This document shows positions 1 through 64,000 of a DNA stretch of 64,000 nt, piece by piece. Made by a program: the position numbers and the translations under genes. The DNA is from Klebsiella sp. BIGb0138 (GTDB lineage: Bacteria > Pseudomonadota > Gammaproteobacteria > Enterobacterales > Enterobacteriaceae), in the NCBI RefSeq assembly GCF_004342285.1, contig NZ_SMCV01000006.1, forward strand, positions 124,001 through 188,000, read 5' to 3'. Position 1 is the first letter of the stretch. Every line of letters begins with the position of its first letter. The notes beneath the pieces are model-generated. The model did no database searches. It saw nothing but the letters and a program-made list of their open reading frames with translations, and was not told the DNA's origin.

Positions 1-897
1 CACCACAAACACGCCACCCATAATCACCAGCAGGAACTCCTGGCGCAGCAGCACGGCAATGATGCCCAGCGCGCCGCCCAGGGCCAGTGAGCCGACATCG
101 CCCATAAAGACCTGCGCCGGATAGGTGTTGAACCACAGAAAACCAAGACCCGCGCCGACAATAGCCGTACAGACGATAACCAGTTCGCCGGCGTGGCGCA
201 GGTAGGGAATGTGCAGGTAGTTGGCAAAGTTCATGTTACCCGTAGCCCAGGCCACCAGCGCAAAGCCCGCCGCCACAAACACGGTCGGCATAATCGCCAG
301 ACCATCCAGACCATCGGTCAGGTTGACCGCATTGCCGGTGCCGACAACCACGAAGTAGGCCAGCAGAATGTACAGCAGCCCCAGCTGCGGCATGATGTCT
401 TTAAAGAACGGCACCACCAGCTGAGTGGCTGGCGTATCTTTCCCGGCCAGATACAGCGCGAAGGCAACGCCCAGCGCAATCACCGACATCCAGAAATACT
501 TCCAGCGGGCAATCAGGCCCTTGGTGTCTTTACGCACGACTTTGCGGTAGTCATCGACAAAACCGATAATGCCGTAACCGATCAGCACCGTCAGGACGCA
601 CCAGACGTACGGGTTCGACGGGTAAGCCCACAGCAGCACGGATACCACAATCGCGGTCAGGATCATGATCCCGCCCATGGTTGGGGTGCCTTTCTTGCTG
701 AAATGCGATTCCGGGCCGTCGCTACGTACGACCTGACCGAAGGAGAGTTTTTGCAGACGGGCGATCATGCGCGGGCCCATCCACAACGAGATGAACAGCG
801 CGGTCAGCAGGCTGACGATGGCGCGAAACGTCAGATAGGAAAAGACGTTAAAGCCGGAATAATATTTGACCAGATGTTCGGCCAGCCATACTAACAT
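1..897 (-). CDS. mraY: Phospho-N-acetylmuramoyl-pentapeptide-transferase MraY (3' end beyond window)
   Basis: MraY transfers phospho-MurNAc-pentapeptide from UDP to undecaprenyl phosphate on the inner membrane, forming lipid I. Reading the minus strand from the ATG at 897 gives [13 protein letters not shown], the typical enterobacterial start, and the frame stays open to base 1 (299 codons of about 360). Visible landmarks are the FVDDYRK pair of catalytic aspartates, NLTDGLDG, and FMGDVGS. Many hydrophobic segments fit a polytopic membrane enzyme. The start overlaps the end of murF by 7 nt, implying coupled translation in the dcw operon. The C-terminal part lies outside the window. Confidence 0.97.
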
Positions 898-2249
898 GTT
901 CCATTCTCCTGTAATGCGCGTACGACCTCTTCCATGGCGGCACTACGTGAACCCTTCACTAAAATGGTGATAATACTGTGTTCTGACAGCAGTTCGCGCA
1001 GACGAGCCACCAGCGATGCTTTATCGCTGAAGTGTTCGCCCACCGTGCTGGCGCGGCTGATTTCCGCGCTCAGCACGCCGGTGCTGAGTACCCGATCAAG
1101 CCCTGCCGCTTTCGCCGCTTCGCCAACCTGACGGTGGCAGACTTCGCTTTCCGTACCCAGTTCAGCCATATCGCCGACCACCAGCACGCGATAACCCGGC
1201 ATCTCTGACAGCACCTGTACCGCGGCGGTCAGCGAACCGACGTTGGCATTATAGGAGTCATCAAGCAGCAGTTGGTTTTCCGCAAGAACGATCGGGAACA
1301 GACGCCCAGGCACCGCTTGCAGCTGCGCCAGACCGGCTTTTACCGCGTTTAACCCTGCGCCAACCGCCATCGCCAGCGAGGCGGCAGCCAGCGCGTTGGC
1401 GATATTATGCCGCCCCGGCAGCGGTAGCAGAACATCCACGCTCCCCAGCGGGGTTTGCAGCGTAAATTCCGTACCGTGGCTGGTGACGTGAATATTGGTG
1501 GCCGTAAAGTCGCTGTTAGCCGCGTTCGGCGAGAAGCGCCATACCTTGCGCGCGCCAATCACGTTTTGCCAGTTCAGCCAGTCGTTATTGTCAGCGTTAA
1601 GAATCGCGATGCCGTTTTCCGCCAGGCCGGTAAAGATTTCACCCTTTGCTTTCGCCACGCCCGCCAGCGACCCAAAACCTTCGAGGTGCGCGGCGGCCAG
1701 ATTATTGACCAATGCCGCTTCCGGGCGCGTCAGGCTGACGGTCCAGGCAATTTCGCCCTGGTGGTTCGCCCCAAGCTCGATAACCGCATACTGGTGCTCT
1801 TTAGTCAGACGCAGCAGCGTCATCGGCACGCCGATATCGTTATTCAGGTTGCCGGCGGTATACAGCGTATTGCCGCACTGACCGAGAATCGCTGCGGTCA
1901 TCTCTTTGACCGAGGTTTTCCCGGAAGAACCGGTTAACGCCACAACGCGGGCCGGAACCTGCTGACGCACCCATGCCGCCAGCTCGCCGAAGGCCAGGCG
2001 GGTATCTTTCACCAGCACCTGAGGTAAATCACTGTCCAGCTTACGACTCACCAGCAGCGCGCCTGCGCCCGCTTGCCGCGCCTGTTCAGCAAAATCGTGA
2101 CCATCAAAGCGCTCGCCTTTCAGCGCCACGAACAGGCAGCCCGCCGTAATTTTACGGGTATCCGAAGTGACCTCATCAATGGCCAGATCGTGACCGTGCA
2201 GCTCGCCGTGCGTAATCCCGGCGAGCTGGCTTAAGGTAAAGCGAATCAT
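891..2249 (-). CDS. murF: UDP-MurNAc-tripeptide--D-alanyl-D-alanine ligase MurF
   Basis: MurF adds the D-Ala-D-Ala dipeptide to UDP-MurNAc-tripeptide, the last cytoplasmic step of peptidoglycan precursor synthesis. The 452-residue protein has the Mur ligase ATP-binding loop GSSGKTS at residues 107-113, then the central domain ([13 protein letters not shown]) and the C-terminal domain with [10 protein letters not shown]. Length matches the family. It overlaps murE upstream by 4 nt and mraY downstream by 7 nt, so it is read from the shared dcw message. Nothing unusual is seen. Confidence 0.98.
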
Positions 2250-3733
2250 GCTACCGCTCCCAGCAGACGCGCCACGGTGACGCGATCGGAGTAGTCAAGG
2301 CGACGATTGCCGACAATCTGGTAATCCTCATGGCCTTTCCCGGCGACCAGCACCACGTCGTTCTCTTGCGCCTGCATCACGGCGTTCGTCACCGCTTCGG
2401 CCCGGCCCTCTTTGACCTTCGCATGGCCGGCGTCCAGCATCCCGGCGAGAATATCGTTGATGATCGCGCGGGGCTCTTCGGTGCGCGGGTTGTCATCGGT
2501 CACGACAACAATATCGGCGAATTCTTCGGCGATGGCGCCCATCAGCGGACGTTTGCCCTTATCGCGGTCGCCGCCGCAGCCGAAGACGCACCACAGCTTG
2601 CCGTTGCAATGCAGACGTGCCGCCTGCAGCGCTTTCTCCAGCGCATCAGGGGTATGGGCATAATCCACCACCACCGTCGGTTTGCCCGGCGCGCTAAACA
2701 CTTCCATACGGCCACAAACCGGCTGCAGACGCGCAGCGGTTTTCAGCAGCTCCGCCAGCGGATAACCCAACGCCAGCAGCGTCGCCAGCGCCAGCAGCAG
2801 GTTGCTGACGTTAAACGCGCCCATCAGGCGGCTTTCAATTTCGCCCTTGCCCCAGCTGGATTCAAAGTGGATCGTCGCGCCGCTGTCGTGATAGTTCACG
2901 GCCGTCGCCTTCAGCCAGCGACCGTGGCAGTTCGGATTGATATGATCTGCCATCGAGACGGCAACCGCGTCCGGCAGCTTCGCCAGCCAGCGGCGGCCCA
3001 CTTCATCATCGGCGTTGACGATAGCCTGACCGCAATGATGCGTGGAATAAAGCAGCCATTTCGCCGCTTCGTAATGTTCCATATCACCGTGATAATCGAG
3101 ATGATCGCGGCTTAAGTTGGTAAAGACCGATGCGGCAAACTGCAGCGACGCCACGCGATGCTGAACCAGCCCGTGAGAAGAGACCTCCATCGCCGCGAAC
3201 GTTGCCCCCTGCCCTGCGAGGCCGGAAAGCACGTGCTGCACATCGACCGCAGAGCCGGTGGTGTTTTCCGTCGGAATCACTTTCTCCAGCAGACCGTTAC
3301 CGACGGTCCCCATCACCGCGCTGGTTTCGCCCAGCAGTTTGGCCCATTGCGCCAGCAGTTGAGTGGTGGTGGTTTTGCCGTTGGTTCCGGTTACGCCGAC
3401 CAGGCGCAGCTGTTGCGACGGCTGATGGTAAAAACGCCCGGCCAGCGCAGACAGGCGCTCGTTGAGCTGGCTCAGATAAATCACCGGCACGCCGTGCATT
3501 TCACGGATTTCGCCATCTGTAGCCTCGTCTTTGGCCTCAGCAATAATGGCAGCAACACCTTGCGCTATCGCCTGCGGGATATAACGACGCCCGTCCGCCT
3601 GATGACCTGATACCGCGACAAAGAGATCGCCGGAAGCAGCCACCCGGCTGTCCAGCGTCATCTCTCGCAGAATTCGCTCCGGCGCATTTGGCACCCACGG
3701 AGCGAGAAGGTCGCGCAAATTACGATCTGCCAC
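2246..3733 (-). CDS. murE: UDP-MurNAc-L-Ala-D-Glu:meso-diaminopimelate ligase MurE
   Basis: MurE adds meso-diaminopimelate to UDP-MurNAc-L-Ala-D-Glu in the cytoplasm. The 495-residue product equals the E. coli length. The ATP loop GTNGKTT is at residues 116-122, and the DNPR tetrapeptide in the C-terminal domain is the signature of the meso-DAP-specific enzymes of Gram-negative bacteria. The start overlaps the ftsI stop by 14 nt and the stop overlaps murF by 4 nt, the tight packing of the dcw operon. Confidence 0.98.
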
Positions 3734-5486
3734 CTGTTCCCTCGCCTTGATTAATCACAAATTCACTTTTTTCGCCCGTTGCCAACGCATCCGGCTCAAT
3801 GTTCATGGTACGCAGCACGCCGCCCATGATGGCACCGAAGACCGGCGCGGAAACGGCGCCGCCGTAGTATTTACCCGCCTGCGGGTCGTTGATCACCACC
3901 ACCAGCGCGAAACGCGGGTGGCTGGCGGGCGCAACGCCTGCGGTGTAAGCAATGTATTTGTTGATGTAGCGACCATCCGGCCCTACTTTTTTCGCCGTAC
4001 CGGTCTTAATCGCGATGCGGTAGCCTTTAATCGCCGCCTTCACCCCGCCGCCGCCGGGCAGCGCCACGCTTTCCATCATATGCACAACGGTGCGAACGAG
4101 AGGTTCCGGGAAGACGCGCTCCCCGGGAACCGGCGGATCAACTTTGGTAATCGACAGCGGACGATAGATGCCATAGCTGCCGATCGTTGCGTAGACTCGC
4201 GCTAACTGTAACGGCGTTACCATTAGCCCATAGCCGAAAGAAAAGGTGGCCCTCTCTATGTCAGACCACCGTTGTTTTTGAGGGTATAAGCCACTGCGTT
4301 CTCCGACCAACCCCAAATTGGTCGCTTTTCCCAGTCCAAAACGTGAGTAAGTATCTACTAACGCTGAGGACGGCATCGCTAACGCCAGCTTGGAAACACC
4401 GACGTTACTCGACTTCTGTAGTACCCCGGTCAGGGTCAATTCGCTGTAGCGCGCCACGTCTTTGATCTCGTGGCCGTTAATACGGTAAGGAATGGTATTC
4501 AGCACGGTATTTTCGTTCACAATGCCGCGCTGCAGCGCCGTCATCACCACCATCGGTTTCACCGTTGAACCCGGTTCGAACACGTCGGTGATGGCGCGGT
4601 TGCGCATGATGTCTTTTGCCGTGCCGGAGAAATTATTCGGGTTATAGGACGGGCTGTTCGCCATCGCCAGTACTTCGCCGGTGCTGACATCCACCAGTAC
4701 CGCACTTCCCGATTCGGCTTTGTTAAACGCCACGGCGTTGTTCAGTTCGCGATAAACCAGCGCCTGCAGGCGCTCATCGATGCTCAGCGCAAGGTTATGC
4801 GCGGCCTGGCTGTCGGTGGAAGAGATATCTTCAATGACGCGGCCATAGCGGTCTTTACGCACAATACGCTCGCCTGGCTGGCCGGTAAGCCATTTGTCAA
4901 AGCTCTTCTCAACGCCTTCAATCCCCTGGCTATCCACGTTGGTGAAGCCAATAAGGTGAGCGGTAACTTCGCCTGACGGGTAGTAGCGGCGCGACTCTTC
5001 GCGCATGTGAATCCCCGGCAGTTTGAGTTTCTTAATGTAATCTGCCATATCAGGGTTGACCTGACGGGCCAGATAGATAAAGCGCATTCTCGGGTTGGTA
5101 TTGATGCGCGATGCCAGCTGATCCAGCGGCATGTTTAACGCATCGGCCAACGCCTTCCAGCGATTATCGAGGGTGACGCCGCCGGCATCATGCAGCTCTT
5201 TCGGGTCAGCCCAAATCGCCTTCACCGGCACGCTCACCGCCAGCGGACGGCCTGAGCGGTCGGTAATCATCCCGCGGGCGGTCGAAACCTCCTGCACGCG
5301 CAGAGATCGCATATCACCCTGACGCACCAGCATGTCCGGGCTGATCACCTGCAGCCAGGCCACGCGGCCCAACAGGAAAGCCAGAGCCAGCAGAATACAG
5401 CCGCACAGCAACGCAAAACGCCAACTGATAAAGTTGGCCTGTTCTTCCTGACGTTTTGGTTTTAGCGTTTTCGGCGCTGCTTTCAT
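3720..5486 (-). CDS. ftsI: Septal peptidoglycan transpeptidase FtsI (PBP3)
   Basis: FtsI is the division-specific DD-transpeptidase, anchored in the inner membrane and recruited by FtsW, FtsL, FtsB and FtsQ. It has a cytoplasmic tail, one membrane anchor near residues 20-40, a pedestal domain and a transpeptidase domain with the three active-site motifs STVK (near 307), SSN (near 359) and KTGT (near 494). I chose the ATG at 5486 because it gives MKAAPKT and 588 residues, the E. coli length; an in-frame start three codons earlier is possible. It follows ftsL by 15 nt and overlaps murE by 14 nt. Confidence 0.97.
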
Positions 5487-5501
5487 GCGTCGCAATAATC
5501 C

Positions 5502-5867
5502 TTATTTTTGTACAACGATATTTTCTTGTGATGGATCGACGTGTTGCATCTGCAACTTCTCGGTCGCGATCCGCTCAACCCGACTATGATCGCCGAGCGC
5601 GTTCTCTTCGAGGATCAGGTTTCGCCATTCAATATCCAGCGCGTCACGTTCCAGAACCAGTTGTTCACGCTGCGCGGTTAACAGACGGGTATGGTGCGCC
5701 GTCGTCACTACGGTAATCGCCGTTATGATGATGCAAATGAACAGACAGAGTGGCAGCTTCCCAAACCGCAGAAGATCGTCCCCGATAACGCCAGGCAAGG
5801 CATGACGCTCGTTGCTTCCTAACGATCCTTTAACTTTGCTTAAGGCTTCTGTCACTCTGCCGATCAT
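5502..5867 (-). CDS. ftsL: Cell division protein FtsL
   Basis: FtsL is a small bitopic protein of the divisome that forms a complex with FtsB and FtsQ and activates septal wall synthesis by FtsWI. The 121 residues comprise a basic cytoplasmic region, one transmembrane helix (about residues 38-58) and a periplasmic coiled coil rich in leucine and heptad positions ([19 protein letters not shown]). The sequence is nearly identical to the E. coli protein. It overlaps the rsmH stop by 4 nt. Confidence 0.97.
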
Positions 5868-6805
5868 GCGTTCGTCCTCTCTGCAATACGCAGAACTGAA
5901 CTACGGGCCCGTGGATTCTCTGCCACCTCTTCTTCGCCCGGCATCAACTTGCCTAGTGCCCGCAACTCACGGCCGCCCAGTTTTTTGAGCTGCTCTTCCG
6001 TCATCGGTAACCCAGCCGGAACCTGCGGACCGCGGCTTTGCTCACGCATAAAGCGCTTCACAATACGGTCTTCCAGCGAGTGGAAACTGATGATCGAAAG
6101 CCGCCCGCCCGGGGCCAGCACGCTGAGCGAGCTTTTTAGCGCCTGCTCTATCTCCTCCAGTTCACTGTTCACCCAAATGCGCACCGCCTGGAAGGTACGG
6201 GTCGCGGGATGTTTGAACTTGTCCTTCACCGGGGTCGCCGCCGTCACCACTTCCGCCAGCTCTTTCGTGCGGGTCATGGGTGCAATACGGTTGCGCTCAA
6301 CGATGGCGCGCGCGATACGCTTACCGAAACGCTCTTCGCCAAAGGTTTTAATCACCCAGGCGATATCGGCCTCCTCGGCAGTCTGGAGCCACTCGGCGGC
6401 AGACTGACCGCGGGTAGGATCCATCCGCATATCCAGCGGGCCATCGCGCATAAACGAGAAGCCGCGTTCAGCGTCATCAAGCTGCGGTGAAGAGACGCCA
6501 AGATCGAGAAGAATCCCGTCGATCTTGCCCGTCAGTTGGCGCTCACTAACATAATCTGCAAGCGCAGAGAAAGGTCCATGTATGATGGAAAAGCGTGGGT
6601 CATCAATGGTCTTCGCCACGGCGATAGCCTGCGGATCGCGATCGATAGCCAGCAGGCGGCCTTCCGCTCCCAGCTGGGAGAGGATCAGACGCGAGTGTCC
6701 GCCGCGACCAAAGGTCCCATCAATGTAGATACCATCCGGACGGATATTCAGGCCGTTGACGGCTTCATCCAGAAGTACCGTAGTGTGTTTAAAATTTTCC
6801 ATCAT
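5864..6805 (-). CDS. rsmH: 16S rRNA m4C1402 methyltransferase RsmH
   Basis: RsmH (formerly MraW) methylates N4 of C1402 in 16S rRNA using S-adenosylmethionine. The SAM-binding segment [12 protein letters not shown] is near residues 28-39, followed by [14 protein letters not shown] and the C-terminal RIAERTNA. A longer in-frame reading exists, but its first 37 codons lie inside mraZ and look nothing like the family. The ATG at 6805 gives [16 protein letters not shown] and 313 residues, as in E. coli. It starts one base after the mraZ stop. Confidence 0.97.
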
Positions 6806-6806
6806 G

Positions 6807-7265
6807 TTATAGAGACAAATCCTGCAGACGCTCCGATAGCTCGTCGGTAGCGGACTGCTCAGCGTCGATATCTTCCTTGACCCGTTGATACCAGGTCGTT
6901 TCATCCCACAGCTCAAACTTATTGAACTGCCCGACCAGCATCACTTCTTTTGTCAGCCCGGCATGTTGCCGTAACACCGGCGCAATCAACAGACGCCCGG
7001 CATTATCCATCTGACATTCGCTGGCATGACCCAAAAGCAGACGCTGTACACGCCGCTCAACGGGATTCATGCTCGATAAACGCGACAATTTTTGCTCGAT
7101 GATTTCCCATTCAGGCAAGGGGTAAAGCAGCAGGCACGGGTGATGAATGTCAATGGTACAAACCAGTTGACCGGAAGCGTCTTCGATCAGCCCGTCGCGG
7201 TATCGCGTCGGCACGGCCAGACGGCCTTTGCTGTCGAGATTGACTAACGTTGCCCCACGGAACAT
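6807..7265 (-). CDS. mraZ: Transcriptional regulator MraZ
   Basis: MraZ is a ring-forming DNA-binding protein that represses its own dcw promoter. The 152-residue protein has two tandem SpoVT/AbrB-like halves, each with the DxxxR type motif ([16 protein letters not shown] near residues 9-24 and [14 protein letters not shown]). The ATG at 7265 was chosen because it gives [14 protein letters not shown], the conserved start; the 12 codons upstream in frame cover its operator. Direct repeats of the MraZ box lie immediately upstream, so autoregulation is likely preserved. Confidence 0.97.
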
Positions 7266-7274
7266 GCCAGCCTC

Positions 7275-7309
7275 ACCCCTTTTCGCCACTTTAACCCACA
7301 AATTCCCAC
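7275..7309 (-). promoter_or_regulatory. MraZ operator repeats
   Basis: On the minus strand, 10-bp-spaced repeats precede mraZ: GTGGG at 7305-7309, GTGGG at 7295-7299, GTGGC at 7285-7289, and GGGGT at 7275-7279. MraZ is known to bind TGGG-type direct repeats with this period in the dcw promoter. The third copy is imperfect. The last element also lies close to the ribosome binding site, about 10 nt before the ATG. Confidence 0.75.
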
Positions 7310-7316
7310 CAGAAGG

Positions 7317-7346
7317 AGTTTACGGAGCGGAGGAAAAGCTTGTCAA
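7317..7346 (-). promoter_or_regulatory. dcw operon promoter (Pmra)
   Basis: On the minus strand a perfect TTGACA (7346-7341) is followed after 18 bp by TAAACT (7322-7317). It sits just upstream of the MraZ boxes and matches the position and sequence of the E. coli mra promoter that drives the start of the dcw cluster. Confidence 0.75.
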
Positions 7347-7820
7347 GCCAGCACGAATACCAACGAAGCTCAAAAACCCATTATTTGCAGCCGATATTAG
7401 GCCTGATGAAATAATCATCACCAAACGAGGCAAATTAACGCTATGAATACGTGTAAGAAAACAACCAACAAATTCGTAACAGTTAAAAGCAACAAAATAT
7501 CTTCGGTGGGAAAATATAAAGTGTCAGTTTGCGACGCGAGCGGCATTTTAGGCGATTATGATGTCCGTTAACAGTGTCTCTTGTCGTCGGAGAGGCACTC
7601 TTGCTGCGGGGTACGGGGAGATGAGCGGCGGATTAGCCGTAAAATGATTGTTAATTCAGCGATTAACTTAATGAATGTAACAAAATAATACAAATAAAAG
7701 CCAATTTATCTTCTTTTATAGCCGGGGGAGACTACAGAACACGCCCTGCGGAATAAAACAAAATAATGCGTAAAGAAGTTTAGGGATTTGTCTGAAAGCG
7801 ATTCAATTTGGCATTTTCAT
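7347..7820. other. AT-rich non-coding stretch between cra and mraZ
   Basis: About 470 bases without a convincing gene. It is clearly more AT-rich than its neighbours (for example 7443-7520 and 7641-7720). The short reading frames here do not resemble proteins I know. A gene-free gap of similar size occurs at this place in E. coli. No small RNA or operator could be assigned. Confidence 0.5.
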
Positions 7821-7881
7821 GATAATTTGTACGGATTATCGCCAGACGATTCTTCGTCTGGCGAGCCAGATACAAATTATC
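7821..7881. repeat. Nested inverted repeat downstream of cra
   Basis: Two perfect inverted repeats are nested. The outer 11-bp arms are GATAATTTGTA at 7821-7831 and its complement at 7871-7881. The inner 10-bp arms are CGCCAGACGA at 7840-7849 and its complement at 7854-7863, with a TTCT loop. Seven to eight unpaired bases separate the two stems. It begins 30 nt after the cra stop. No T-run follows on either strand, so it is not a standard intrinsic terminator, though it may end or stabilise the cra message. Confidence 0.8.
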
Positions 7882-7911
7882 CGGGCGTCCCGATACGAAT
7901 AATCCTGGCGA

Positions 7912-8916
7912 TCAGCGACGGTTCAGACTACCGCGGCGATACAGATTACGCCGGATACGGCTTAAACCCGGCTTTGGCTTACGCGGTTCGTCAAGGCTGG
8001 CCAGCACAATCTCCAGCACGCGTTCAGCAACGTCGCGATGGCGCTGGGCCACGGCCAGTACCGGGCACTGCAGGAAATCCAGCAGTTCGTTGTCGCCGAA
8101 GGTCGCAATCGCCAGTTCGGACGGCAGTTTCCCTTCCCGACGCAGCGTCACATCCATGACCCCCTGCAACAGCGGGAATGAGGTGGTGAACAGCGCCTGC
8201 GGCATCGGATGTGTTTCCAGCCACTTCTCAAACAACTGCGCCGCCGCTTCGCGTTCAAAGCTGTTGGCATACAGATACTGCACCTCACGCGGATCGTCAC
8301 TCCACGCGCTACGGAACCCCTGTTCACGCAGGAAGCTCACCGACAGCTCCGGCAACGCGCCCAGATAGAGCACGCTTTCGCCGGGGAATTTGCGCAGCTC
8401 AGCAGCCAGCATTTCCGCATCATCCTGATCGGCACCGACTACGCTGGTGAAATGCTCGCGATCGAGCGCACGGTCAAGGGCGACAATCGGAAAAGGATCG
8501 TTGGCCCAGCGCTGATAGAACGGATGCTCAGGTGGTAATGACGTTGAGACGATAATGGCATCGACCTGACGCTGCAGGAGATGCTCAATACAGCGCATCT
8601 CGTTATCAGGCTGATCTTCCGAACAGGCGATCAGCAGCTGATAGCCGCGCTGGCGCGCCTGGCGTTCCAGGTAGTTAGCAATACGGGTATAGCTGGTATT
8701 TTCCAGATCGGGAATGACCAGGCCAATAGAACGCGTGCGTCCTGCACGCAAGCCAGCAGCGACCGCATTTGGGTGATAGTTGTGCTCACGAACGACAGCC
8801 ATCACTTTTTCAACCGTTTTGTCGCTAACGCGGTACTGCTTCGCTTTACCATTAATCACATAGCTAGCGGTGGTTCGCGAGACACCGGCCAGCCGGGCGA
8901 TTTCATCCAGTTTCAC
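7912..8916 (-). CDS. cra: Catabolite repressor/activator Cra (FruR)
   Basis: Cra is the LacI-family regulator of carbon flow, released from DNA by fructose 1-phosphate. The helix-turn-helix is at residues 2-22 ([20 protein letters not shown]), followed by a periplasmic-binding-protein-like effector domain. I place the start at the GTG at 8916, which gives 334 residues as in E. coli and is preceded by AAGGGG six bases upstream. The frame stays open upstream for more than 39 codons, but that part covers the ilvH terminator and is not family-like. It lies downstream of ilvIH on the same strand. Confidence 0.96.
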
Positions 8917-9042
8917 AATTGCCCCTTGGGTAATAAGTACAGAACATAACCTTTCTTCAGCTATGGATTCATTTACATAACATCTAAACGCAGAATAGTT
9001 AGCGCAGCAACCGCTTTTGTCTACAGTTCCCACCGATTTCGC

Positions 9043-9079
9043 AAAAAAATAACCCGACAGATTGTGTCGGGCTATTTTT
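9043..9079 (-). terminator. Intrinsic terminator after ilvIH
   Basis: A perfect 7-bp stem CCCGACA (9053-9059) and TGTCGGG (9065-9071) with a 5-nt loop is followed on the minus strand by TTATTTTTTT. A shorter T-run on the plus strand side makes it partly bidirectional. It lies just after the ilvH stop and separates ilvIH from cra. Confidence 0.9.
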
Positions 9080-9096
9080 ACGTCACTTTCAGGGAC

Positions 9097-9588
9097 TCAG
9101 CGCATGATTTTATCGCCGCGCGACAGTCCCACCACGCCGGAGCGCGCCACTTCGACAATTCGCGCGACGTCGCGCAGCGAAGCGAGGAAGGCGTCCAGCT
9201 TATCGCTGGTACCCGCCAGCTGAACGGTGTAGATAGACGGGGTGACATCGATGATCTGCCCACGGAAAATCTCCGTATTGCGTTTCACCTCTTCGCGACC
9301 AAAGCCGCTCGCCTGAACTTTAACTAACATAATTTCACGTTCCACGTGCGAGCTCTGTCCGAGCTCGCTGACCCGCAGTACGTCCACCAGCTTGTGCAGC
9401 TGTTTTTCAATCTGTTCGATCGCTTTCTCATCGCCGACGGTCTGAATGGTCATGCGCGAGAGCGTTGGATCGTCGGTCGGCGCCACCGTCAGGCTTTCAA
9501 TGTTATACCCACGCTGCGCAAAGAGACCGATGACGCGCGATAAGGCGCCCGATTCGTTTTCCAGTAAGACAGATAATATCCGGCGCAT
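9097..9588 (-). CDS. ilvH: Acetolactate synthase III small (regulatory) subunit IlvH
   Basis: IlvH is the valine-sensing regulatory subunit of acetolactate synthase isozyme III and is needed for full activity of IlvI. The 163 residues start with an ACT domain (about 2-77, [20 protein letters not shown]) and continue with the ALS small-subunit C-terminal domain. The ATG at 9588 was chosen to give MRRILSV and the E. coli length; a start 10 codons upstream lies inside ilvI. It begins 2 nt after the ilvI stop, so translation is likely coupled. Confidence 0.97.
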
Positions 9589-9590
9589 AA

Positions 9591-11315
9591 TCAGGTTCTC
9601 TCCGTTTTGCTCAACCACATCTCATCCATGCCGCCGCCGCGGATCTGCATGGGGTACACATGCTCGCTGCCGTCTACCGTCACATCGACAAAGACCAGAC
9701 GATGATTACGCACCTGCTCCAGCGCTTCGGCCAGCTTCGACTCCAGCTCCTGCGGTTCGCTGATGCGAATCCCCACGTGGCCATAGGCTTCCGCCACCCG
9801 GACAAAATCCGGCAACGACTCCATATAGGACTGTGAATGGCGGCCGGAATAGATCATATCCTGCCACTGCTTCACCATCCCGAGATAGCGGTTGTTGAGG
9901 TTCAGCACCAGTACCGGCAGCTCATACTGCAGCGCGGTGGAAAGCTCCTGAATATTCATCTGGATGCTGCCATCGCCGGTCACACAAACGACGGTTTCCT
10001 CAGGCAGCGCCATCTTCACGCCGAGGGCGGCAGGCAGACCAAACCCCATGGTGCCCAGACCGCCGGAGTTAATCCAACGTCTTGGTTTATCGAAAGGATA
10101 ATACAGCGCGGCAAACATCTGATGCTGGCCGACATCGGAGGTGACGTAGGCATCGCCGTTGGTCAGACGCCAGATCGTCTCAATCACCGCCTGCGGTTTG
10201 ATCTTGCCGCTTTGCATATCGTATTGCAGGCAGTGGCGCGCGCGCCACTGCTCGATCCGCTGCCACCAGTCGCGGATCTCATCGTGCGGCTGCTGCGCCT
10301 CTTCCTGCTCCAGCAGTTCGAGCATTTGGTCCAGCACCTGACGGGCATCGCCGACGATCGGCACATCCGCCGGCACCGTTTTCGAAATAGAGGTCGGATC
10401 GATATCAATATGCAGCACCGTGGCATTCGGGCAGTATTTCGCCAGATTGTTGGTGGTGCGATCGTCAAAACGCACGCCGACGGCAAAAATGACGTCGGAG
10501 TGGTGCATGGTCATATTGGCTTCGTAAGTGCCGTGCATCCCCAGCATACCGAGCGCCTGCGGATGCGTGGCCGGGAAAGCCCCCAGCCCCATCAGCGATG
10601 AGGCAACCGGCAGGTTCAGTTTTTCCACCAGGGTACGCAGCTGTTCTTCGCACCGGGCGTTAATCGCCCCGCCGCCGACGTACACGACCGGATGTTTCGC
10701 CGCCACCAGCGTTTGCAGAGCACGTTTGATTTGCCCTTTATGACCGCTGGTCGTCGGATTATAGGAACGCATGCTGACGGTATCTGGCCAGACGTAGGGC
10801 AGCTTGTTAGCCGGATTGAGAATATCTTTGGGTAAATCAACCACTACCGGGCCTGGACGCCCGCTGGCCGCCAGCCAGAACGCTTTCTTCAGAACGCCCG
10901 GGATATCTTCCGTTTGTTTCACCAAGAAGCTGTGTTTCACCACCGGCCGGGAGATGCCGACCATATCACACTCCTGGAAAGCATCGTAACCAATCAGGGA
11001 AGTCGCCACCTGTCCGGAGAGGATCACCAGCGGAACAGAATCCATGTAGGCCGTTGCGATCCCGGTGATGGCATTGGTCGCGCCCGGACCTGAGGTCACC
11101 AGGACGACGCCAACTTCGCCGGTCGCGCGAGCAAGACCGTCCGCCATGTGCACCGCCGCCTGCTCATGGCGCACCAGAATATGATCGATACCGCCAAGGG
11201 TATGCAACGCATCATAGATATCGAGGACCGCGCCCCCGGGATAACCGAACACTTGCTTGACGCCCTGATCGACAAGCGATTGGACGACCATCTCGGCTCC
11301 TGACAACATCTCCAT
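9591..11315 (-). CDS. ilvI: Acetolactate synthase III large subunit IlvI
   Basis: IlvI is the catalytic, thiamine diphosphate- and FAD-dependent subunit that condenses pyruvate with pyruvate or 2-oxobutyrate at the first common step of branched-chain amino acid synthesis. The 574 residues show the N-terminal TPP-pyrimidine domain with the catalytic Glu51 ([12 protein letters not shown]), the central domain, and the C-terminal TPP-binding motif beginning GDGS at 447. TGGAGG lies six bases before the ATG. It forms an operon with ilvH. Lrp and LeuO control is known for E. coli; I did not identify those sites here. Confidence 0.98.
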
Positions 11316-11663
11316 GGTTTGCCTCCAGGCTTATTGTTTTTAACGACAGCAGAATTCAATTTCCGCGCGTTCGCACAATGCCAGGAATCGACTCCTGGTA
11401 TTGAGGTGAATGGACTGCGTATGCCTACCATAACTGCTCGCCAACGGGCAGGCAATTCGCCTCCTCACCGGCACGCGGGCTAGCAAAAGAATAAAAGATA
11501 AGAATTTGATATGAAACGTGGTTAAAAGCTTCATAAATGAGAAACGGTTGGATGAATTACTCGGACAAATGGTCTGGCGACAGAAAATCATCCATTTTTC
11601 ATTTGCCGTTCAGCGCAGCGCCAGACAGTAAACAGAATAAAATTCTGTATTCTGCGGTGTTAA
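11316..11663. other. Upstream region of ilvIH
   Basis: This roughly 350-base, fairly AT-rich gap between leuO and ilvI holds no convincing gene. In E. coli the equivalent region carries the Lrp-activated ilvIH promoter and takes part in the ilvIH-leuO-leuABCD promoter relay. I cannot place individual Lrp sites by eye. The frames seen here are short and unlike known proteins. Confidence 0.5.
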
Positions 11664-11700
11664 TCACACAAAGCGGGAACCTTTGCTCCCGTTTGTGTGA
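11664..11700 (-). terminator. Long hairpin at the 3' end of leuO
   Basis: An imperfect 14-bp stem pairs TCACACAAAGCGGGA (11664-11678) with TCCCGTTTGTGTGA (11687-11700), with one bulged base and an 8-nt loop. It starts 8 bases after the leuO stop. No T-run follows on the minus strand, so its role as a terminator is uncertain. Confidence 0.45.
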
Positions 11701-11708
11701 AAGAACGC

Positions 11709-12662
11709 TTAGCGCTGGCAGATACTCACCAGTAATTCTTCCATCCACTGATGACCTTTATCGCGACCGGCGGCCTCATGCCAGGAAAGATAACAGGTGC
11801 GGTTATTCTCCTTCAGCGGCAAAGGTAGTAATTGCAGCCCAAGCTTCTCTGCAAATTCGCTTGCCAGCCAGCGCGGGGCGATTGCCACCATATCCGTTTG
11901 CGAAACAACATTTAATACGCTAATCATAGCATTACCCTGATAGGCGATTCGCGCCTGCCGGTCGACGGAGTGATACCAGGGTAGACTAAATGAGGCATAG
12001 CGATCGAGGGCTACAACCGCATGTTCCTCCCGATAAATATCTGCCTCCACCGCAGCCCCGGAAATACGCGGGTGTTTGCCACTGGTGACTAATACCATTT
12101 CATCTTTAAATAACGGAATACAGGCAAACTCAGGCCGCCGGAACTCTTCATAACCAATAACAAATTCAATTTCCTGGTAACGTAATTGATGCTCGGTGTT
12201 TTGATTCAGCGATGTTTTAAAAATTAACTGTATATTCGGCGCAATGTCATTAACCCGGTTGAAAATAACCGATGTCAGAGAGTGATCCAGGGGGCTGCAC
12301 ACGCACAGATTGAAAACCCGTTCGCTGCTTATGGGCTCAAAGCCGGAGCCGGGTAGTTCATTCTGCACCAGCTGCAGCGCCTGACGCACCGCGCCGAACA
12401 GCTGGAAGGCGCGGGCCGTCGGCTGAATCCCCCGGCCATAGCGAACGAACAGTTCATCGTTAAACATCACCTTCAGTCGTGATACGGCATTGCTCACCGC
12501 TGGCTGAGACATACCAAGGGAATGAGCCGCGCGAGTAATATTTTGTTCCTGCATCACCGCATCAAAAACGGTAAGCAGATTAAGATCGACCGTTCGAAGC
12601 TGAGGTTTCGTCATTCCCCTTTCTTCGAGGGTGGATTCAGGCTCAGAGGTTTCAATTATCAT
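11709..12662 (-). CDS. leuO: LysR-type regulator LeuO
   Basis: LeuO is a LysR-family global regulator and H-NS antagonist. The winged helix-turn-helix ([20 protein letters not shown] and [19 protein letters not shown]) occupies about residues 25-82, followed by the LysR effector domain. I favour the ATG at 12662 (317 residues, close to the E. coli length, GGAG 6 bases upstream). The ATG at 12677 behind AAAGGGA is the main alternative. Gene position between ilvI and leuABCD is conserved. A gene-free AT-rich region upstream fits H-NS silencing, which is inference. Confidence 0.93.
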
Positions 12663-13222
12663 ATCTAACTCCACCATCACGCTAAATTCCCTTTCTAAAA
12701 GTGCGGCAATCAGTACAGGAAATATCATTTACCACACATATTTCATTTGCAAAAGGGCAAAAACGCATTTTAGGAATATATCAAAATTATAAGTCACGCC
12801 GCGCTCGTTAATTTATTAGAAAAAATCCTAAAGACCTTCACGTCCATTGATGAGCTGATAACGTTAAAGGAACGCGTAATTGGCAGGAAAAAAACGCTAT
12901 TACCTACCCCCACTTTAATTTAAGCCTTATTCAAGGCGTTGCATTAGCACTTTCCAGAATTTACCGCTCATTATCATTGATAATTCCACGATACTTAAAT
13001 CAATACATTCATAAGACTGATAAATTCATGACATTTATTCAGATAATTCCCGGCAATGTCCGGCAGCACTTTGCGTTGTCGGAAAAGCCATGACGCCAGC
13101 AGGTTTAACTGCCGCCCCAAAGTGGGGCGATTTAAAAAATTATCCTCGGCGAATAAGGCTATTCCTCAGCACAATGCGCTAATTCCATTCTGAAGTAAAA
13201 AGCGTTTTTTCTTGCCCAGGGG
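12663..13222. other. leuO-leuABCD intergenic control region
   Basis: About 560 bases without a gene between divergent leuO and the leu promoter. Large parts are AT-rich (12720-12860, 12940-13050). A perfect 7-bp inverted repeat CGCCCCA/TGGGGCG with a 3-nt loop sits at 13113-13129, followed by an A/T-rich tail but no clean T-run. In E. coli this region carries leuO promoters and H-NS/LeuO binding; I cannot assign sites here. Confidence 0.5.
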
Positions 13223-13251
13223 TTGACATCAAAACGCGTATCCAGTAACTC
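13223..13251 (+). promoter_or_regulatory. leuLABCD promoter
   Basis: TTGACA at 13223-13228 is followed after 17 bp by TAACTC at 13246-13251. The flanking sequence (GTATCCAGTAACTCTAAAA) matches the E. coli leu promoter, whose activity is sensitive to local supercoiling. The leader peptide starts about 35 bases downstream. Confidence 0.8.
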
Positions 13252-13286
13252 TAAAAGCATATCGATTTCATCTGGAGTTTGACGCA

Positions 13287-13373
13287 ATGATTCGCAGCAC
13301 TCGTTTCACCAGCCTACTACTACTAAACGCATCCATTATGCGCGGTAGGCTGTTGGGCGACGTTCAGCGTTAA
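13287..13373 (+). CDS. leuL: leu operon leader peptide LeuL
   Basis: This 28-codon frame encodes the attenuation leader of the leuABCD operon. It contains four consecutive rare CTA leucine codons (residues 10-13), the control codons at which ribosomes stall when charged Leu-tRNA is scarce; CTG and TTG follow later. The peptide has the LLLLNAS core and length of the E. coli leader. The terminator hairpin starts about 20 bases after its stop. Confidence 0.92.
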   Translation: MIRSTRFTSLLLLNASIMRGRLLGDVQR

Positions 13374-13394
13374 GTCATCTTCCAGCAAGACTAT

Positions 13395-13423
13395 AAAACC
13401 CGCGCCGTTGCGCGGGTTTTTTT
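13395..13423 (+). terminator. leu operon attenuator
   Basis: A 9-bp GC-rich stem AACCCGCGC (13397-13405) and GCGCGGGTT (13410-13418), loop CGTT, is followed by a T-run. It sits between leuL and leuA and is the intrinsic terminator used when leucine is plentiful. Confidence 0.9.
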
Positions 13424-13469
13424 ATGCTCGTCAGCAAGGCGCCCAGGACACCGATTAAGGATCTAAACC

Positions 13470-16132
<2,663 letters not shown>

Positions 16133-16134
16133 TC

Positions 16135-17535
16135 ATGGCGAAGACGTTATACGAAAAATTGTTTGATGCTCACGTCGTTTATGCAGCGCAAAATGAAACC
16201 CCTTTGCTGTACATCGACCGTCATCTGGTACACGAGGTGACCTCGCCGCAGGCATTTGACGGCCTGCGCGCGCACAACCGTCAGGTTCGCCAGCCGGGTA
16301 AAACCTTCGCCACTATGGATCATAACGTTTCCACCCAGACGAAAGACATCAACGCGTCTGGCGAGATGGCGCGTATCCAGATGCAGGAGTTGATTAAGAA
16401 CTGTAAAGAGTTCGGCGTGGAGCTGTATGACCTGAACCACCCGTACCAGGGTATCGTCCACGTGATGGGGCCGGAACAGGGCGTCACCCTGCCGGGGATG
16501 ACCATCGTCTGCGGCGATTCCCATACCGCCACTCACGGCGCATTTGGCGCGCTGGCCTTCGGTATCGGGACCTCCGAAGTAGAACACGTTCTGGCGACCC
16601 AGACCCTGAAGCAGGGTCGCGCCAAAACCATGAAGATTGAAGTTAAAGGTAAAGCGGCGCCGGGTATCACCGCGAAAGATATCGTTCTGGCGATTATCGG
16701 CAAAACCGGCAGCGCCGGCGGTACCGGCCACGTGGTGGAATTCTGCGGCGAAGCCATCCGCGATCTGAGCATGGAAGGCCGTATGACCCTGTGTAATATG
16801 GCGATTGAGATGGGCGCCAAAGCGGGCCTGGTCGCACCGGATGAAACCACCTTCAACTATGTGAAGGGGCGTCTGCACGCACCGAAGGGCCAGAACTTCG
16901 ACGAGGCCGTTGCATACTGGAAAACCCTGAAAACCGACGCCGATGCCACTTTTGACACCGTGGTCACCCTGCAGGCAGAAGAGATTGCCCCGCAGGTTAC
17001 CTGGGGCACCAATCCAGGGCAGGTTATCTCCGTCACCGAAATGATTCCCGACCCGGCCTCTTTCGCCGATCCGGTTGAACGCGCCAGCGCGGAAAAAGCG
17101 TTGGCCTATATGGGCCTGAAACCGGGGATCCCGTTAACCGACGTGGCTATCGATAAAGTCTTTATCGGCTCCTGCACCAACTCGCGTATTGAAGATTTAC
17201 GCGCGGCAGCGGAAATCGCCAAAGGGCGTAAAGTGGCGCCTGGCGTACAGGCGTTAGTGGTACCTGGCTCAGGGCCGGTGAAAGCCCAGGCGGAAGCCGA
17301 AGGCCTGGATAAGATCTTTATCGAAGCCGGTTTTGAATGGCGCCTGCCGGGTTGCTCCATGTGTCTGGCGATGAATAATGACCGCCTGAACCCGGGCGAG
17401 CGCTGCGCATCCACCAGCAACCGTAACTTTGAAGGCCGTCAGGGCCGCGGCGGACGTACCCACTTAGTCAGCCCGGCAATGGCCGCAGCGGCAGCCGTTA
17501 CCGGCCATTTTGCCGACATCCGCGACATCAAATAA
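16135..17535 (+). CDS. leuC: 3-isopropylmalate dehydratase large subunit LeuC
   Basis: LeuC is the aconitase-like large subunit carrying the [4Fe-4S] cluster that isomerises 2- to 3-isopropylmalate with LeuD. The 466 residues contain the three cluster cysteines in GSCTNSR (about 347) and GCSMC (about 407 and 410), plus [15 protein letters not shown] and [20 protein letters not shown]. It lies between leuB and leuD in the operon. Confidence 0.98.
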
Positions 17536-17545
17536 GGAGACCATC

Positions 17546-18151
17546 ATGGCAGAGAAATTTACCCAACATACGGGTCTGGTGGTTCCGCTGGATGCCGCAA
17601 ACGTCGACACCGATGCGATCATTCCCAAGCAGTTCCTGCAGAAAGTCACGCGCACCGGTTTTGGCGCGCATCTGTTCAATGACTGGCGTTTTCTCGACGA
17701 CCAGGGGCAGCAGCCCAACCCGGAATTCGTCCTCAACTTCCCGGAGTTTAAAGGCGCCTCGATCCTGCTGGCGCGCGAAAACTTCGGCTGCGGCTCCTCG
17801 CGGGAACATGCGCCGTGGGCATTGACCGATTATGGCTTTAAAGTGGTCATCGCCCCCAGCTTTGCCGATATCTTCTACGGTAACAGCTTTAACAACCAGC
17901 TGCTGCCGGTGACCCTGAGCGATGAGCAGGTCGATGAGATGTTTAAGCTGGTTCAGGCCAATCCGGGCATCAGGTTCGAGGTGGATCTGGAAGCGGAAGT
18001 GGTGAAAGCGGGCGACAAAACCTATCGCTTTAACATTGACGCCTTCCGCCGCCACTGCATGCTCAATGGCCTCGATAGCATCGGCCTGACCCTGCAGCAC
18101 GAAGAGGCGATTTCGGCCTACGAGAACAAGCTGCCGGCCTTTATGAACTAA
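17546..18151 (+). CDS. leuD: 3-isopropylmalate dehydratase small subunit LeuD
   Basis: LeuD is the swivelling-domain subunit that completes the isopropylmalate isomerase active site with LeuC. The start at 17546 gives [16 protein letters not shown] and 201 residues with AAGGAGA just upstream; the 12 codons in frame before it overlap the leuC end. The [13 protein letters not shown] loop is the conserved substrate-binding element. It is the last gene of the leu operon. Confidence 0.98.
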
Positions 18152-18170
18152 TATCGCCGCTGTCTCCCCT

Positions 18171-18200
18171 GCCCGGTCCCATGTGACCGGGCATTTTTTT
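18171..18200 (+). terminator. Terminator of leuABCD
   Basis: A perfect 8-bp stem GCCCGGTC (18171-18178) and GACCGGGC (18185-18192) with a 6-nt loop precedes ATTTTTTT. It lies 20 bases after the leuD stop. Confidence 0.92.
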
Positions 18201-18262
18201 ATGCCTTCTGATGCTGCGGCGACAGCCGGAAGTCGTTCCCCTCCACTCGCGCGAGCACCGCC

Positions 18263-19018
18263 ATGACAAACGCTGTAACGGTTAAAAACATCACCTTCCA
18301 GGAAGGGACAACGCTGATTTGCGTACCGCTGATCGGTAAAACGCTTGATGAACTGAAAACCCATGCCGCTACATTGGCTGCAGTCGGCGCCGATATTATC
18401 GAATGGCGTGTCGACCACTTTACCGCGGTCCATGAGCCGCAGCAGGTCCTGCAGGCGCTGGCGGAGATACACCCGCTGCTTGTCGGCACTCCGCTGCTGT
18501 TCACCTTTCGCAGCCAAAAAGAGGGTGGAGAAACTGAACTCACTGACGAAGCATACTTTGCGCTTAACCGTCAGGCGGTCGCCAGCGGGCTGGTCGACGT
18601 GATTGATATTGAACTGTTCAATGATGAAAGGTCGATCCGGACGCTGGTCAACACGGCTCACTTTGCCGGAGTGAAAGTGATTATGAGCAATCATGACTTC
18701 CACCAGACGCCGGCGCAGGATGAGATCGTTTCCCGGCTGCGTCGCATGCAGGATCTGGGCGCCGACTTACCCAAAATAGCGGTAATGCCTCAGTCGCCGC
18801 AGGATGTGTTGACCTTACTCTCAGCCACGCTGGTGATGAAAGAGCGCTACGCCACGCGCCCGTTAATCACCATGTCAATGGGAAAACTGGGCGGCGTCAG
18901 CCGGGTTACCGGCCGCATATTTGGTTCAGCCATGACCTTCGGCAGCGTGGGGCAGGCATCGGCACCCGGGCAAATTGCCGTACGCCAGCTGCGCGAAATG
19001 ATGGATATCCTGTCCTGA
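18263..19018 (+). CDS. Type I 3-dehydroquinate dehydratase (AroD-like)
   Basis: Type I dehydroquinases form a Schiff base with 3-dehydroquinate and dehydrate it to 3-dehydroshikimate. The 251-residue product has the family landmarks: EWR at 47-49, catalytic His144 in MSNHDFH, Schiff-base Lys171 in LPKIAVMPQS, and SAPGQI near the C-terminus. It is clearly related to, but diverged from, E. coli AroD. E. coli has no gene between leuD and setA, so this is probably an additional copy serving shikimate or quinate metabolism. It is separated from leuD by a strong terminator. The ribosome binding site is weak, so the start is less certain than the family. Confidence 0.9.
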   Translation: MTNAVTVKNITFQEGTTLICVPLIGKTLDELKTHAATLAAVGADIIEWRVDHFTAVHEPQQVLQALAEIHPLLVGTPLLFTFRSQKEGGETELTDEAYFALNRQAVASGLVDVIDIELFNDERSIRTLVNTAHFAGVKVIMSNHDFHQTPAQDEIVSRLRRMQDLGADLPKIAVMPQSPQDVLTLLSATLVMKERYATRPLITMSMGKLGGVSRVTGRIFGSAMTFGSVGQASAPGQIAVRQLREMMDILS

Positions 19019-19024
19019 ATCGCA

Positions 19025-19051
19025 TCCCGCACGGCACGTCGTGGTGCGGGA
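19025..19051. terminator. Hairpin between convergent aroD-like gene and setA
   Basis: An 8-bp perfect stem TCCCGCAC (19025-19032) and GTGCGGGA (19044-19051) with an 11-nt loop fills the short gap between the two convergent stops. There is no T-run, so termination is only a suggestion from position. Confidence 0.4.
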
Positions 19052-19058
19052 CAACAAG

Positions 19059-20243
19059 CTAAATATCCTTAACTTTACTGGTCAGGAACAGGGTCACCAG
19101 CGAAATCGCCGCAATCACCCAGTAGACGCTGGCGTGACCGTAGCTTTGCGACAGCGCGCCCTGCAGCACCCCGGCCAGAATCACGCCGGTGGAAATACTG
19201 TTGGTAAACAGCGTGGTCGCCGCGCCAGCCCGGCCAGGCATCAGATCCTGGAACCACAGCATGCCGATCCCGGCGACAATGCCGATGAAAATCGCATTGA
19301 ACAGCTGCAGCGCCAGCAGCGCGGTACGGTCGTGAAACACTATCAGGCCGAGATAAAACAGCACCCCGGCCGCGACCGCCGCGACCATCATTTTACGCTT
19401 GCCCCAGCGCTTCACGTAATAACCCGCCAGGATCATCGCCGGAATTTCCAGACCGGCCGCGGTGCCCATTAAGATCCCGGCAAGGCTGTCCGGCAGGCCA
19501 AGATCGCTGCTGATCCACAACGGCATATCGATGATATACATGGTGTTGCAGGTCCACATCAGCGTCGAGGCGATAAACAGCATGCGGACGTTTTTATCCT
19601 GCCAGCCGCCGGCCTGGGCTAGCGCCCCCGCCGTTTCTGAAGGTTGTTCCACCCGGGCAACCGACGGTAGCTTGAACGCGATCAGCACCAGGCTAATGAC
19701 GAAAATCCCGGCGGCAATCGTGAACATAGTGGTAAAGCCATAATTCAGCGCCAGCATAAAGGCCAGCGGCGGACCGATCACCCACGCCAGCGACAGCTGA
19801 GCACGCATGATCGAGCTGAACATCACCACTTCCCGCGCCGAACTATCGGCATATTCCCGCGCCAGGGCGAACAGCTGCGGCATCGCGGCATTGGCTATCG
19901 ACGCCAGCATCACGCCGCAGGTGATCAAGGTTAAGTAGTGACGATTAAAGGCAAACAGCAGCGCATTGCCTACCGCCATCAGGCAGCAGAACATGATCAG
20001 CCGACGGCGATCGCCCTGACTATCGGACCGTTTCGCCAGCGCCAGACTCACGAGGATCCCGGCGATCGCGTTAACGGTATAAAACAACCCCACCCAGAAA
20101 GGCTGTGCGCCGACCTCGCGGCTGAGGAATAAGCTGAGGGTAGGTGCCTGCAGCGCGCCCGCTATGCCCATCATAAAAGCAACCAGCATAAAAGCCGCGT
20201 AGATGCCGTTAAGCCGGCGTCCCATCGTCATTAACCACAGCAT
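19059..20243 (-). CDS. setA: Sugar efflux transporter SetA
   Basis: SetA is a 12-helix MFS exporter of sugars and their analogues. The 394 residues closely follow E. coli SetA from MTMGRRLNGIYAAFMLVAF through YWVIAAISLVTLFLTSKVKD. The gene lies directly downstream of sgrS on the same strand, as in E. coli, where both are induced by SgrR during sugar-phosphate stress. The start is at 20243, about 30 bases after the sgrS terminator. Confidence 0.95.
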   Translation of the reverse strand: MLWLMTMGRRLNGIYAAFMLVAFMMGIAGALQAPTLSLFLSREVGAQPFWVGLFYTVNAIAGILVSLALAKRSDSQGDRRRLIMFCCLMAVGNALLFAFNRHYLTLITCGVMLASIANAAMPQLFALAREYADSSAREVVMFSSIMRAQLSLAWVIGPPLAFMLALNYGFTTMFTIAAGIFVISLVLIAFKLPSVARVEQPSETAGALAQAGGWQDKNVRMLFIASTLMWTCNTMYIIDMPLWISSDLGLPDSLAGILMGTAAGLEIPAMILAGYYVKRWGKRKMMVAAVAAGVLFYLGLIVFHDRTALLALQLFNAIFIGIVAGIGMLWFQDLMPGRAGAATTLFTNSISTGVILAGVLQGALSQSYGHASVYWVIAAISLVTLFLTSKVKDI

Positions 20244-20312
20244 GTCATGTCCTTAAAGCACGCGAAGAAAACGAAAAAAGCCAGCAGAAGCAATCTGCTG
20301 GCGGGTGATTTT

Positions 20313-20397
20313 ATACTCTATCTATTTCAAGTGACAGGCAGGCGACCGGAACGTTCTGGCTCAGCCAACTGGCCTGGGTTTGAAAGATGATAAGTAC
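20313..20397 (-). repeat. 85-nt insertion in sgrS with inverted-repeat ends
   Basis: In E. coli GGTGT runs directly into AAAATCACC; here 85 nt separate them. The insert starts GTACTTATCATCTTTCAA and ends TTGAAATAGATAGAGTAT, imperfect inverted repeats of each other, and the middle contains GTTGGCTG and CGCCTGCCTG. From memory this resembles the palindromic MITE-like repeats scattered in enterobacterial genomes. The insertion point is in the loop of the small GGTG/CACC hairpin, so the pairing segment and terminator stay intact. Mobile origin is inference. Confidence 0.65.
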
Positions 20398-20431
20398 ACA
20401 CCAATACTCAGTCACACATGATGTAGGCAAG

Positions 20432-20584
20432 TCAATGATCAGAGGTCGGTGACGTAACTCCCCACTGCATCAGTTCGCCGAGTATTTCCTGCTGTCTCCC
20501 TGCCATCAGGCGGGCCAGCCATGACGCGTCCTGCGTCGCAGAAAAGTAGCGTTGGTAAAACTGTTTCGCGGTTGACCTCATCAT
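20432..20584 (-). CDS. sgrT: Small protein SgrT, inhibitor of glucose transport
   Basis: SgrT is the small protein encoded in the 5' part of SgrS that blocks the glucose permease PtsG. This 50-codon frame starts with two ATGs (20584 and 20581) behind AGGAGG at ideal spacing. It shares FYQRYFSAT and LMQW with the 43-residue E. coli peptide (FYQHYFTAT, LMQW). It is a little longer, with the extra residues mainly at the C-terminus (GVTSPTSDH). The stop lies 15 bases before the ptsG-pairing segment. Confidence 0.88.
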   Translation of the reverse strand: MMRSTAKQFYQRYFSATQDASWLARLMAGRQQEILGELMQWGVTSPTSDH

Positions 20585-20671
20585 ATTCACCTCCTCGCTT
20601 CATCGGAATCTATTATTGGCCTAATATAGGGATTAATAAATTGCTGAGTTTTCATCAGGAGTTCCCCTTTT

Positions 20672-22327
20672 ATGTCTTCCGCTCGTCTGCAACAACAGTT
20701 CATCCGCTTATGGCAATGCTGCGACGGTCAATCGCAGGAGACGACCCTCAACGAGCTGGCGGAGATGCTGTGCTGCTCGCGCCGACATATGCGCACGCTG
20801 CTGAACATGATGGAAGAACGCGGCTGGTTAACCTGGAAGGCGGAAGCCGGACGCGGCAAGCGTTCAAAGCTGGCTTTCCTTTATACCGGGCTGGCGTTGC
20901 AGCAGCAGAGGGCGGAGGATCTGCTTGAGCAGGATCGTATCGATCAGCTGGTGCAGCTGGTCGGCGATAAAGCCGCGGTACGTCAGATGCTGGTCTCGCA
21001 CCTTGGCCGCAGCTTCCGTCAGGGGCGGCATATTCTGCGCGTGCTCTACTACCGGCCAATGAAAAATCTGTTGCCCGGCAGCGCGCTGCGCCGCTCGGAA
21101 AACCATATCGCCAGGCAGATCTTCAGCGCCCTGACGCGGGTAAATGAGGAAAACGGGGAACTGGAAGCCGATATTGCCCACCATTGGCAGCAGCTTTCAC
21201 CGACCCACTGGCGCTTTTTTCTGCGCCCCGGCATTCATTTTCACCACGGCAGAGAGCTGGAGATGGAGGATGTCATCGCCTCTTTGCAACGCAGCAATAC
21301 CCTGCCGCTCTACTCACACATCGCGCGTATTGTCTCGCCCACGGCCTGGACGCTGGATATTCATCTTACCCAACCCGATCGCTGGCTACCGTGGCTGTTG
21401 GGGCAGGTTTCGGCGGTGGTGCTGCCGCGTGAATGGCAGTCGATGGCAAACTTCGCCAGCATGCCGGTAGGCACCGGCCCTTATGCGGTGGTGCGCAACA
21501 ATCAAAATCAGCTGAAGATCCACGCCTTCGACGACTATTTCGGCTACCGGGCGTTAATCGATGAGGTTAACGTCTGGGTGCTCCCGGAGATTAGCGACGA
21601 ACCCAACGGCGGCTTAACCCTGCAGGGGACAACGCACAGTGAGAAAGCGATAGAGAGCCGTCTTGAGGAAGGGTGCTATTACCTGCTGTTTGATGCGCGC
21701 AGCCCGCTTGGCGGCAACGCCGCGGTGCGCCAGTGGCTGAGCTATCTGTTCCAGCCTGCGAACCTGCTTTACCACGCGGGCGAACACTACCAGGGCAACT
21801 GGTTTCCGGCCTATGGCCTGCTGCCCCGCTGGCACCACGCCCGCAGCCACGTCTGTGAAAAACCGCCGGGTCTGGAATCCGTCACCCTGACCTATTACCA
21901 GGACCACGTCGAGCACCGCGTCATGGGCGGGATCATGGCGACGCTGCTGGCGGAGCACGAGGTGAAGCTGGTGATTCAGGAGCTGGAGTATGAAGAGTGG
22001 CACCGCGGCGATGTCGTCAGCGACGTCTGGTTGAACAGCGCCAACTTTACCCTGCCGATTGATTTTTCTCTTTTCGCCTGGCTGTATGAAGTCCCTCTGA
22101 TCCGGCATTGTATCCCCATCGACTGGGAGAAGGACGCCAGCCGCTGGCATGCGGGCGAGTTAAACCCGGCCACCTGGAGCCAGCAGCTGCTGGCCAGTCA
22201 AACCATCGTCCCGCTGATCCACCACTGGCTGATGATCCAGGGGCAGCGCAGTATGCGCGGCGTGAGAATGAATACCCTCGGCTGGTTTGATTTCAAATCC
22301 GCATGGTTTGCGCCGCCGGAGCCGTAG
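20672..22327 (+). CDS. sgrR: Transcriptional activator SgrR
   Basis: SgrR activates sgrS when sugar phosphates accumulate. The 551-residue protein has an N-terminal winged helix-turn-helix region (about residues 5-110, [20 protein letters not shown]) and a C-terminal solute-binding-protein-like domain (about 165-450). It is divergent from sgrS, with 67 bases between the two starts, so both promoters share this short gap. AGGAG lies 10 bases upstream of the ATG. Confidence 0.96.
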
Positions 22328-22480
22328 CGTTTTTCTCCGCAGGCGCCATTGTTGCTGCCAGCGGCGGGCGCGTGAGGGTTTTGCGCGCGGCCCCGGCGCA
22401 ACATAACCATCAAATAGTCCTGATGAGCCAGGCGTTTAAGCGCTTTCCGTCCACTCACAAAATCATTACACTAACGCCGT

Positions 22481-22592
22481 TCTCAACGGGGTGCTGATAA
22501 ACGTGCGCAGACTCATCTGATGAAGCGTACAGGCTGAGAAAATACCCGTCGAACCTGATCCGGATAACGCCGGCGAAGGGATTTGAGGCCCA
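22481..22592 (+). promoter_or_regulatory. TPP riboswitch (THI box) upstream of thiBPQ
   Basis: The thi-box core elements are present in order: ACGGGGTGC (22485-22493), GGCTGAGA (22532-22539), ATACCCGT, ACCTGATC (22553-22560), then GGATAACGCCGGCGAAGGGA. Thiamine diphosphate binding lowers thiBPQ expression; in E. coli the same leader is detected as the small RNA SroA. About 38 bases between GGGGTGC and GGCTGAGA can form an extra hairpin (P3a). The following GGATTTGAG/CTCAAAATCC inverted repeat may be part of the expression platform. Confidence 0.93.
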
Positions 22593-22631
22593 CTCAAAAT
22601 CCTTTGCCACCCCTTTTTTATGAGGTGCAAA

Positions 22632-23615
22632 GTGTTGAAAAAATTACTTCCGCTGCTGGCGCTGGTCGCCGCCCCCGTTTTTGCCAAACCGGTGCTTACC
22701 GTCTACACCTATGACTCTTTCTCAGCCGAATGGGGCCCGGGTCCGGTGGTCAAAAAAGCCTTTGAAGCCGACTGCGGCTGCGAACTGAAGTTCGTGGCGC
22801 TGGAAGACGGCGTGTCGTTGCTTAACCGTCTGCGGATGGAAGGCAAAAACAGCAAAGCCGATGTGGTGCTCGGGCTGGATAACAATCTGCTGGAAGCGGC
22901 GGCGCAGAGCAAATTGTTCGCCAAAAGTCATATCCCGACCACCGCGGTCACGGTGCCGGGCGGCTGGAATAACGATACCTTTGTGCCGTACGACTACGGC
23001 TACTTCGCCTTCGTCTACGATAAAAACAAGCTAAAAAATCCGCCGAAAAGCCTGAAAGAGCTGGTCGAAAGCGAACAAAAATGGCGCGTGATCTACGAAG
23101 ATCCGCGCACCAGTACGCCGGGGCTGGGGCTGCTGCTGTGGATGCAGAAAGTATATGGCGATAAGGCGCCGGAGGCCTGGCAGAAACTGGCGGCGAAAAC
23201 CGTCACCGTCACGAAAGGCTGGAGTGAGGCCTACGGTCTGTTCCTGAAAGGGGAAAGCGATCTGGTCCTCAGCTATACCACCTCGCCGGCCTACCATCTG
23301 ATTGAAGAGAAGAAAGACCACTACGCGGCCGCCGATTTTGCCGAAGGCCACTATCTGCAGGTTGAAGTCGCGGCGCGCACCGCCGCCAGCAAACAGCCTG
23401 AGCTGGCGGAAAAATTCCTCCGGTTTATGGTTTCCCCTGGTTTCCAGAACGCGATCCCGACCGGCAACTGGATGTATCCGGTGACCCAGGTTGCGCTGCC
23501 GGCGGGTTTTGACACGCTGGTGAAACCGCAAACCACCCTCGAGTTTACCCCGCAGCAGGTCGCCGCAGAACGTCAGACCTGGATCAGCGCATGGCAACGC
23601 GCCGTCAGCCGCTAA
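22632..23615 (+). CDS. thiB: Thiamine/TPP periplasmic binding protein ThiB (TbpA)
   Basis: ThiB binds thiamine and its phosphates in the periplasm for the ThiBPQ ABC importer. I place the start at the GTG at 22632 (MLKKLLPLLALVAAPVFA after initiation), which gives 327 residues as in E. coli, with GAGG 6 bases upstream; an ATG four codons earlier is possible. A signal peptide with cleavage near VFA-KP is visible. The mature protein starts KPVLTVYTYDSF. It overlaps thiP by 25 nt. Confidence 0.95.
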   Translation: MLKKLLPLLALVAAPVFAKPVLTVYTYDSFSAEWGPGPVVKKAFEADCGCELKFVALEDGVSLLNRLRMEGKNSKADVVLGLDNNLLEAAAQSKLFAKSHIPTTAVTVPGGWNNDTFVPYDYGYFAFVYDKNKLKNPPKSLKELVESEQKWRVIYEDPRTSTPGLGLLLWMQKVYGDKAPEAWQKLAAKTVTVTKGWSEAYGLFLKGESDLVLSYTTSPAYHLIEEKKDHYAAADFAEGHYLQVEVAARTAASKQPELAEKFLRFMVSPGFQNAIPTGNWMYPVTQVALPAGFDTLVKPQTTLEFTPQQVAAERQTWISAWQRAVSR

Positions 23616-25201
23616 GCATCGGCTGGCTGGTGCCGGGCCTGACGGCCGCCACGGTGCTGGTCGCCGTCGCGCTGGCCGCGTTTCTGGCGCTCTGGAGCAG
23701 CTCGCCGGAGGCGGCATGGCATTCGGTGTTCCGCGATAGCTATCTGTGGCACGTGGTGCGTTTCTCCTTCTGGCAGGCGTTTCTCTCGGCGCTTCTCTCC
23801 GTCGTACCGGCTATCTTTCTCGCCCGCGCGCTGTACCGCCGCCGCTTTCCGGGACGCACCCTGCTGCTGCGCCTGTGCGCGATGACGCTGATCCTCCCGG
23901 TGCTGGTGGCCGTGTTTGGTATTCTTAGCGTCTATGGCCATCAGGGCTGGCTGGCGACGCTGTTTCACGCCGTCGGCTGGCAGTGGGATTTCTCCCCCTA
24001 TGGCTTACAGGGCATTTTGCTGGCCCACGTTTTCTTCAACATGCCGATGGCAACCCGCCTGCTGCTGCAGGCGCTGGAGAATATTCCCGGTGAACAGCGG
24101 CAGATAGCCGCCCAGCTGGGCATGCGCGGCTATCACTTTTTTCGCCTGGTGGAATGGCCGTGGCTACGACGGCAGATTCCCCCCGTGGCGGCGCTGATTT
24201 TTATGCTCTGTTTCGCCAGCTTTGCCACCGTGCTGTCGCTCGGCGGCGGCCCGCGGGCTACCACTATTGAACTGGCGATCTATCAGGCGCTGAATTTTGA
24301 TTATGACCCGGCCCGCGCGGCGATGCTGGCGCTGATCCAGATGATCTGCTGCCTCGGGCTGGTCCTGCTCGCCCAACGGCTGAGCAAGGCGGTTGCCATC
24401 GGGGTGACGCAGGTTCACGGCTGGCGCGATCCTGATGACCGCCTGCACAGCCGTCTTGCCGACGTGGCGCTGATCGTTATCGCCCTGCTGTTGCTACTGC
24501 CGCCGCTGCTGGCGGTGGTGGTTGACGGTCTGAATAACAATCTGTTCAACGTGCTGGCCCAGCCCGCGCTGTGGCAGGCGTTCTGGACCTCTCTGCGCAT
24601 CGCGCTAGCCGCCGGTCTGCTGAGCATCATCCTGACCATGATGCTGCTATGGAGCAGTCGCGAACTGCGTCTCCGCAGCCGGCCGCTGGCCGGCCAGGCG
24701 CTGGAGCTCAGCGGAATGCTGATCCTCGCGATGCCGGGTATCGTGCTGGCGACCGGCTTCTTCTTACTGCTCAATAACAGCGTCGGGCTGCCGGAATCCG
24801 CCGACGGCATTGTCATCTTCACCAACGCCCTGATGGCTATCCCCTACGCGCTGAAGGTGCTGGAAAACCCCATGCGCGATATCGCCGCCCGCTACGGCAT
24901 GCTGTGCCACTCTCTCGGCATGAACGGTGTTACCCGCCTGAGGGTCGTTGAGCTACGCGCGTTAAAGCGACCGCTGGCCCAGGCGCTGGCCTTTGCCTGC
25001 GTGCTGTCGATCGGGGATTTTGGCGCCGTTGCGCTGTTTGGCAATGAAGCGTTCCGCACGCTGCCGTTCTATCTGTATCAGCAAATTGGCGCCTATCGCA
25101 GCCAGGACGGCGCCGTGACCGCCCTGCTGCTGCTCTTGCTGTGCTTTTTACTCTTTACGGTGATTGAGAAACTCCCGGGGCGTAATGTTAAAACTGAATG
25201 A
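23591..25201 (+). CDS. thiP: Thiamine ABC transporter permease ThiP
   Basis: ThiP is the membrane component of the thiamine/TPP importer. The 536 residues form a fused permease with two binding-protein-dependent transport domains, each ending in an EAA-type loop ([20 protein letters not shown] in the first half and [13 protein letters not shown] in the second). Length equals E. coli ThiP. It overlaps thiB upstream and thiQ downstream (17 nt), so the three genes are translationally coupled. Confidence 0.96.
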
Positions 25202-25886
25202 TGTGACCTGGCTTTACCAGCATCTGCCGATGCGTTTCACGCTTTCCGTCGCGCAGGGTGAACGCCTCGCCGTCCTCGGCCCCAGCGGCGCGGGGAAGAG
25301 CACGCTGCTGAATCTGATCGCCGGCTTTTTACCGCCGGTCAGCGGCAGCATTGTGATTGACGGCCAGCCGCATACCGATACCCCGCCGGCCCGTCGTCCG
25401 GTGTCGATGCTGTTTCAGGAAAACAACCTCTTTAACCACCTCACCATCCGCCAGAATATCGGCCTCGGCATGCATCCGGGCCTCAGGCTGAACGCGACGC
25501 AACACGCCAGCCTGCAGACGATTGCCGGGCAAATGGGGATTGGGGATTTACTCGACAGGCTGCCGGGCGAACTCTCCGGCGGCCAGCGGCAGCGCGCGGC
25601 GCTGGCGCGCTGTCTGGTGCGGGAACAGCCGGTCCTGCTGCTGGATGAACCCTTCTCGGCGCTCGATCCGGCGCTGCGTCAGGAGATGCTGACGCTGGTT
25701 GCCGAAGTGTGCCAGCGCCAGCATTTAACCCTGCTGATGGTGTCGCATAGCGTGGAAGATGCCGCCCGCATCGCCCCACGCTCGCTGGTGGTGGCCGACG
25801 GGCGGATAGCCTGGGACGGCGCGACCGACGCGCTGTTAAGCGGTAACAGCAGCGCCTCTCACCTGCTGGGCATTAGCGCGCGATAA
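25185..25886 (+). CDS. thiQ: Thiamine ABC transporter ATPase ThiQ
   Basis: ThiQ powers thiamine import. The 233-residue protein has Walker [10 protein letters not shown] (32-40), a Q-loop in FQENN, the signature [14 protein letters not shown], Walker B LLLDEP and the switch His in VSHS. The start at 25185 ([10 protein letters not shown]) matches the family; seven more codons in frame upstream lie within thiP. The end overlaps the convergent yabI stop by 14 nt. Confidence 0.96.
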
Positions 25887-26637
25887 CCTTGTGCAAAATA
25901 TCGAGATACACCGGCATCAGCGGATGACGCAGCGCCGCGGTTAACGCGACGCCGGCCAGTACCACCATACCAGGAGCCAGCCACAGCAGGCGCGCGCGCG
26001 GCAGGATCCGCGTCAGCCGATCCTGCGTTTTCGCACTGCGCCACAGGCGCCAGCACAGCCAGCCCGCCAGCCACACCAGCAGCGCGGCCAGCAGCAGCAG
26101 CCACTTAAAGCTGGCGCTGTTTTCATCGGCAGGAATATCGATCGCCGCGCCGGCCAGAATCCCCGGCATAAAATACAGCGGCGGCCACAGCAGGCAGCCG
26201 ATAACGTTAGGCAGAATGAATTTCGCGACCGGGAGATCGAGCATGCCGGCGACCATCGGCACCAGCGGCCGCGTCGGGCCGACGAAACGCCCGATCAGAA
26301 TGGTGATCATGCTATGTTGATGCAGCGCATGCTCCGTTTTATCCAGCAGCGCTTTATTTTTCTTCATGAAAGACCAGCGGTGCAGCGGCTTTTTAAACCG
26401 CCAGCCGAGCCAGAATGAGATCCAGTCACCGAATAAACAGCCGACAATTCCCGCCAGCCACGCCTGCCAGAAGTTAACCTCTCCGCTGCCGATCAGCGCG
26501 CCCAGCCCCGCCATCATCACCGTCCCCGGCAATATCAGCCCCACCAGCGCCAACGACTCAAGGAAAGCGACCAGCATCACGGCGATCAGCGAATAAACCG
26601 TGGACTGGGTGATAAAATGTTCCAGCAATGCTTGCAT
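25873..26637 (-). CDS. yabI: DedA-family inner membrane protein YabI
   Basis: YabI is a DedA/VTT-family membrane protein; DedA proteins take part in membrane homeostasis and lipid carrier recycling, but the substrate of YabI itself is not settled. The 254 residues show the family signatures [13 protein letters not shown] near the N-terminus, [12 protein letters not shown], and [17 protein letters not shown], with several transmembrane helices. The start at 26637 gives [16 protein letters not shown] as in E. coli; a start 9 codons upstream is less likely. Confidence 0.93.
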
Positions 26638-26765
26638 AATGTGCCCGGTATCAAAACGAAGCACGGATTCTCCAGAGCCGTCGCGCCTTCGTCAAGCCAT
26701 CAATTGTCTGAATAGTTTACCGGTTGTGACTATTATTCGGCGCGTCATTTCACTTTATTTACGTT

Positions 26766-27611
26766 TTATTCACACCCGGCGCGGAATTCACTCGGACTGG
26801 CGCCGGTGCATTTTTTAAACACCCGTGAAAAATAGAGCTGATCTTCGAAACCTACGTTGCGCCCTACCGTGGCAATGGGCATACGCGTGGTGCTGAGCAG
26901 CAGTTTGGCCTGGCTGATCCGCTGATCTTCCCGCCATCCCAGCACGCTGATCCCCAGCTGCTGGCGGAACAGATGCGATAAACGCGACGGCGACAGACAG
27001 ACGTGCTGGGCCACGCTGGCGATATCGAAATGGCTGTCGGCCAGGTGATCGCTAATATACTGGCAGGCATCGCGCACGCGATTATCCAGCGGCGGATGCA
27101 GAGATTCATTGATCGCTTCCATACGTCGCAGCAGCAGCTGCTCCAGCAGGTTTATCGCCAGCAGTTCCGAATAACGTCCGGCTCCCTGACCAGCCTCGAC
27201 GATCTGGCCAAACAGCGCGCAAAAACGCTCCTGCCACTGCTCATCCGGACGGAAAAAACCGGTCTGGGCGAAGATCGTCGGCCAGTTCAGCCATTCATGC
27301 CAGTACGCCCGCGGACGGAAGTAGACCCACTGGTGATACCACTCCCGGGCATCGGGATGACGGCCGTAGTGGTGAACTTCTCCCGGCGGAAACAGCAAAA
27401 TATCGCCCGGGCGGCAGATAAACTGCTCATCGTGGTTATTAATCACCCCTTCACCGCGTACCGTCAGGTTCAGAATATAACCTTTCATGCCGAGCGGACG
27501 GTCAATAAAGAAATCGAGATAGCCATCGGCATCAATCGGCGTCAGCCCCGTCACCAGATGGGCATTAAAAGAGTAACCTGGCAACAACGGATCGTTTTGT
27601 ATTTCAGCCAT
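26766..27611 (-). CDS. araC: Arabinose operon regulator AraC
   Basis: AraC represses araBAD without arabinose by looping between araO2 and araI1, and activates it when arabinose is bound. The 281-residue protein has the N-terminal arm and cupin sugar-binding domain (about 1-170) and the C-terminal pair of helix-turn-helix motifs ([20 protein letters not shown] and [20 protein letters not shown]). It is divergent from araBAD and shares with it a 337-bp control region. Confidence 0.97.
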
Positions 27612-27643
27612 AAGCTCAGCGCTCCCGGAGATATTATGGAAAC

Positions 27644-27661
27644 CAATTGTCCATATTCAGT
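27644..27661. promoter_or_regulatory. araO2 operator
   Basis: CAATTGTCCATATT, preceded by ACC as in E. coli, sits in the araC leader about 205 bp from araI1 centre to centre, close to the 210-bp loop distance of the E. coli system. Confidence 0.65.
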
Positions 27662-27781
27662 ATTGTACCGTCAACGCGACGCCCCGTACTGGGATGGCGG
27701 TTGAAATTTAGCTTAAAACCCGCCTCATCGCGGTAAAAACCGACGATATCGCACCATGAAAGCCATTTGGCTGTACAACAA

Positions 27782-27817
27782 AAGTGTCTATAACGACGAC
27801 AGGAAAGTCCACATTGA
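27782..27817. promoter_or_regulatory. araO1 operator
   Basis: GTGTCTATAACGACGAC followed by AAAGTCCACATTGA matches the E. coli araO1 pair of AraC half-sites, with only a few substitutions. It overlaps the araC promoter region, where AraC limits its own synthesis. Confidence 0.7.
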
Positions 27818-27818
27818 A

Positions 27819-27838
27819 TATTTGCACAGCGTCACACT
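27819..27838. promoter_or_regulatory. CRP site of the ara control region
   Basis: TTTGCACAGCGTCACA (27821-27836) is nearly identical to the E. coli ara CRP site, with one strong half (TCACA) and one weak half (TTTGC). It lies between araO1 and araI. Confidence 0.7.
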
Positions 27839-27849
27839 TTGCGATGGCA

Positions 27850-27913
27850 TAGCCAAATAGTCCATAAGATTAGCGAATACGGCCTGACGGTTTTCGCCGG
27901 GGATATCTACTGT
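27850..27913 (+). promoter_or_regulatory. araI half-sites and araBAD promoter
   Basis: AraI1 TAGCCAAATAGTCCATA (27850-27866) and AraI2 TAGCGAATACGGCCTGA (27871-27887) are direct repeats 21 bp apart. I2 overlaps the -35 CTGACG (27884-27889), followed after 18 bp by the -10 TACTGT (27908-27913). Arrangement and hexamers match the E. coli pBAD promoter; the middle of I1 differs. Confidence 0.8.
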
Positions 27914-27948
27914 TTCACCATGAATGATTTTCAGCATGGAGTAACAGC

Positions 27949-29658
27949 ATGGCGATTGCGATTGGCCTCGATTTTGGTAGTGATTCGGTACGCGCACTGG
28001 CGGTGGCATGCGCCACCGGCGAAGAGCTTGCCACCAGCGTAGAGTGGTATCCGCGCTGGCAGCAAGGGCTGTTTTGCGATAGCGCGAATAACCAGTTCCG
28101 CCACCATCCGCGCGATTATATTGAATCGATGGAAGCGGCGCTGAACAGCGTGCTGGCGTTATTGAGCGCCGAACAGCGCGCCAGCGTGGTCGGCATCGGC
28201 GTCGACAGCACCGGTTCCACGCCAGCGCCGATCGATGCCGACGGCAACGTACTGGCGCTGCGCGACGAGTTCGCCGCTAACCCGAACGCCATGTTCGTCC
28301 TCTGGAAGGACCACACATCGGTTGAAGAGGCGGAAGCCATCACCCGCCTGTGCCACCAGCCGGGTAAAGAAGACTACTCCCGCTATATCGGCGGCATCTA
28401 CTCCAGCGAATGGTTCTGGGCCAAAATCCTCCACGTCACGCGCCAGGACAGCGCCGTTGCGCAGGCGGCGGCATCGTGGGTTGAACTGTGCGACTGGATC
28501 CCCGCCCTGCTCTGCGGAACGACCCGCCCACAGGATATTCGCCGCGGCCGCTGTAGCGCCGGGCATAAATCCCTGTGGCACAAGAGCTGGGGCGGACTGC
28601 CGCCGGCCAGCTTCTTTGATGAACTCGATCCGCTGCTCAATCAGCATCTTGTCTGGCCGCTGTTCAGCGAGACCTGGACTGCCGATGTGCCGGTCGGCAC
28701 CCTCTGCGCCGAATGGGCCCGGCGCCTGGGGCTGCCGGAAACCGCCATCCTCTCCGGCGGCGCGTTCGATTGCCATATGGGCGCGGTGGGGGCCGGCGCA
28801 CAGCCCAACGCGCTGGTCAAAGTGATCGGCACCTCCACCTGCGACATCCTGATCGCCGACAAACAAAGCGTGGGCGATCGCACGGTGAAAGGGATCTGTG
28901 GCCAGGTCGACGGCAGCGTGGTCCCGGACTTTATCGGTATGGAAGCCGGGCAGTCCGCCTTTGGCGATATCTACGCCTGGTTTGGCCGTATTCTCGGCTG
29001 GCCGCTGGAACAGCTGGCCCGACAGCATCCGGAACTGAAAGCGCAGATTAGCGCTCAGCAGAAACAGCTGCTGCCTTCGCTCACCGAGGCCTGGGCGGCC
29101 AACCCATCGCTTGAACATTTGCCGGTGGTGCTGGACTGGTTCAACGGCCGCCGCACGCCAAACGCCAACCAGCGTCTGAAAGGGGTCATCACCGACCTGA
29201 ACCTCGCCACCGATGCGCCGGCATTATTTGGCGGCCTGGTCGCGGCCACCGCCTTCGGCGCGCGCGCGATTATGGAGTGCTTCACCGAACAGGGTATCCC
29301 GGTCAACAACGTGATGGCGCTGGGCGGAATCGCGCGCAAAAACCCGGTCATCATGCAGGCCTGCTGCGATGTCCTGAACCGACCGCTGCAAATTGTCGCT
29401 TCCGATCAATGCTGCGCGCTCGGCGCGGCGATCTTCGCCGCCGTCGCCGCCGGCGTGTATCAGGATATCCCGACGGCTCAGCACAACATGGCAAGCCAGG
29501 TCGAAAGCACTCTGCAGCCGCGACCGGCTCAGGCCCAACGCTTTGAACAACTTTATCAGCGCTACCAGCAGTGGTCGGTCAGCGCCGGGCAGCTGTATCT
29601 CCCTTCGGCTGCGCCGGCGGAAAAGACCCCGCACGCTCAGGCAGCACTCACCCATTAA
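27949..29658 (+). CDS. araB: L-ribulokinase AraB
   Basis: AraB phosphorylates L-ribulose to L-ribulose 5-phosphate. The 569-residue protein is an FGGY-family kinase: N-terminal phosphate-binding [26 protein letters not shown], and the C-terminal ATP-binding segment [26 protein letters not shown] precedes the ATG. It is the first gene of araBAD; araA starts 10 nt after its stop. Confidence 0.97.
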
Positions 29659-29668
29659 GGACACCCAA

Positions 29669-31171
29669 ATGACGATTTTTGATAACTACGAAGTATGGTT
29701 CGTGATTGGCAGCCAGCATCTGTACGGTGCGGAAGCGCTGCGTCAGGTGACAAAACATGCCGAACATGTGGTGAACAGCCTGAATGCGGAAGCCAAACTG
29801 CCGTGCAAACTGGTATTAAAACCGCTGGCTACCACCCCGGACGAGATAACCCACGTCTGCCGCGATGCAAACTATGACGATAAATGCGCAGGCCTGGTGG
29901 TATGGCTGCATACCTTCTCCCCGGCCAAAATGTGGATTAATGGCCTGACGCTCCTCAACAAGCCGCTGCTGCAGTTTCACACCCAGTACAACGCCTCGCT
30001 GCCGTGGGACAGCATCGATATGGACTTTATGAACCTGAACCAGACCGCGCACGGCGGCCGCGAGTTCGGCTTCATCGGCGCGCGTATGCGCCAGCAGCAC
30101 AGCGTGGTGACCGGCCACTGGCAGGATCGACAGGCTCATCAGCGGATCGGTTCATGGATGCGCCAGGCGGTATCTAAACAGGATACCCGCCATCTGAAAG
30201 TCTGCCGCTTCGGCGACAACATGCGTGAAGTGGCGGTGACCGATGGCGATAAAGTCGCCGCGCAGATTAAATTCGGCTTCTCGGTGAATACCTGGGCGGT
30301 CGGCGACCTTGTGCAGGTGGTCAACAGCATCAGCGACGGCGATATCAGCGCGCTGGTTGATGAGTATGAAAGCAGCTACCGTCTGACCCCGGCGGCGCAG
30401 GTTCACGGTGACAAGCGCCAGAACGTGCTCGATGCCGCGCGGATTGAGCTGGGAATGAAACGCTTCCTCGAACAGGGGGGATTCCACGCCTTCACCACCA
30501 CTTTTGAAGATTTACACGGCCTGCAACAGCTCCCGGGTCTCGCCGTACAGCGTCTGATGCAGCAGGGCTACGGCTTTGCCGGTGAAGGCGACTGGAAAAC
30601 CGCCGCTCTGCTGCGCATTATGAAGGTGATGTCAACCGGTCTGCAGGGCGGCACCTCCTTTATGGAGGATTACACCTACCACTTCGACAACGGCAACGAT
30701 CTGGTGCTGGGCTCGCACATGCTGGAAGTGTGCCCGACGATCGCCACCGCCGACAAACCGCTCCTCGACGTCCAGCCTCTGGGCATCGGCGGTAAAGCCG
30801 ATCCGGCGCGCCTGATCTTTAACACCCAAAGCGGCCCGGCGCTCGTCGCCAGCCTGATCGATCTTGGCGATCGTTTCCGCCTGCTGGTTAACACCGTGGA
30901 AACGGTCGCGACGCCGCACGATCTGCCGAAGCTGCCGGTGGCCAACGCCCTGTGGAAAGCGCAGCCGGATCTGCGCACCGCGTCTGAAGCCTGGATCATC
31001 GCCGGCGGCGCGCACCATACGGTCTTCAGCCACGCGCTGACGCTCGACGATATGCGCCAGTTTGCCGAGCTGCAGGATATCGAGCTGAGCGTGATCGACA
31101 ACGAAACCCGTCTGCCGTCCTTCAAGGACGCCCTGCGCTGGAACGAAGTCTATTACGCTGCCAGACGTTAA
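29669..31171 (+). CDS. araA: L-arabinose isomerase AraA
   Basis: AraA converts L-arabinose to L-ribulose with a manganese ion. The start at 29669 gives [20 protein letters not shown] and 500 residues, exactly the E. coli length; a much longer in-frame reading overlaps araB and is spurious. Metal-binding and catalytic landmarks include TTFEDLHG (Glu), MEDYTYHF and [20 protein letters not shown] precedes the ATG. Confidence 0.98.
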
Positions 31172-31181
31172 GCGCGCCGCT

Positions 31182-31222
31182 CCTCGTTCCGTTCGCCGCG
31201 CCATCGGGTGAGCTGAACGAGG
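31182..31222 (+). repeat. araA-araD intergenic hairpin
   Basis: A perfect 8-bp stem CCTCGTTC (31182-31189) and GAACGAGG (31215-31222), loop 25 nt, lies in the 85-bp gap between araA and araD. No T-run follows. It may protect or divide the message, which is inference. Confidence 0.5.
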
Positions 31223-31256
31223 GAAGTTCGAACTCTGCTGCTATTCGGAGCACACA

Positions 31257-31952
31257 ATGTTAGAAGAGCTAAAACGTCAGGTGCTGGAAGCCAACTTAGC
31301 GTTGCCAGAACACAATCTGGTGACCTTAACCTGGGGCAACGTCAGCGCCGTCGACCGCGAGCGGGGGGTGCTGGTGATTAAACCCTCCGGCGTCGATTAT
31401 CGCGCGATGCGCGCCGACGATATGGTGGTGGTGAGCCTGCAAACCGGCGAAGTGGTTGAAGGGACAAAGAAACCCTCGTCAGATACGCCCACCCACCGTT
31501 TGTTGTATCAGGCATTTCCGAGCCTGGGCGGTATTGTCCATACCCATTCGCGCCACGCCACCATCTGGGCGCAGGCCGGGCAATCCATTCCGGCGACCGG
31601 CACCACCCATGCCGACTATTTTTATGGTCCGGTGCCCTGCACCCGTCTGATGACCGATGAAGAAATCAACGGTGAGTATGAGTGGGAAACCGGGCGCGTC
31701 ATCGTCGAGACGTTCCGCGACCAGGGGATCGATGCGGCGCAGATGCCCGGCGTGCTGGTCCATTCGCATGGCCCGTTCGCCTGGGGGAAAAACGCCGAAG
31801 ATGCGCTGCATAACGCCATCGTGCTGGAAGAGATCGCCTATATGGGCATCTTCTGCCGCCAGCTGGTGCCGCAGCTCCCGGAGATGCAGCAAACGCTGCT
31901 GGATAAACATTACCTGCGCAAGCACGGAGCCAAAGCCTATTACGGCCAGTAA
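31257..31952 (+). CDS. araD: L-ribulose-5-phosphate 4-epimerase AraD
   Basis: AraD converts L-ribulose 5-phosphate to D-xylulose 5-phosphate, which enters the pentose phosphate pathway. The 231-residue class II aldolase-family protein has the zinc site [10 protein letters not shown] and a third histidine in [10 protein letters not shown], plus [19 protein letters not shown]. Length matches E. coli. It is the last gene of araBAD. Confidence 0.97.
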
Positions 31953-31978
31953 GCCTCGTCTCCCCGGTCGCGTCACAC

Positions 31979-31994
31979 CTGTATAAAACCCCAG
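31979..31994. promoter_or_regulatory. LexA box upstream of polB
   Basis: CTGTATAAAACCCCAG fits the SOS box CTG-N10-CAG. The E. coli dinA/polB box reads CTGTATAAAACCACAG, so one base in the right half differs. It overlaps the likely -35 region. Confidence 0.65.
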
Positions 31995-32007
31995 CATTAT
32001 CAGTTGA

Positions 32008-32036
32008 ACCAGGCTATAATCAGGCCTGGTTTATTT
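32008..32036 (+). promoter_or_regulatory. Palindrome carrying the polB -10 (possible araBAD terminator)
   Basis: AACCAGGC (32008-32015) and GCCTGGTT (32024-32031) form a perfect 8-bp inverted repeat whose loop holds TATAAT (32015-32020), followed by ATTTT. The same segment can serve as the polB -10 element and as a weak terminator after araD. A very similar arrangement exists in E. coli. Confidence 0.6.
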
Positions 32037-32050
32037 TATGAGAACACGGC

Positions 32051-34408
32051 GTGACCCAGCCACGAGAAGGTTTCTTACTGACCCGTCACTGGCGGGATAC
32101 CCCGCAGGGCACCGAGCTGTCCTTCTGGCTGGCGACAGACGACGGCCCGCTTCAGATCACCCTCCCGCCGCAGGAGTCGGTGGCGTTTATTCCCGAGGCG
32201 CAGCGCGCCCAGGTAGAACGTCTGCTGCAGGACGAAAACGGCCAACGGCTTGCCCCGCTCAGCTTAAAAGACTTTCACCGTCAGCCGGTTTTTGGCCTCT
32301 ATTGCCGCGCTCATCGTCAGCTGATGCGTCTGGAAAAGAAGCTGCGTGAAAACGGCATCACCGTTTATGAAGCCGATATCCGCCCGCCGGAACGCTACCT
32401 GATGGAGCGCTTTATTACCGCTCCGGTTTGGGTCGAAGGTGACGCGCGCGGATCGCAGCTGGTCAACGCCCGCATGAAGCCCAATCCGCGCTATCGGCCG
32501 CCGCTGAAGTGGGTTTCGCTGGATATTGAAACCAGCCGCCACGGCGAGCTGTACTGCATCGGGCTGGAAGGCTGCGGGCAACGGGTGGTCTACATGCTCG
32601 GGCCGGAACCGGCGATCTCTCCCGCCGTCGATTTCCAGCTGGAGTACGTCTCCAGCCGCCCGCAGCTGCTGGAAAAACTCAACGCCTGGTTTGCCGAGCA
32701 CGATCCGGACGTGCTGATTGGCTGGAACGTCATCCAGTTCGATTTGCGCGTCCTGCAAAAGCATGCCGAGCGCTACCGCATTCCGCTACTCCTCGGCCGC
32801 GGCAACAGCGAGCTGGAGTGGCGCGAGCACGGGTTTAAAAACGGCGTCTTCTTCGCCCAGGCCAACGGCCGCCCGATCGTTGACGGCATCGAAGCGCTGA
32901 AGTCCGCCTTCTGGAATTTCTCCTCTTTTTCCCTTGAAGCGGTGGCCCGCGAACTGCTCGGCGAAGGGAAAGCCATTGATAACCCGTGGGATCGGATGGA
33001 CGAAATCGACCGCCGCTTCCACGAAGATAAGCCCGCGCTGGCGACCTACAATCTGCAGGACTGCGAGCTGGTGACCCGCATCTTCCATAAAACGGAGATC
33101 ATGCCGTTTCTGCTGGAGCGCGCCACGGTGAACGGCCTGCCGGTAGACCGCCACGGCGGATCCGTCGCCGCTTTCAGCCATCTCTATTTTCCGCGCATGC
33201 ACCGGCTGGGCTACGTCGCTCCCAATCTCGGCGAGGTCCCGCCGCAGGCCAGCCCCGGCGGCTATGTGATGGATTCGCGTCCCGGCCTCTATGATTCGGT
33301 GCTGGTGCTGGATTACAAAAGCCTCTACCCCTCCATTATCCGCACCTTTTTGATCGACCCGGTGGGGCTTATCGAAGGGATGGCGCAGCCGGACAACGAA
33401 CATAGCACCGAGGGGTTTCTCGGCGCTCGCTTTTCGCGCCGCAATCACTGTCTGCCGGGAATTGTCGGCCAAATCTGGCACGGCCGCGACGAGGCGAAAC
33501 AGCAAAAAAATAAACCGCTTTCACAGGCGCTGAAGATCATCATGAACGCCTTCTATGGCGTACTCGGCACCAGCGCCTGCCGTTTTTTCGATCCTCGCCT
33601 GGCCTCCTCGATCACCATGCGCGGGCATGCCATTATGCGCCAGACCAAAGCGCTGATTGAGTCGCAGGGCTATGAGGTGATTTATGGCGATACCGACTCC
33701 ACCTTTGTCTGGCTCAAACGCCCCCATGATGAAGAGGAAGCGGCACAAATCGGGCGCTCGCTGGTAGCGTTCGTCAACGACTGGTGGGCCAGAGAACTGC
33801 GCAAAGATCGGCTTACCAGCACCCTGGAGCTGGAGTTTGAAACCCATTTCAGCCGTTTTTTGATGCCGACCATTCGCGGCGCCGATACCGGCAGCAAAAA
33901 ACGCTATGCCGGGATGATTCAGGAGGGTGACGCGCAGCGGATGGTGTTTAAAGGGCTGGAAACGGTACGAACCGACTGGACGCCGCTGGCGCAGCAGTTT
34001 CAGCAGGAGTTATATCTGCGCATTTTCCGTCACCAGCCATACCGCGACTACATCCTGGAGACCATTGATAAGCTGATGAGCGGGGAACTCGACGACCGGC
34101 TGATCTATCGTAAGCGCCTGCGCCGTCCGCTGGCGGAGTATCAACGCAACGTGCCGCCGCACGTCCGCGCGGCCAGACTGGCGGACGAGCAAAACGTCAG
34201 GCTGGGCCGGCCGCAGCAGTACCAGCAGCGCGGCAGCATCAAGTACGTCTGGACCACCAGCGGACCGGAACCGGTGGATTATCAACTATCGCCGCTGGAT
34301 TATGAGCACTATTTGTCAAAACAATTACAGCCGGTGGCGGAAGGAATACTTCCCTTTGTCGACGATGATTTTGCTACAATAGTGACAGGGCAACTGGGGC
34401 TATTTTGA
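32051..34408 (+). CDS. polB: DNA polymerase II
   Basis: Pol II is the SOS-induced B-family polymerase with proofreading activity, used in replication restart and lesion bypass. The 785 residues have the exonuclease motif with DIE at 158-160, polymerase motif [10 protein letters not shown] and motif C YGDTDSTF (near 547), and the usual C-terminal GQLGLF. The start is a GTG at 32051, as expected from alignment with E. coli (783 residues). A LexA box lies upstream. Confidence 0.97.
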
Positions 34409-34596
34409 TTTCCTCGCAATTTCAATTTCCAGCCAACACATCTGCAAATTGAAGGGTGACGAGGACGTGACGAACGACCTGCCATCCAGTAATATAGCGC
34501 CCTTTCCATTCCTGGACCCAATCTTGATCTCTCTCCGACCATTCCGGAGATGATCAACTATTGCCTGCAATTTAAGAACTCAAGAGCTGAACATAT

Positions 34597-37503
34597 ATGC
34601 CTTTTACACTTGGTCAACGCTGGATTAGCGACACAGAGAGCGAACTGGGATTAGGGACGGTAGTCGCGCTGGATGCGCGCATGGTGACCCTGCTTTTCCC
34701 CGCCATCGGCGAAAACCGTCTGTACGCGCGTAACGATTCACCTATCACCCGCGTGATGTTTAACCCGGGTGATACCATCACCAGCCACGAAGGCTGGCAG
34801 CTCCAGGTTGACGAAGTTAATGAAGAAAACGGCCTGCTGGCCTACACCGGTACCCGTCTCGACACCGAAGAAACCAACGTCACGCTGCGCGAAGTGCTGC
34901 TCGACAGCAAACTGGTGTTCAGCAAACCGCAGGACCGCCTGTTTGCCGGGCAGATTGACCGTATGGACCGCTTTGCGCTGCGCTATCGCGCGCGTAAATA
35001 TCAGAGCGAACAGTACCGCATGCCGTGGAGCGGCCTGCGCGGGCAGCGTACCAGCCTGATCCCGCATCAGCTGCACATCGCCCATGACGTCGGCCGTCGC
35101 CACGCGCCGCGCGTCCTGCTGGCGGATGAGGTCGGCCTCGGTAAAACAATTGAAGCCGGGATGATCCTCCATCAACAGCTGCTCGCCGGCGCCGCCGAGC
35201 GCGTGCTGATCATCGTGCCGGAAACCCTGCAACACCAGTGGCTGGTCGAAATGCTGCGCCGCTTCAACCTGCGTTTCTCCCTGTTCGACGACGAGCGCTA
35301 TGCCGAAGCCCAGCACGACGCCTATAACCCGTTCGAAACCGAGCAGCTGGTGATCTGCTCGCTGGATTTCGTACGCCGCAGCAAGCAGCGTCTTGAGCAC
35401 CTGTGCGATGCCGAATGGGACCTGATGATCGTCGATGAAGCGCATCACCTGGTGTGGAGCGAAGAGGCGCCGAGCCGCGAATACCAGGCCATTGAACAGC
35501 TGGCCGAGCGCGTGCCGGGCGTTCTGCTGTTGACCGCCACGCCGGAACAGCTGGGTATGGAAAGCCACTTCGCCCGCCTGCGCCTGCTGGATCCTAACCG
35601 GTTCCACGACTTTGAGCTGTTCGTCGAAGAGCAACAAAACTACCGTCCGGTGGCCGATGCCGTCGCCCTGCTGCTGGCAGGCAACAAGCTGAGCGACGCC
35701 GAACTCAACACCCTGGGCGATCTGATCGGCGAGCAGGATATCGAGCCGCTGCTGCAGGCCGCTAACAGCGACCGCGACGACGCGCAGGCCGCCCGCCAGG
35801 AGCTGGTCTCCATGCTGATGGACCGCCACGGCACCAGCCGCGTTCTGTTCCGTAATACCCGCAACGGCGTCAAAGGCTTCCCGAAACGCGAGCTGCATAC
35901 CATTCGTCTGCCGCTGCCAACCCAGTACCAGACGGCGATTAAAGTCTCCGGTATTATGGGCGCGCGTAAAACCGCGGAAGAGCGCGCGCGCGACATGCTC
36001 TATCCGGAGCAGATTTATCAGGAATTTGAAGGCGATAGCGGTACCTGGTGGAACTTCGACCCGCGCGTGGAGTGGTTGATGGGCTACCTGACCAGCCACC
36101 GCTCGCAGAAGGTGCTGGTGATCTGTGCGAAAGCCGCCACCGCGCTTCAGCTGGAGCAGGTACTGCGCGAGCGCGAAGGCATCCGCGCGGCGGTATTCCA
36201 TGAAGGTATGTCGATCATCGAACGCGACCGCGCCGCCGCATGGTTTGCCGAAGAAGATACCGGCGCGCAGGTGCTGCTGTGTTCTGAAATTGGTTCCGAA
36301 GGTCGCAACTTCCAGTTTGCCAGCAACCTGGTGATGTTTGACCTGCCGTTCAACCCGGATCTGCTGGAGCAGCGTATCGGCCGTCTCGACCGTATCGGCC
36401 AGGCGCACGATATCCAGATCCACGTGCCGTATCTGGAAAGAACCGCGCAATCCGTACTGGTTCGCTGGTATCACGAAGGGCTGGATGCGTTTGAGCACAC
36501 CTGTCCGACCGGGCGCACCGTTTACGATAGCGTGCATAACGAACTGATTAACTATCTTGCCGCGCCGGAAACCACCGATGGCTTCGATGAGCTAATCAAA
36601 TCCTGCCGCCAGCAGCACGATGCGCTGAAGGCGCAGCTGGAACAGGGGCGCGACCGGCTGCTGGAAATCCACTCCAACGGCGGCGAGCAGGCCCAGGCGT
36701 TAGCCGAAAGCATTGAAGAGCAGGATGACGATACCAGCCTGATCGCCTTCGCCATGAATCTGTTCGATATTGTCGGCATCAACCAGGACGATCGCGGCGA
36801 AAACCTGATCGTGCTGACGCCATCCGACCATATGCTGGTACCGGATTTCCCGGGCCTGCCGGAAGACGGCTGCACCATCACCTTTGAGCGCGATGTCGCG
36901 CTGTCCCGCGAAGATGCGCAGTTCGTCACCTGGGAGCACCCGCTGATTATCAACGGCCTGGATCTGATCCTCTCCGGCGATACCGGCAGCAGCACCATCT
37001 CCCTGCTGAAGAACAAGGCGCTGCCGGTCGGCACGCTGCTGCTGGAACTGATTTACGTCGTGGAGGCTCAGGCGCCGAAGCAGCTGCAGCTTAACCGCTT
37101 CCTGCCCGCCACGCCGGTGCGCATGCTGCTGGATAAAAACGGCAATAACCTCGCCGGCCAGGTGGAATTTGAGAACTTCAACCGCCAGCTGAGCGCCGTC
37201 AACCGTCATACCGGCAGCAAGCTGGTCAACGCGGTGCAGCAGGACGTTCATGCCATCCTGCAGCTCGGCGAAGCCCAGGTCGCTAAAGCCGCGCAGGCGC
37301 TGATCGACGCGGCCCGCGATGAAGCCAACGACAAGCTGTCGGCGGAGCTGTCCCGTCTGGAAGCGCTGAAAGCGGTTAACCCGAACATCCGCGACGATGA
37401 ACTTGCTGCGATTGAGAGCAACCGTCAGCAGGTGATGGACGCGCTGGCGCAGGCGGGCTGGCGTCTTGACGCGCTGCGCTTAATCGTGGTCACCCACCAG
37501 TAA
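34597..37503 (+). CDS. rapA: RNA polymerase-associated ATPase RapA (HepA)
   Basis: RapA is a SWI2/SNF2-type ATPase that binds RNA polymerase and helps recycle it. The 968 residues equal the E. coli length. Walker A is DEVGLGKT at 177-184, the DEAH box lies in [10 protein letters not shown] near 280, and the helicase C-terminal domain has SEGRNFQFA and [11 protein letters not shown]. The N-terminal Tudor-like domains precede the ATPase. It lies between polB and rluA, as in E. coli. Confidence 0.98.
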
Positions 37504-37515
37504 CGGAACGCGAAT

Positions 37516-38175
37516 ATGGCGATGGAAAACTACAATCCGCCACAGGATCCCTGGCTGGTTATCCTCTATCAGGATGAGCACATTATGGTGGTCAACAAGC
37601 CGAGCGGCTTGTTGTCCGTGCCGGGGCGACTGGAGGAGCATAAAGACAGCGTGATGACGCGCGTACAGCGCGACTTCCCGCAGGCCGAGTCGGTGCACCG
37701 CCTCGACATGGCCACCAGCGGCGTGATTGTGGTGGCGCTGACCAAAGCGGCGGAGCGCGAGCTGAAGCGTCAGTTTCGCGAACGTGAGCCGAAGAAGCAG
37801 TACGTCGCCCGCGTGTGGGGGCATCCGCAGCCTGCGGAAGGGCTGGTGGATTTGCCGCTGATCTGCGACTGGCCGAACCGGCCAAAGCAGAAGGTGTGCT
37901 ACGAAACGGGTAAAGCGGCGCAGACCGGGTATGAAGTAGTGGAATATGCGGACGATAACAGCGCGCGCGTACGCCTGAAGCCGATTACCGGACGGTCGCA
38001 CCAGCTGCGGGTGCATATGCTGGCGCTGGGTCACCCGATTCTTGGCGACCGCTTTTACGCCACGCCGGAAGCGCTGGCGATGGCGCCACGGCTGCTGCTA
38101 CATGCCGAAACCCTGACCATCACCCACCCGGCTTTCGGCAATGCCATGACCTTCCGCGCGCCCGTCGATTTCTGA
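37516..38175 (+). CDS. rluA: Dual-specificity pseudouridine synthase RluA
   Basis: RluA makes pseudouridine 746 in 23S rRNA and 32 in several tRNAs. The 219-residue protein has the catalytic aspartate in HRLDMATSG (near residue 64), the KPITGRSHQLRVHM motif, and equals the E. coli length. It starts 12 nt after the rapA stop and is probably co-transcribed with it. It is the last backbone gene before the citrate island. Confidence 0.97.
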   Translation: MAMENYNPPQDPWLVILYQDEHIMVVNKPSGLLSVPGRLEEHKDSVMTRVQRDFPQAESVHRLDMATSGVIVVALTKAAERELKRQFREREPKKQYVARVWGHPQPAEGLVDLPLICDWPNRPKQKVCYETGKAAQTGYEVVEYADDNSARVRLKPITGRSHQLRVHMLALGHPILGDRFYATPEALAMAPRLLLHAETLTITHPAFGNAMTFRAPVDF

Positions 38176-38223
38176 TAGCGCGTTAACCCGGGGGACTCTC
38201 TGTCACCCCGGTAAGCTGGCGCG

Positions 38224-38241
38224 CCGGGGGCGTTCCCCCGG
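38224..38241. repeat. GC-rich hairpin after rluA
   Basis: A perfect 7-bp stem CCGGGGG (38224-38230) and CCCCCGG (38235-38241) with loop CGTT lies between the convergent rluA and citX. CTTATCCGG follows, resembling REP-type elements. No T-run is present. Confidence 0.5.
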
Positions 38242-38290
38242 ACAGCGCCGTCAGCGGCTTATCCGGACTACTGGTTCTTAATACCGGCGG

Positions 38291-38821
38291 TTAATCGCGG
38301 GCAAACCACGCATCAATCATCTGCTCGACGCGCGCGACAGCCTGCTCGGCATCGTGGCGATGCTGGCTCTCACACGCCGGTGCCGGCTCGTCGCACAGCA
38401 GGCAACGCCGCGCGTTCTCCCCCTGCGTTTGCAGCCCCTGCTGCGGACAAATCACCTCGATATGCCACAAACGCCCCAGCGGATGAGTCTGCTCCAGCTC
38501 CGTGCATAGCGCTTTTATTTCACTGGCGGAGTGCTCAACGCACCACAACGCCTCCGGCCCGGTGGGCAGCCACAGCACCTGGCGATCGCGCGTTTTCCAG
38601 CGATGCTTCCACAGCAGCTGATCGCAGGCCTGCAGCGCGACGCCCATCATATTGCGATAGCGAATGCTGTCTTTTTCCGCGCCCGGCGTCACCAGGGTGA
38701 GTGAAATCACCGGTTGCTGATAATGACTAAGCCAGTCGGCCTGACGGGCTGCGCGCTGCTCTTTCGCCGCCAGCAGAGCTTCCTCGCTGACGCCCGCAGG
38801 GGCGGGGGTATCCACGGACAT
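38291..38821 (-). CDS. citX: Apo-citrate lyase phosphoribosyl-dephospho-CoA transferase CitX
   Basis: CitX attaches the triphosphoribosyl-dephospho-CoA prosthetic group to the acyl carrier subunit of citrate lyase. The 176-residue product has the family segments VISLTLVTPGAEKDS, HPLGRLWHIEV and RRCLLCDEPAPAC. From memory the E. coli protein reads HPLGRLWDIDV, so both acidic positions differ here (Asp to His and Asp to Glu). AGGAG lies upstream. It follows citW on the same strand after 170 bp with two hairpins. The citrate lyase subunits themselves are not in this window. Confidence 0.88.
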   Translation of the reverse strand: MSVDTPAPAGVSEEALLAAKEQRAARQADWLSHYQQPVISLTLVTPGAEKDSIRYRNMMGVALQACDQLLWKHRWKTRDRQVLWLPTGPEALWCVEHSASEIKALCTELEQTHPLGRLWHIEVICPQQGLQTQGENARRCLLCDEPAPACESQHRHDAEQAVARVEQMIDAWFARD

Positions 38822-38921
38822 TCATTCCTCTCCTTCACTTGATAAAATAACGGCGGCAAAGCCCCCGTCGCGATAGCGGTTCACGGCGCTGATTGTAGCG
38901 CTAAATGGACAGAATTTAGGA

Positions 38922-38974
38922 CACAGGACAGAGAAATTTTCTTCGTCCTGTGGAGGAAAATCGCAGATTTTCCT
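38922..38974 (-). repeat. Two adjacent hairpins in the citW-citX gap
   Basis: Reading the plus coordinates, CACAGGAC (38922-38929) pairs with GTCCTGTG (38945-38952), and AGGAAAATC (38954-38962) pairs with GATTTTCCT (38966-38974) around a 3-nt loop. Both stems are perfect. On the citW message the 9-bp hairpin comes first, 17 bases after the stop. No T-run follows either. Confidence 0.65.
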
Positions 38975-38991
38975 GTTAGCACAGAGCTAAA

Positions 38992-40356
38992 TCATGCCAG
39001 GAAGTGACTGAGGAACAGCAGCCCCAATGAAACATTAATCGCGCCGCCGATGCGGGTGGCGATTTGGGCGAACGGCATCAGGTTCATGCGGTTGCCGGAA
39101 GTCAGAATCGCCACATCGCCGGTCCCGCCCTGGCCGCTCTGACAGCAGGAGACAATCGCCACATCAATCGGGTGCATGCCGATCTTTTTGCCGACAAAAA
39201 ACCCGGTCGCCACCAGCGCGGAGACGGTGCTGATAATCACCAGCAAATTGGTCAGGGTAAAAGCGTTCACCAGCTCCTGCCACGGGGTGATCGCCACGCC
39301 CACGGCAAACAGAATCGGGTAGGTCACCGCGGTACGGAAGAACTTGTATACCATCTGCGAACCTTCCTGCAGGCGCGGAGAGACGCCGTTCGCCAGTTTC
39401 AGCAGCACCGCCAGAAACAGCATCCCCACCGGCGCAGGTAAACCCATCATCTTCTGTCCCAGCATCCCCAGCATATACAGCAGCACCGCCAGCAGAGCCC
39501 CCGAGGCCAGAGTGGTCACGTCGGTCTTGCCGGCGGAGACGTCGCTGCTGGTTTCGTGATGCGTTTCATTGCTGCGATTCGGCATCAGTTGACCTTCGCC
39601 GGTCAGGTGCGGGAAGCGCTTGCCCAGCTGATTCAGGCCGCCGGAGATGACAATCGCCGTCAGGCTGCCCAGCATCACCATCGGCAGCACGCGGCCTAAC
39701 GCCACTCCCTGATCCATATGCATCAGCGCGGCATAGCCGATTGACAGCGGAATCGCCCCCTCCCCTACGCCGCCGGCCATGATCGGCAGAACGATAAAGA
39801 AGAACACCTGGAACGGATCCAGCCCCAGCGCCGTACCGACGCCAACGCCCACCAGCATGCCGACGATTTCACCGCATACCATCGGGAAGAAGATACGCAG
39901 GAAGCCCTGAATCAGCGTGGTACGGTTCATACTCATGATGCTGCCGACGATAATGCAGCAGATGTAGAGATAGAGAATATTGGTCGACTTGTAGAATTTG
40001 GTGGTGGACTCTACCACCACATCCGGCAGCAGGCCGTAATGCACCAGCGCGGAGGGAATAAAGGTGGCGCAGATCGCCGCCGCGCCCAGTTTACCGAGGA
40101 TCGGCAGGCGCTTGCCAAACTCACCGCAGGCAAAACCGAAAAATGCCAGCGTCGCGACCATCACCACGATATCGCTCGGCAGTTTTCCGCCCAGGCAATC
40201 GAGGGCAATTAATCCGCCAGCCAGCAAAAACAGAGGCAGCGGGATAATCCCGACTTTCAGATTATCCATCACGTGCCACCAGCGTTGTTTCAGCGTCGCT
40301 TTCGGGGTGTCGATGGGATCGTGGGTCGCAGAGAATGCATTGTCTGTCGTGCTCAT
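38992..40356 (-). CDS. citW: 2-hydroxycarboxylate transporter CitW (citrate/acetate exchange)
   Basis: CitW is a member of the 2-hydroxycarboxylate transporter family and was described in K. pneumoniae as a citrate/acetate antiporter. The 454-residue polytopic protein has the two family loops AGGVGEGAIPLS and GQGGTGDVAIL and the substrate-binding arginine segment NRMNLMPFAQIATRIGG. It is clearly different from CitS of the same genus. AAGGG lies 8 bases before the ATG. It is divergent from the citYZ regulators and upstream of citX. Confidence 0.88.
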   Translation of the reverse strand: MSTTDNAFSATHDPIDTPKATLKQRWWHVMDNLKVGIIPLPLFLLAGGLIALDCLGGKLPSDIVVMVATLAFFGFACGEFGKRLPILGKLGAAAICATFIPSALVHYGLLPDVVVESTTKFYKSTNILYLYICCIIVGSIMSMNRTTLIQGFLRIFFPMVCGEIVGMLVGVGVGTALGLDPFQVFFFIVLPIMAGGVGEGAIPLSIGYAALMHMDQGVALGRVLPMVMLGSLTAIVISGGLNQLGKRFPHLTGEGQLMPNRSNETHHETSSDVSAGKTDVTTLASGALLAVLLYMLGMLGQKMMGLPAPVGMLFLAVLLKLANGVSPRLQEGSQMVYKFFRTAVTYPILFAVGVAITPWQELVNAFTLTNLLVIISTVSALVATGFFVGKKIGMHPIDVAIVSCCQSGQGGTGDVAILTSGNRMNLMPFAQIATRIGGAINVSLGLLFLSHFLA

Positions 40357-40819
40357 AGGTTTGGCCCTTTAGTTATTATTCACCTTCTGAATTCATTTTC
40401 AGGTTAGGGGGCCTTAAACAGACTTAATGTGAGGACCGACAGATTAGAAATGAAGTTTTAATGGTCACTATGGTTTTTATGGTTTTTATTAACGGGCGTG
40501 ATATCCCTCTGATTTATTAGCGTGGTTTTTATGGTTTTTATCGCCATCATCATTCCGGCCGCCGCCGCGCAGGCGGCTTTCGTTTCGTGCAGCCGTTGAC
40601 CCGCGCGGGTTTCAGAGGATTCACTCGCCTGCCGACGCCCGATAGATCGTCCACCGCGTCGAGGCCTTCGCCGCCCCGCCCGATCTTGATAAATCATCGC
40701 CAGTAGATGATTCTTGTGGTTTATCGCTTGCGTCAGCCCGCGCAAGTTTCCCGCATAACCCCTGCCTGCACCGGGAAAATGTGACAGTGCCGGTATCGTA
40801 GAGACGCTGTATACGACTT
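40357..40819. promoter_or_regulatory. citWX-citYZ divergent control region
   Basis: A 463-bp gap between divergent operons. The half next to citW (40380-40550) is AT-rich and carries four GGTTTTTAT repeats; the half next to citY (40555-40780) is GC-rich. A 95-codon minus-strand frame (40458-40745) is low-complexity and lacks a family. Response regulators of the CitB/DpiA type bind AT-rich DNA, so CitZ control here is a reasonable inference. Confidence 0.6.
40471..40541. repeat. Four GGTTTTTAT direct repeats (candidate CitZ sites)
   Basis: The 9-mer GGTTTTTAT occurs as tandem pairs at 40472-40480/40481-40489 and 40524-40532/40533-40541. The two pairs, each preceded by T, are 52 bp apart, about five helical turns, and lie on the same face. 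The spacing suggests binding of dimers at two sites. The binding protein is not shown. Confidence 0.8.
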
Positions 40820-42445
40820 ATGAAGGTTTCCTTTCAATTTAAGCTATTTATTTCGCTGGTCGCCTTTTTCTCGGTCTTGTTCGCCTTACTGGGGGTTTAT
40901 TATTATATTGATGCCAGCCATCAGCTGTATCAGGAAATGAGCACCCGCGCGAAAATACAGGCTGAAGAGATCGCGCTGATGCCGAATTTACGCCAGCAGG
41001 TCCTCGAGGACGATCCGCAGACGCTCAACCCCTTTATGCAAAAGATCGCCGCCCATAGCGACGCGAGCTTTATCGTGATTGGCGACGCCCGGGGCGTGCA
41101 CCTGTTTCACTCCGTTCACCCGGAATGGGTCGGCACTCAGCTGGTCGGCGGCGATAATCAGGCGGTGCTGGACGGCAAATCCATCACCACCATCCGCAAA
41201 GGCGGGCTGGGAGTCTCCCTGCGCAGCAAAGCGCCGATATTCAATGATACCGGCCAGGTCGTGGGGATCGTCTCGGTGGGCTACCTGACCAGCTATCTCG
41301 ACAGCATCACCCTGGAAAAGGTCATCAACATCTTCGTCGCCGCCGTGCTGCTGCTGATCGCGCTATTTATCTTCTCCTGGTATTTTACCCGCAGCATCAA
41401 GAAACAGATCTTTTCCCTCGAACCGCGTGAAATCGGCCTGCTGGTACGCCAGCAGAAGGCGGTAATGGAATCCATCTATGAAGGCGTGATCGTCATCGAT
41501 CGCCACCGGCACATCGAGGTGATCAACCATGCGGCGCGCGGCCTGCTGGGGCTGAGTCAGCCCACGCGTCTGCTACGCGGCCAATCCATCGATAGCGTCA
41601 TTGCCCCCCAACCGTTTTTCGCCAGCGAGGAAATGCTGGAAAACGACACCCACGATGAACTGTGCCGCTTCAATCAGCTGACGGTGCTCGCCAGCCGGGT
41701 GCGCATTATGCTGGAGGATTCGCTGCAGGGCTGGGTGATCACCTTCCGAGACCGGGATGAAATCAACTCCCTCAGCGCCCAGCTCAGCCAGGTCAAACGC
41801 TATGTCGATAACCTGCGCATCATGCGTCATGAGCAGTTGAACCGCATGACGACGCTCTCCGGCCTGCTGCACATGGGCCACTATGACGAAGCGATTCGCT
41901 ACATTCAGGCGCAGTCGGAACATGCGCAGGAGCTGCTGGACTTTATCTCCTCGCGTTTCCGCTCGCCGACACTCTGCGGCCTGCTGCTGGGCAAAGCCGC
42001 CCGCGCCCGGGAAAAAGGGGTCGTACTCAGTTTCGACCCCGCCTGCCATATCGATCGCCCGCTGCCTTCCTTAATGGAGTCAGAGCTGATTTCGATTATT
42101 GGCAATCTGCTGGATAACGCGATTGAGGCCACCCAGCGCGCCGAGCTGCCGCACGAACCGGTCGAGGTGCTGATTCAGCTCAACGCCCGGGAGCTGATGA
42201 TTGAAGTCGCCGACCGCGGCGTCGGTATCCACCCGGACATCCGCGACCATATTTTTGAACGCGGCATCACCACCAAAACCCGTGGCGATCACGGCATTGG
42301 CCTGTATCTTATTGAACATTATGTGACGCAGGCAGGCGGCACCATTGAGGTCGCCGACAACTCGCCGCACGGGGCGATCTTTACGCTGTTTATCCCCGCT
42401 GACGGCCCCGTCCATCCCCAACACGAGGCGAACTATGCATCATGA
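40820..42445 (+). CDS. citY: Sensor histidine kinase CitY
   Basis: CitY is a CitA/DcuS-type sensor. The 541 residues contain a membrane helix at about 8-30, a periplasmic PAS-like ligand domain (31-165) with TIRKGGLGVSLRSKAPI as in citrate sensors, a second helix at about 168-190, a cytoplasmic PAS domain (about 212-310), the phosphoacceptor His337 in MRHEQLNRMTTLSGLL, and a HATPase with NLLDNAIEAT and GIGLYLI. It is translationally coupled to citZ (11-nt overlap). Ligand is inferred to be citrate or a related acid. Confidence 0.9.
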   Translation: MKVSFQFKLFISLVAFFSVLFALLGVYYYIDASHQLYQEMSTRAKIQAEEIALMPNLRQQVLEDDPQTLNPFMQKIAAHSDASFIVIGDARGVHLFHSVHPEWVGTQLVGGDNQAVLDGKSITTIRKGGLGVSLRSKAPIFNDTGQVVGIVSVGYLTSYLDSITLEKVINIFVAAVLLLIALFIFSWYFTRSIKKQIFSLEPREIGLLVRQQKAVMESIYEGVIVIDRHRHIEVINHAARGLLGLSQPTRLLRGQSIDSVIAPQPFFASEEMLENDTHDELCRFNQLTVLASRVRIMLEDSLQGWVITFRDRDEINSLSAQLSQVKRYVDNLRIMRHEQLNRMTTLSGLLHMGHYDEAIRYIQAQSEHAQELLDFISSRFRSPTLCGLLLGKAARAREKGVVLSFDPACHIDRPLPSLMESELISIIGNLLDNAIEATQRAELPHEPVEVLIQLNARELMIEVADRGVGIHPDIRDHIFERGITTKTRGDHGIGLYLIEHYVTQAGGTIEVADNSPHGAIFTLFIPADGPVHPQHEANYAS

Positions 42446-43133
42446 TCTGGTCGATGTGTTGATCATCGAAGATGAAAGCGAACTGGCGCGGCTGCATGCC
42501 GAGCTGATTCAGAAACATCCGCGTATGCGGCTGGCGGGGATGGCCGCCTCCCTCTCCCAGGCGCGGCAGATGTTAAATCATCAACCGCCGCAGCTGGTGC
42601 TGCTCGACAACTATTTACCCGACGGCAAAGGGGTAACGTTGATGACCGATCCCGTGCTGGCGGGAGCCAACTGTTCGGTGATTTTCATTACCGCTGCCAG
42701 CGATATGGAAACCTGTAGCCAGGCGATTCGCAACGGCGCCTTCGATTACATTCTGAAACCGGTGTCGTGGAAGCGTCTGAGCCAGTCGCTGGAGCGGTTC
42801 GTCCAGTTTTACGATCAGCAGCGCGAATGGAAAATTGTCGATCAGCAGAACGTCGATTCGCTCTACCAACTGCAGGCGAAAAACTATCGCGCCGATAGCG
42901 GCAGCAAAGGGATTGAGGAGAAAACGCTGGCGCTGGTGCAGAACCTGTTCAACGGCCGGGAAGACGGCTGCTTTTCCGTCGATGAGGTGGTGAACGAGGC
43001 CGGGTTAAGTAAAACCACCGCCCGCCGCTACCTGGAGCACTGCGTGGAGATAGGTTATCTGGAAGTGGATATGCTGTACGGTAAAATTGGCCATCCGCGG
43101 CGGATGTACCGCCGCGTGAAAAGCGCCTCCTGA
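42435..43133 (+). CDS. citZ: Response regulator CitZ
   Basis: CitZ is a CitB/DcuR-family response regulator. The start at 42435 (MHHDLVDVLIIEDE) gives 232 residues; GAGG lies 6 bases upstream and the 30 codons before it in frame belong to citY. The receiver domain has E12/D13, phosphoacceptor D58 in LVLLDNYLPDGKG, and the late lysine in YILKPVSWKRL. The C-terminal half has a winged-helix (DEVVNEAGLSKTTARRYLEH). It probably controls citWX and perhaps remote citrate fermentation genes. Confidence 0.9.
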   Translation: MHHDLVDVLIIEDESELARLHAELIQKHPRMRLAGMAASLSQARQMLNHQPPQLVLLDNYLPDGKGVTLMTDPVLAGANCSVIFITAASDMETCSQAIRNGAFDYILKPVSWKRLSQSLERFVQFYDQQREWKIVDQQNVDSLYQLQAKNYRADSGSKGIEEKTLALVQNLFNGREDGCFSVDEVVNEAGLSKTTARRYLEHCVEIGYLEVDMLYGKIGHPRRMYRRVKSAS

Positions 43134-43134
43134 A

Positions 43135-43156
43135 GCCTCTCCCGGCAGGGAGAGGC
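43135..43156. terminator. Hairpin between citZ and djlA
   Basis: A perfect 9-bp stem GCCTCTCCC (43135-43143) and GGGAGAGGC (43148-43156), loop GGCA, fills the gap between the two convergent genes. No T-run follows on either strand; a shared terminator role is suggested only by position. Confidence 0.5.
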
Positions 43157-43163
43157 CGCGGGC

Positions 43164-43994
43164 TTAAAATCCGCGCTGTTCTTTAACCAGTTCCCACGCC
43201 TTCTGAATATCCTGCGCTTTCTGCTTGGCCATCTCCATCATCTCCGGCGGCAGACCTTTCGCCACCAGCTTATCCGGGTGGTGCTCGCTCATCAGCTTGC
43301 GGTAGGCGCGCTTCACGGTCGCGGCATCATCAGTGGGCTTCACGCCCAGCACATTACAGGCATCCTCAAGGGTCGGACCGCGCTGCGCCTGCTGCCAGCC
43401 GCCATTGCCGCCGCCCTGGCCGTAAGCGCCCTGCTGAGAACCGCCGCCGCCAAACTGGGCGCCGCCCTGCATCATGCGCAGGAACTGTTCAAACTGCGCG
43501 CGGGAGATGCCCAGCTCATCGGCAATAACAAACAGCACCTCACGTTCATTGGGATGCAGCTCACCATCGGCGAAGGCCGCCTGCAGCTGAATTTCCAGAA
43601 ACATCCGAATCAAATCGAAACGCCCGAAACAGACGCTACGCAGCTGACGCATTTTCTCACGCAGCGGGTAATTGTCTGCTTTACCGGTACGAAACGCCTG
43701 CTGTGCCGCCGTACGCGACTCTCCGTGCAGATTCATCCGATCCATCAGGGCGTTGGCGACGTGGATGTCGGCTTCGGTTACGCGACCTTTCGATTTGGTC
43801 AAATGCCCCATCACCTCGAAGGTGGTGGAAAAAAACAGCGCCTGCCGCTCCTGCTGGTTGGCAAAAACATTGATCCGTCGGCTTCGCGCGCGGTCAAATA
43901 TATGGCCGACTAATAAACCCAGCACCACGCCCCAAAATCCCGCGCCCATCATCAGCGCTACCGCAACCCCAATTATTTTTCCCAAATACTGCAT
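43164..43994 (-). CDS. djlA: Membrane-anchored DnaJ-like protein DjlA
   Basis: DjlA is a type III membrane co-chaperone of DnaK that can activate the Rcs envelope stress pathway. The 276 residues have one N-terminal transmembrane helix (about 6-30) with glycine repeats needed for dimerisation, a TerB-like middle domain, a glycine/glutamine-rich linker, and a C-terminal J domain with the HPD motif in [12 protein letters not shown]. Order next to lptD is conserved with E. coli, except for the citrate island on its other side. Confidence 0.97.
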
Positions 43995-44238
43995 AGACTC
44001 CCCAATCTTTATGCCGGCAGTTAAGCTATATATGACCGCACGTTACAAAGCACTGACGCTTCGGTCAATTGTGGGACATAGCCTATAATTTGCTTTATCA
44101 TACTCGTCATTCTACACGGTGCCTAACGCTCGGGATCCAAACGGGCAGGATTAACACTAGCGCGATGAAGATGAGTACGTTAGGCTCTGACCGTTTGCAA
44201 GCCGCTGCCACAAGATGACGGAACAACAAATACAACGT

Positions 44239-46584
44239 ATGAAAAAACGTATTCCCAGCCTCCTGGCCACCATGATCGCCAGCGCCTTGTATAGCCAACA
44301 AGGCCTCGCCGCCGATCTCGCCACGCAATGTATGCTTGGCGTTCCAAGCTATAATCGTCCCCTCGTTGAAGGTCAAACAAACGAGCTGCCGGTGACGATC
44401 GATGCCGATCATGCGAAGGGCAATTACCCTGACAACGCGGTCTTTACGGGTAATGTCGATATTAACCAGGGGAATAGCCGTCTGCAGGCGGACGAGGTCC
44501 AGCTCCATCAACAACAGGCGGCGGGCCAGCCTCAACCTGTGCGCACGGTTGATGCGCTCGGCAACGTTCACTATGACGATAACCAGGTCATTCTGAAAGG
44601 CCCGAAAGGCTGGGCCAACCTCAACACCAAAGATACCAACGTCTGGCAGGGCGATTACCAGATGGTCGGTCGTCAGGGCCGCGGTACCGCCGACCTGATG
44701 AAACAGCGTGGCGAAAACCGCTACACCATTCTGGAAAACGGCAGCTTTACCTCCTGTCTGCCGGGGTCTGACACCTGGAGCGTGGTCGGTAGCGAAGTCA
44801 TCCACGACCGCGAAGAACAGGTGGCGGAAATCTGGAACGCCCGCTTCAAGCTGGGTTCGGTGCCGATTTTCTATAGCCCCTACCTGCAGCTGCCGGTGGG
44901 CGATAAACGTCGTTCGGGCTTCCTGATTCCGAACGCCAAATACAGTACCAAGAACGGCGTTGAGTTTTCTCTGCCGTACTACTGGAATATCGCGCCTAAC
45001 TTTGACGCCACCCTGACGCCGCACTATATGAGCGAGCGCGGCGGCGTGATGTGGGAAAACGAATTCCGCTATCTGACCAAAGCCGGTATGGGCCTGTTCG
45101 AGTTTGACTACCTGCCGTCTGATAAAGTCTACCAGGACGATCACTCCAGCGACAGCAACAGCCGCCGCTGGTTGTTCTACTGGAACCACTCTGGGGTGAT
45201 TGACCAGGTATGGCGTCTTAACGCCGACTACACCAAGGTCAGCGATCCGGACTACTTTAACGATTTCAGCTCCAAATACGGCTCCAGCACCGACGGCTAC
45301 GCCACGCAGAAATTCAGCGCGGGCTACGTAAACCAGAACTTCGACGCCACCGTGTCGACCAAACAGTTCCAGGTCTTCAACCGTGAGTCGAGCAACTCCT
45401 ACGCCGCTCAGCCGCAGCTGGATGTCAACTATTACCAGAACGACGTCGGTCCGTTTGATACCCATCTCTATGGTCAGGCGGTGCACTTCGTCAACACCAA
45501 CGGCAACATGCCGGAAGCCACGCGTGTTCACTTCGAGCCGACGATCAACCTGCCGCTGTCTAACGGCTGGGGCAGTATTAATACCGAAGCCAAGCTGCTG
45601 GCGACGCACTATCAGCAGAGCAACCTTGATGACTACAACGCCGCCAATAACGCCGACTATAAAGAGTCCGTTAACCGCGTGATGCCGCAGTTTAAAGTCG
45701 ACGGGAAAATGGTCTTCGAGCGCGACATGCAGGAGGGGTTCACCCAGACGCTGGAACCGCGCATGCAGTATCTGTATATCCCGTATCGCGACCAGAGCCA
45801 TATCGGTACCTACGACTCCACGCTGCTGCAGTCTGACTACAGCGGCCTGTTCCGCGACCGCACCTACAGCGGCCTGGACCGTATTGCTTCAGCGAACCAG
45901 CTCACCACCGGCGTCACTTCTCGCGTATATGATTCCGCCGCCGTTGAACGTTTTAATATTTCCGTTGGTCAAATCTATTATTTCACCGAGTCCCGGACCG
46001 GTGATGACAACATCAACTGGGAGAACAACGACACAACGGGTTCACTGGTATGGGCTGGCGATACTTACTGGCGCATCGCCGATAACTGGGGTTTACGCGG
46101 GGGGATTCAGTACGATACGCGTCTGGATAACGTCGCAACCGGTAACGGCACCGTGGAATACCGTCGCGATGAAAACCGCTTAGTCCAACTTAACTATCGT
46201 TATGCCAGCCCGGAATACATTCAGGCCACGCTGCCGTCGTATTCTACCGCTGAGCAGTACAAAAATGGTATTTCTCAGGTGGGCATGACCGCCAGCTGGC
46301 CGATCGTCGATCGCTGGTCCGTGGTGGGTGCATACTACTTTGACACCAATACCAAAAAGAGCGCCGACCAGATGTTAGGGGTCCAGTATAACTCTTGCTG
46401 CTACGCAATTCGCCTCGGCTACGAACGTAAGATCAACGGCTGGGATAGTAACGGCAACGGCGAGAGCAAATACGATAACACCTTTGGCATCAACATTGAG
46501 CTGCGTGGCCTGAGCTCCAACTACGGTCTCGGCACTCAGCAGATGCTGCGTTCGAACATTTTACCGTACCAGAACTCCCTGTGA
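44239..46584 (+). CDS. lptD: LPS assembly outer membrane protein LptD
   Basis: LptD, with LptE, inserts lipopolysaccharide into the outer leaflet. The start at 44239 gives [20 protein letters not shown], a signal peptide of about 24 residues, and 781 residues; eight codons upstream in frame are unlikely. The periplasmic OstA/jellyroll domain is followed by the beta-barrel. The four disulfide cysteines are seen as QCMLG (31), FTSCLPG and SCCYA. A TATAAT at 44084-44089 is a possible -10. The gene starts the lptD-surA-pdxA-rsmA-apaGH series. Confidence 0.97.
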
Positions 46585-46638
46585 TGTGGCTGGTTTAAAA
46601 CGTAATCCGCCTTTGCGGTTAATTGAAATGGAAAAAGT

Positions 46639-47925
46639 ATGAAGAACTGGAAAACGCTGCTTCTCGGTATCGCCATGATCGCGAATACCAGTTTCGCTGC
46701 CCCACAGGTTGTCGATAAAGTAGCGGCTGTCGTCAATAATGGCGTTGTGCTTGAAAGCGACGTCGATGGTTTGATGCAATCGGTTAAGCTCAACGCTGGC
46801 CAGGCCGGTCAACAGCTGCCGGATGACGCGACCCTACGTCATCAGATCCTCGAAAGACTGATCATGGACCAGATTGTGTTGCAGATGGGCCAGAAGATGG
46901 GCGTGAAAGTCACTGACGATCAGGTCGATCAGGCCATTGCCAACATCGCCAAACAGAACAACATGACGTTGGATCAGATGCGTAGCCGTCTGGCCTATGA
47001 CGGCCTGAACTACAACACCTACCGCAATCAGATCCGTAAAGAGATGCTGATTGCGGAAGTGCGCAACAACGAAGTTCGTCGTCGTATCACCGTCCTGCCG
47101 CAGGAAGTGGAATCTCTGGCCAAACAGATTGGCGATCAGAACGATGCCAGCACCGAACTGAACCTGAGCCACATCCTGATTCCGCTGTCGGAAAACCCGA
47201 CCTCCGACGAAGTTGCCGCCGCTCAGGAACAGGCTAACTCCATCGTTGAACAGGCGCGCGGCGGCGCTGACTTCGGTAAACTGGCGATCACCTACTCTGC
47301 CGACCAGCAGGCGCTGAAAGGCGGCCAGATGGGCTGGGGCCGCATTCAGGAGCTGCCGGGGATCTTCGCACAGGCGCTGAGCACCGCGAAGAAAGGCGAT
47401 ATCGTCGGCCCGATTCGTTCTGGCGTTGGCTTCCACATCCTGAAAATTAACGATATGCGCGGCGGCAGCAAGAATATCTCGGTGACCGAAGTTCACGCGC
47501 GACACATTCTGCTCAAACCCTCGCCGATCATGAACGACGATCAGGCGCGGGCCAAACTGGAGCAGATCGCGGCAGATATTAAGAGCGGCAAAACCACCTT
47601 CGCTAAAGCGGCGAAAGATTTCTCCGAAGATCCGGGCTCAGCCAACCAGGGCGGTGACTTAGGCTGGGCGACGCCGGATATCTTCGACCCTGCCTTCCGC
47701 GATGCGCTGATGCGCCTGAACAAAGGCCAGACCAGCGCTCCGGTTCACTCCTCCTTCGGCTGGCACCTGATTGAACTGCTGGACAGCCGTCAGGTCGACA
47801 GAACCGACGCGGCGCAGAAAGACCGCGCATACCGGATGCTGATGAACCGTAAATTCTCTGAAGAAGCGGCGACCTGGATGCAGGAACAGCGCGCCAGCGC
47901 TTACGTCAAAATTCTGAGCAACTAA
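46639..47925 (+). CDS. surA: Periplasmic chaperone/peptidyl-prolyl isomerase SurA
   Basis: SurA escorts outer membrane proteins, LptD included, across the periplasm. The 428 residues comprise a signal peptide ([20 protein letters not shown]), an N-terminal chaperone domain, two parvulin domains (about 171-272 and 282-382, with [12 protein letters not shown] and [11 protein letters not shown]), and a C-terminal helix. Length and position match E. coli. It follows lptD by 54 bp. Confidence 0.98.
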
Positions 47926-47973
47926 AAAGAACGGCCTCATACACAACGGTATTCAGGGTGTATTGAGGCGGCA

Positions 47974-48023
47974 AGCCAGCCGGTTCCGGGGCGCAACCCA
48001 CCAGGTTGCCGGGCTCGCTGGCT
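47974..48023 (+). repeat. Nested hairpin in the surA-pdxA gap
   Basis: Outer arms AGCCAGC (47974-47980) and GCTGGCT (48017-48023) enclose an inner stem GCAACC (47993-47998) and GGTTGC (48004-48009) with loop CACCA. It ends 37 bases before the pdxA start. No T-run is present, so it looks like leader structure rather than a terminator. Confidence 0.6.
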
Positions 48024-48059
48024 CTGCCAACACAAAGCCCGTCCTGAAGGATGAAGTGT

Positions 48060-49040
48060 ATGAACCGAGTTGTTATCACCCCTGGCGAGCCCGCCGGAAT
48101 TGGCCCCGACCTCGTGGTAGAGCTTGCGCAGCGCGACTGGCCGGTAGAGCTGGTGGTGTGCGCTGACGGCGCCCTGTTATCCGACCGAGCCCAACGGCTC
48201 GGTCTTCCTTTATCTCTCCTGCCCTATGATCCTTCTCTCCCCGCCGCCGCACAGCGCGCCGGCACCCTGACGCTTCTCCCCGTCGCCCTGAACGCTCCTG
48301 TCGAAGCGGGCGTCCTGAACGTGGAGAACGGCAGCTATGTGGTAGAGACGCTGGCTCGCGCCTGCGACGGCTGCCTGCACGGCGAATTTGCGGCATTGAT
48401 TACCGGGCCGGTACATAAAGGCAATATCAATGACGCCGGCATCGCCTTTACCGGCCATACCGAGTTCTTCGAAGAGCGCTCCCATGCCAGCAAAGTGGTG
48501 ATGATGCTGGCGACGGAAGAGCTGCGCGTCGCGCTGGCGACCACCCATCTGCCGCTGAAGGCGATCAGCGAGGCGATCACCCCCGATTTGCTGCGCGAAG
48601 TGATCGCCATTCTGGACCACGACCTGCGGCATAAATTCGGTATCGCCCGGCCGCACGTGCTGGTGTGCGGCCTGAACCCGCATGCGGGCGAAGGGGGTCA
48701 CATGGGGACGGAAGAGATCGATACCATTATTCCGGTGCTGGAAGAGATGCGCGCTCAGGGCATCAATCTGAGCGGCCCGCTACCGGCCGATACCCTGTTT
48801 CAGCCCAAATATCTCGACAATGCCGATGCGGTACTCGCGATGTACCACGATCAGGGCCTTCCCGTGCTAAAATACCAGGGCTTTGGCCGTGGCGTGAATA
48901 TTACGCTCGGTTTACCTTTTATTCGAACCTCCGTTGACCACGGTACCGCGCTTGAACTGGCGGGCCAGGGAAAAGCGGATGTCGGCAGTTTTATCACGGC
49001 GCTTAATCTCGCCATCAAAATGATTGTTAATACGCAATGA
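48060..49040 (+). CDS. pdxA: 4-hydroxythreonine-4-phosphate dehydrogenase PdxA
   Basis: PdxA oxidises 4-phosphohydroxy-L-threonine in the DXP-dependent pyridoxal phosphate pathway. The 326-residue reading from 48060 ([17 protein letters not shown]) has AAGGA at good spacing; the ATG three codons earlier sits too close to it. Metal-binding and active-site segments are [29 protein letters not shown] and [12 protein letters not shown]. The stop overlaps rsmA by 4 nt. Confidence 0.96.
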
Positions 49041-49858
49041 ATAATCGAGTCCATCAGGGCCACTTAGCCCGTAAACGCTTCGGGCAAAACTTTCTCAACG
49101 ATCAATTTGTGATCGACAGCATTGTCTCGGCCATTAACCCACAGAAAGGTCAGGCAATTGTCGAGATCGGTCCGGGCCTCGCGGCGCTGACCGAACCGGT
49201 CGGTGAACGCCTGGACGAACTCACCGTTATCGAACTGGATCGCGACCTGGCCGCACGTCTGCAAACGCACCCGTTCTTAGGGCCTAAGCTGACGATTTAT
49301 CAGCAAGATGCGATGACCATGAACTTTGGCGAGCTGTCGCAGACTATGGGTCAGCCGCTGCGCGTGTTCGGCAACCTGCCGTACAACATCTCGACGCCGC
49401 TGATGTTCCATCTGTTCAGCTATACTGATGCCATCGCCGATATGCACTTTATGCTGCAAAAAGAGGTCGTCAATCGTCTGGTTGCCGGGCCGAACAGCAA
49501 AGCGTATGGTCGACTGAGCGTTATGGCGCAGTATTACTGCCAGATTATCCCGGTACTTGAAGTCCCGCCGAGCGCCTTTACGCCGCCACCTAAAGTGGAT
49601 TCCGCCGTCGTGCGTCTGGTGCCTTATCGCACCCTGCCGCATCCGGTGAAAGAGGTTCGCGTACTGAGCCGAATCACCACCGAGGCCTTCAACCAGCGTC
49701 GGAAAACGATTCGTAACAGTCTCGGCAACCTGTTCAGCGTAGAAGTGCTGACCGAGCTGGGCATCGATCCGGCGAAGCGTGCAGAGAATATTTCCGTGGC
49801 GCAGTACTGCCAGTTAGCTAACTGGTTATCTGACAACTCGCCCACCAAGGAGAGCTAA
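49037..49858 (+). CDS. rsmA: 16S rRNA dimethyladenosine transferase RsmA (KsgA)
   Basis: RsmA dimethylates two adjacent adenines near the 3' end of 16S rRNA during small-subunit assembly. The 273-residue protein has the SAM-binding [14 protein letters not shown], the catalytic FGNLPYNIS and the C-terminal helical domain with [14 protein letters not shown]. It overlaps pdxA by 4 nt and apaG follows after 2 nt. Confidence 0.98.
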
Positions 49859-49860
49859 CC

Positions 49861-50238
49861 ATGATCAATTCGCCTCGAGTTTGCGTGCAGGTGCAAAGCG
49901 TCTATATCGAATCGCAATCTTCCCCGGAAGAGGAGCGCTACGTCTTCGCTTATACCGTCACCATTCGCAATCTGGGGCGGACTCAGGTTCAGCTGCTGGG
50001 CCGCTACTGGCTTATCACCAACGGCCACGGTCGTGAGACTGAAGTTCAGGGTGAAGGGGTTGTCGGCGAACAGCCGCATATTCCCGCAGGCGGTGAATTT
50101 CAATACACCAGCGGGGCCGTCATTGAAACGCCGCTGGGCACCATGCAGGGACATTATGAAATGATCGATGTGAACGGCGTGCCGTTCTCGATCGACATCC
50201 CTGTTTTCCGTCTCGCAGTACCAACGCTCATTCACTAA
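49861..50238 (+). CDS. apaG: ApaG domain protein
   Basis: ApaG is a small fibronectin-III-like protein whose exact role is not settled; mutants in other enterics show altered cation traits. The 125 residues include [26 protein letters not shown], and [20 protein letters not shown], all typical. It lies between rsmA and apaH with gaps of 2 and 4 nt, so it belongs to the same transcript. Confidence 0.96.
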
Positions 50239-50242
50239 AACA

Positions 50243-51091
50243 ATGTCTACATATCTTATTGGCGACGTTCACGGTTGCTACGATGAACTGATCGCATTAT
50301 TAAAGCAGGTGGAGTTTACCCCAGGGCGCGATACGCTGTGGCTCACGGGCGATTTAGTCGCGCGCGGTCCGGGTTCGCTTGAGGTGTTACGCTACGTTAA
50401 ATCCCTGGGCGATGACGTACGCCTCGTCCTCGGCAATCACGATCTGCACCTGCTGGCGGTTTTCGCCGGGATCAGTCGCAACAAGCCGAAAGACCGGCTG
50501 AAACCGCTGCTCGAAGCCCCGGATGCCGATGAACTGCTCAACTGGCTGCGTCGCCAGCCGCTGATGCAGATCGATGAAGAGAAAAAACTGGTGATGGCCC
50601 ATGCCGGCATCACGCCGCAGTGGGATCTGGAAACGGCAAAGCAGTGCGCGCACGATGTCGAAGCCGTGCTCTCCAGCGACTCCTACCCGTTCTTCCTCGA
50701 CGCGATGTATGGCGATATGCCCAATAACTGGAGCAACGAGCTGAGCGGCCTGGCCCGTCTACGTTTTATCTCCAACGCCTTTACCCGCATGCGGTACTGC
50801 TTCCCGAACGGGCAGCTGGATATGTATGCCAAAGAGGCGCCGGAAAACGCCCCGGCGCCGTTAAAACCGTGGTTTACCATTCCAGGGCCGATCGCCAGTG
50901 AATACAGCATTGTTTTCGGCCATTGGGCTTCGCTGGAAGGCCGCGGTACGCCTGAGGGGATTTACGCCCTGGATACGGGCTGCTGCTGGGGCGGGGATCT
51001 CACCTGTCTGCGCTGGGAAGATAAACGCTATTTCACCCAGCCGTCTAACCGGCAGAAGAATATGGACGAAGGCGAGGCGGTCGCCTCCTGA
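50243..51091 (+). CDS. apaH: Diadenosine tetraphosphatase ApaH
   Basis: ApaH splits Ap4A into two ADP and also removes Np4-type caps from RNA. The 282 residues carry the metallophosphatase motifs [10 protein letters not shown] (near residue 7), [18 protein letters not shown] and [11 protein letters not shown]. Length matches E. coli. It is the last gene of the surA-apaH series and is convergent with folA. Confidence 0.98.
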
Positions 51092-51098
51092 GAACGAC

Positions 51099-51169
51099 CC
51101 CGGATAGCGGCCTGCCGCTTCTTATCCGGGATACGATACAACCCCGGTTAGCGCCATGCAGCCGGGGTT
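51099..51169. repeat. Two hairpins between convergent apaH and folA
   Basis: The first hairpin, CCCGGATA (51099-51106) with TATCCGGG (51123-51130) and an inner GCGG/CCGC pair, looks like a REP unit. The second pairs AACCCCGG (51140-51147) with CCGGGGTT (51162-51169). Neither has a T-run. They may act together as a two-way transcription end and RNA stabiliser. Confidence 0.6.
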
Positions 51170-51173
51170 GGTC

Positions 51174-51714
<541 letters not shown>

Positions 51715-51751
51715 CTGGGCGGAGAGTAAAGAATAAGAAAATTTTCGGATT

Positions 51752-51789
51752 TGCTGGCGGGCCCACGTAAGCCACCTGAGCCGCCAGCA
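51752..51789. repeat. Inverted repeat between kefC and folA
   Basis: TGCTGGCGG (51752-51760) pairs perfectly with CCGCCAGCA (51781-51789); the 20-nt loop contains further partial pairing. It lies about 60 bases after the kefC stop. No T-run follows on the minus strand. Confidence 0.5.
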
Positions 51790-51849
51790 GAGGATTTAAA
51801 TCGAAAACAAAATGTTAACTGTAAAGAAAACGTAACAGCAGGCCGCGCC

Positions 51850-53715
51850 TCAGACGGCAGGCTTGTTCTCCGGCTCATCGGCAACATCGCCGGTATGCCT
51901 GCCCTCTTCGGTTCCCTGCCAGCCATGCCGCTGCACTAACGACAGATGATTGCGATCCTCGTTGATAATGCCGGTCAGCATGTCGCTGGTCCGTTTGAAC
52001 ACCGCCACGCGAGAAGCCGCATCGTTTTCGGCCATCGCCACCATCTCTTCCACCATTTTGTGGTTGAAGCGCCGGAACAGATCGGCACGCTCACGCGCTT
52101 CATAAGCTCCCAGCCCCAGCGCCTCCAGCGCCATACGCCCGGATTTCAGCGCCGCTTCGAAAGTTTCACGCTCCGGCGCCTCCACTCCGGCCTGACGCAG
52201 CTGAATATAGTGGTCGACATCGCGGGCGCGGGAGATGATCTGCAGATGCGGGAAATGTTCTTTCGCCAGCGCGACCAGCTGCAGGCTGGTTTGCGGATCG
52301 TCGATGGCGTTAATCAGCACCTCGGCTTTTTCCGCGCCTGCGGATTCCAGCAGATCCGCGCGCGTGGCGTCGCCATAGAACACTTTCATATCGAACTTAC
52401 GTAGCGTATCCACATGGTCAGGATCGTGATCGAGGATCACCATCTTCACCCCGCCGGAAAGCAGCACACGGCCGGCAATCTGCCCGTAGCGGCCAAAACC
52501 GGCAATAATCACCCGCGGCTGTTCTTCATCAATCTCATCCGCTTCGCGCTCCTGACCAGCGGAAGATTTCTCCAGGCGGGTCAGCAGCACCAGCAGAACC
52601 GGCGTCGCCGCCATCGATAGCGCCACCGCTAAGGTCAGCGCTTTGGCCCACTCGCTATCCAGCACGTCGGCCATCTGCGCCGCGCCGAAGACCACAAAGG
52701 CAAACTCGCTCCCCTGCCCCAGCAGCACGGCAAACCAGCGGCGCTGGGCGCGCGGCACCCCGAGCGGTTTCGCAATCAGCCACAGCATCACCCCTTTAAT
52801 GATCAGGAAGCCGACCAGTAAAATCAGAATGCGCAGCGGATGGCTCACCAGGGTGCCGAAATCAATCGACATCCCGACGCCGATAAAGAACAACCCCAGC
52901 AGCAGCCCTTTAAACGGTTCGATGTCGCTTTCCAGCGCGTGGCGATATTCCGAACTCGCCAGTAGTACCCCCGCAAGGAAGGCGCCCATCGCCATCGACA
53001 GCCCCACCTCTTCCAGCAACAGGCCAAAGCCGAAGACCAGGAACAGCGCCACGGCGCTGAACACCTCACGCAGGCCGGAGCGGGCAACAAAGCGCAGCAC
53101 CGGACGGGTCACATAGCGCCCCAGCGCCACCACCAGCGCCAGCGCCGCCGCAACCTTGAGAGCTGACAGGGCGAATGCCCCCAGCGTCGTAGACCCTCCG
53201 CTGACCGCCAGTAGCGGGATCATCGCCACCAGCGGGATCGCCGCGATGTCCTGAAACAGCAGCACGGCAAATGTGCTGCGCCCCAGCTGCGAGACCGTCA
53301 GGTTGCGTTCGTTCATCGCCTGCATGGCGATAGCCGTAGATGACAGCGCCAGCGTCATGCCAATCAGCTCAGCCACCTGCCAGCGCATGCCCAGCAGCAT
53401 GCAAAACAGGCCAATCAATACCCCGCATACCACCATCTGCAGCGCGCCGCCGCCGAACACCGCGGCGCGCAATTTCCACAGCCGCTGCGGATCAAGCTCC
53501 AGACCGATCACAAACAGCATCAACACCACGCCGATTTCGGCAAAGTGCAAAATCGCCCCGGCATCGGTCACCAGCCTCAGGCCCCACGGCCCGATAATAC
53601 AGCCGGCAATCAGATAGCCGAGTACCGACCCCAACCCAAGGCGTACGGCAATCGGCACAATCAGCGCGGCGGACCCGAGATATATCAGCGCCTGTATGAG
53701 CGTATGGCTATCCAT
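51850..53715 (-). CDS. kefC: Glutathione-gated potassium efflux protein KefC
   Basis: KefC releases potassium with proton entry when electrophile-glutathione adducts form, protecting against toxins such as methylglyoxal. The 621 residues comprise a CPA2 exchanger domain with about 12 helices (1-380), including the HALESD loop between membrane segments, and a cytoplasmic RCK/KTN domain ([17 protein letters not shown] from about 400). It overlaps kefF by 8 nt, so both subunits are translated together. Confidence 0.96.
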
Positions 53716-54238
53716 GATGCGTCTCCTGCCATTCGATTAAGCGTTGACGGTAGTGACGCGCCTGCGCCTGCAGGGTCTCATCGTCACAGATAAAAGTGCA
53801 GTGCATGGCGAAAGGCGGTAGCCACTTCATACCGCAGTACAGCCCGGTAGCCTGAAGCGGCTGGGCCAGCACATCGAATCCGGGGAATGAGCCAATATCA
53901 AAGTGGCTTTCGCCGCCGCCGGTGGTCACCGCCCACATCAGCGATTTGCCATGCAGCGCAATGCCGTTATGCCCGTAGGCCCAGCCGTGCGACAGCACTT
54001 TATCCATCCACAGCTTCAGCAGCGGCGGAACGCTGTACCACTGCATCGGGTGCTGCCAGATAACCAGGTCGGCACGCGCCAGCGCCGCCTGTTCGGCGGC
54101 GACGTCGATATTGAAATCGGGGTAAAGTTGATAGAGGGAGCGTATTTCTACGCCATCCAGCGTCCCTGCCTGCTCAAGCATCCGTTTATTCGCATGCGAG
54201 TGATGCGGATAGGGATGGGCATAAATTATCAGAATCAT
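53708..54238 (-). CDS. kefF: KefC ancillary quinone oxidoreductase KefF
   Basis: KefF is a flavodoxin-fold FMN protein that binds KefC and is needed for its full activity; it also reduces quinones. The 176 residues have [18 protein letters not shown], the central [19 protein letters not shown], and TTGGGE typical of the NQO1-like family. It is the upstream gene of the kefFC pair. Beyond it the gene order departs from E. coli. Confidence 0.95.
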
Positions 54239-54333
54239 TGATTAGCCTGCGTTAACTCTCGTTGTAATCAGCAAGAGTGTAGTCAGTTAATCAAAGCGCT
54301 TACAATCACAACCTTGTTTTATCTCCTGACCGC

Positions 54334-55638
54334 TCAGGCATTGCGCGGCTGCTTGCTGACGGCGATATCGGCTTCACTGACCGTGAGATCGCAGCGTTTC
54401 GGCAGCAGGAAGGTCATGGTCCCGGCGATAATTAACGATCCCGCCAGCGCGCAGACCGCCACATTCTGACCATACAGATAGATCATCACCCCCACCAGGT
54501 ACGGACCACAGAAGCCGCCGAGGTTGCCAAGACCATTAATCACTCCGCGGGCGCTGCCGGCCACTTCTGCGGAGGCGATACGCCCCGGCATCGACCAGAA
54601 CGGACTGGTGGCTGATTTGAGGAAGAAGCCGCAAATCACCAGCGCAATATAGGCCGCCACCACATGTTCGCGCAGTATTACCGAGGCCAGCAGCGCCGCC
54701 GCGAAGCTGTAGAGCGAGAAGCGCACCCACAGACGACGTTTACCGCTGCGATCGCTGAATAACGAAATCACATAGATCCCCGCCAGCGTCGCCACGAAGG
54801 GCAGCACCGCCAGGAAGCCGACGCTGGCCATATTGCCGCCGGTCAGCCCTTTGAGGATCGTCGGCAGCCACAGGGTGTAGCCGTAATCCCCGGTCTGGTA
54901 GAAGAAGTTGAGGATCACCAGCTTCATCAGCCCGCCGTTGCGGAAAACGTCTTTCACCGGCGCGTTGCTCACCGCATCTTCCGCCAGCTTCGCCGCCCGC
55001 TCGGCTGCGAGGGTGGCGACCAGATAGTCGCGTTCTTTCTCCGGCAGCCAGCGGGCCTCTTCCGGCCGGTCGCTAATCATGTACCACCATACCGCCAGCA
55101 CCACCACCGAGAGCAGACCTTCGATAATAAATAGCCAGCGCCAGTCGAGCGCGGCAATAATCGCCCCGGAGACCGGCGCGGTCAGCATACCGCCCAGCGG
55201 AGCGAACATCATCACAAAGGCGTTGGCGCGCCCCAGCTCTTTTTCCGGGAACCAGTTGCTGACCATCGTCAGCACTACCGGCAGCATTCCCCCCTCGGAA
55301 ACGCCGAGAATAAAACGTAGCACCAGTAATTGGTATTCGTGGGTCACAAAACCGGTCGCAATTGACACCACCGCCCAGGCCATCAGCGACCAGGCAATAA
55401 AGCGTTTACCGCTGCCGTTTACCGCAATACGCCCACCGGGTATTTGCAGAAATAAATAACCAATAAAAAATATACCGCTGGCGACACCGGCCATCTGGCT
55501 GGTAATACCTAAATCCTGTTCCATCCCCCCGGGTAAGGCAAAACTAATATTTACCCGGTCCATAAACGAAATAATACAGGCGATCAACACCGGCGTAATA
55601 ATACGCCACCAGCGGGTACTGGGAATTTTATCGTTCAT
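54334..55638 (-). CDS. MFS transporter, anion:cation symporter family (likely sugar acid uptake)
   Basis: A 434-residue protein with about 12 helices and the ACS-family signatures: MDRVNISFALPGGMEQDLG after the first helix, IFFIGYLFLQIPGGRIA, VSEGGMLPVVLTMVSNWFPEKELGRANA. Relatives import hexuronates, galactonate, tartrate or 2-ketogluconate. The ATG at 55638 was chosen behind GAGAG; a GTG three codons earlier is possible. It is on the same strand as the 2-hydroxyacid dehydrogenase and near gluconate-type genes, so a ketogluconate-like substrate is the best inference. Confidence 0.85.
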   Translation of the reverse strand: MNDKIPSTRWWRIITPVLIACIISFMDRVNISFALPGGMEQDLGITSQMAGVASGIFFIGYLFLQIPGGRIAVNGSGKRFIAWSLMAWAVVSIATGFVTHEYQLLVLRFILGVSEGGMLPVVLTMVSNWFPEKELGRANAFVMMFAPLGGMLTAPVSGAIIAALDWRWLFIIEGLLSVVVLAVWWYMISDRPEEARWLPEKERDYLVATLAAERAAKLAEDAVSNAPVKDVFRNGGLMKLVILNFFYQTGDYGYTLWLPTILKGLTGGNMASVGFLAVLPFVATLAGIYVISLFSDRSGKRRLWVRFSLYSFAAALLASVILREHVVAAYIALVICGFFLKSATSPFWSMPGRIASAEVAGSARGVINGLGNLGGFCGPYLVGVMIYLYGQNVAVCALAGSLIIAGTMTFLLPKRCDLTVSEADIAVSKQPRNA

Positions 55639-55710
55639 ATTTCGCACTCTCTATGCAGAGGTTATCGTTGTAATGAAATTCGAGCTGGGTACAGAAATAA
55701 GACGCGAAAA

Positions 55711-56661
55711 TTAATTAATAGCGTTCGGCAAAGCGGCGCCGGAGAAATAAGCGGCGACGTTAGCGAAAACGACATCACTCATTTTCTGTCGGGTTTCATG
55801 GGTCGCGCTGGCGACATGAGGTTGCAACACCACATTATCGAGCGCAATCAGCTCTGCCGGCACATGAGGCTCATCTTCAAAGACGTCGAGCGCGGCCCCG
55901 GCGATAACACCGTTTTGTAACGCCGCGATCAGCGCCTTTTCATCCACCAATGACCCGCGGGCGATATTAATCAGCCACGCGTGTTTCGGCATGACGTTAA
56001 AGACCGACGCCTCTATCAGACCGCGGTTCGCTTCGCCGCCGGAGGCGGCAATCACCAGAAAATCACTCTCATGCGCCAGGGTATGCAGATCGGCGCACCA
56101 CTGATAATCCAGCCCCGGGACCTGTTTACGGTCGGTATAGAGCACCTGCATATCAAAACCGCGGGCGCGGCGGGCAATCGCCTGGCCGATATTCCCCATC
56201 CCCAGCAGGCCGATACGTTTGCCGCTCACCTGGGTGGCCAGCGGCATGCCGCCTTTCTCCCAGCGCCCTTCGCGCACAAAGCGATCGCCCTGACACAGGT
56301 TGCGGGAACCGGCCAGCAGCAGGCCCATTGCCAGATCGGCCACGTCGTTGGTCAACACGCCGGAAGTGATGGAGACGGCAATCTGCCGGGAACGGGCATA
56401 CTCTAAATCCACGGCGTCGGTACCCACGCCGAAGATAGCAATCAGCCCGACGTGCGGCAGCAGTTCAAGCACGCTGTTCTGCACCCCAATATCGCCGCGG
56501 GTAACGACGGCGGCGATGTTCTCTCCCTGCTCGCGCAGAAAGCCGATCGGATCGTCCTGTTCGTACAGACGCAGCAGCGGGAATTCGGCCGCCAGCTTTT
56601 CCTGCAGCGAATCAAGCACGGGAGCCACCAGGAGGACGGCGCGGGTAATAGTACTCTTCAT
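55711..56661 (-). CDS. D-isomer-specific 2-hydroxyacid dehydrogenase (candidate 2-ketogluconate reductase)
   Basis: A 316-residue NAD(P)-dependent 2-hydroxyacid dehydrogenase. Seen are the Rossmann motif GMGNIG (154-159), and catalytic Arg235 (INIARGSLVD), Glu264 (FEDEP) and His282 (LQPHVASAT). The start at 56661 (MKSTITRAVL) has AGGTG 5 bases upstream; 15 more codons in frame are less likely. A role reducing a 2-keto sugar acid such as 2-ketogluconate follows from the neighbouring transporter, IdnO-like enzyme and gluconokinase. Glyoxylate/hydroxypyruvate reductase is the main alternative. Confidence 0.85.
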   Translation of the reverse strand: MKSTITRAVLLVAPVLDSLQEKLAAEFPLLRLYEQDDPIGFLREQGENIAAVVTRGDIGVQNSVLELLPHVGLIAIFGVGTDAVDLEYARSRQIAVSITSGVLTNDVADLAMGLLLAGSRNLCQGDRFVREGRWEKGGMPLATQVSGKRIGLLGMGNIGQAIARRARGFDMQVLYTDRKQVPGLDYQWCADLHTLAHESDFLVIAASGGEANRGLIEASVFNVMPKHAWLINIARGSLVDEKALIAALQNGVIAGAALDVFEDEPHVPAELIALDNVVLQPHVASATHETRQKMSDVVFANVAAYFSGAALPNAIN

Positions 56662-56871
56662 CAGATCACCTGTTTGACGGTTCATTACGACAGTAGCCAC
56701 TATCAAACGGTTTTTTAGCCGAACGTTTTGCGATCTGCATCACGCTGAATCGTGTTAAAAATAGCTGTTACGGCGTCCGTGATCGGTAAGACAAAACCCG
56801 CGGTTGCGCAGGTGGCGCGCGGCGCGACGTTAACGTTTTACTAACAGTACGTCACCGCCGTTCAGAGAGGG

Positions 56872-57864
56872 CTAGATGGTTTCGCCCATCGACAGACGAT
56901 AGTGCAAGTCAACTTTTTCTATGGTGGGCAGCCCTTTGATTTTTTTAATTAAAATCTCTGTCGCCACCTTCCCCATTTCAAAGCGCGGGGTCAGGACGCT
57001 CGCCAGGCGCGGAGCGATTATCTGGCCGATCTCCAGACCATGAAAACCGGCGATGGCCAGCTCCTGCGGGACCGTGATACCCGTTGCCAGGCACTCCTGT
57101 AACACGCCTACCGCCAGATCGTCGTTAGTACACAGAATCCCGTCCATGCTGGCATACATCTGGCGCGCGAGGTTCATCATCCCGGTACCGATCGACACCG
57201 ACGATACCTTATTCGGCGCAATACGTCCGGTGGCCAGCCCGGCATTCTCCATCGCCTGGCAATAGCCGGCATAGCGCTGTTCGTCGCGCACATCGGACAT
57301 TGAGCCAAAATAGATAATATGCCGCTTGCCGCTCGCCAGCAGCATATTGGTCATGTCAAACCCGGCCTTGAAGTTGTCGAACCCGACGTTGATCCGCCCC
57401 GGATTCTCGGCCAGCCCCATCACTTCGGCCACCGGGATTTTTGCCGCATTCAGGTACTTATCCGCCCGTAGCGTATGGAGAGACTCGGTCAGCAGCAGGC
57501 CTTTGACGTGAAAGGCCAGCACGGCGGCAATCTGTTCCTCTTCGCGCTGGCGGTCGTAATCGTAGTTCACCACCAGCGTCTGATAGCCGTGCGCGGCGGT
57601 GACCGACTCGATACCGGCCAGCAGGTCGGCAAAGATCTGGTTATGAAAAGAAGGGATCAGCACGCCTATGCGCGGCACGACGACGCTGGTCATCGCCGGA
57701 TTATCGGGATCGGGCTCATAGCCGATTTCCGCAATCACGCTGGCGATACGTTCCGCCGTTTCCGGTTTCACTTTGTCCGGCGTACGTAAATAGCGGCTGA
57801 CGGTCATCTTGGTTACGCCAGCCAGCGCTGCAATATCATTGAGCGTAATACGTTGTGCTTTCAT
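56872..57864 (-). CDS. LacI-family transcriptional regulator of the sugar acid locus
   Basis: A 330-residue LacI-family regulator, similar in style to GntR/IdnR. The helix-turn-helix is at residues 6-26 (ITLNDIAALAGVTKMTVSRY), the hinge follows, and the effector domain starts near RIGVLIPSFHNQIFADLLAG. It is divergent from the idnO-like gene with 287 bp between, and lies upstream of the dehydrogenase and transporter genes on its own strand. It probably controls both arms of the locus; the inducer is unknown. Confidence 0.88.
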   Translation of the reverse strand: MKAQRITLNDIAALAGVTKMTVSRYLRTPDKVKPETAERIASVIAEIGYEPDPDNPAMTSVVVPRIGVLIPSFHNQIFADLLAGIESVTAAHGYQTLVVNYDYDRQREEEQIAAVLAFHVKGLLLTESLHTLRADKYLNAAKIPVAEVMGLAENPGRINVGFDNFKAGFDMTNMLLASGKRHIIYFGSMSDVRDEQRYAGYCQAMENAGLATGRIAPNKVSSVSIGTGMMNLARQMYASMDGILCTNDDLAVGVLQECLATGITVPQELAIAGFHGLEIGQIIAPRLASVLTPRFEMGKVATEILIKKIKGLPTIEKVDLHYRLSMGETI

Positions 57865-57990
57865 CTATCTGCCCGTCAAATACATCCGCTGCATCAGGCC
57901 ATTATGCCTGCCGCTGAAGAAAAAGAGAATCGAACCCTTTCCCCGTTAACCCCTTGAGACACGGTAATTTCCACCCGACTTCACGTTTAA

Positions 57991-58010
57991 TGTAACCCCT
58001 TTTCGTAACA
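57991..58010. promoter_or_regulatory. Imperfect dyad in the divergent regulator/idnO-like gap
   Basis: TGTAACCCCTTTTCGTAACA has matching outer halves (TGTNAC and GTNACA), reminiscent of the GntR/IdnR type TGTTAC operator half-sites. A second inverted repeat, TCACGG (58030-58035) with CCGTGA (58053-58058), lies close by. Assignment as operators is tentative. Confidence 0.3.
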
Positions 58011-58151
58011 CCGTTTTGAGTGATCTCCATCACGGTTTTACCCGGCAAAAATCCGTGAGATAGAGCACAGGTTGTTGCGGTTTGTTGTTGGTTAATCCGC
58101 AATGAAAACGCACAGCATCATTTATATTCAGCCGTTAATCAGGATATCAAG

Positions 58152-58916
58152 ATGAAAGATCTTTTCAGCTTACAAGGCAAACGAATTTTAATTACTGGCG
58201 CCGGACAAGGTATTGGTTTTGTCATGGCCCAGGGCCTTGCACAATATGGCGCAGAAATTATTATCAACGATATTTCTGCGTCGCGAGCAGATGATGCGGT
58301 GATGAAATTACGTGATGAAGGTGCCGTCGCTCATTCCGCGGTATTTAATGTCACCGACGCCGACGCGGTAGAAAACGCGATTAGCAAAATTGAAGAAGAA
58401 ATTGGCGTCATTGACGTCCTCTTTAATAATGCCGGGATCCAGCGGCGCCACCCGTTTACCGAATTTCCGGTACAGGAATGGAATGATGTTATTTCCGTCA
58501 ATCAGACCGCTGTCTTTCTTGTCTCCCAGGCCGTGGCCAAACGCATGGTCAGCCGCCAGCGCGGAAAAATCGTCAATATTTGCTCCATGCAGAGCGAACT
58601 GGGGCGCGACACGATTACGCCTTACGCCGCCGCCAAAGGCGCGGTAAAAATGCTGACCCGCGGGATGTGTGTCGAACTGGCGCGCTATAACATTCAGGTT
58701 AACGGTATCGCCCCGGGCTACTTTAAGACCGCCATGACCCAGGCGCTGGTGGACGATCGCGCCTTTACCGACTGGCTATGCAAACGTACTCCCGCCGCCC
58801 GCTGGGGCGACCCACAGGAGCTGGTTGGCGCGGCGGTGTTTCTGTCATCCAAAGCCTCCGATTTCGTTAATGGTCACCTGTTATTCGTCGACGGCGGCAT
58901 GCTGGTTGCCGTCTGA
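58152..58916 (+). CDS. Short-chain dehydrogenase, IdnO-like gluconate 5-dehydrogenase
   Basis: IdnO reduces 5-ketogluconate to gluconate. The 254-residue product is very similar to E. coli IdnO, sharing NNAGIQRRHPFTEFP, NICSMQSELGRDTITPYAA and the last residues DGGMLVAV. SDR landmarks are TGAGQGIG (15-22), Ser145, Tyr158 and Lys162. E. coli idnO sits in the idnDOTR cluster; here it begins a gluconate-type operon with gluconokinase 14 nt downstream. It may serve 5-ketogluconate use independent of idonate. Confidence 0.92.
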   Translation: MKDLFSLQGKRILITGAGQGIGFVMAQGLAQYGAEIIINDISASRADDAVMKLRDEGAVAHSAVFNVTDADAVENAISKIEEEIGVIDVLFNNAGIQRRHPFTEFPVQEWNDVISVNQTAVFLVSQAVAKRMVSRQRGKIVNICSMQSELGRDTITPYAAAKGAVKMLTRGMCVELARYNIQVNGIAPGYFKTAMTQALVDDRAFTDWLCKRTPAARWGDPQELVGAAVFLSSKASDFVNGHLLFVDGGMLVAV

Positions 58917-58930
58917 TTAAGGAGCGCAAG

Positions 58931-59461
58931 ATGGCAGGACAATGCATTATTTTGATGGGCGTCTCAGGCACCGGCAAAACCACCGTCGGGCAGGCGCTGG
59001 CCCAGGCGCTTGGCGCGAAGTTCATCGATGGCGACGATCTGCATCCACGGCAGAATATTGTCAAAATGGCCGCCAGCCAGCCGCTCGATGATGACGATCG
59101 CCGGCCCTGGCTGGAGCGGATTGCCGACGTGATTTTCAGCCTGGAGCAAAAGAATGAATCCGGCGTGCTGGTCTGCTCGGCGCTGAAAAAACGCTATCGC
59201 GACCGTCTGCGTGAAGGCAGCGACAACCTGCGTTTTCTGTGGCTGACCGGCGACTATGAGTGCATTCTGCAGCGGATGCAGCAGCGTAAAGGCCACTTTA
59301 TGCCGGAAGCGCTGCTGCGCAGCCAGTTTGCCGCCCTGGAAACGCCGGACGCCAGCGAGCGCGATATCATCGCCGTTGATATCGCCCCCGACGTAGCGAC
59401 TATCGTCGCGCAATCCATCACCTTACTTGACCCTCACCCACTACAGGGAGTTCCGGCATGA
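58931..59461 (+). CDS. Gluconokinase (IdnK/GntK type)
   Basis: This 176-residue kinase phosphorylates gluconate to 6-phosphogluconate, feeding the Entner-Doudoroff or pentose phosphate pathway. It has the P-loop GVSGTGKT (10-17), FIDGDDLHPRQNIVKM, CSALKKRYRDRLREG and GHFMP, typical of the family and close to IdnK. AAGGAG lies upstream. It overlaps the following YhcH-family gene by 4 nt, so the two are coupled. Confidence 0.93.
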   Translation: MAGQCIILMGVSGTGKTTVGQALAQALGAKFIDGDDLHPRQNIVKMAASQPLDDDDRRPWLERIADVIFSLEQKNESGVLVCSALKKRYRDRLREGSDNLRFLWLTGDYECILQRMQQRKGHFMPEALLRSQFAALETPDASERDIIAVDIAPDVATIVAQSITLLDPHPLQGVPA

Positions 59462-59925
59462 TTATCGATACCCTCAACGCTGGCGCAAAAAACGCGTTCT
59501 ATCCGCCGGTGATCCGCAAAGCTTTACAGGCCGTCGCCCAGCAGGATCCGCACTCCCTACCGCCGGGAAAATATACCGTCGATGGAGACAATCTGTTTTT
59601 CACCGTGGTCGAAGGCCAGACGCGGCCACTGGCGGAACAACGCCCGGAGTACCATCGTCAGTATATTGATATTCATATTGTCCTGGCAGGGGTGGAGATT
59701 ATCGGCGCCGGCAATAAAGGCCTGGCGATCGTCCCGGACGGCCCGTTTAAAGAGGCGCACGATATTGGCTTTTGTGAAAAGATCGGCAGCGAAACGCTGA
59801 TTCATCTGCATCCGGAAGAGCTGGCGATTCTGTTCCCGGGCGAACTGCACCGGCCGATGGGCGCCATGGATGCCGGCGCGCCGCTGCGCAAGATCATCGT
59901 AAAGATCGACCACGCCCTGCTTTAG
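59458..59925 (+). CDS. YhcH/YjgK/YiaL family protein
   Basis: A 155-residue cupin-like metalloprotein. Conserved positions include Glu64 and His66 (PEYHRQYIDIH), His73 and His131 (FPGELHRP), likely metal ligands. Family members accompany many sugar acid operons; E. coli YhcH (NanQ) was shown to be an N-acetylneuraminate anomerase. Translation is coupled to the gluconokinase. A role opening cyclic ketogluconate for its reductase is inference. It overlaps no other gene and is followed by a hairpin. Confidence 0.85.
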   Translation: MIIDTLNAGAKNAFYPPVIRKALQAVAQQDPHSLPPGKYTVDGDNLFFTVVEGQTRPLAEQRPEYHRQYIDIHIVLAGVEIIGAGNKGLAIVPDGPFKEAHDIGFCEKIGSETLIHLHPEELAILFPGELHRPMGAMDAGAPLRKIIVKIDHALL

Positions 59926-59940
59926 CGATGGCGTAATACC

Positions 59941-59966
59941 GGCCCCGCGCAGTGTCATGCGGGGCC
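59941..59966. terminator. Hairpin after the sugar acid operon
   Basis: A perfect 8-bp stem GGCCCCGC (59941-59948) and GCGGGGCC (59959-59966) with a 10-nt loop lies between the convergent YhcH-family and lipoprotein genes. There is no T-run. Confidence 0.5.
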
Positions 59967-59976
59967 ATGGATACCC

Positions 59977-60210
59977 TTAGTTATCCAGCTCATCCATTGA
60001 CTTGACCTGATCGCGATTGATCTGCTCGGTACGACCGGTTTCAGCATTTTTATAAGACACCATGCCGGTATCGTCATCCACCTGCGGTTTACCATCCGTC
60101 ACGATCGTCTTACCATCCGTGGTCTTCAGCGACTGGTTTGATGAACAGCCCGCCACAAATAACATTGCCGTCGCCGCCAGCGCGGATGCCATCAGAATTT
60201 TGTTCCGCAT
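59977..60210 (-). CDS. Small YgdI/YgdR-type lipoprotein
   Basis: A 77-residue lipoprotein precursor. The start at 60210 (MRNKILMASALAATAMLFVAGC) has AGGAGG 5 bases upstream; eight more in-frame codons are less likely. The signal peptide ends in a lipobox with Cys22 (FVAGC). The mature part has TTDGKTIVTDGKPQVDDDTGMVSY, the SH3-like small fold of the YgdI/YgdR (DUF903) family, whose function is not known. It lies between the carB terminator and the sugar acid operon and is probably a separate transcript. Confidence 0.85.
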   Translation of the reverse strand: MRNKILMASALAATAMLFVAGCSSNQSLKTTDGKTIVTDGKPQVDDDTGMVSYKNAETGRTEQINRDQVKSMDELDN

Positions 60211-60313
60211 TGTATCCTCCTGTCTTTCCGTCAATTGATATCGTTATGATGCTAACTCTAGTTAGCCCCAGCGGGCGGTCAGTTAAAAGCAGAACTCTCC
60301 GAAGATGCCCACA

Positions 60314-60348
60314 ATAAAAAAAGGCTGACGATCGCGCGTCAGCCTTTT
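60314..60348 (-). terminator. Terminator of carAB
   Basis: An 11-bp stem AAAGGCTGACG (60320-60330) and CGTCAGCCTTT (60337-60347), loop of 6, is flanked by A/T tracts; on the minus strand it reads into a T-run (TTTTTTTATT). It lies 31 bases after the carB stop. The T-tract on the plus side is short, so it is mainly a leftward terminator. Confidence 0.9.
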
Positions 60349-60378
60349 TGTTGCCTTACTCGCCGTTAGCGAAGCGGC

Positions 60379-63300
60379 TTACTTCTTAATCTGGGCGTGC
60401 ATTTCCTGGACCGAGGTCACTTTCTCGATAGCGTTGGCGTTCAGCGCCATCGCCGTCGCGAAACCGCCGTTCAGGGTGGTGTCGTAATGCACTTTGTACT
60501 GCAGGGCGCTGCGACGAATCAGCTTGGAGTCCTCAATCGCCTGACGACCTTCGGTGGTGTTGATGATGTAGGTGTACTCGCCATTCTTGATACGGTCCTG
60601 AATGTGCGGACGACCTTCATGCACCTTGTTCACCAGACGCGGGTTAATACCGGCTTCACCCAGCACAATCGCAGTGCCGTGGGTCGCATCCAGCTCGAAA
60701 CCGAACTTCAGCAGCTTCGCCGCCAGGTCCACCACGCGCTCTTTGTCGCCTTCGCGTACTGAGAGCAGCGCGCGCCCCTGCTTTTTCATCGTGGAGCTAC
60801 TGCCCAGCTGCGCCTTGGCGAAAGCTTCCGCGAAGGTACGACCTACGCCCATCACTTCCCCGGTAGAGCGCATTTCCGGCCCTAACAGCGGGTCCACGCC
60901 CGGGAATTTATTGAACGGCAGCACCACTTCTTTCACCGAGTAGTACGGCGGGATAATCTCTTTGGTCACGCCCTGCTGGGCCAGCGTCTGGCCAGCCATC
61001 ACGCGCGCCGCGACTTTAGCCAGCGGGATACCGGTGGCTTTCGAGACGAACGGGACGGTACGCGCCGCACGCGGGTTCACTTCAATCAGATACACTTCGT
61101 TGTTCTTCACCGCGAACTGAACGTTCATCAGGCCGCGGACCTGCAGTTCGAAGGCCAGCTTCTGTACCTGCTCGCGCATCACATCCTGAATTTCCTGGCT
61201 CAGGGTGTAGGCGGGCAGAGAACACGCGGAGTCGCCGGAGTGTACGCCCGCCTGCTCGATGTGCTCCATAATGCCGCCAATCAGCACCATTTCGCCGTCG
61301 CAGATCGCGTCAACGTCGACTTCTACCGCATCGTCAAGGAAGCGGTCCAGCAGCACCGGCGCATCGTTAGAGACGCTGACCGCAGTCTGGAAGTAGCGAC
61401 GCAGATCGGCTTCATCGTAGACGATTTCCATCGCCCGGCCGCCGAGAACGTAGGATGGACGAACCACCAGCGGGTAGCCAATCTCTTTCGCCTTTTCAAC
61501 GGCCATCTCAATCGCGGTGACCGTGGCGTTCGCCGGCTGTTTCAGCTTCAGACGGTCAACCGCCTGCTGGAAACGTTCACGGTCTTCCGCGCGGTCAATC
61601 GCATCCGGGCTGGTGCCGATAACCGGTACGCCGGCCGCTTCCAGCGCGCGCGCCAGTTTCAGCGGGGTCTGACCGCCGTACTGGACGATGACGCCCTTCG
61701 GCTTCTCGATGCGCACGATTTCCAGCACGTCTTCGAGGGTGACCGGCTCGAAGTATAGACGGTCGGAGGTGTCGTAGTCGGTAGAGACGGTTTCCGGGTT
61801 ACAGTTGACCATAATGGTCTCGTAACCATCTTCGCGCAGCGCCAGCGAAGCGTGTACGCAGCAGTAGTCGAATTCGATACCCTGGCCGATACGGTTCGGA
61901 CCGCCGCCGAGGACCATAATCTTATCGCGGTCGACGGACGGATTGGCTTCACACTCGTCTTCATAGGTGGAGTACATATAGGCGGTATCGGTAGCGAATT
62001 CCGCCGCGCAGGTATCCACGCGCTTGTAGACCGGGTGCAGGTTGTACTGGTCACGCAACTTGCGGATTTCGCCTTCACGAACGCCCGCCAGCCTGGCCAG
62101 ACGCGCGTCGGCAAAGCCTTTGCGCTTCAGCTGACGCAGGAAGTCAGGGGTGAGACCGGTGATGCCGAGGTCAGCCACTTTCTCTTCCAGACGGACCAGC
62201 TCTTCAATTTGCACCAGGAACCAGCGGTCAATGTTGGTCAGGTTGAAAACGCCATCTACGGAGAGACCCGCGCGGAAAGCGTCGGCGATGTACCAGATAC
62301 GCTCGGCGCCGGCGTCTTTCAGTTCGCGACGAATTTTGGTCAGCGCTTCCGGATCGTCCAGGCTAACTTTCGGGTCAAAGCCGGTGGCGCCCACTTCCAG
62401 ACCGCGCAGCGCTTTCTGCAGAGATTCCTGCTGAGTGCGGCCAATTGCCATCACTTCGCCAACGGATTTCATCTGGGTGGTCAGACGGTCGTTGCTGCCG
62501 ACGAATTTTTCAAAGTTAAAGCGCGGAATCTTGGTCACGACGTAGTCGATGGACGGTTCGAACGAAGCCGGGGTACGACCGCCGGTGATGTCGTTCATCA
62601 GCTCATCCAGGGTGTAACCCACCGCCAGTTTCGCCGCCACTTTGGCAATCGGGAAGCCGGTGGCTTTCGATGCCAGCGCCGAGGAGCGTGATACGCGCGG
62701 GTTCATTTCGATAACAATCAGGCGACCGTCTTTCGGGTTTACCGAGAACTGAACGTTAGACCCCCCGGTTTCCACGCCAATTTCGCGCAGCACCGCCATC
62801 GAAGCGTTACGCATCACCTGGTATTCTTTATCGGTCAGGGTTTGCGCCGGCGCCACGGTAATCGAGTCACCGGTGTGGATGCCCATGGCATCGAAGTTTT
62901 CGATGGAGCAAACAATGATGCAGTTGTCGTTCTTATCGCGCACCACTTCCATTTCATACTCTTTCCAGCCGATCAGCGATTCATCAATCAGCAGCTCGTT
63001 GGTCGGAGAGAGATCCAGGCCGCGGGTACAAATTTCTTCGAACTCTTCGCGGTTATAAGCGATACCGCCGCCGGTGCCGCCCATGGTGAACGACGGACGG
63101 ATGATGCACGGGTAGCCCACGTCAGCGGCAACCGCCAGCGCTTCTTCCATGGTGTGCGCTATCCCGGAACGCGCGGTGTCGAGACCGATTTTCTTCATCG
63201 CCACGTCGAAGCGACGGCGGTCTTCCGCTTTATCAATCGCATCGGCGGTGGCGCCGATCATGGTGACGCCGAATTCAGCCAGCACCCCCTGACGCTCCAG

Positions 63301-63603
63301 CTCTAGCGCGCAGTTCAGCGCGGTCTGGCCGCCCATGGTCGGCAGAACGGCATCCGGGCGCTCTTTTTCGATGATTTTACGCACCACTTCCCAGTGGATC
63401 GGCTCAATATAGGTTGCATCGGCCATCTCCGGGTCGGTCATGATGGTGGCCGGGTTCGAGTTCACCAGAATGACGCGGTAACCTTCTTCACGCAGGGCCT
63501 TACAGGCCTGTGCGCCAGAGTAGTCAAATTCACAAGCCTGGCCGATAACGATCGGGCCAGCGCCAAGAATCAGGATGCTTTTTATATCTGTACGTTTTGG
63601 CAT
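60379..63603 (-). CDS. carB: Carbamoyl-phosphate synthase large subunit CarB
   Basis: CarB makes carbamoyl phosphate from bicarbonate, ATP and ammonia delivered by CarA, for arginine and pyrimidine synthesis. The 1074 residues comprise two homologous ATP-grasp halves ([19 protein letters not shown] and [19 protein letters not shown]) and a C-terminal allosteric domain. The start at 63603 ([17 protein letters not shown]) has AGGAGA upstream; 15 earlier codons are outside the family pattern. It follows carA after 16 nt. Confidence 0.98.
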
Positions 63604-63619
63604 GGCTTTTTTCTCCTGA

Positions 63620-64000
63620 TTATTTCGCGGACTGGCGGTACTGCTCAATTAACTCAATGAAATGGTCGAACAACGGCGCGGCATCGTGCGGACCAGGGCT
63701 CGCTTCCGGGTGCCCCTGGAAGCTGAACGCCGGTTTGTCGGTACGGTGGATCCCCTGCAGCGTACCGTCGAACAGCGACTTGTGGGTCACCCGCAGGTTA
63801 GCCGGCATCGACGCTTCGTCGACGGCAAAACCGTGGTTCTGCGCGGTAATCATGACCACATTATTATCGATGTCTTTAACCGGGTGGTTACCGCCGTGGT
63901 GGCCGAACTTCATCTTAACGGTCTTCGCTCCGCTCGCCAGCGCCAGCAGCTGGTGGCCGAGGCAGATGCCAAACACCGGAATATCGGTGGCGAGGAATTT
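63620..64000 (-). CDS. carA: Carbamoyl-phosphate synthase small subunit CarA (5' part beyond window)
   Basis: CarA is the glutamine amidotransferase subunit of carbamoyl-phosphate synthase. The window holds the last 126 codons, open to base 64000. The nucleophilic cysteine is at position 13 of this fragment in [11 protein letters not shown], corresponding to Cys269 if the full length is 382. The class I triad is completed by [13 protein letters not shown] (His and Glu). The 16-nt gap to carB indicates one operon. Its arginine/pyrimidine promoters lie outside the window. Confidence 0.97.

Follow-up and report, generated by a model that had tools for sequence, protein, structure and literature searches.

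SgrS is a model Hfq-dependent, dual-function small RNA (sRNA) with a role in the response to sugar stress. Its Hfq module, as defined for E. coli in an excerpt of PMC4509938, spans nt 179-227, with the terminator hairpin and the 3' poly-U as parts of it. The elements known as ERIC (enterobacterial repetitive intergenic consensus), IRU or RU-1 are described as 127 bp long with TA ends and 7-bp terminal repeats (PMC2229807, excerpt). The same excerpt cites Rickettsia, whose tmRNA and RNase P RNA contain inserted palindromic elements (Ogata 2002, via PMC2229807), and in Coxiella the sRNAs QMITE1/2 are reported to be derived from MITEs (PMC10969869, excerpt).

The locus described here resembles each of these systems in part. 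With the SgrS of E. coli and Salmonella it shares the seed, the small hairpin, the terminator and the synteny with sgrR and a SetA-type gene, and it differs in a loop that is 57-168 nt longer in 20 genomes of Klebsiella and Raoultella, hereafter the genus (lengths after subtraction of the 3 nt of the insert-free relative L044). Its likeness to ERIC/IRU/RU-1 lies in the ends TATACTC...GAGTATA, the TA termini and the long stem, and extends to the internal sequence in near-full-length copies at the SgrS site and to dispersed copies in the genus; unlike a typical member, the copy studied here has been reduced to 85 nt and is part of a small RNA, not of plain intergenic DNA or an mRNA end. As with the Rickettsia elements, to the extent that the excerpt describes them, a small palindromic mobile element sits in a conserved structural RNA and is apparently tolerated, but the family and the host are others, and here a base-pairing sRNA has received more than one independent insertion. 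The Coxiella case, as excerpted, likewise has MITE sequence in an sRNA; there the sRNA came from the MITE, whereas here an old sRNA received one. ERIC and MITEs in structural RNAs are already known, and from the sequences compared, ERIC within SgrS appears to be a new combination of known kinds. No report of it was found in the open-access literature among the matches listed; a 2009 paper by Horler and Vanderpool, whose title names the size divergence of SgrS, may mention the Klebsiella insert. In the reading that we consider very probable, an ERIC was inserted into the SgrS loop before the Klebsiella-Raoultella split and has been kept since, most likely as a tolerated passenger.

Results

The minus strand of the window (the whole stretch of 64,000 nt analysed here, from Klebsiella sp. 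BIGb0138) matches the Rfam model RF00534 (SgrS) at 20604-20273 with 141.9 bits (E 2.1e-39), well over the gathering score of 37 bits and along the full model (1-232 of 232). The surroundings are those of the SgrS family, with a divergent sgrR on one side and a SetA-type gene downstream. We call the latter setA from its position, the SetB equivalog model scoring below its cut-off. The features of the locus are as follows.

19059..20243, minus strand: SetA/SetB-type sugar efflux transporter gene, 3' of sgrS (NCBIfam TIGR00899, 547.1 bits, over cut-off)
20273..20604, minus strand: SgrS small RNA, predicted 332 nt (RF00534 match, full model)
20274..20302, minus strand: intrinsic terminator hairpin and T6 tract (terminator scan, fold)
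20304..20307, minus strand: CACC, 3' strand of the small hairpin (folds)
20313..20397, minus strand: 85-nt insert, apparently a shortened ERIC/IRU, placed in the small-hairpin loop of the Hfq module (RF00534 insertion, ERIC HMM, alignment)
20313..20330, minus strand: 3' arm of the putative ERIC relic, right terminal repeat (alignment, ERIC HMM, fold)
20380..20397, minus strand: 5' arm of the putative ERIC relic, left terminal repeat (alignment, fold)
20399..20402, minus strand: GGUG, 5' strand of the small hairpin, also within the ptsG pairing (folds)
20399..20417, minus strand: ptsG-pairing segment GTGTGACTGAGTATTGGTG, SgrS nt 188-206 (position and duplex with the ptsG leader of the same genome)
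20432..20590, minus strand: SgrT-like ORF, 52 aa, GTG start at 20590 with ATG codons just downstream (ORF list)
20672..22327, plus strand: sgrR, divergent activator gene (NCBIfam NF010149, 1054.3 bits)

A first-pass annotation of this DNA had placed an 85-nt insertion between the pairing segment of SgrS and its terminator, and the model match bears this out: relative to RF00534, 85 nt are inserted at 20313-20397, directly before AAAUCACCC. The imperfect inverted-repeat ends are present as written there, and the flanking words said to be adjacent elsewhere are indeed so in insert-free relatives, for instance in L044, where GGTGTAAAATCACC has only 3 nt between GGTG and AATCACC. The pairing segment and the terminator, which had been called recognisable, are so by the full-model match, the ptsG duplex and the terminator scan; on the minus strand the scan reports a hairpin at 20302-20280 with a T6 tail and no premature terminator ahead of the insert (20303-20604). 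SgrT had been named as well, and here the outcome is divided, as a 52-aa ORF is found at the expected position but has no match to an NCBIfam model; it is named from its position within SgrS only. One figure needs correction. The Hfq-binding module had been put at about 331 nt, but that length belongs to the entire predicted RNA (331-332 nt); by the E. coli definition of nt 179-227 excerpted from PMC4509938, the module is here about 85 nt longer, and the terminator hairpin and 3' poly-U of that definition are both kept.

When 20434-20273 is folded with the insert included, the insert forms a single long arm (MFE -52.6 kcal/mol, z -3.68); of 200 dinucleotide shuffles, 1 reaches this stability. 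In this fold of the 3' module, GGUG is paired with CACC, the ERIC ends are paired above them with 7 of 7 terminal pairs (two of them G-U) and the terminator stands separate. The insert is thereby put on GGUG:CACC, that is, in the loop of the small hairpin before the terminator, where the first-pass annotation had it.

The insert is called ERIC on the strength of the published description and the ERIC-PCR primers. To search for the family, an ERIC HMM was made from 17 dispersed copies of the genus, with no SgrS copy among them, and used to scan the window together with 66 loci (241 kb); the best match in ten block-shuffled sets, 10.1 bits, gives the noise level. Seven of the 20 SgrS inserts of the genus score 108-119 bits (E 4.3e-32 or better) and nine further ones, the window included, 11.1-29.3 bits, which places 16 of the 20 loci above the best shuffle. 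Two more (L015, L016) score below it, and for the remaining two (L023, L025) no match was obtained at E 1 or less; such low-scoring or non-matching copies are assigned to ERIC from their position and their alignment with the longer copies. The window insert itself reaches 13.7 bits (E 0.0058 in the 241-kb search) through its right 41 nt only (20353-20313, HMM positions 86-126), a score attained by none of 2000 dinucleotide shuffles of the insert (best 1.8 bits), and it aligns with ERIC copies at both ends. In seven genomes of the genus, with an SgrS match of 373 nt, the insert has near full ERIC length. The window copy, at 85 nt, is 41 nt shorter than in this class and does not attain the ERIC length of about 127 bp, and we therefore file it as an ERIC relic and not as an intact element.

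With a near-full-length SgrS copy as the query, all 20 genus genomes gave matches, 5-41 per genome among the matches listed (in the seven query-like genomes one of these is the SgrS copy itself); the genome of the window has at least 19 among the matches listed. No full-length twin of the 85-nt insert was found in that genome, the next best match being 28 nt at 89%, as would be expected of a decayed copy. Other copies, to which the first-pass annotation had looked, thus exist as relatives of the longer orthologues dispersed across the genus, but not as twins of the 85 nt. The ERIC-PCR primer sequences, taken as an outside standard from an excerpt of PMC6349766, differ from the 17 source copies of the HMM at 1-8 of 22 positions (shuffles: mean 10.3, minimum 5), from the SgrS copy of K. 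grimontii at 7 and 5 and from that of a Pluralibacter genome (G218) at 3 and 2; the window copy has 10 and 10 mismatches, which is chance level, its primer regions being lost. Weak as the window copy is alone, its ERIC identity is firm given the orthologues at the same site and in the same orientation. What had been taken for a small palindromic repeat of enterobacteria can accordingly be named ERIC/IRU, by way of the near-full-length relatives at the same site and the filled and empty sites of G218 and G102 described below. REP/BIME was considered as the repeat family and dropped, since the longer orthologues match ERIC.

RF00534 is present in all 20 genomes of the genus with match lengths of 304-415 nt, and all 20 carry an insert at the same SgrS site and in the same orientation, with outer arms that are alike. 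Presence in SgrS homologues at large, which had been named as a point against a mobile repeat, thus holds throughout the genus, the insert not being specific to the window, but does not hold for relatives such as L044. Measured from GGTG to AATCACC, the inserts are 60, 64, 87-89, 129 and 161-171 nt long, against 3 nt in L044. Their interiors vary in length: the inserts of the window and the Raoultella group measure about 85 nt, those of the K. oxytoca group are near full length, and K. pneumoniae and K. indica have a longer ERIC form. Dispersed ERIC-like copies that match the right half of the K. pneumoniae insert are present in three genomes (G006, G014 and G013), and in K. pneumoniae ATCC 13883 the insert lies within an SgrS of 411 nt. 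A collection scan with the exact pattern of the insert's right end plus the terminator returned 12 named records, namely K. grimontii, K. indica, K. spallanzanii, K. pneumoniae ATCC 13883, K. oxytoca, K. michiganensis, Raoultella terrigena, R. planticola, R. ornithinolytica, 'Enterobacter sp.' 10-1 and JUb54, and a Pluralibacter MAG.

In the setA tree, the 20 genus members form one clade (95/95), within which the window falls with the Raoultella loci (seven rows including two 'Enterobacter sp.' records, 100/96). No empty site was found within the genus among the 20 genomes, insert-free sites occurring only in other genera. The genus probably received a single insertion. That several ERICs entered it at one and the same TA, or that one ERIC took the place of another, seems rather unlikely to us: the long form in K. 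pneumoniae and K. indica next to the short-form right ends of the K. oxytoca and Raoultella groups, together with a setA tree that joins K. indica to the K. oxytoca group, would fit such a course, but site and orientation are the same in all 20 and the outer arms are alike, G019 of the K. pneumoniae group matches a K. oxytoca-type copy (92% over 65 nt, about 17 of which are SgrS flank), and interior conversion would account for the differences that remain among the genus copies.

Insertions into SgrS are found in other genera as well. In a family survey, SgrS was matched in 140 of 295 genomes (E 0.001 or less), and in 104 the match exceeded the cut-off; all 104 over-cut-off matches were scanned for ERIC, each with 300 nt either side. 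An ERIC lies inside the SgrS RNA in seven of them: four members of the genus (G019 with 29.3 bits, the other three with 13.5-14.8 bits), G218, G061 and G160. The pre-terminator loop is the site only in the four genus members and in G218, a Pluralibacter MAG with an ERIC in the same loop and orientation (81.8 bits). Its sister G102 has the empty site GGTGTATAACATCACC, and the two align with a 123-nt gap between flanks whose identity is 95.8% (546 aligned bases) and 92.1% (643 aligned bases); with flanks so nearly identical to those of G102, a chimeric join of unrelated contigs in G218 is unlikely. G218 pairs with the ERIC-free G102 in the setA tree (100/100), and one ERIC origin for G218 and the genus is rejected (p-AU 4.5e-55, two changes). 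The Pluralibacter ERIC is an independent insertion into the same loop.

The two other ERICs occupy different parts of the RNA. In G061 (L055 571-692, 72.5 bits), the element lies between sgrT and the pairing segment, in the opposite orientation to the loop insertions. In G160 (genus g142, L069 713-820), it lies in the sgrS leader ahead of sgrT, just outside the Rfam match, and is flanked on both sides by GAGGAGGT; the congener G254 (L064) has no ERIC there. Since the conserved sgrS 5' end is upstream of this ERIC, it is probably inside the transcript. An unrelated insertion is present in G079 (L039), where the same SgrS loop holds a 64-nt near-perfect hairpin with no match to the ERIC profile and no second copy in its genome beyond its own reverse strand. 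The insertions of G218, G061, G160 and G079 all spare the seed, the sgrT frame and the terminator.

Two further observations were made in this survey. In G037 (L149), the SgrS match is directly followed on its 3' side by an ERIC (105.1 bits). In L041, L043 and L047 (genus g56) and in L056 (G127), SgrS is tens of nt longer between sgrT and the pairing segment, and this stretch has no match to the ERIC profile.

In the window, the pairing segment, the terminator and the complementarity to ptsG are intact with the insert in place. The duplex of the seed with the ptsG leader of the same genome has -27.7 kcal/mol, and its pairing extends through GGUG; this leader was located by a ptsG word found in the window's genome, in which the exact E. 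coli word is absent. Modules from L054 and the 20 genus loci were folded, 21 in total, and each of them forms the terminator stem with a probability of 1.00. In 16 of them, GGUG:CACC has a probability of 0.5 or more, and the seed is 78-96% unpaired; the probability is below 0.5 in L008, L009, L017, L021 and L024. Except in L024, the seed of these five is 43-69% paired, with a mean pairing probability with the insert of 0.30-0.42, so that the arm would not be neutral in every fold. In the full-length MFE fold, the seed of the window is paired with part of the sgrT region. Expression of sgrS in exponential phase is reported for K. pneumoniae (PMC3415461, excerpt). According to a review (PMC4021124), seed mutations prevent ptsG regulation by K. 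pneumoniae SgrS, and its manX regulation works; if the constructs reviewed spanned the whole RNA, such an insert was in them.

Discussion

In the history that we propose, the common ancestor of Klebsiella and Raoultella would have acquired an ERIC (a MITE of about 127 bp with TA ends) in the GGUG...CACC hairpin loop, downstream of the ptsG-pairing segment and ahead of the terminator. The element would have been retained at this site, its interior being then shortened, kept near full or present in a longer form according to the group. Genus-wide retention, if such it is, would be expected of an element without easy precise excision. In the RNA, the ERIC is predicted to fold back on itself and to add an arm to the loop. 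With the seed and the GGUG:CACC stem still in place, and likewise the terminator and the U-tail, SgrS should remain able to bind Hfq and to pair with ptsG. Pairing with ptsG would open GGUG:CACC while the ERIC arm keeps its own hairpin, with which the co-fold agrees. The RNA is presumably transcribed as a whole and the insert presumably does no harm; it may have an effect on RNA half-life or on Hfq binding. As far as the sequences go, nothing was found that would support a regulatory role of the window insert's own.

It is unlikely, in our estimate, that the arm has been put to use, its stem shielding the loop from nucleases or positioning Hfq, or its ends tuning the accessibility of the seed. 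The retention of the insert in 20 of 20 genus genomes would suit such a role, as would the predicted pairing of seed and insert in the four modules named above and the count of terminal-repeat pairs formed, 111 of 119 for 17 SgrS copies (L054 plus 16 of the 20 in the genus) as against 104 of 119 for 17 dispersed ones. When arms are swapped among the SgrS copies, however, 92% still pair, which indicates sequence similarity and not covariation; the swap lowers pairing to 70% among the dispersed copies, which do covary. In the four genomes compared, moreover, the SgrS copies are 83% identical at their ends and 76% in the interior, against 88% and 83% for an orthologous ERIC elsewhere. One-sided gaps in the SgrS copies sum to 58 over the six pairs, the orthologous ERIC having none, and across the genus the interior lengths differ widely. 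Selection on the arm is thus not seen as covariation in the arm swap, nor, for the four genomes, as extra conservation relative to an orthologous dispersed ERIC.

Processing caused by the insert, with RNase III or RNase E cutting the ERIC stem and the ends of the working RNA differing from those of the predicted 332 nt, is quite improbable. It has a precedent in Yersinia, where ERIC at the 3' end of a transcript is reported to expose an RNase E site and, depending on orientation, to lower the stability of the RNA (excerpts of PMC2229807 and PMC10969869). A cut in the loop would, however, separate the seed from the terminator hairpin and U-tail that belong to the Hfq module (PMC4509938, excerpt), and K. 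pneumoniae SgrS is reported to regulate ptsG and manX (PMC4021124).

The ERIC ends share a GAGUAU core with the seed, the 5' UAUACUC being complementary to it and the 3' GAGUAUA repeating it. We think it very unlikely that the arm acts on this account as an internal switch for masking and exposing the seed, its strength being tuned between species by arm length. Finally, it is hardly credible that ancestral SgrS already had the extra sequence as an ordinary part and that E. coli and others lost it: its presence in all genus genomes searched would agree, but the near-full-length copies at the site are ERIC by profile with relatives at unrelated loci, sister species in another genus have a filled and an empty site (G218 and G102), and among the 104 family genomes only the four genus members and G218 have ERIC in the SgrS loop.

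On the reading of an old, tolerated ERIC insertion, an ERIC fixed in the Hfq module of SgrS, together with the insertions in other genera, would show which parts of an sRNA accept 60-170 nt of foreign DNA. The inserts form a natural set of length variants for probing the small hairpin of the Hfq module. Such insertions may also account for part of the reported size divergence of SgrS, and expectations of SgrS size based on E. coli can mislead in Klebsiella.

ERIC copies were also observed near other genes and sRNAs. An Rfam scan of 20 hand-picked loci with dispersed ERIC yielded Ysr276-like, GlmY, RybB and TwoAYGGAY matches, none overlapping ERIC, and thus no other sRNA with an ERIC inside. 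At one locus of G009 (L103), an ERIC (1501-1630) lies 33 nt downstream of the GlmY sRNA (RF00128; 1664-1811, minus strand). The window itself has a near-full-length ERIC at 47939-48061 (minus strand, 24.8 bits), between an ORF ending at 47925, which we take to be surA-like, and one starting at 48051, presumably pdxA-like, whose listed start it overlaps. A partial ERIC end of 19.0 bits is found at 34430-34465 (minus strand), between the ORF ending at 34408 and the ORF starting at 34597, which we assume to be polB-like and rapA-like, respectively.
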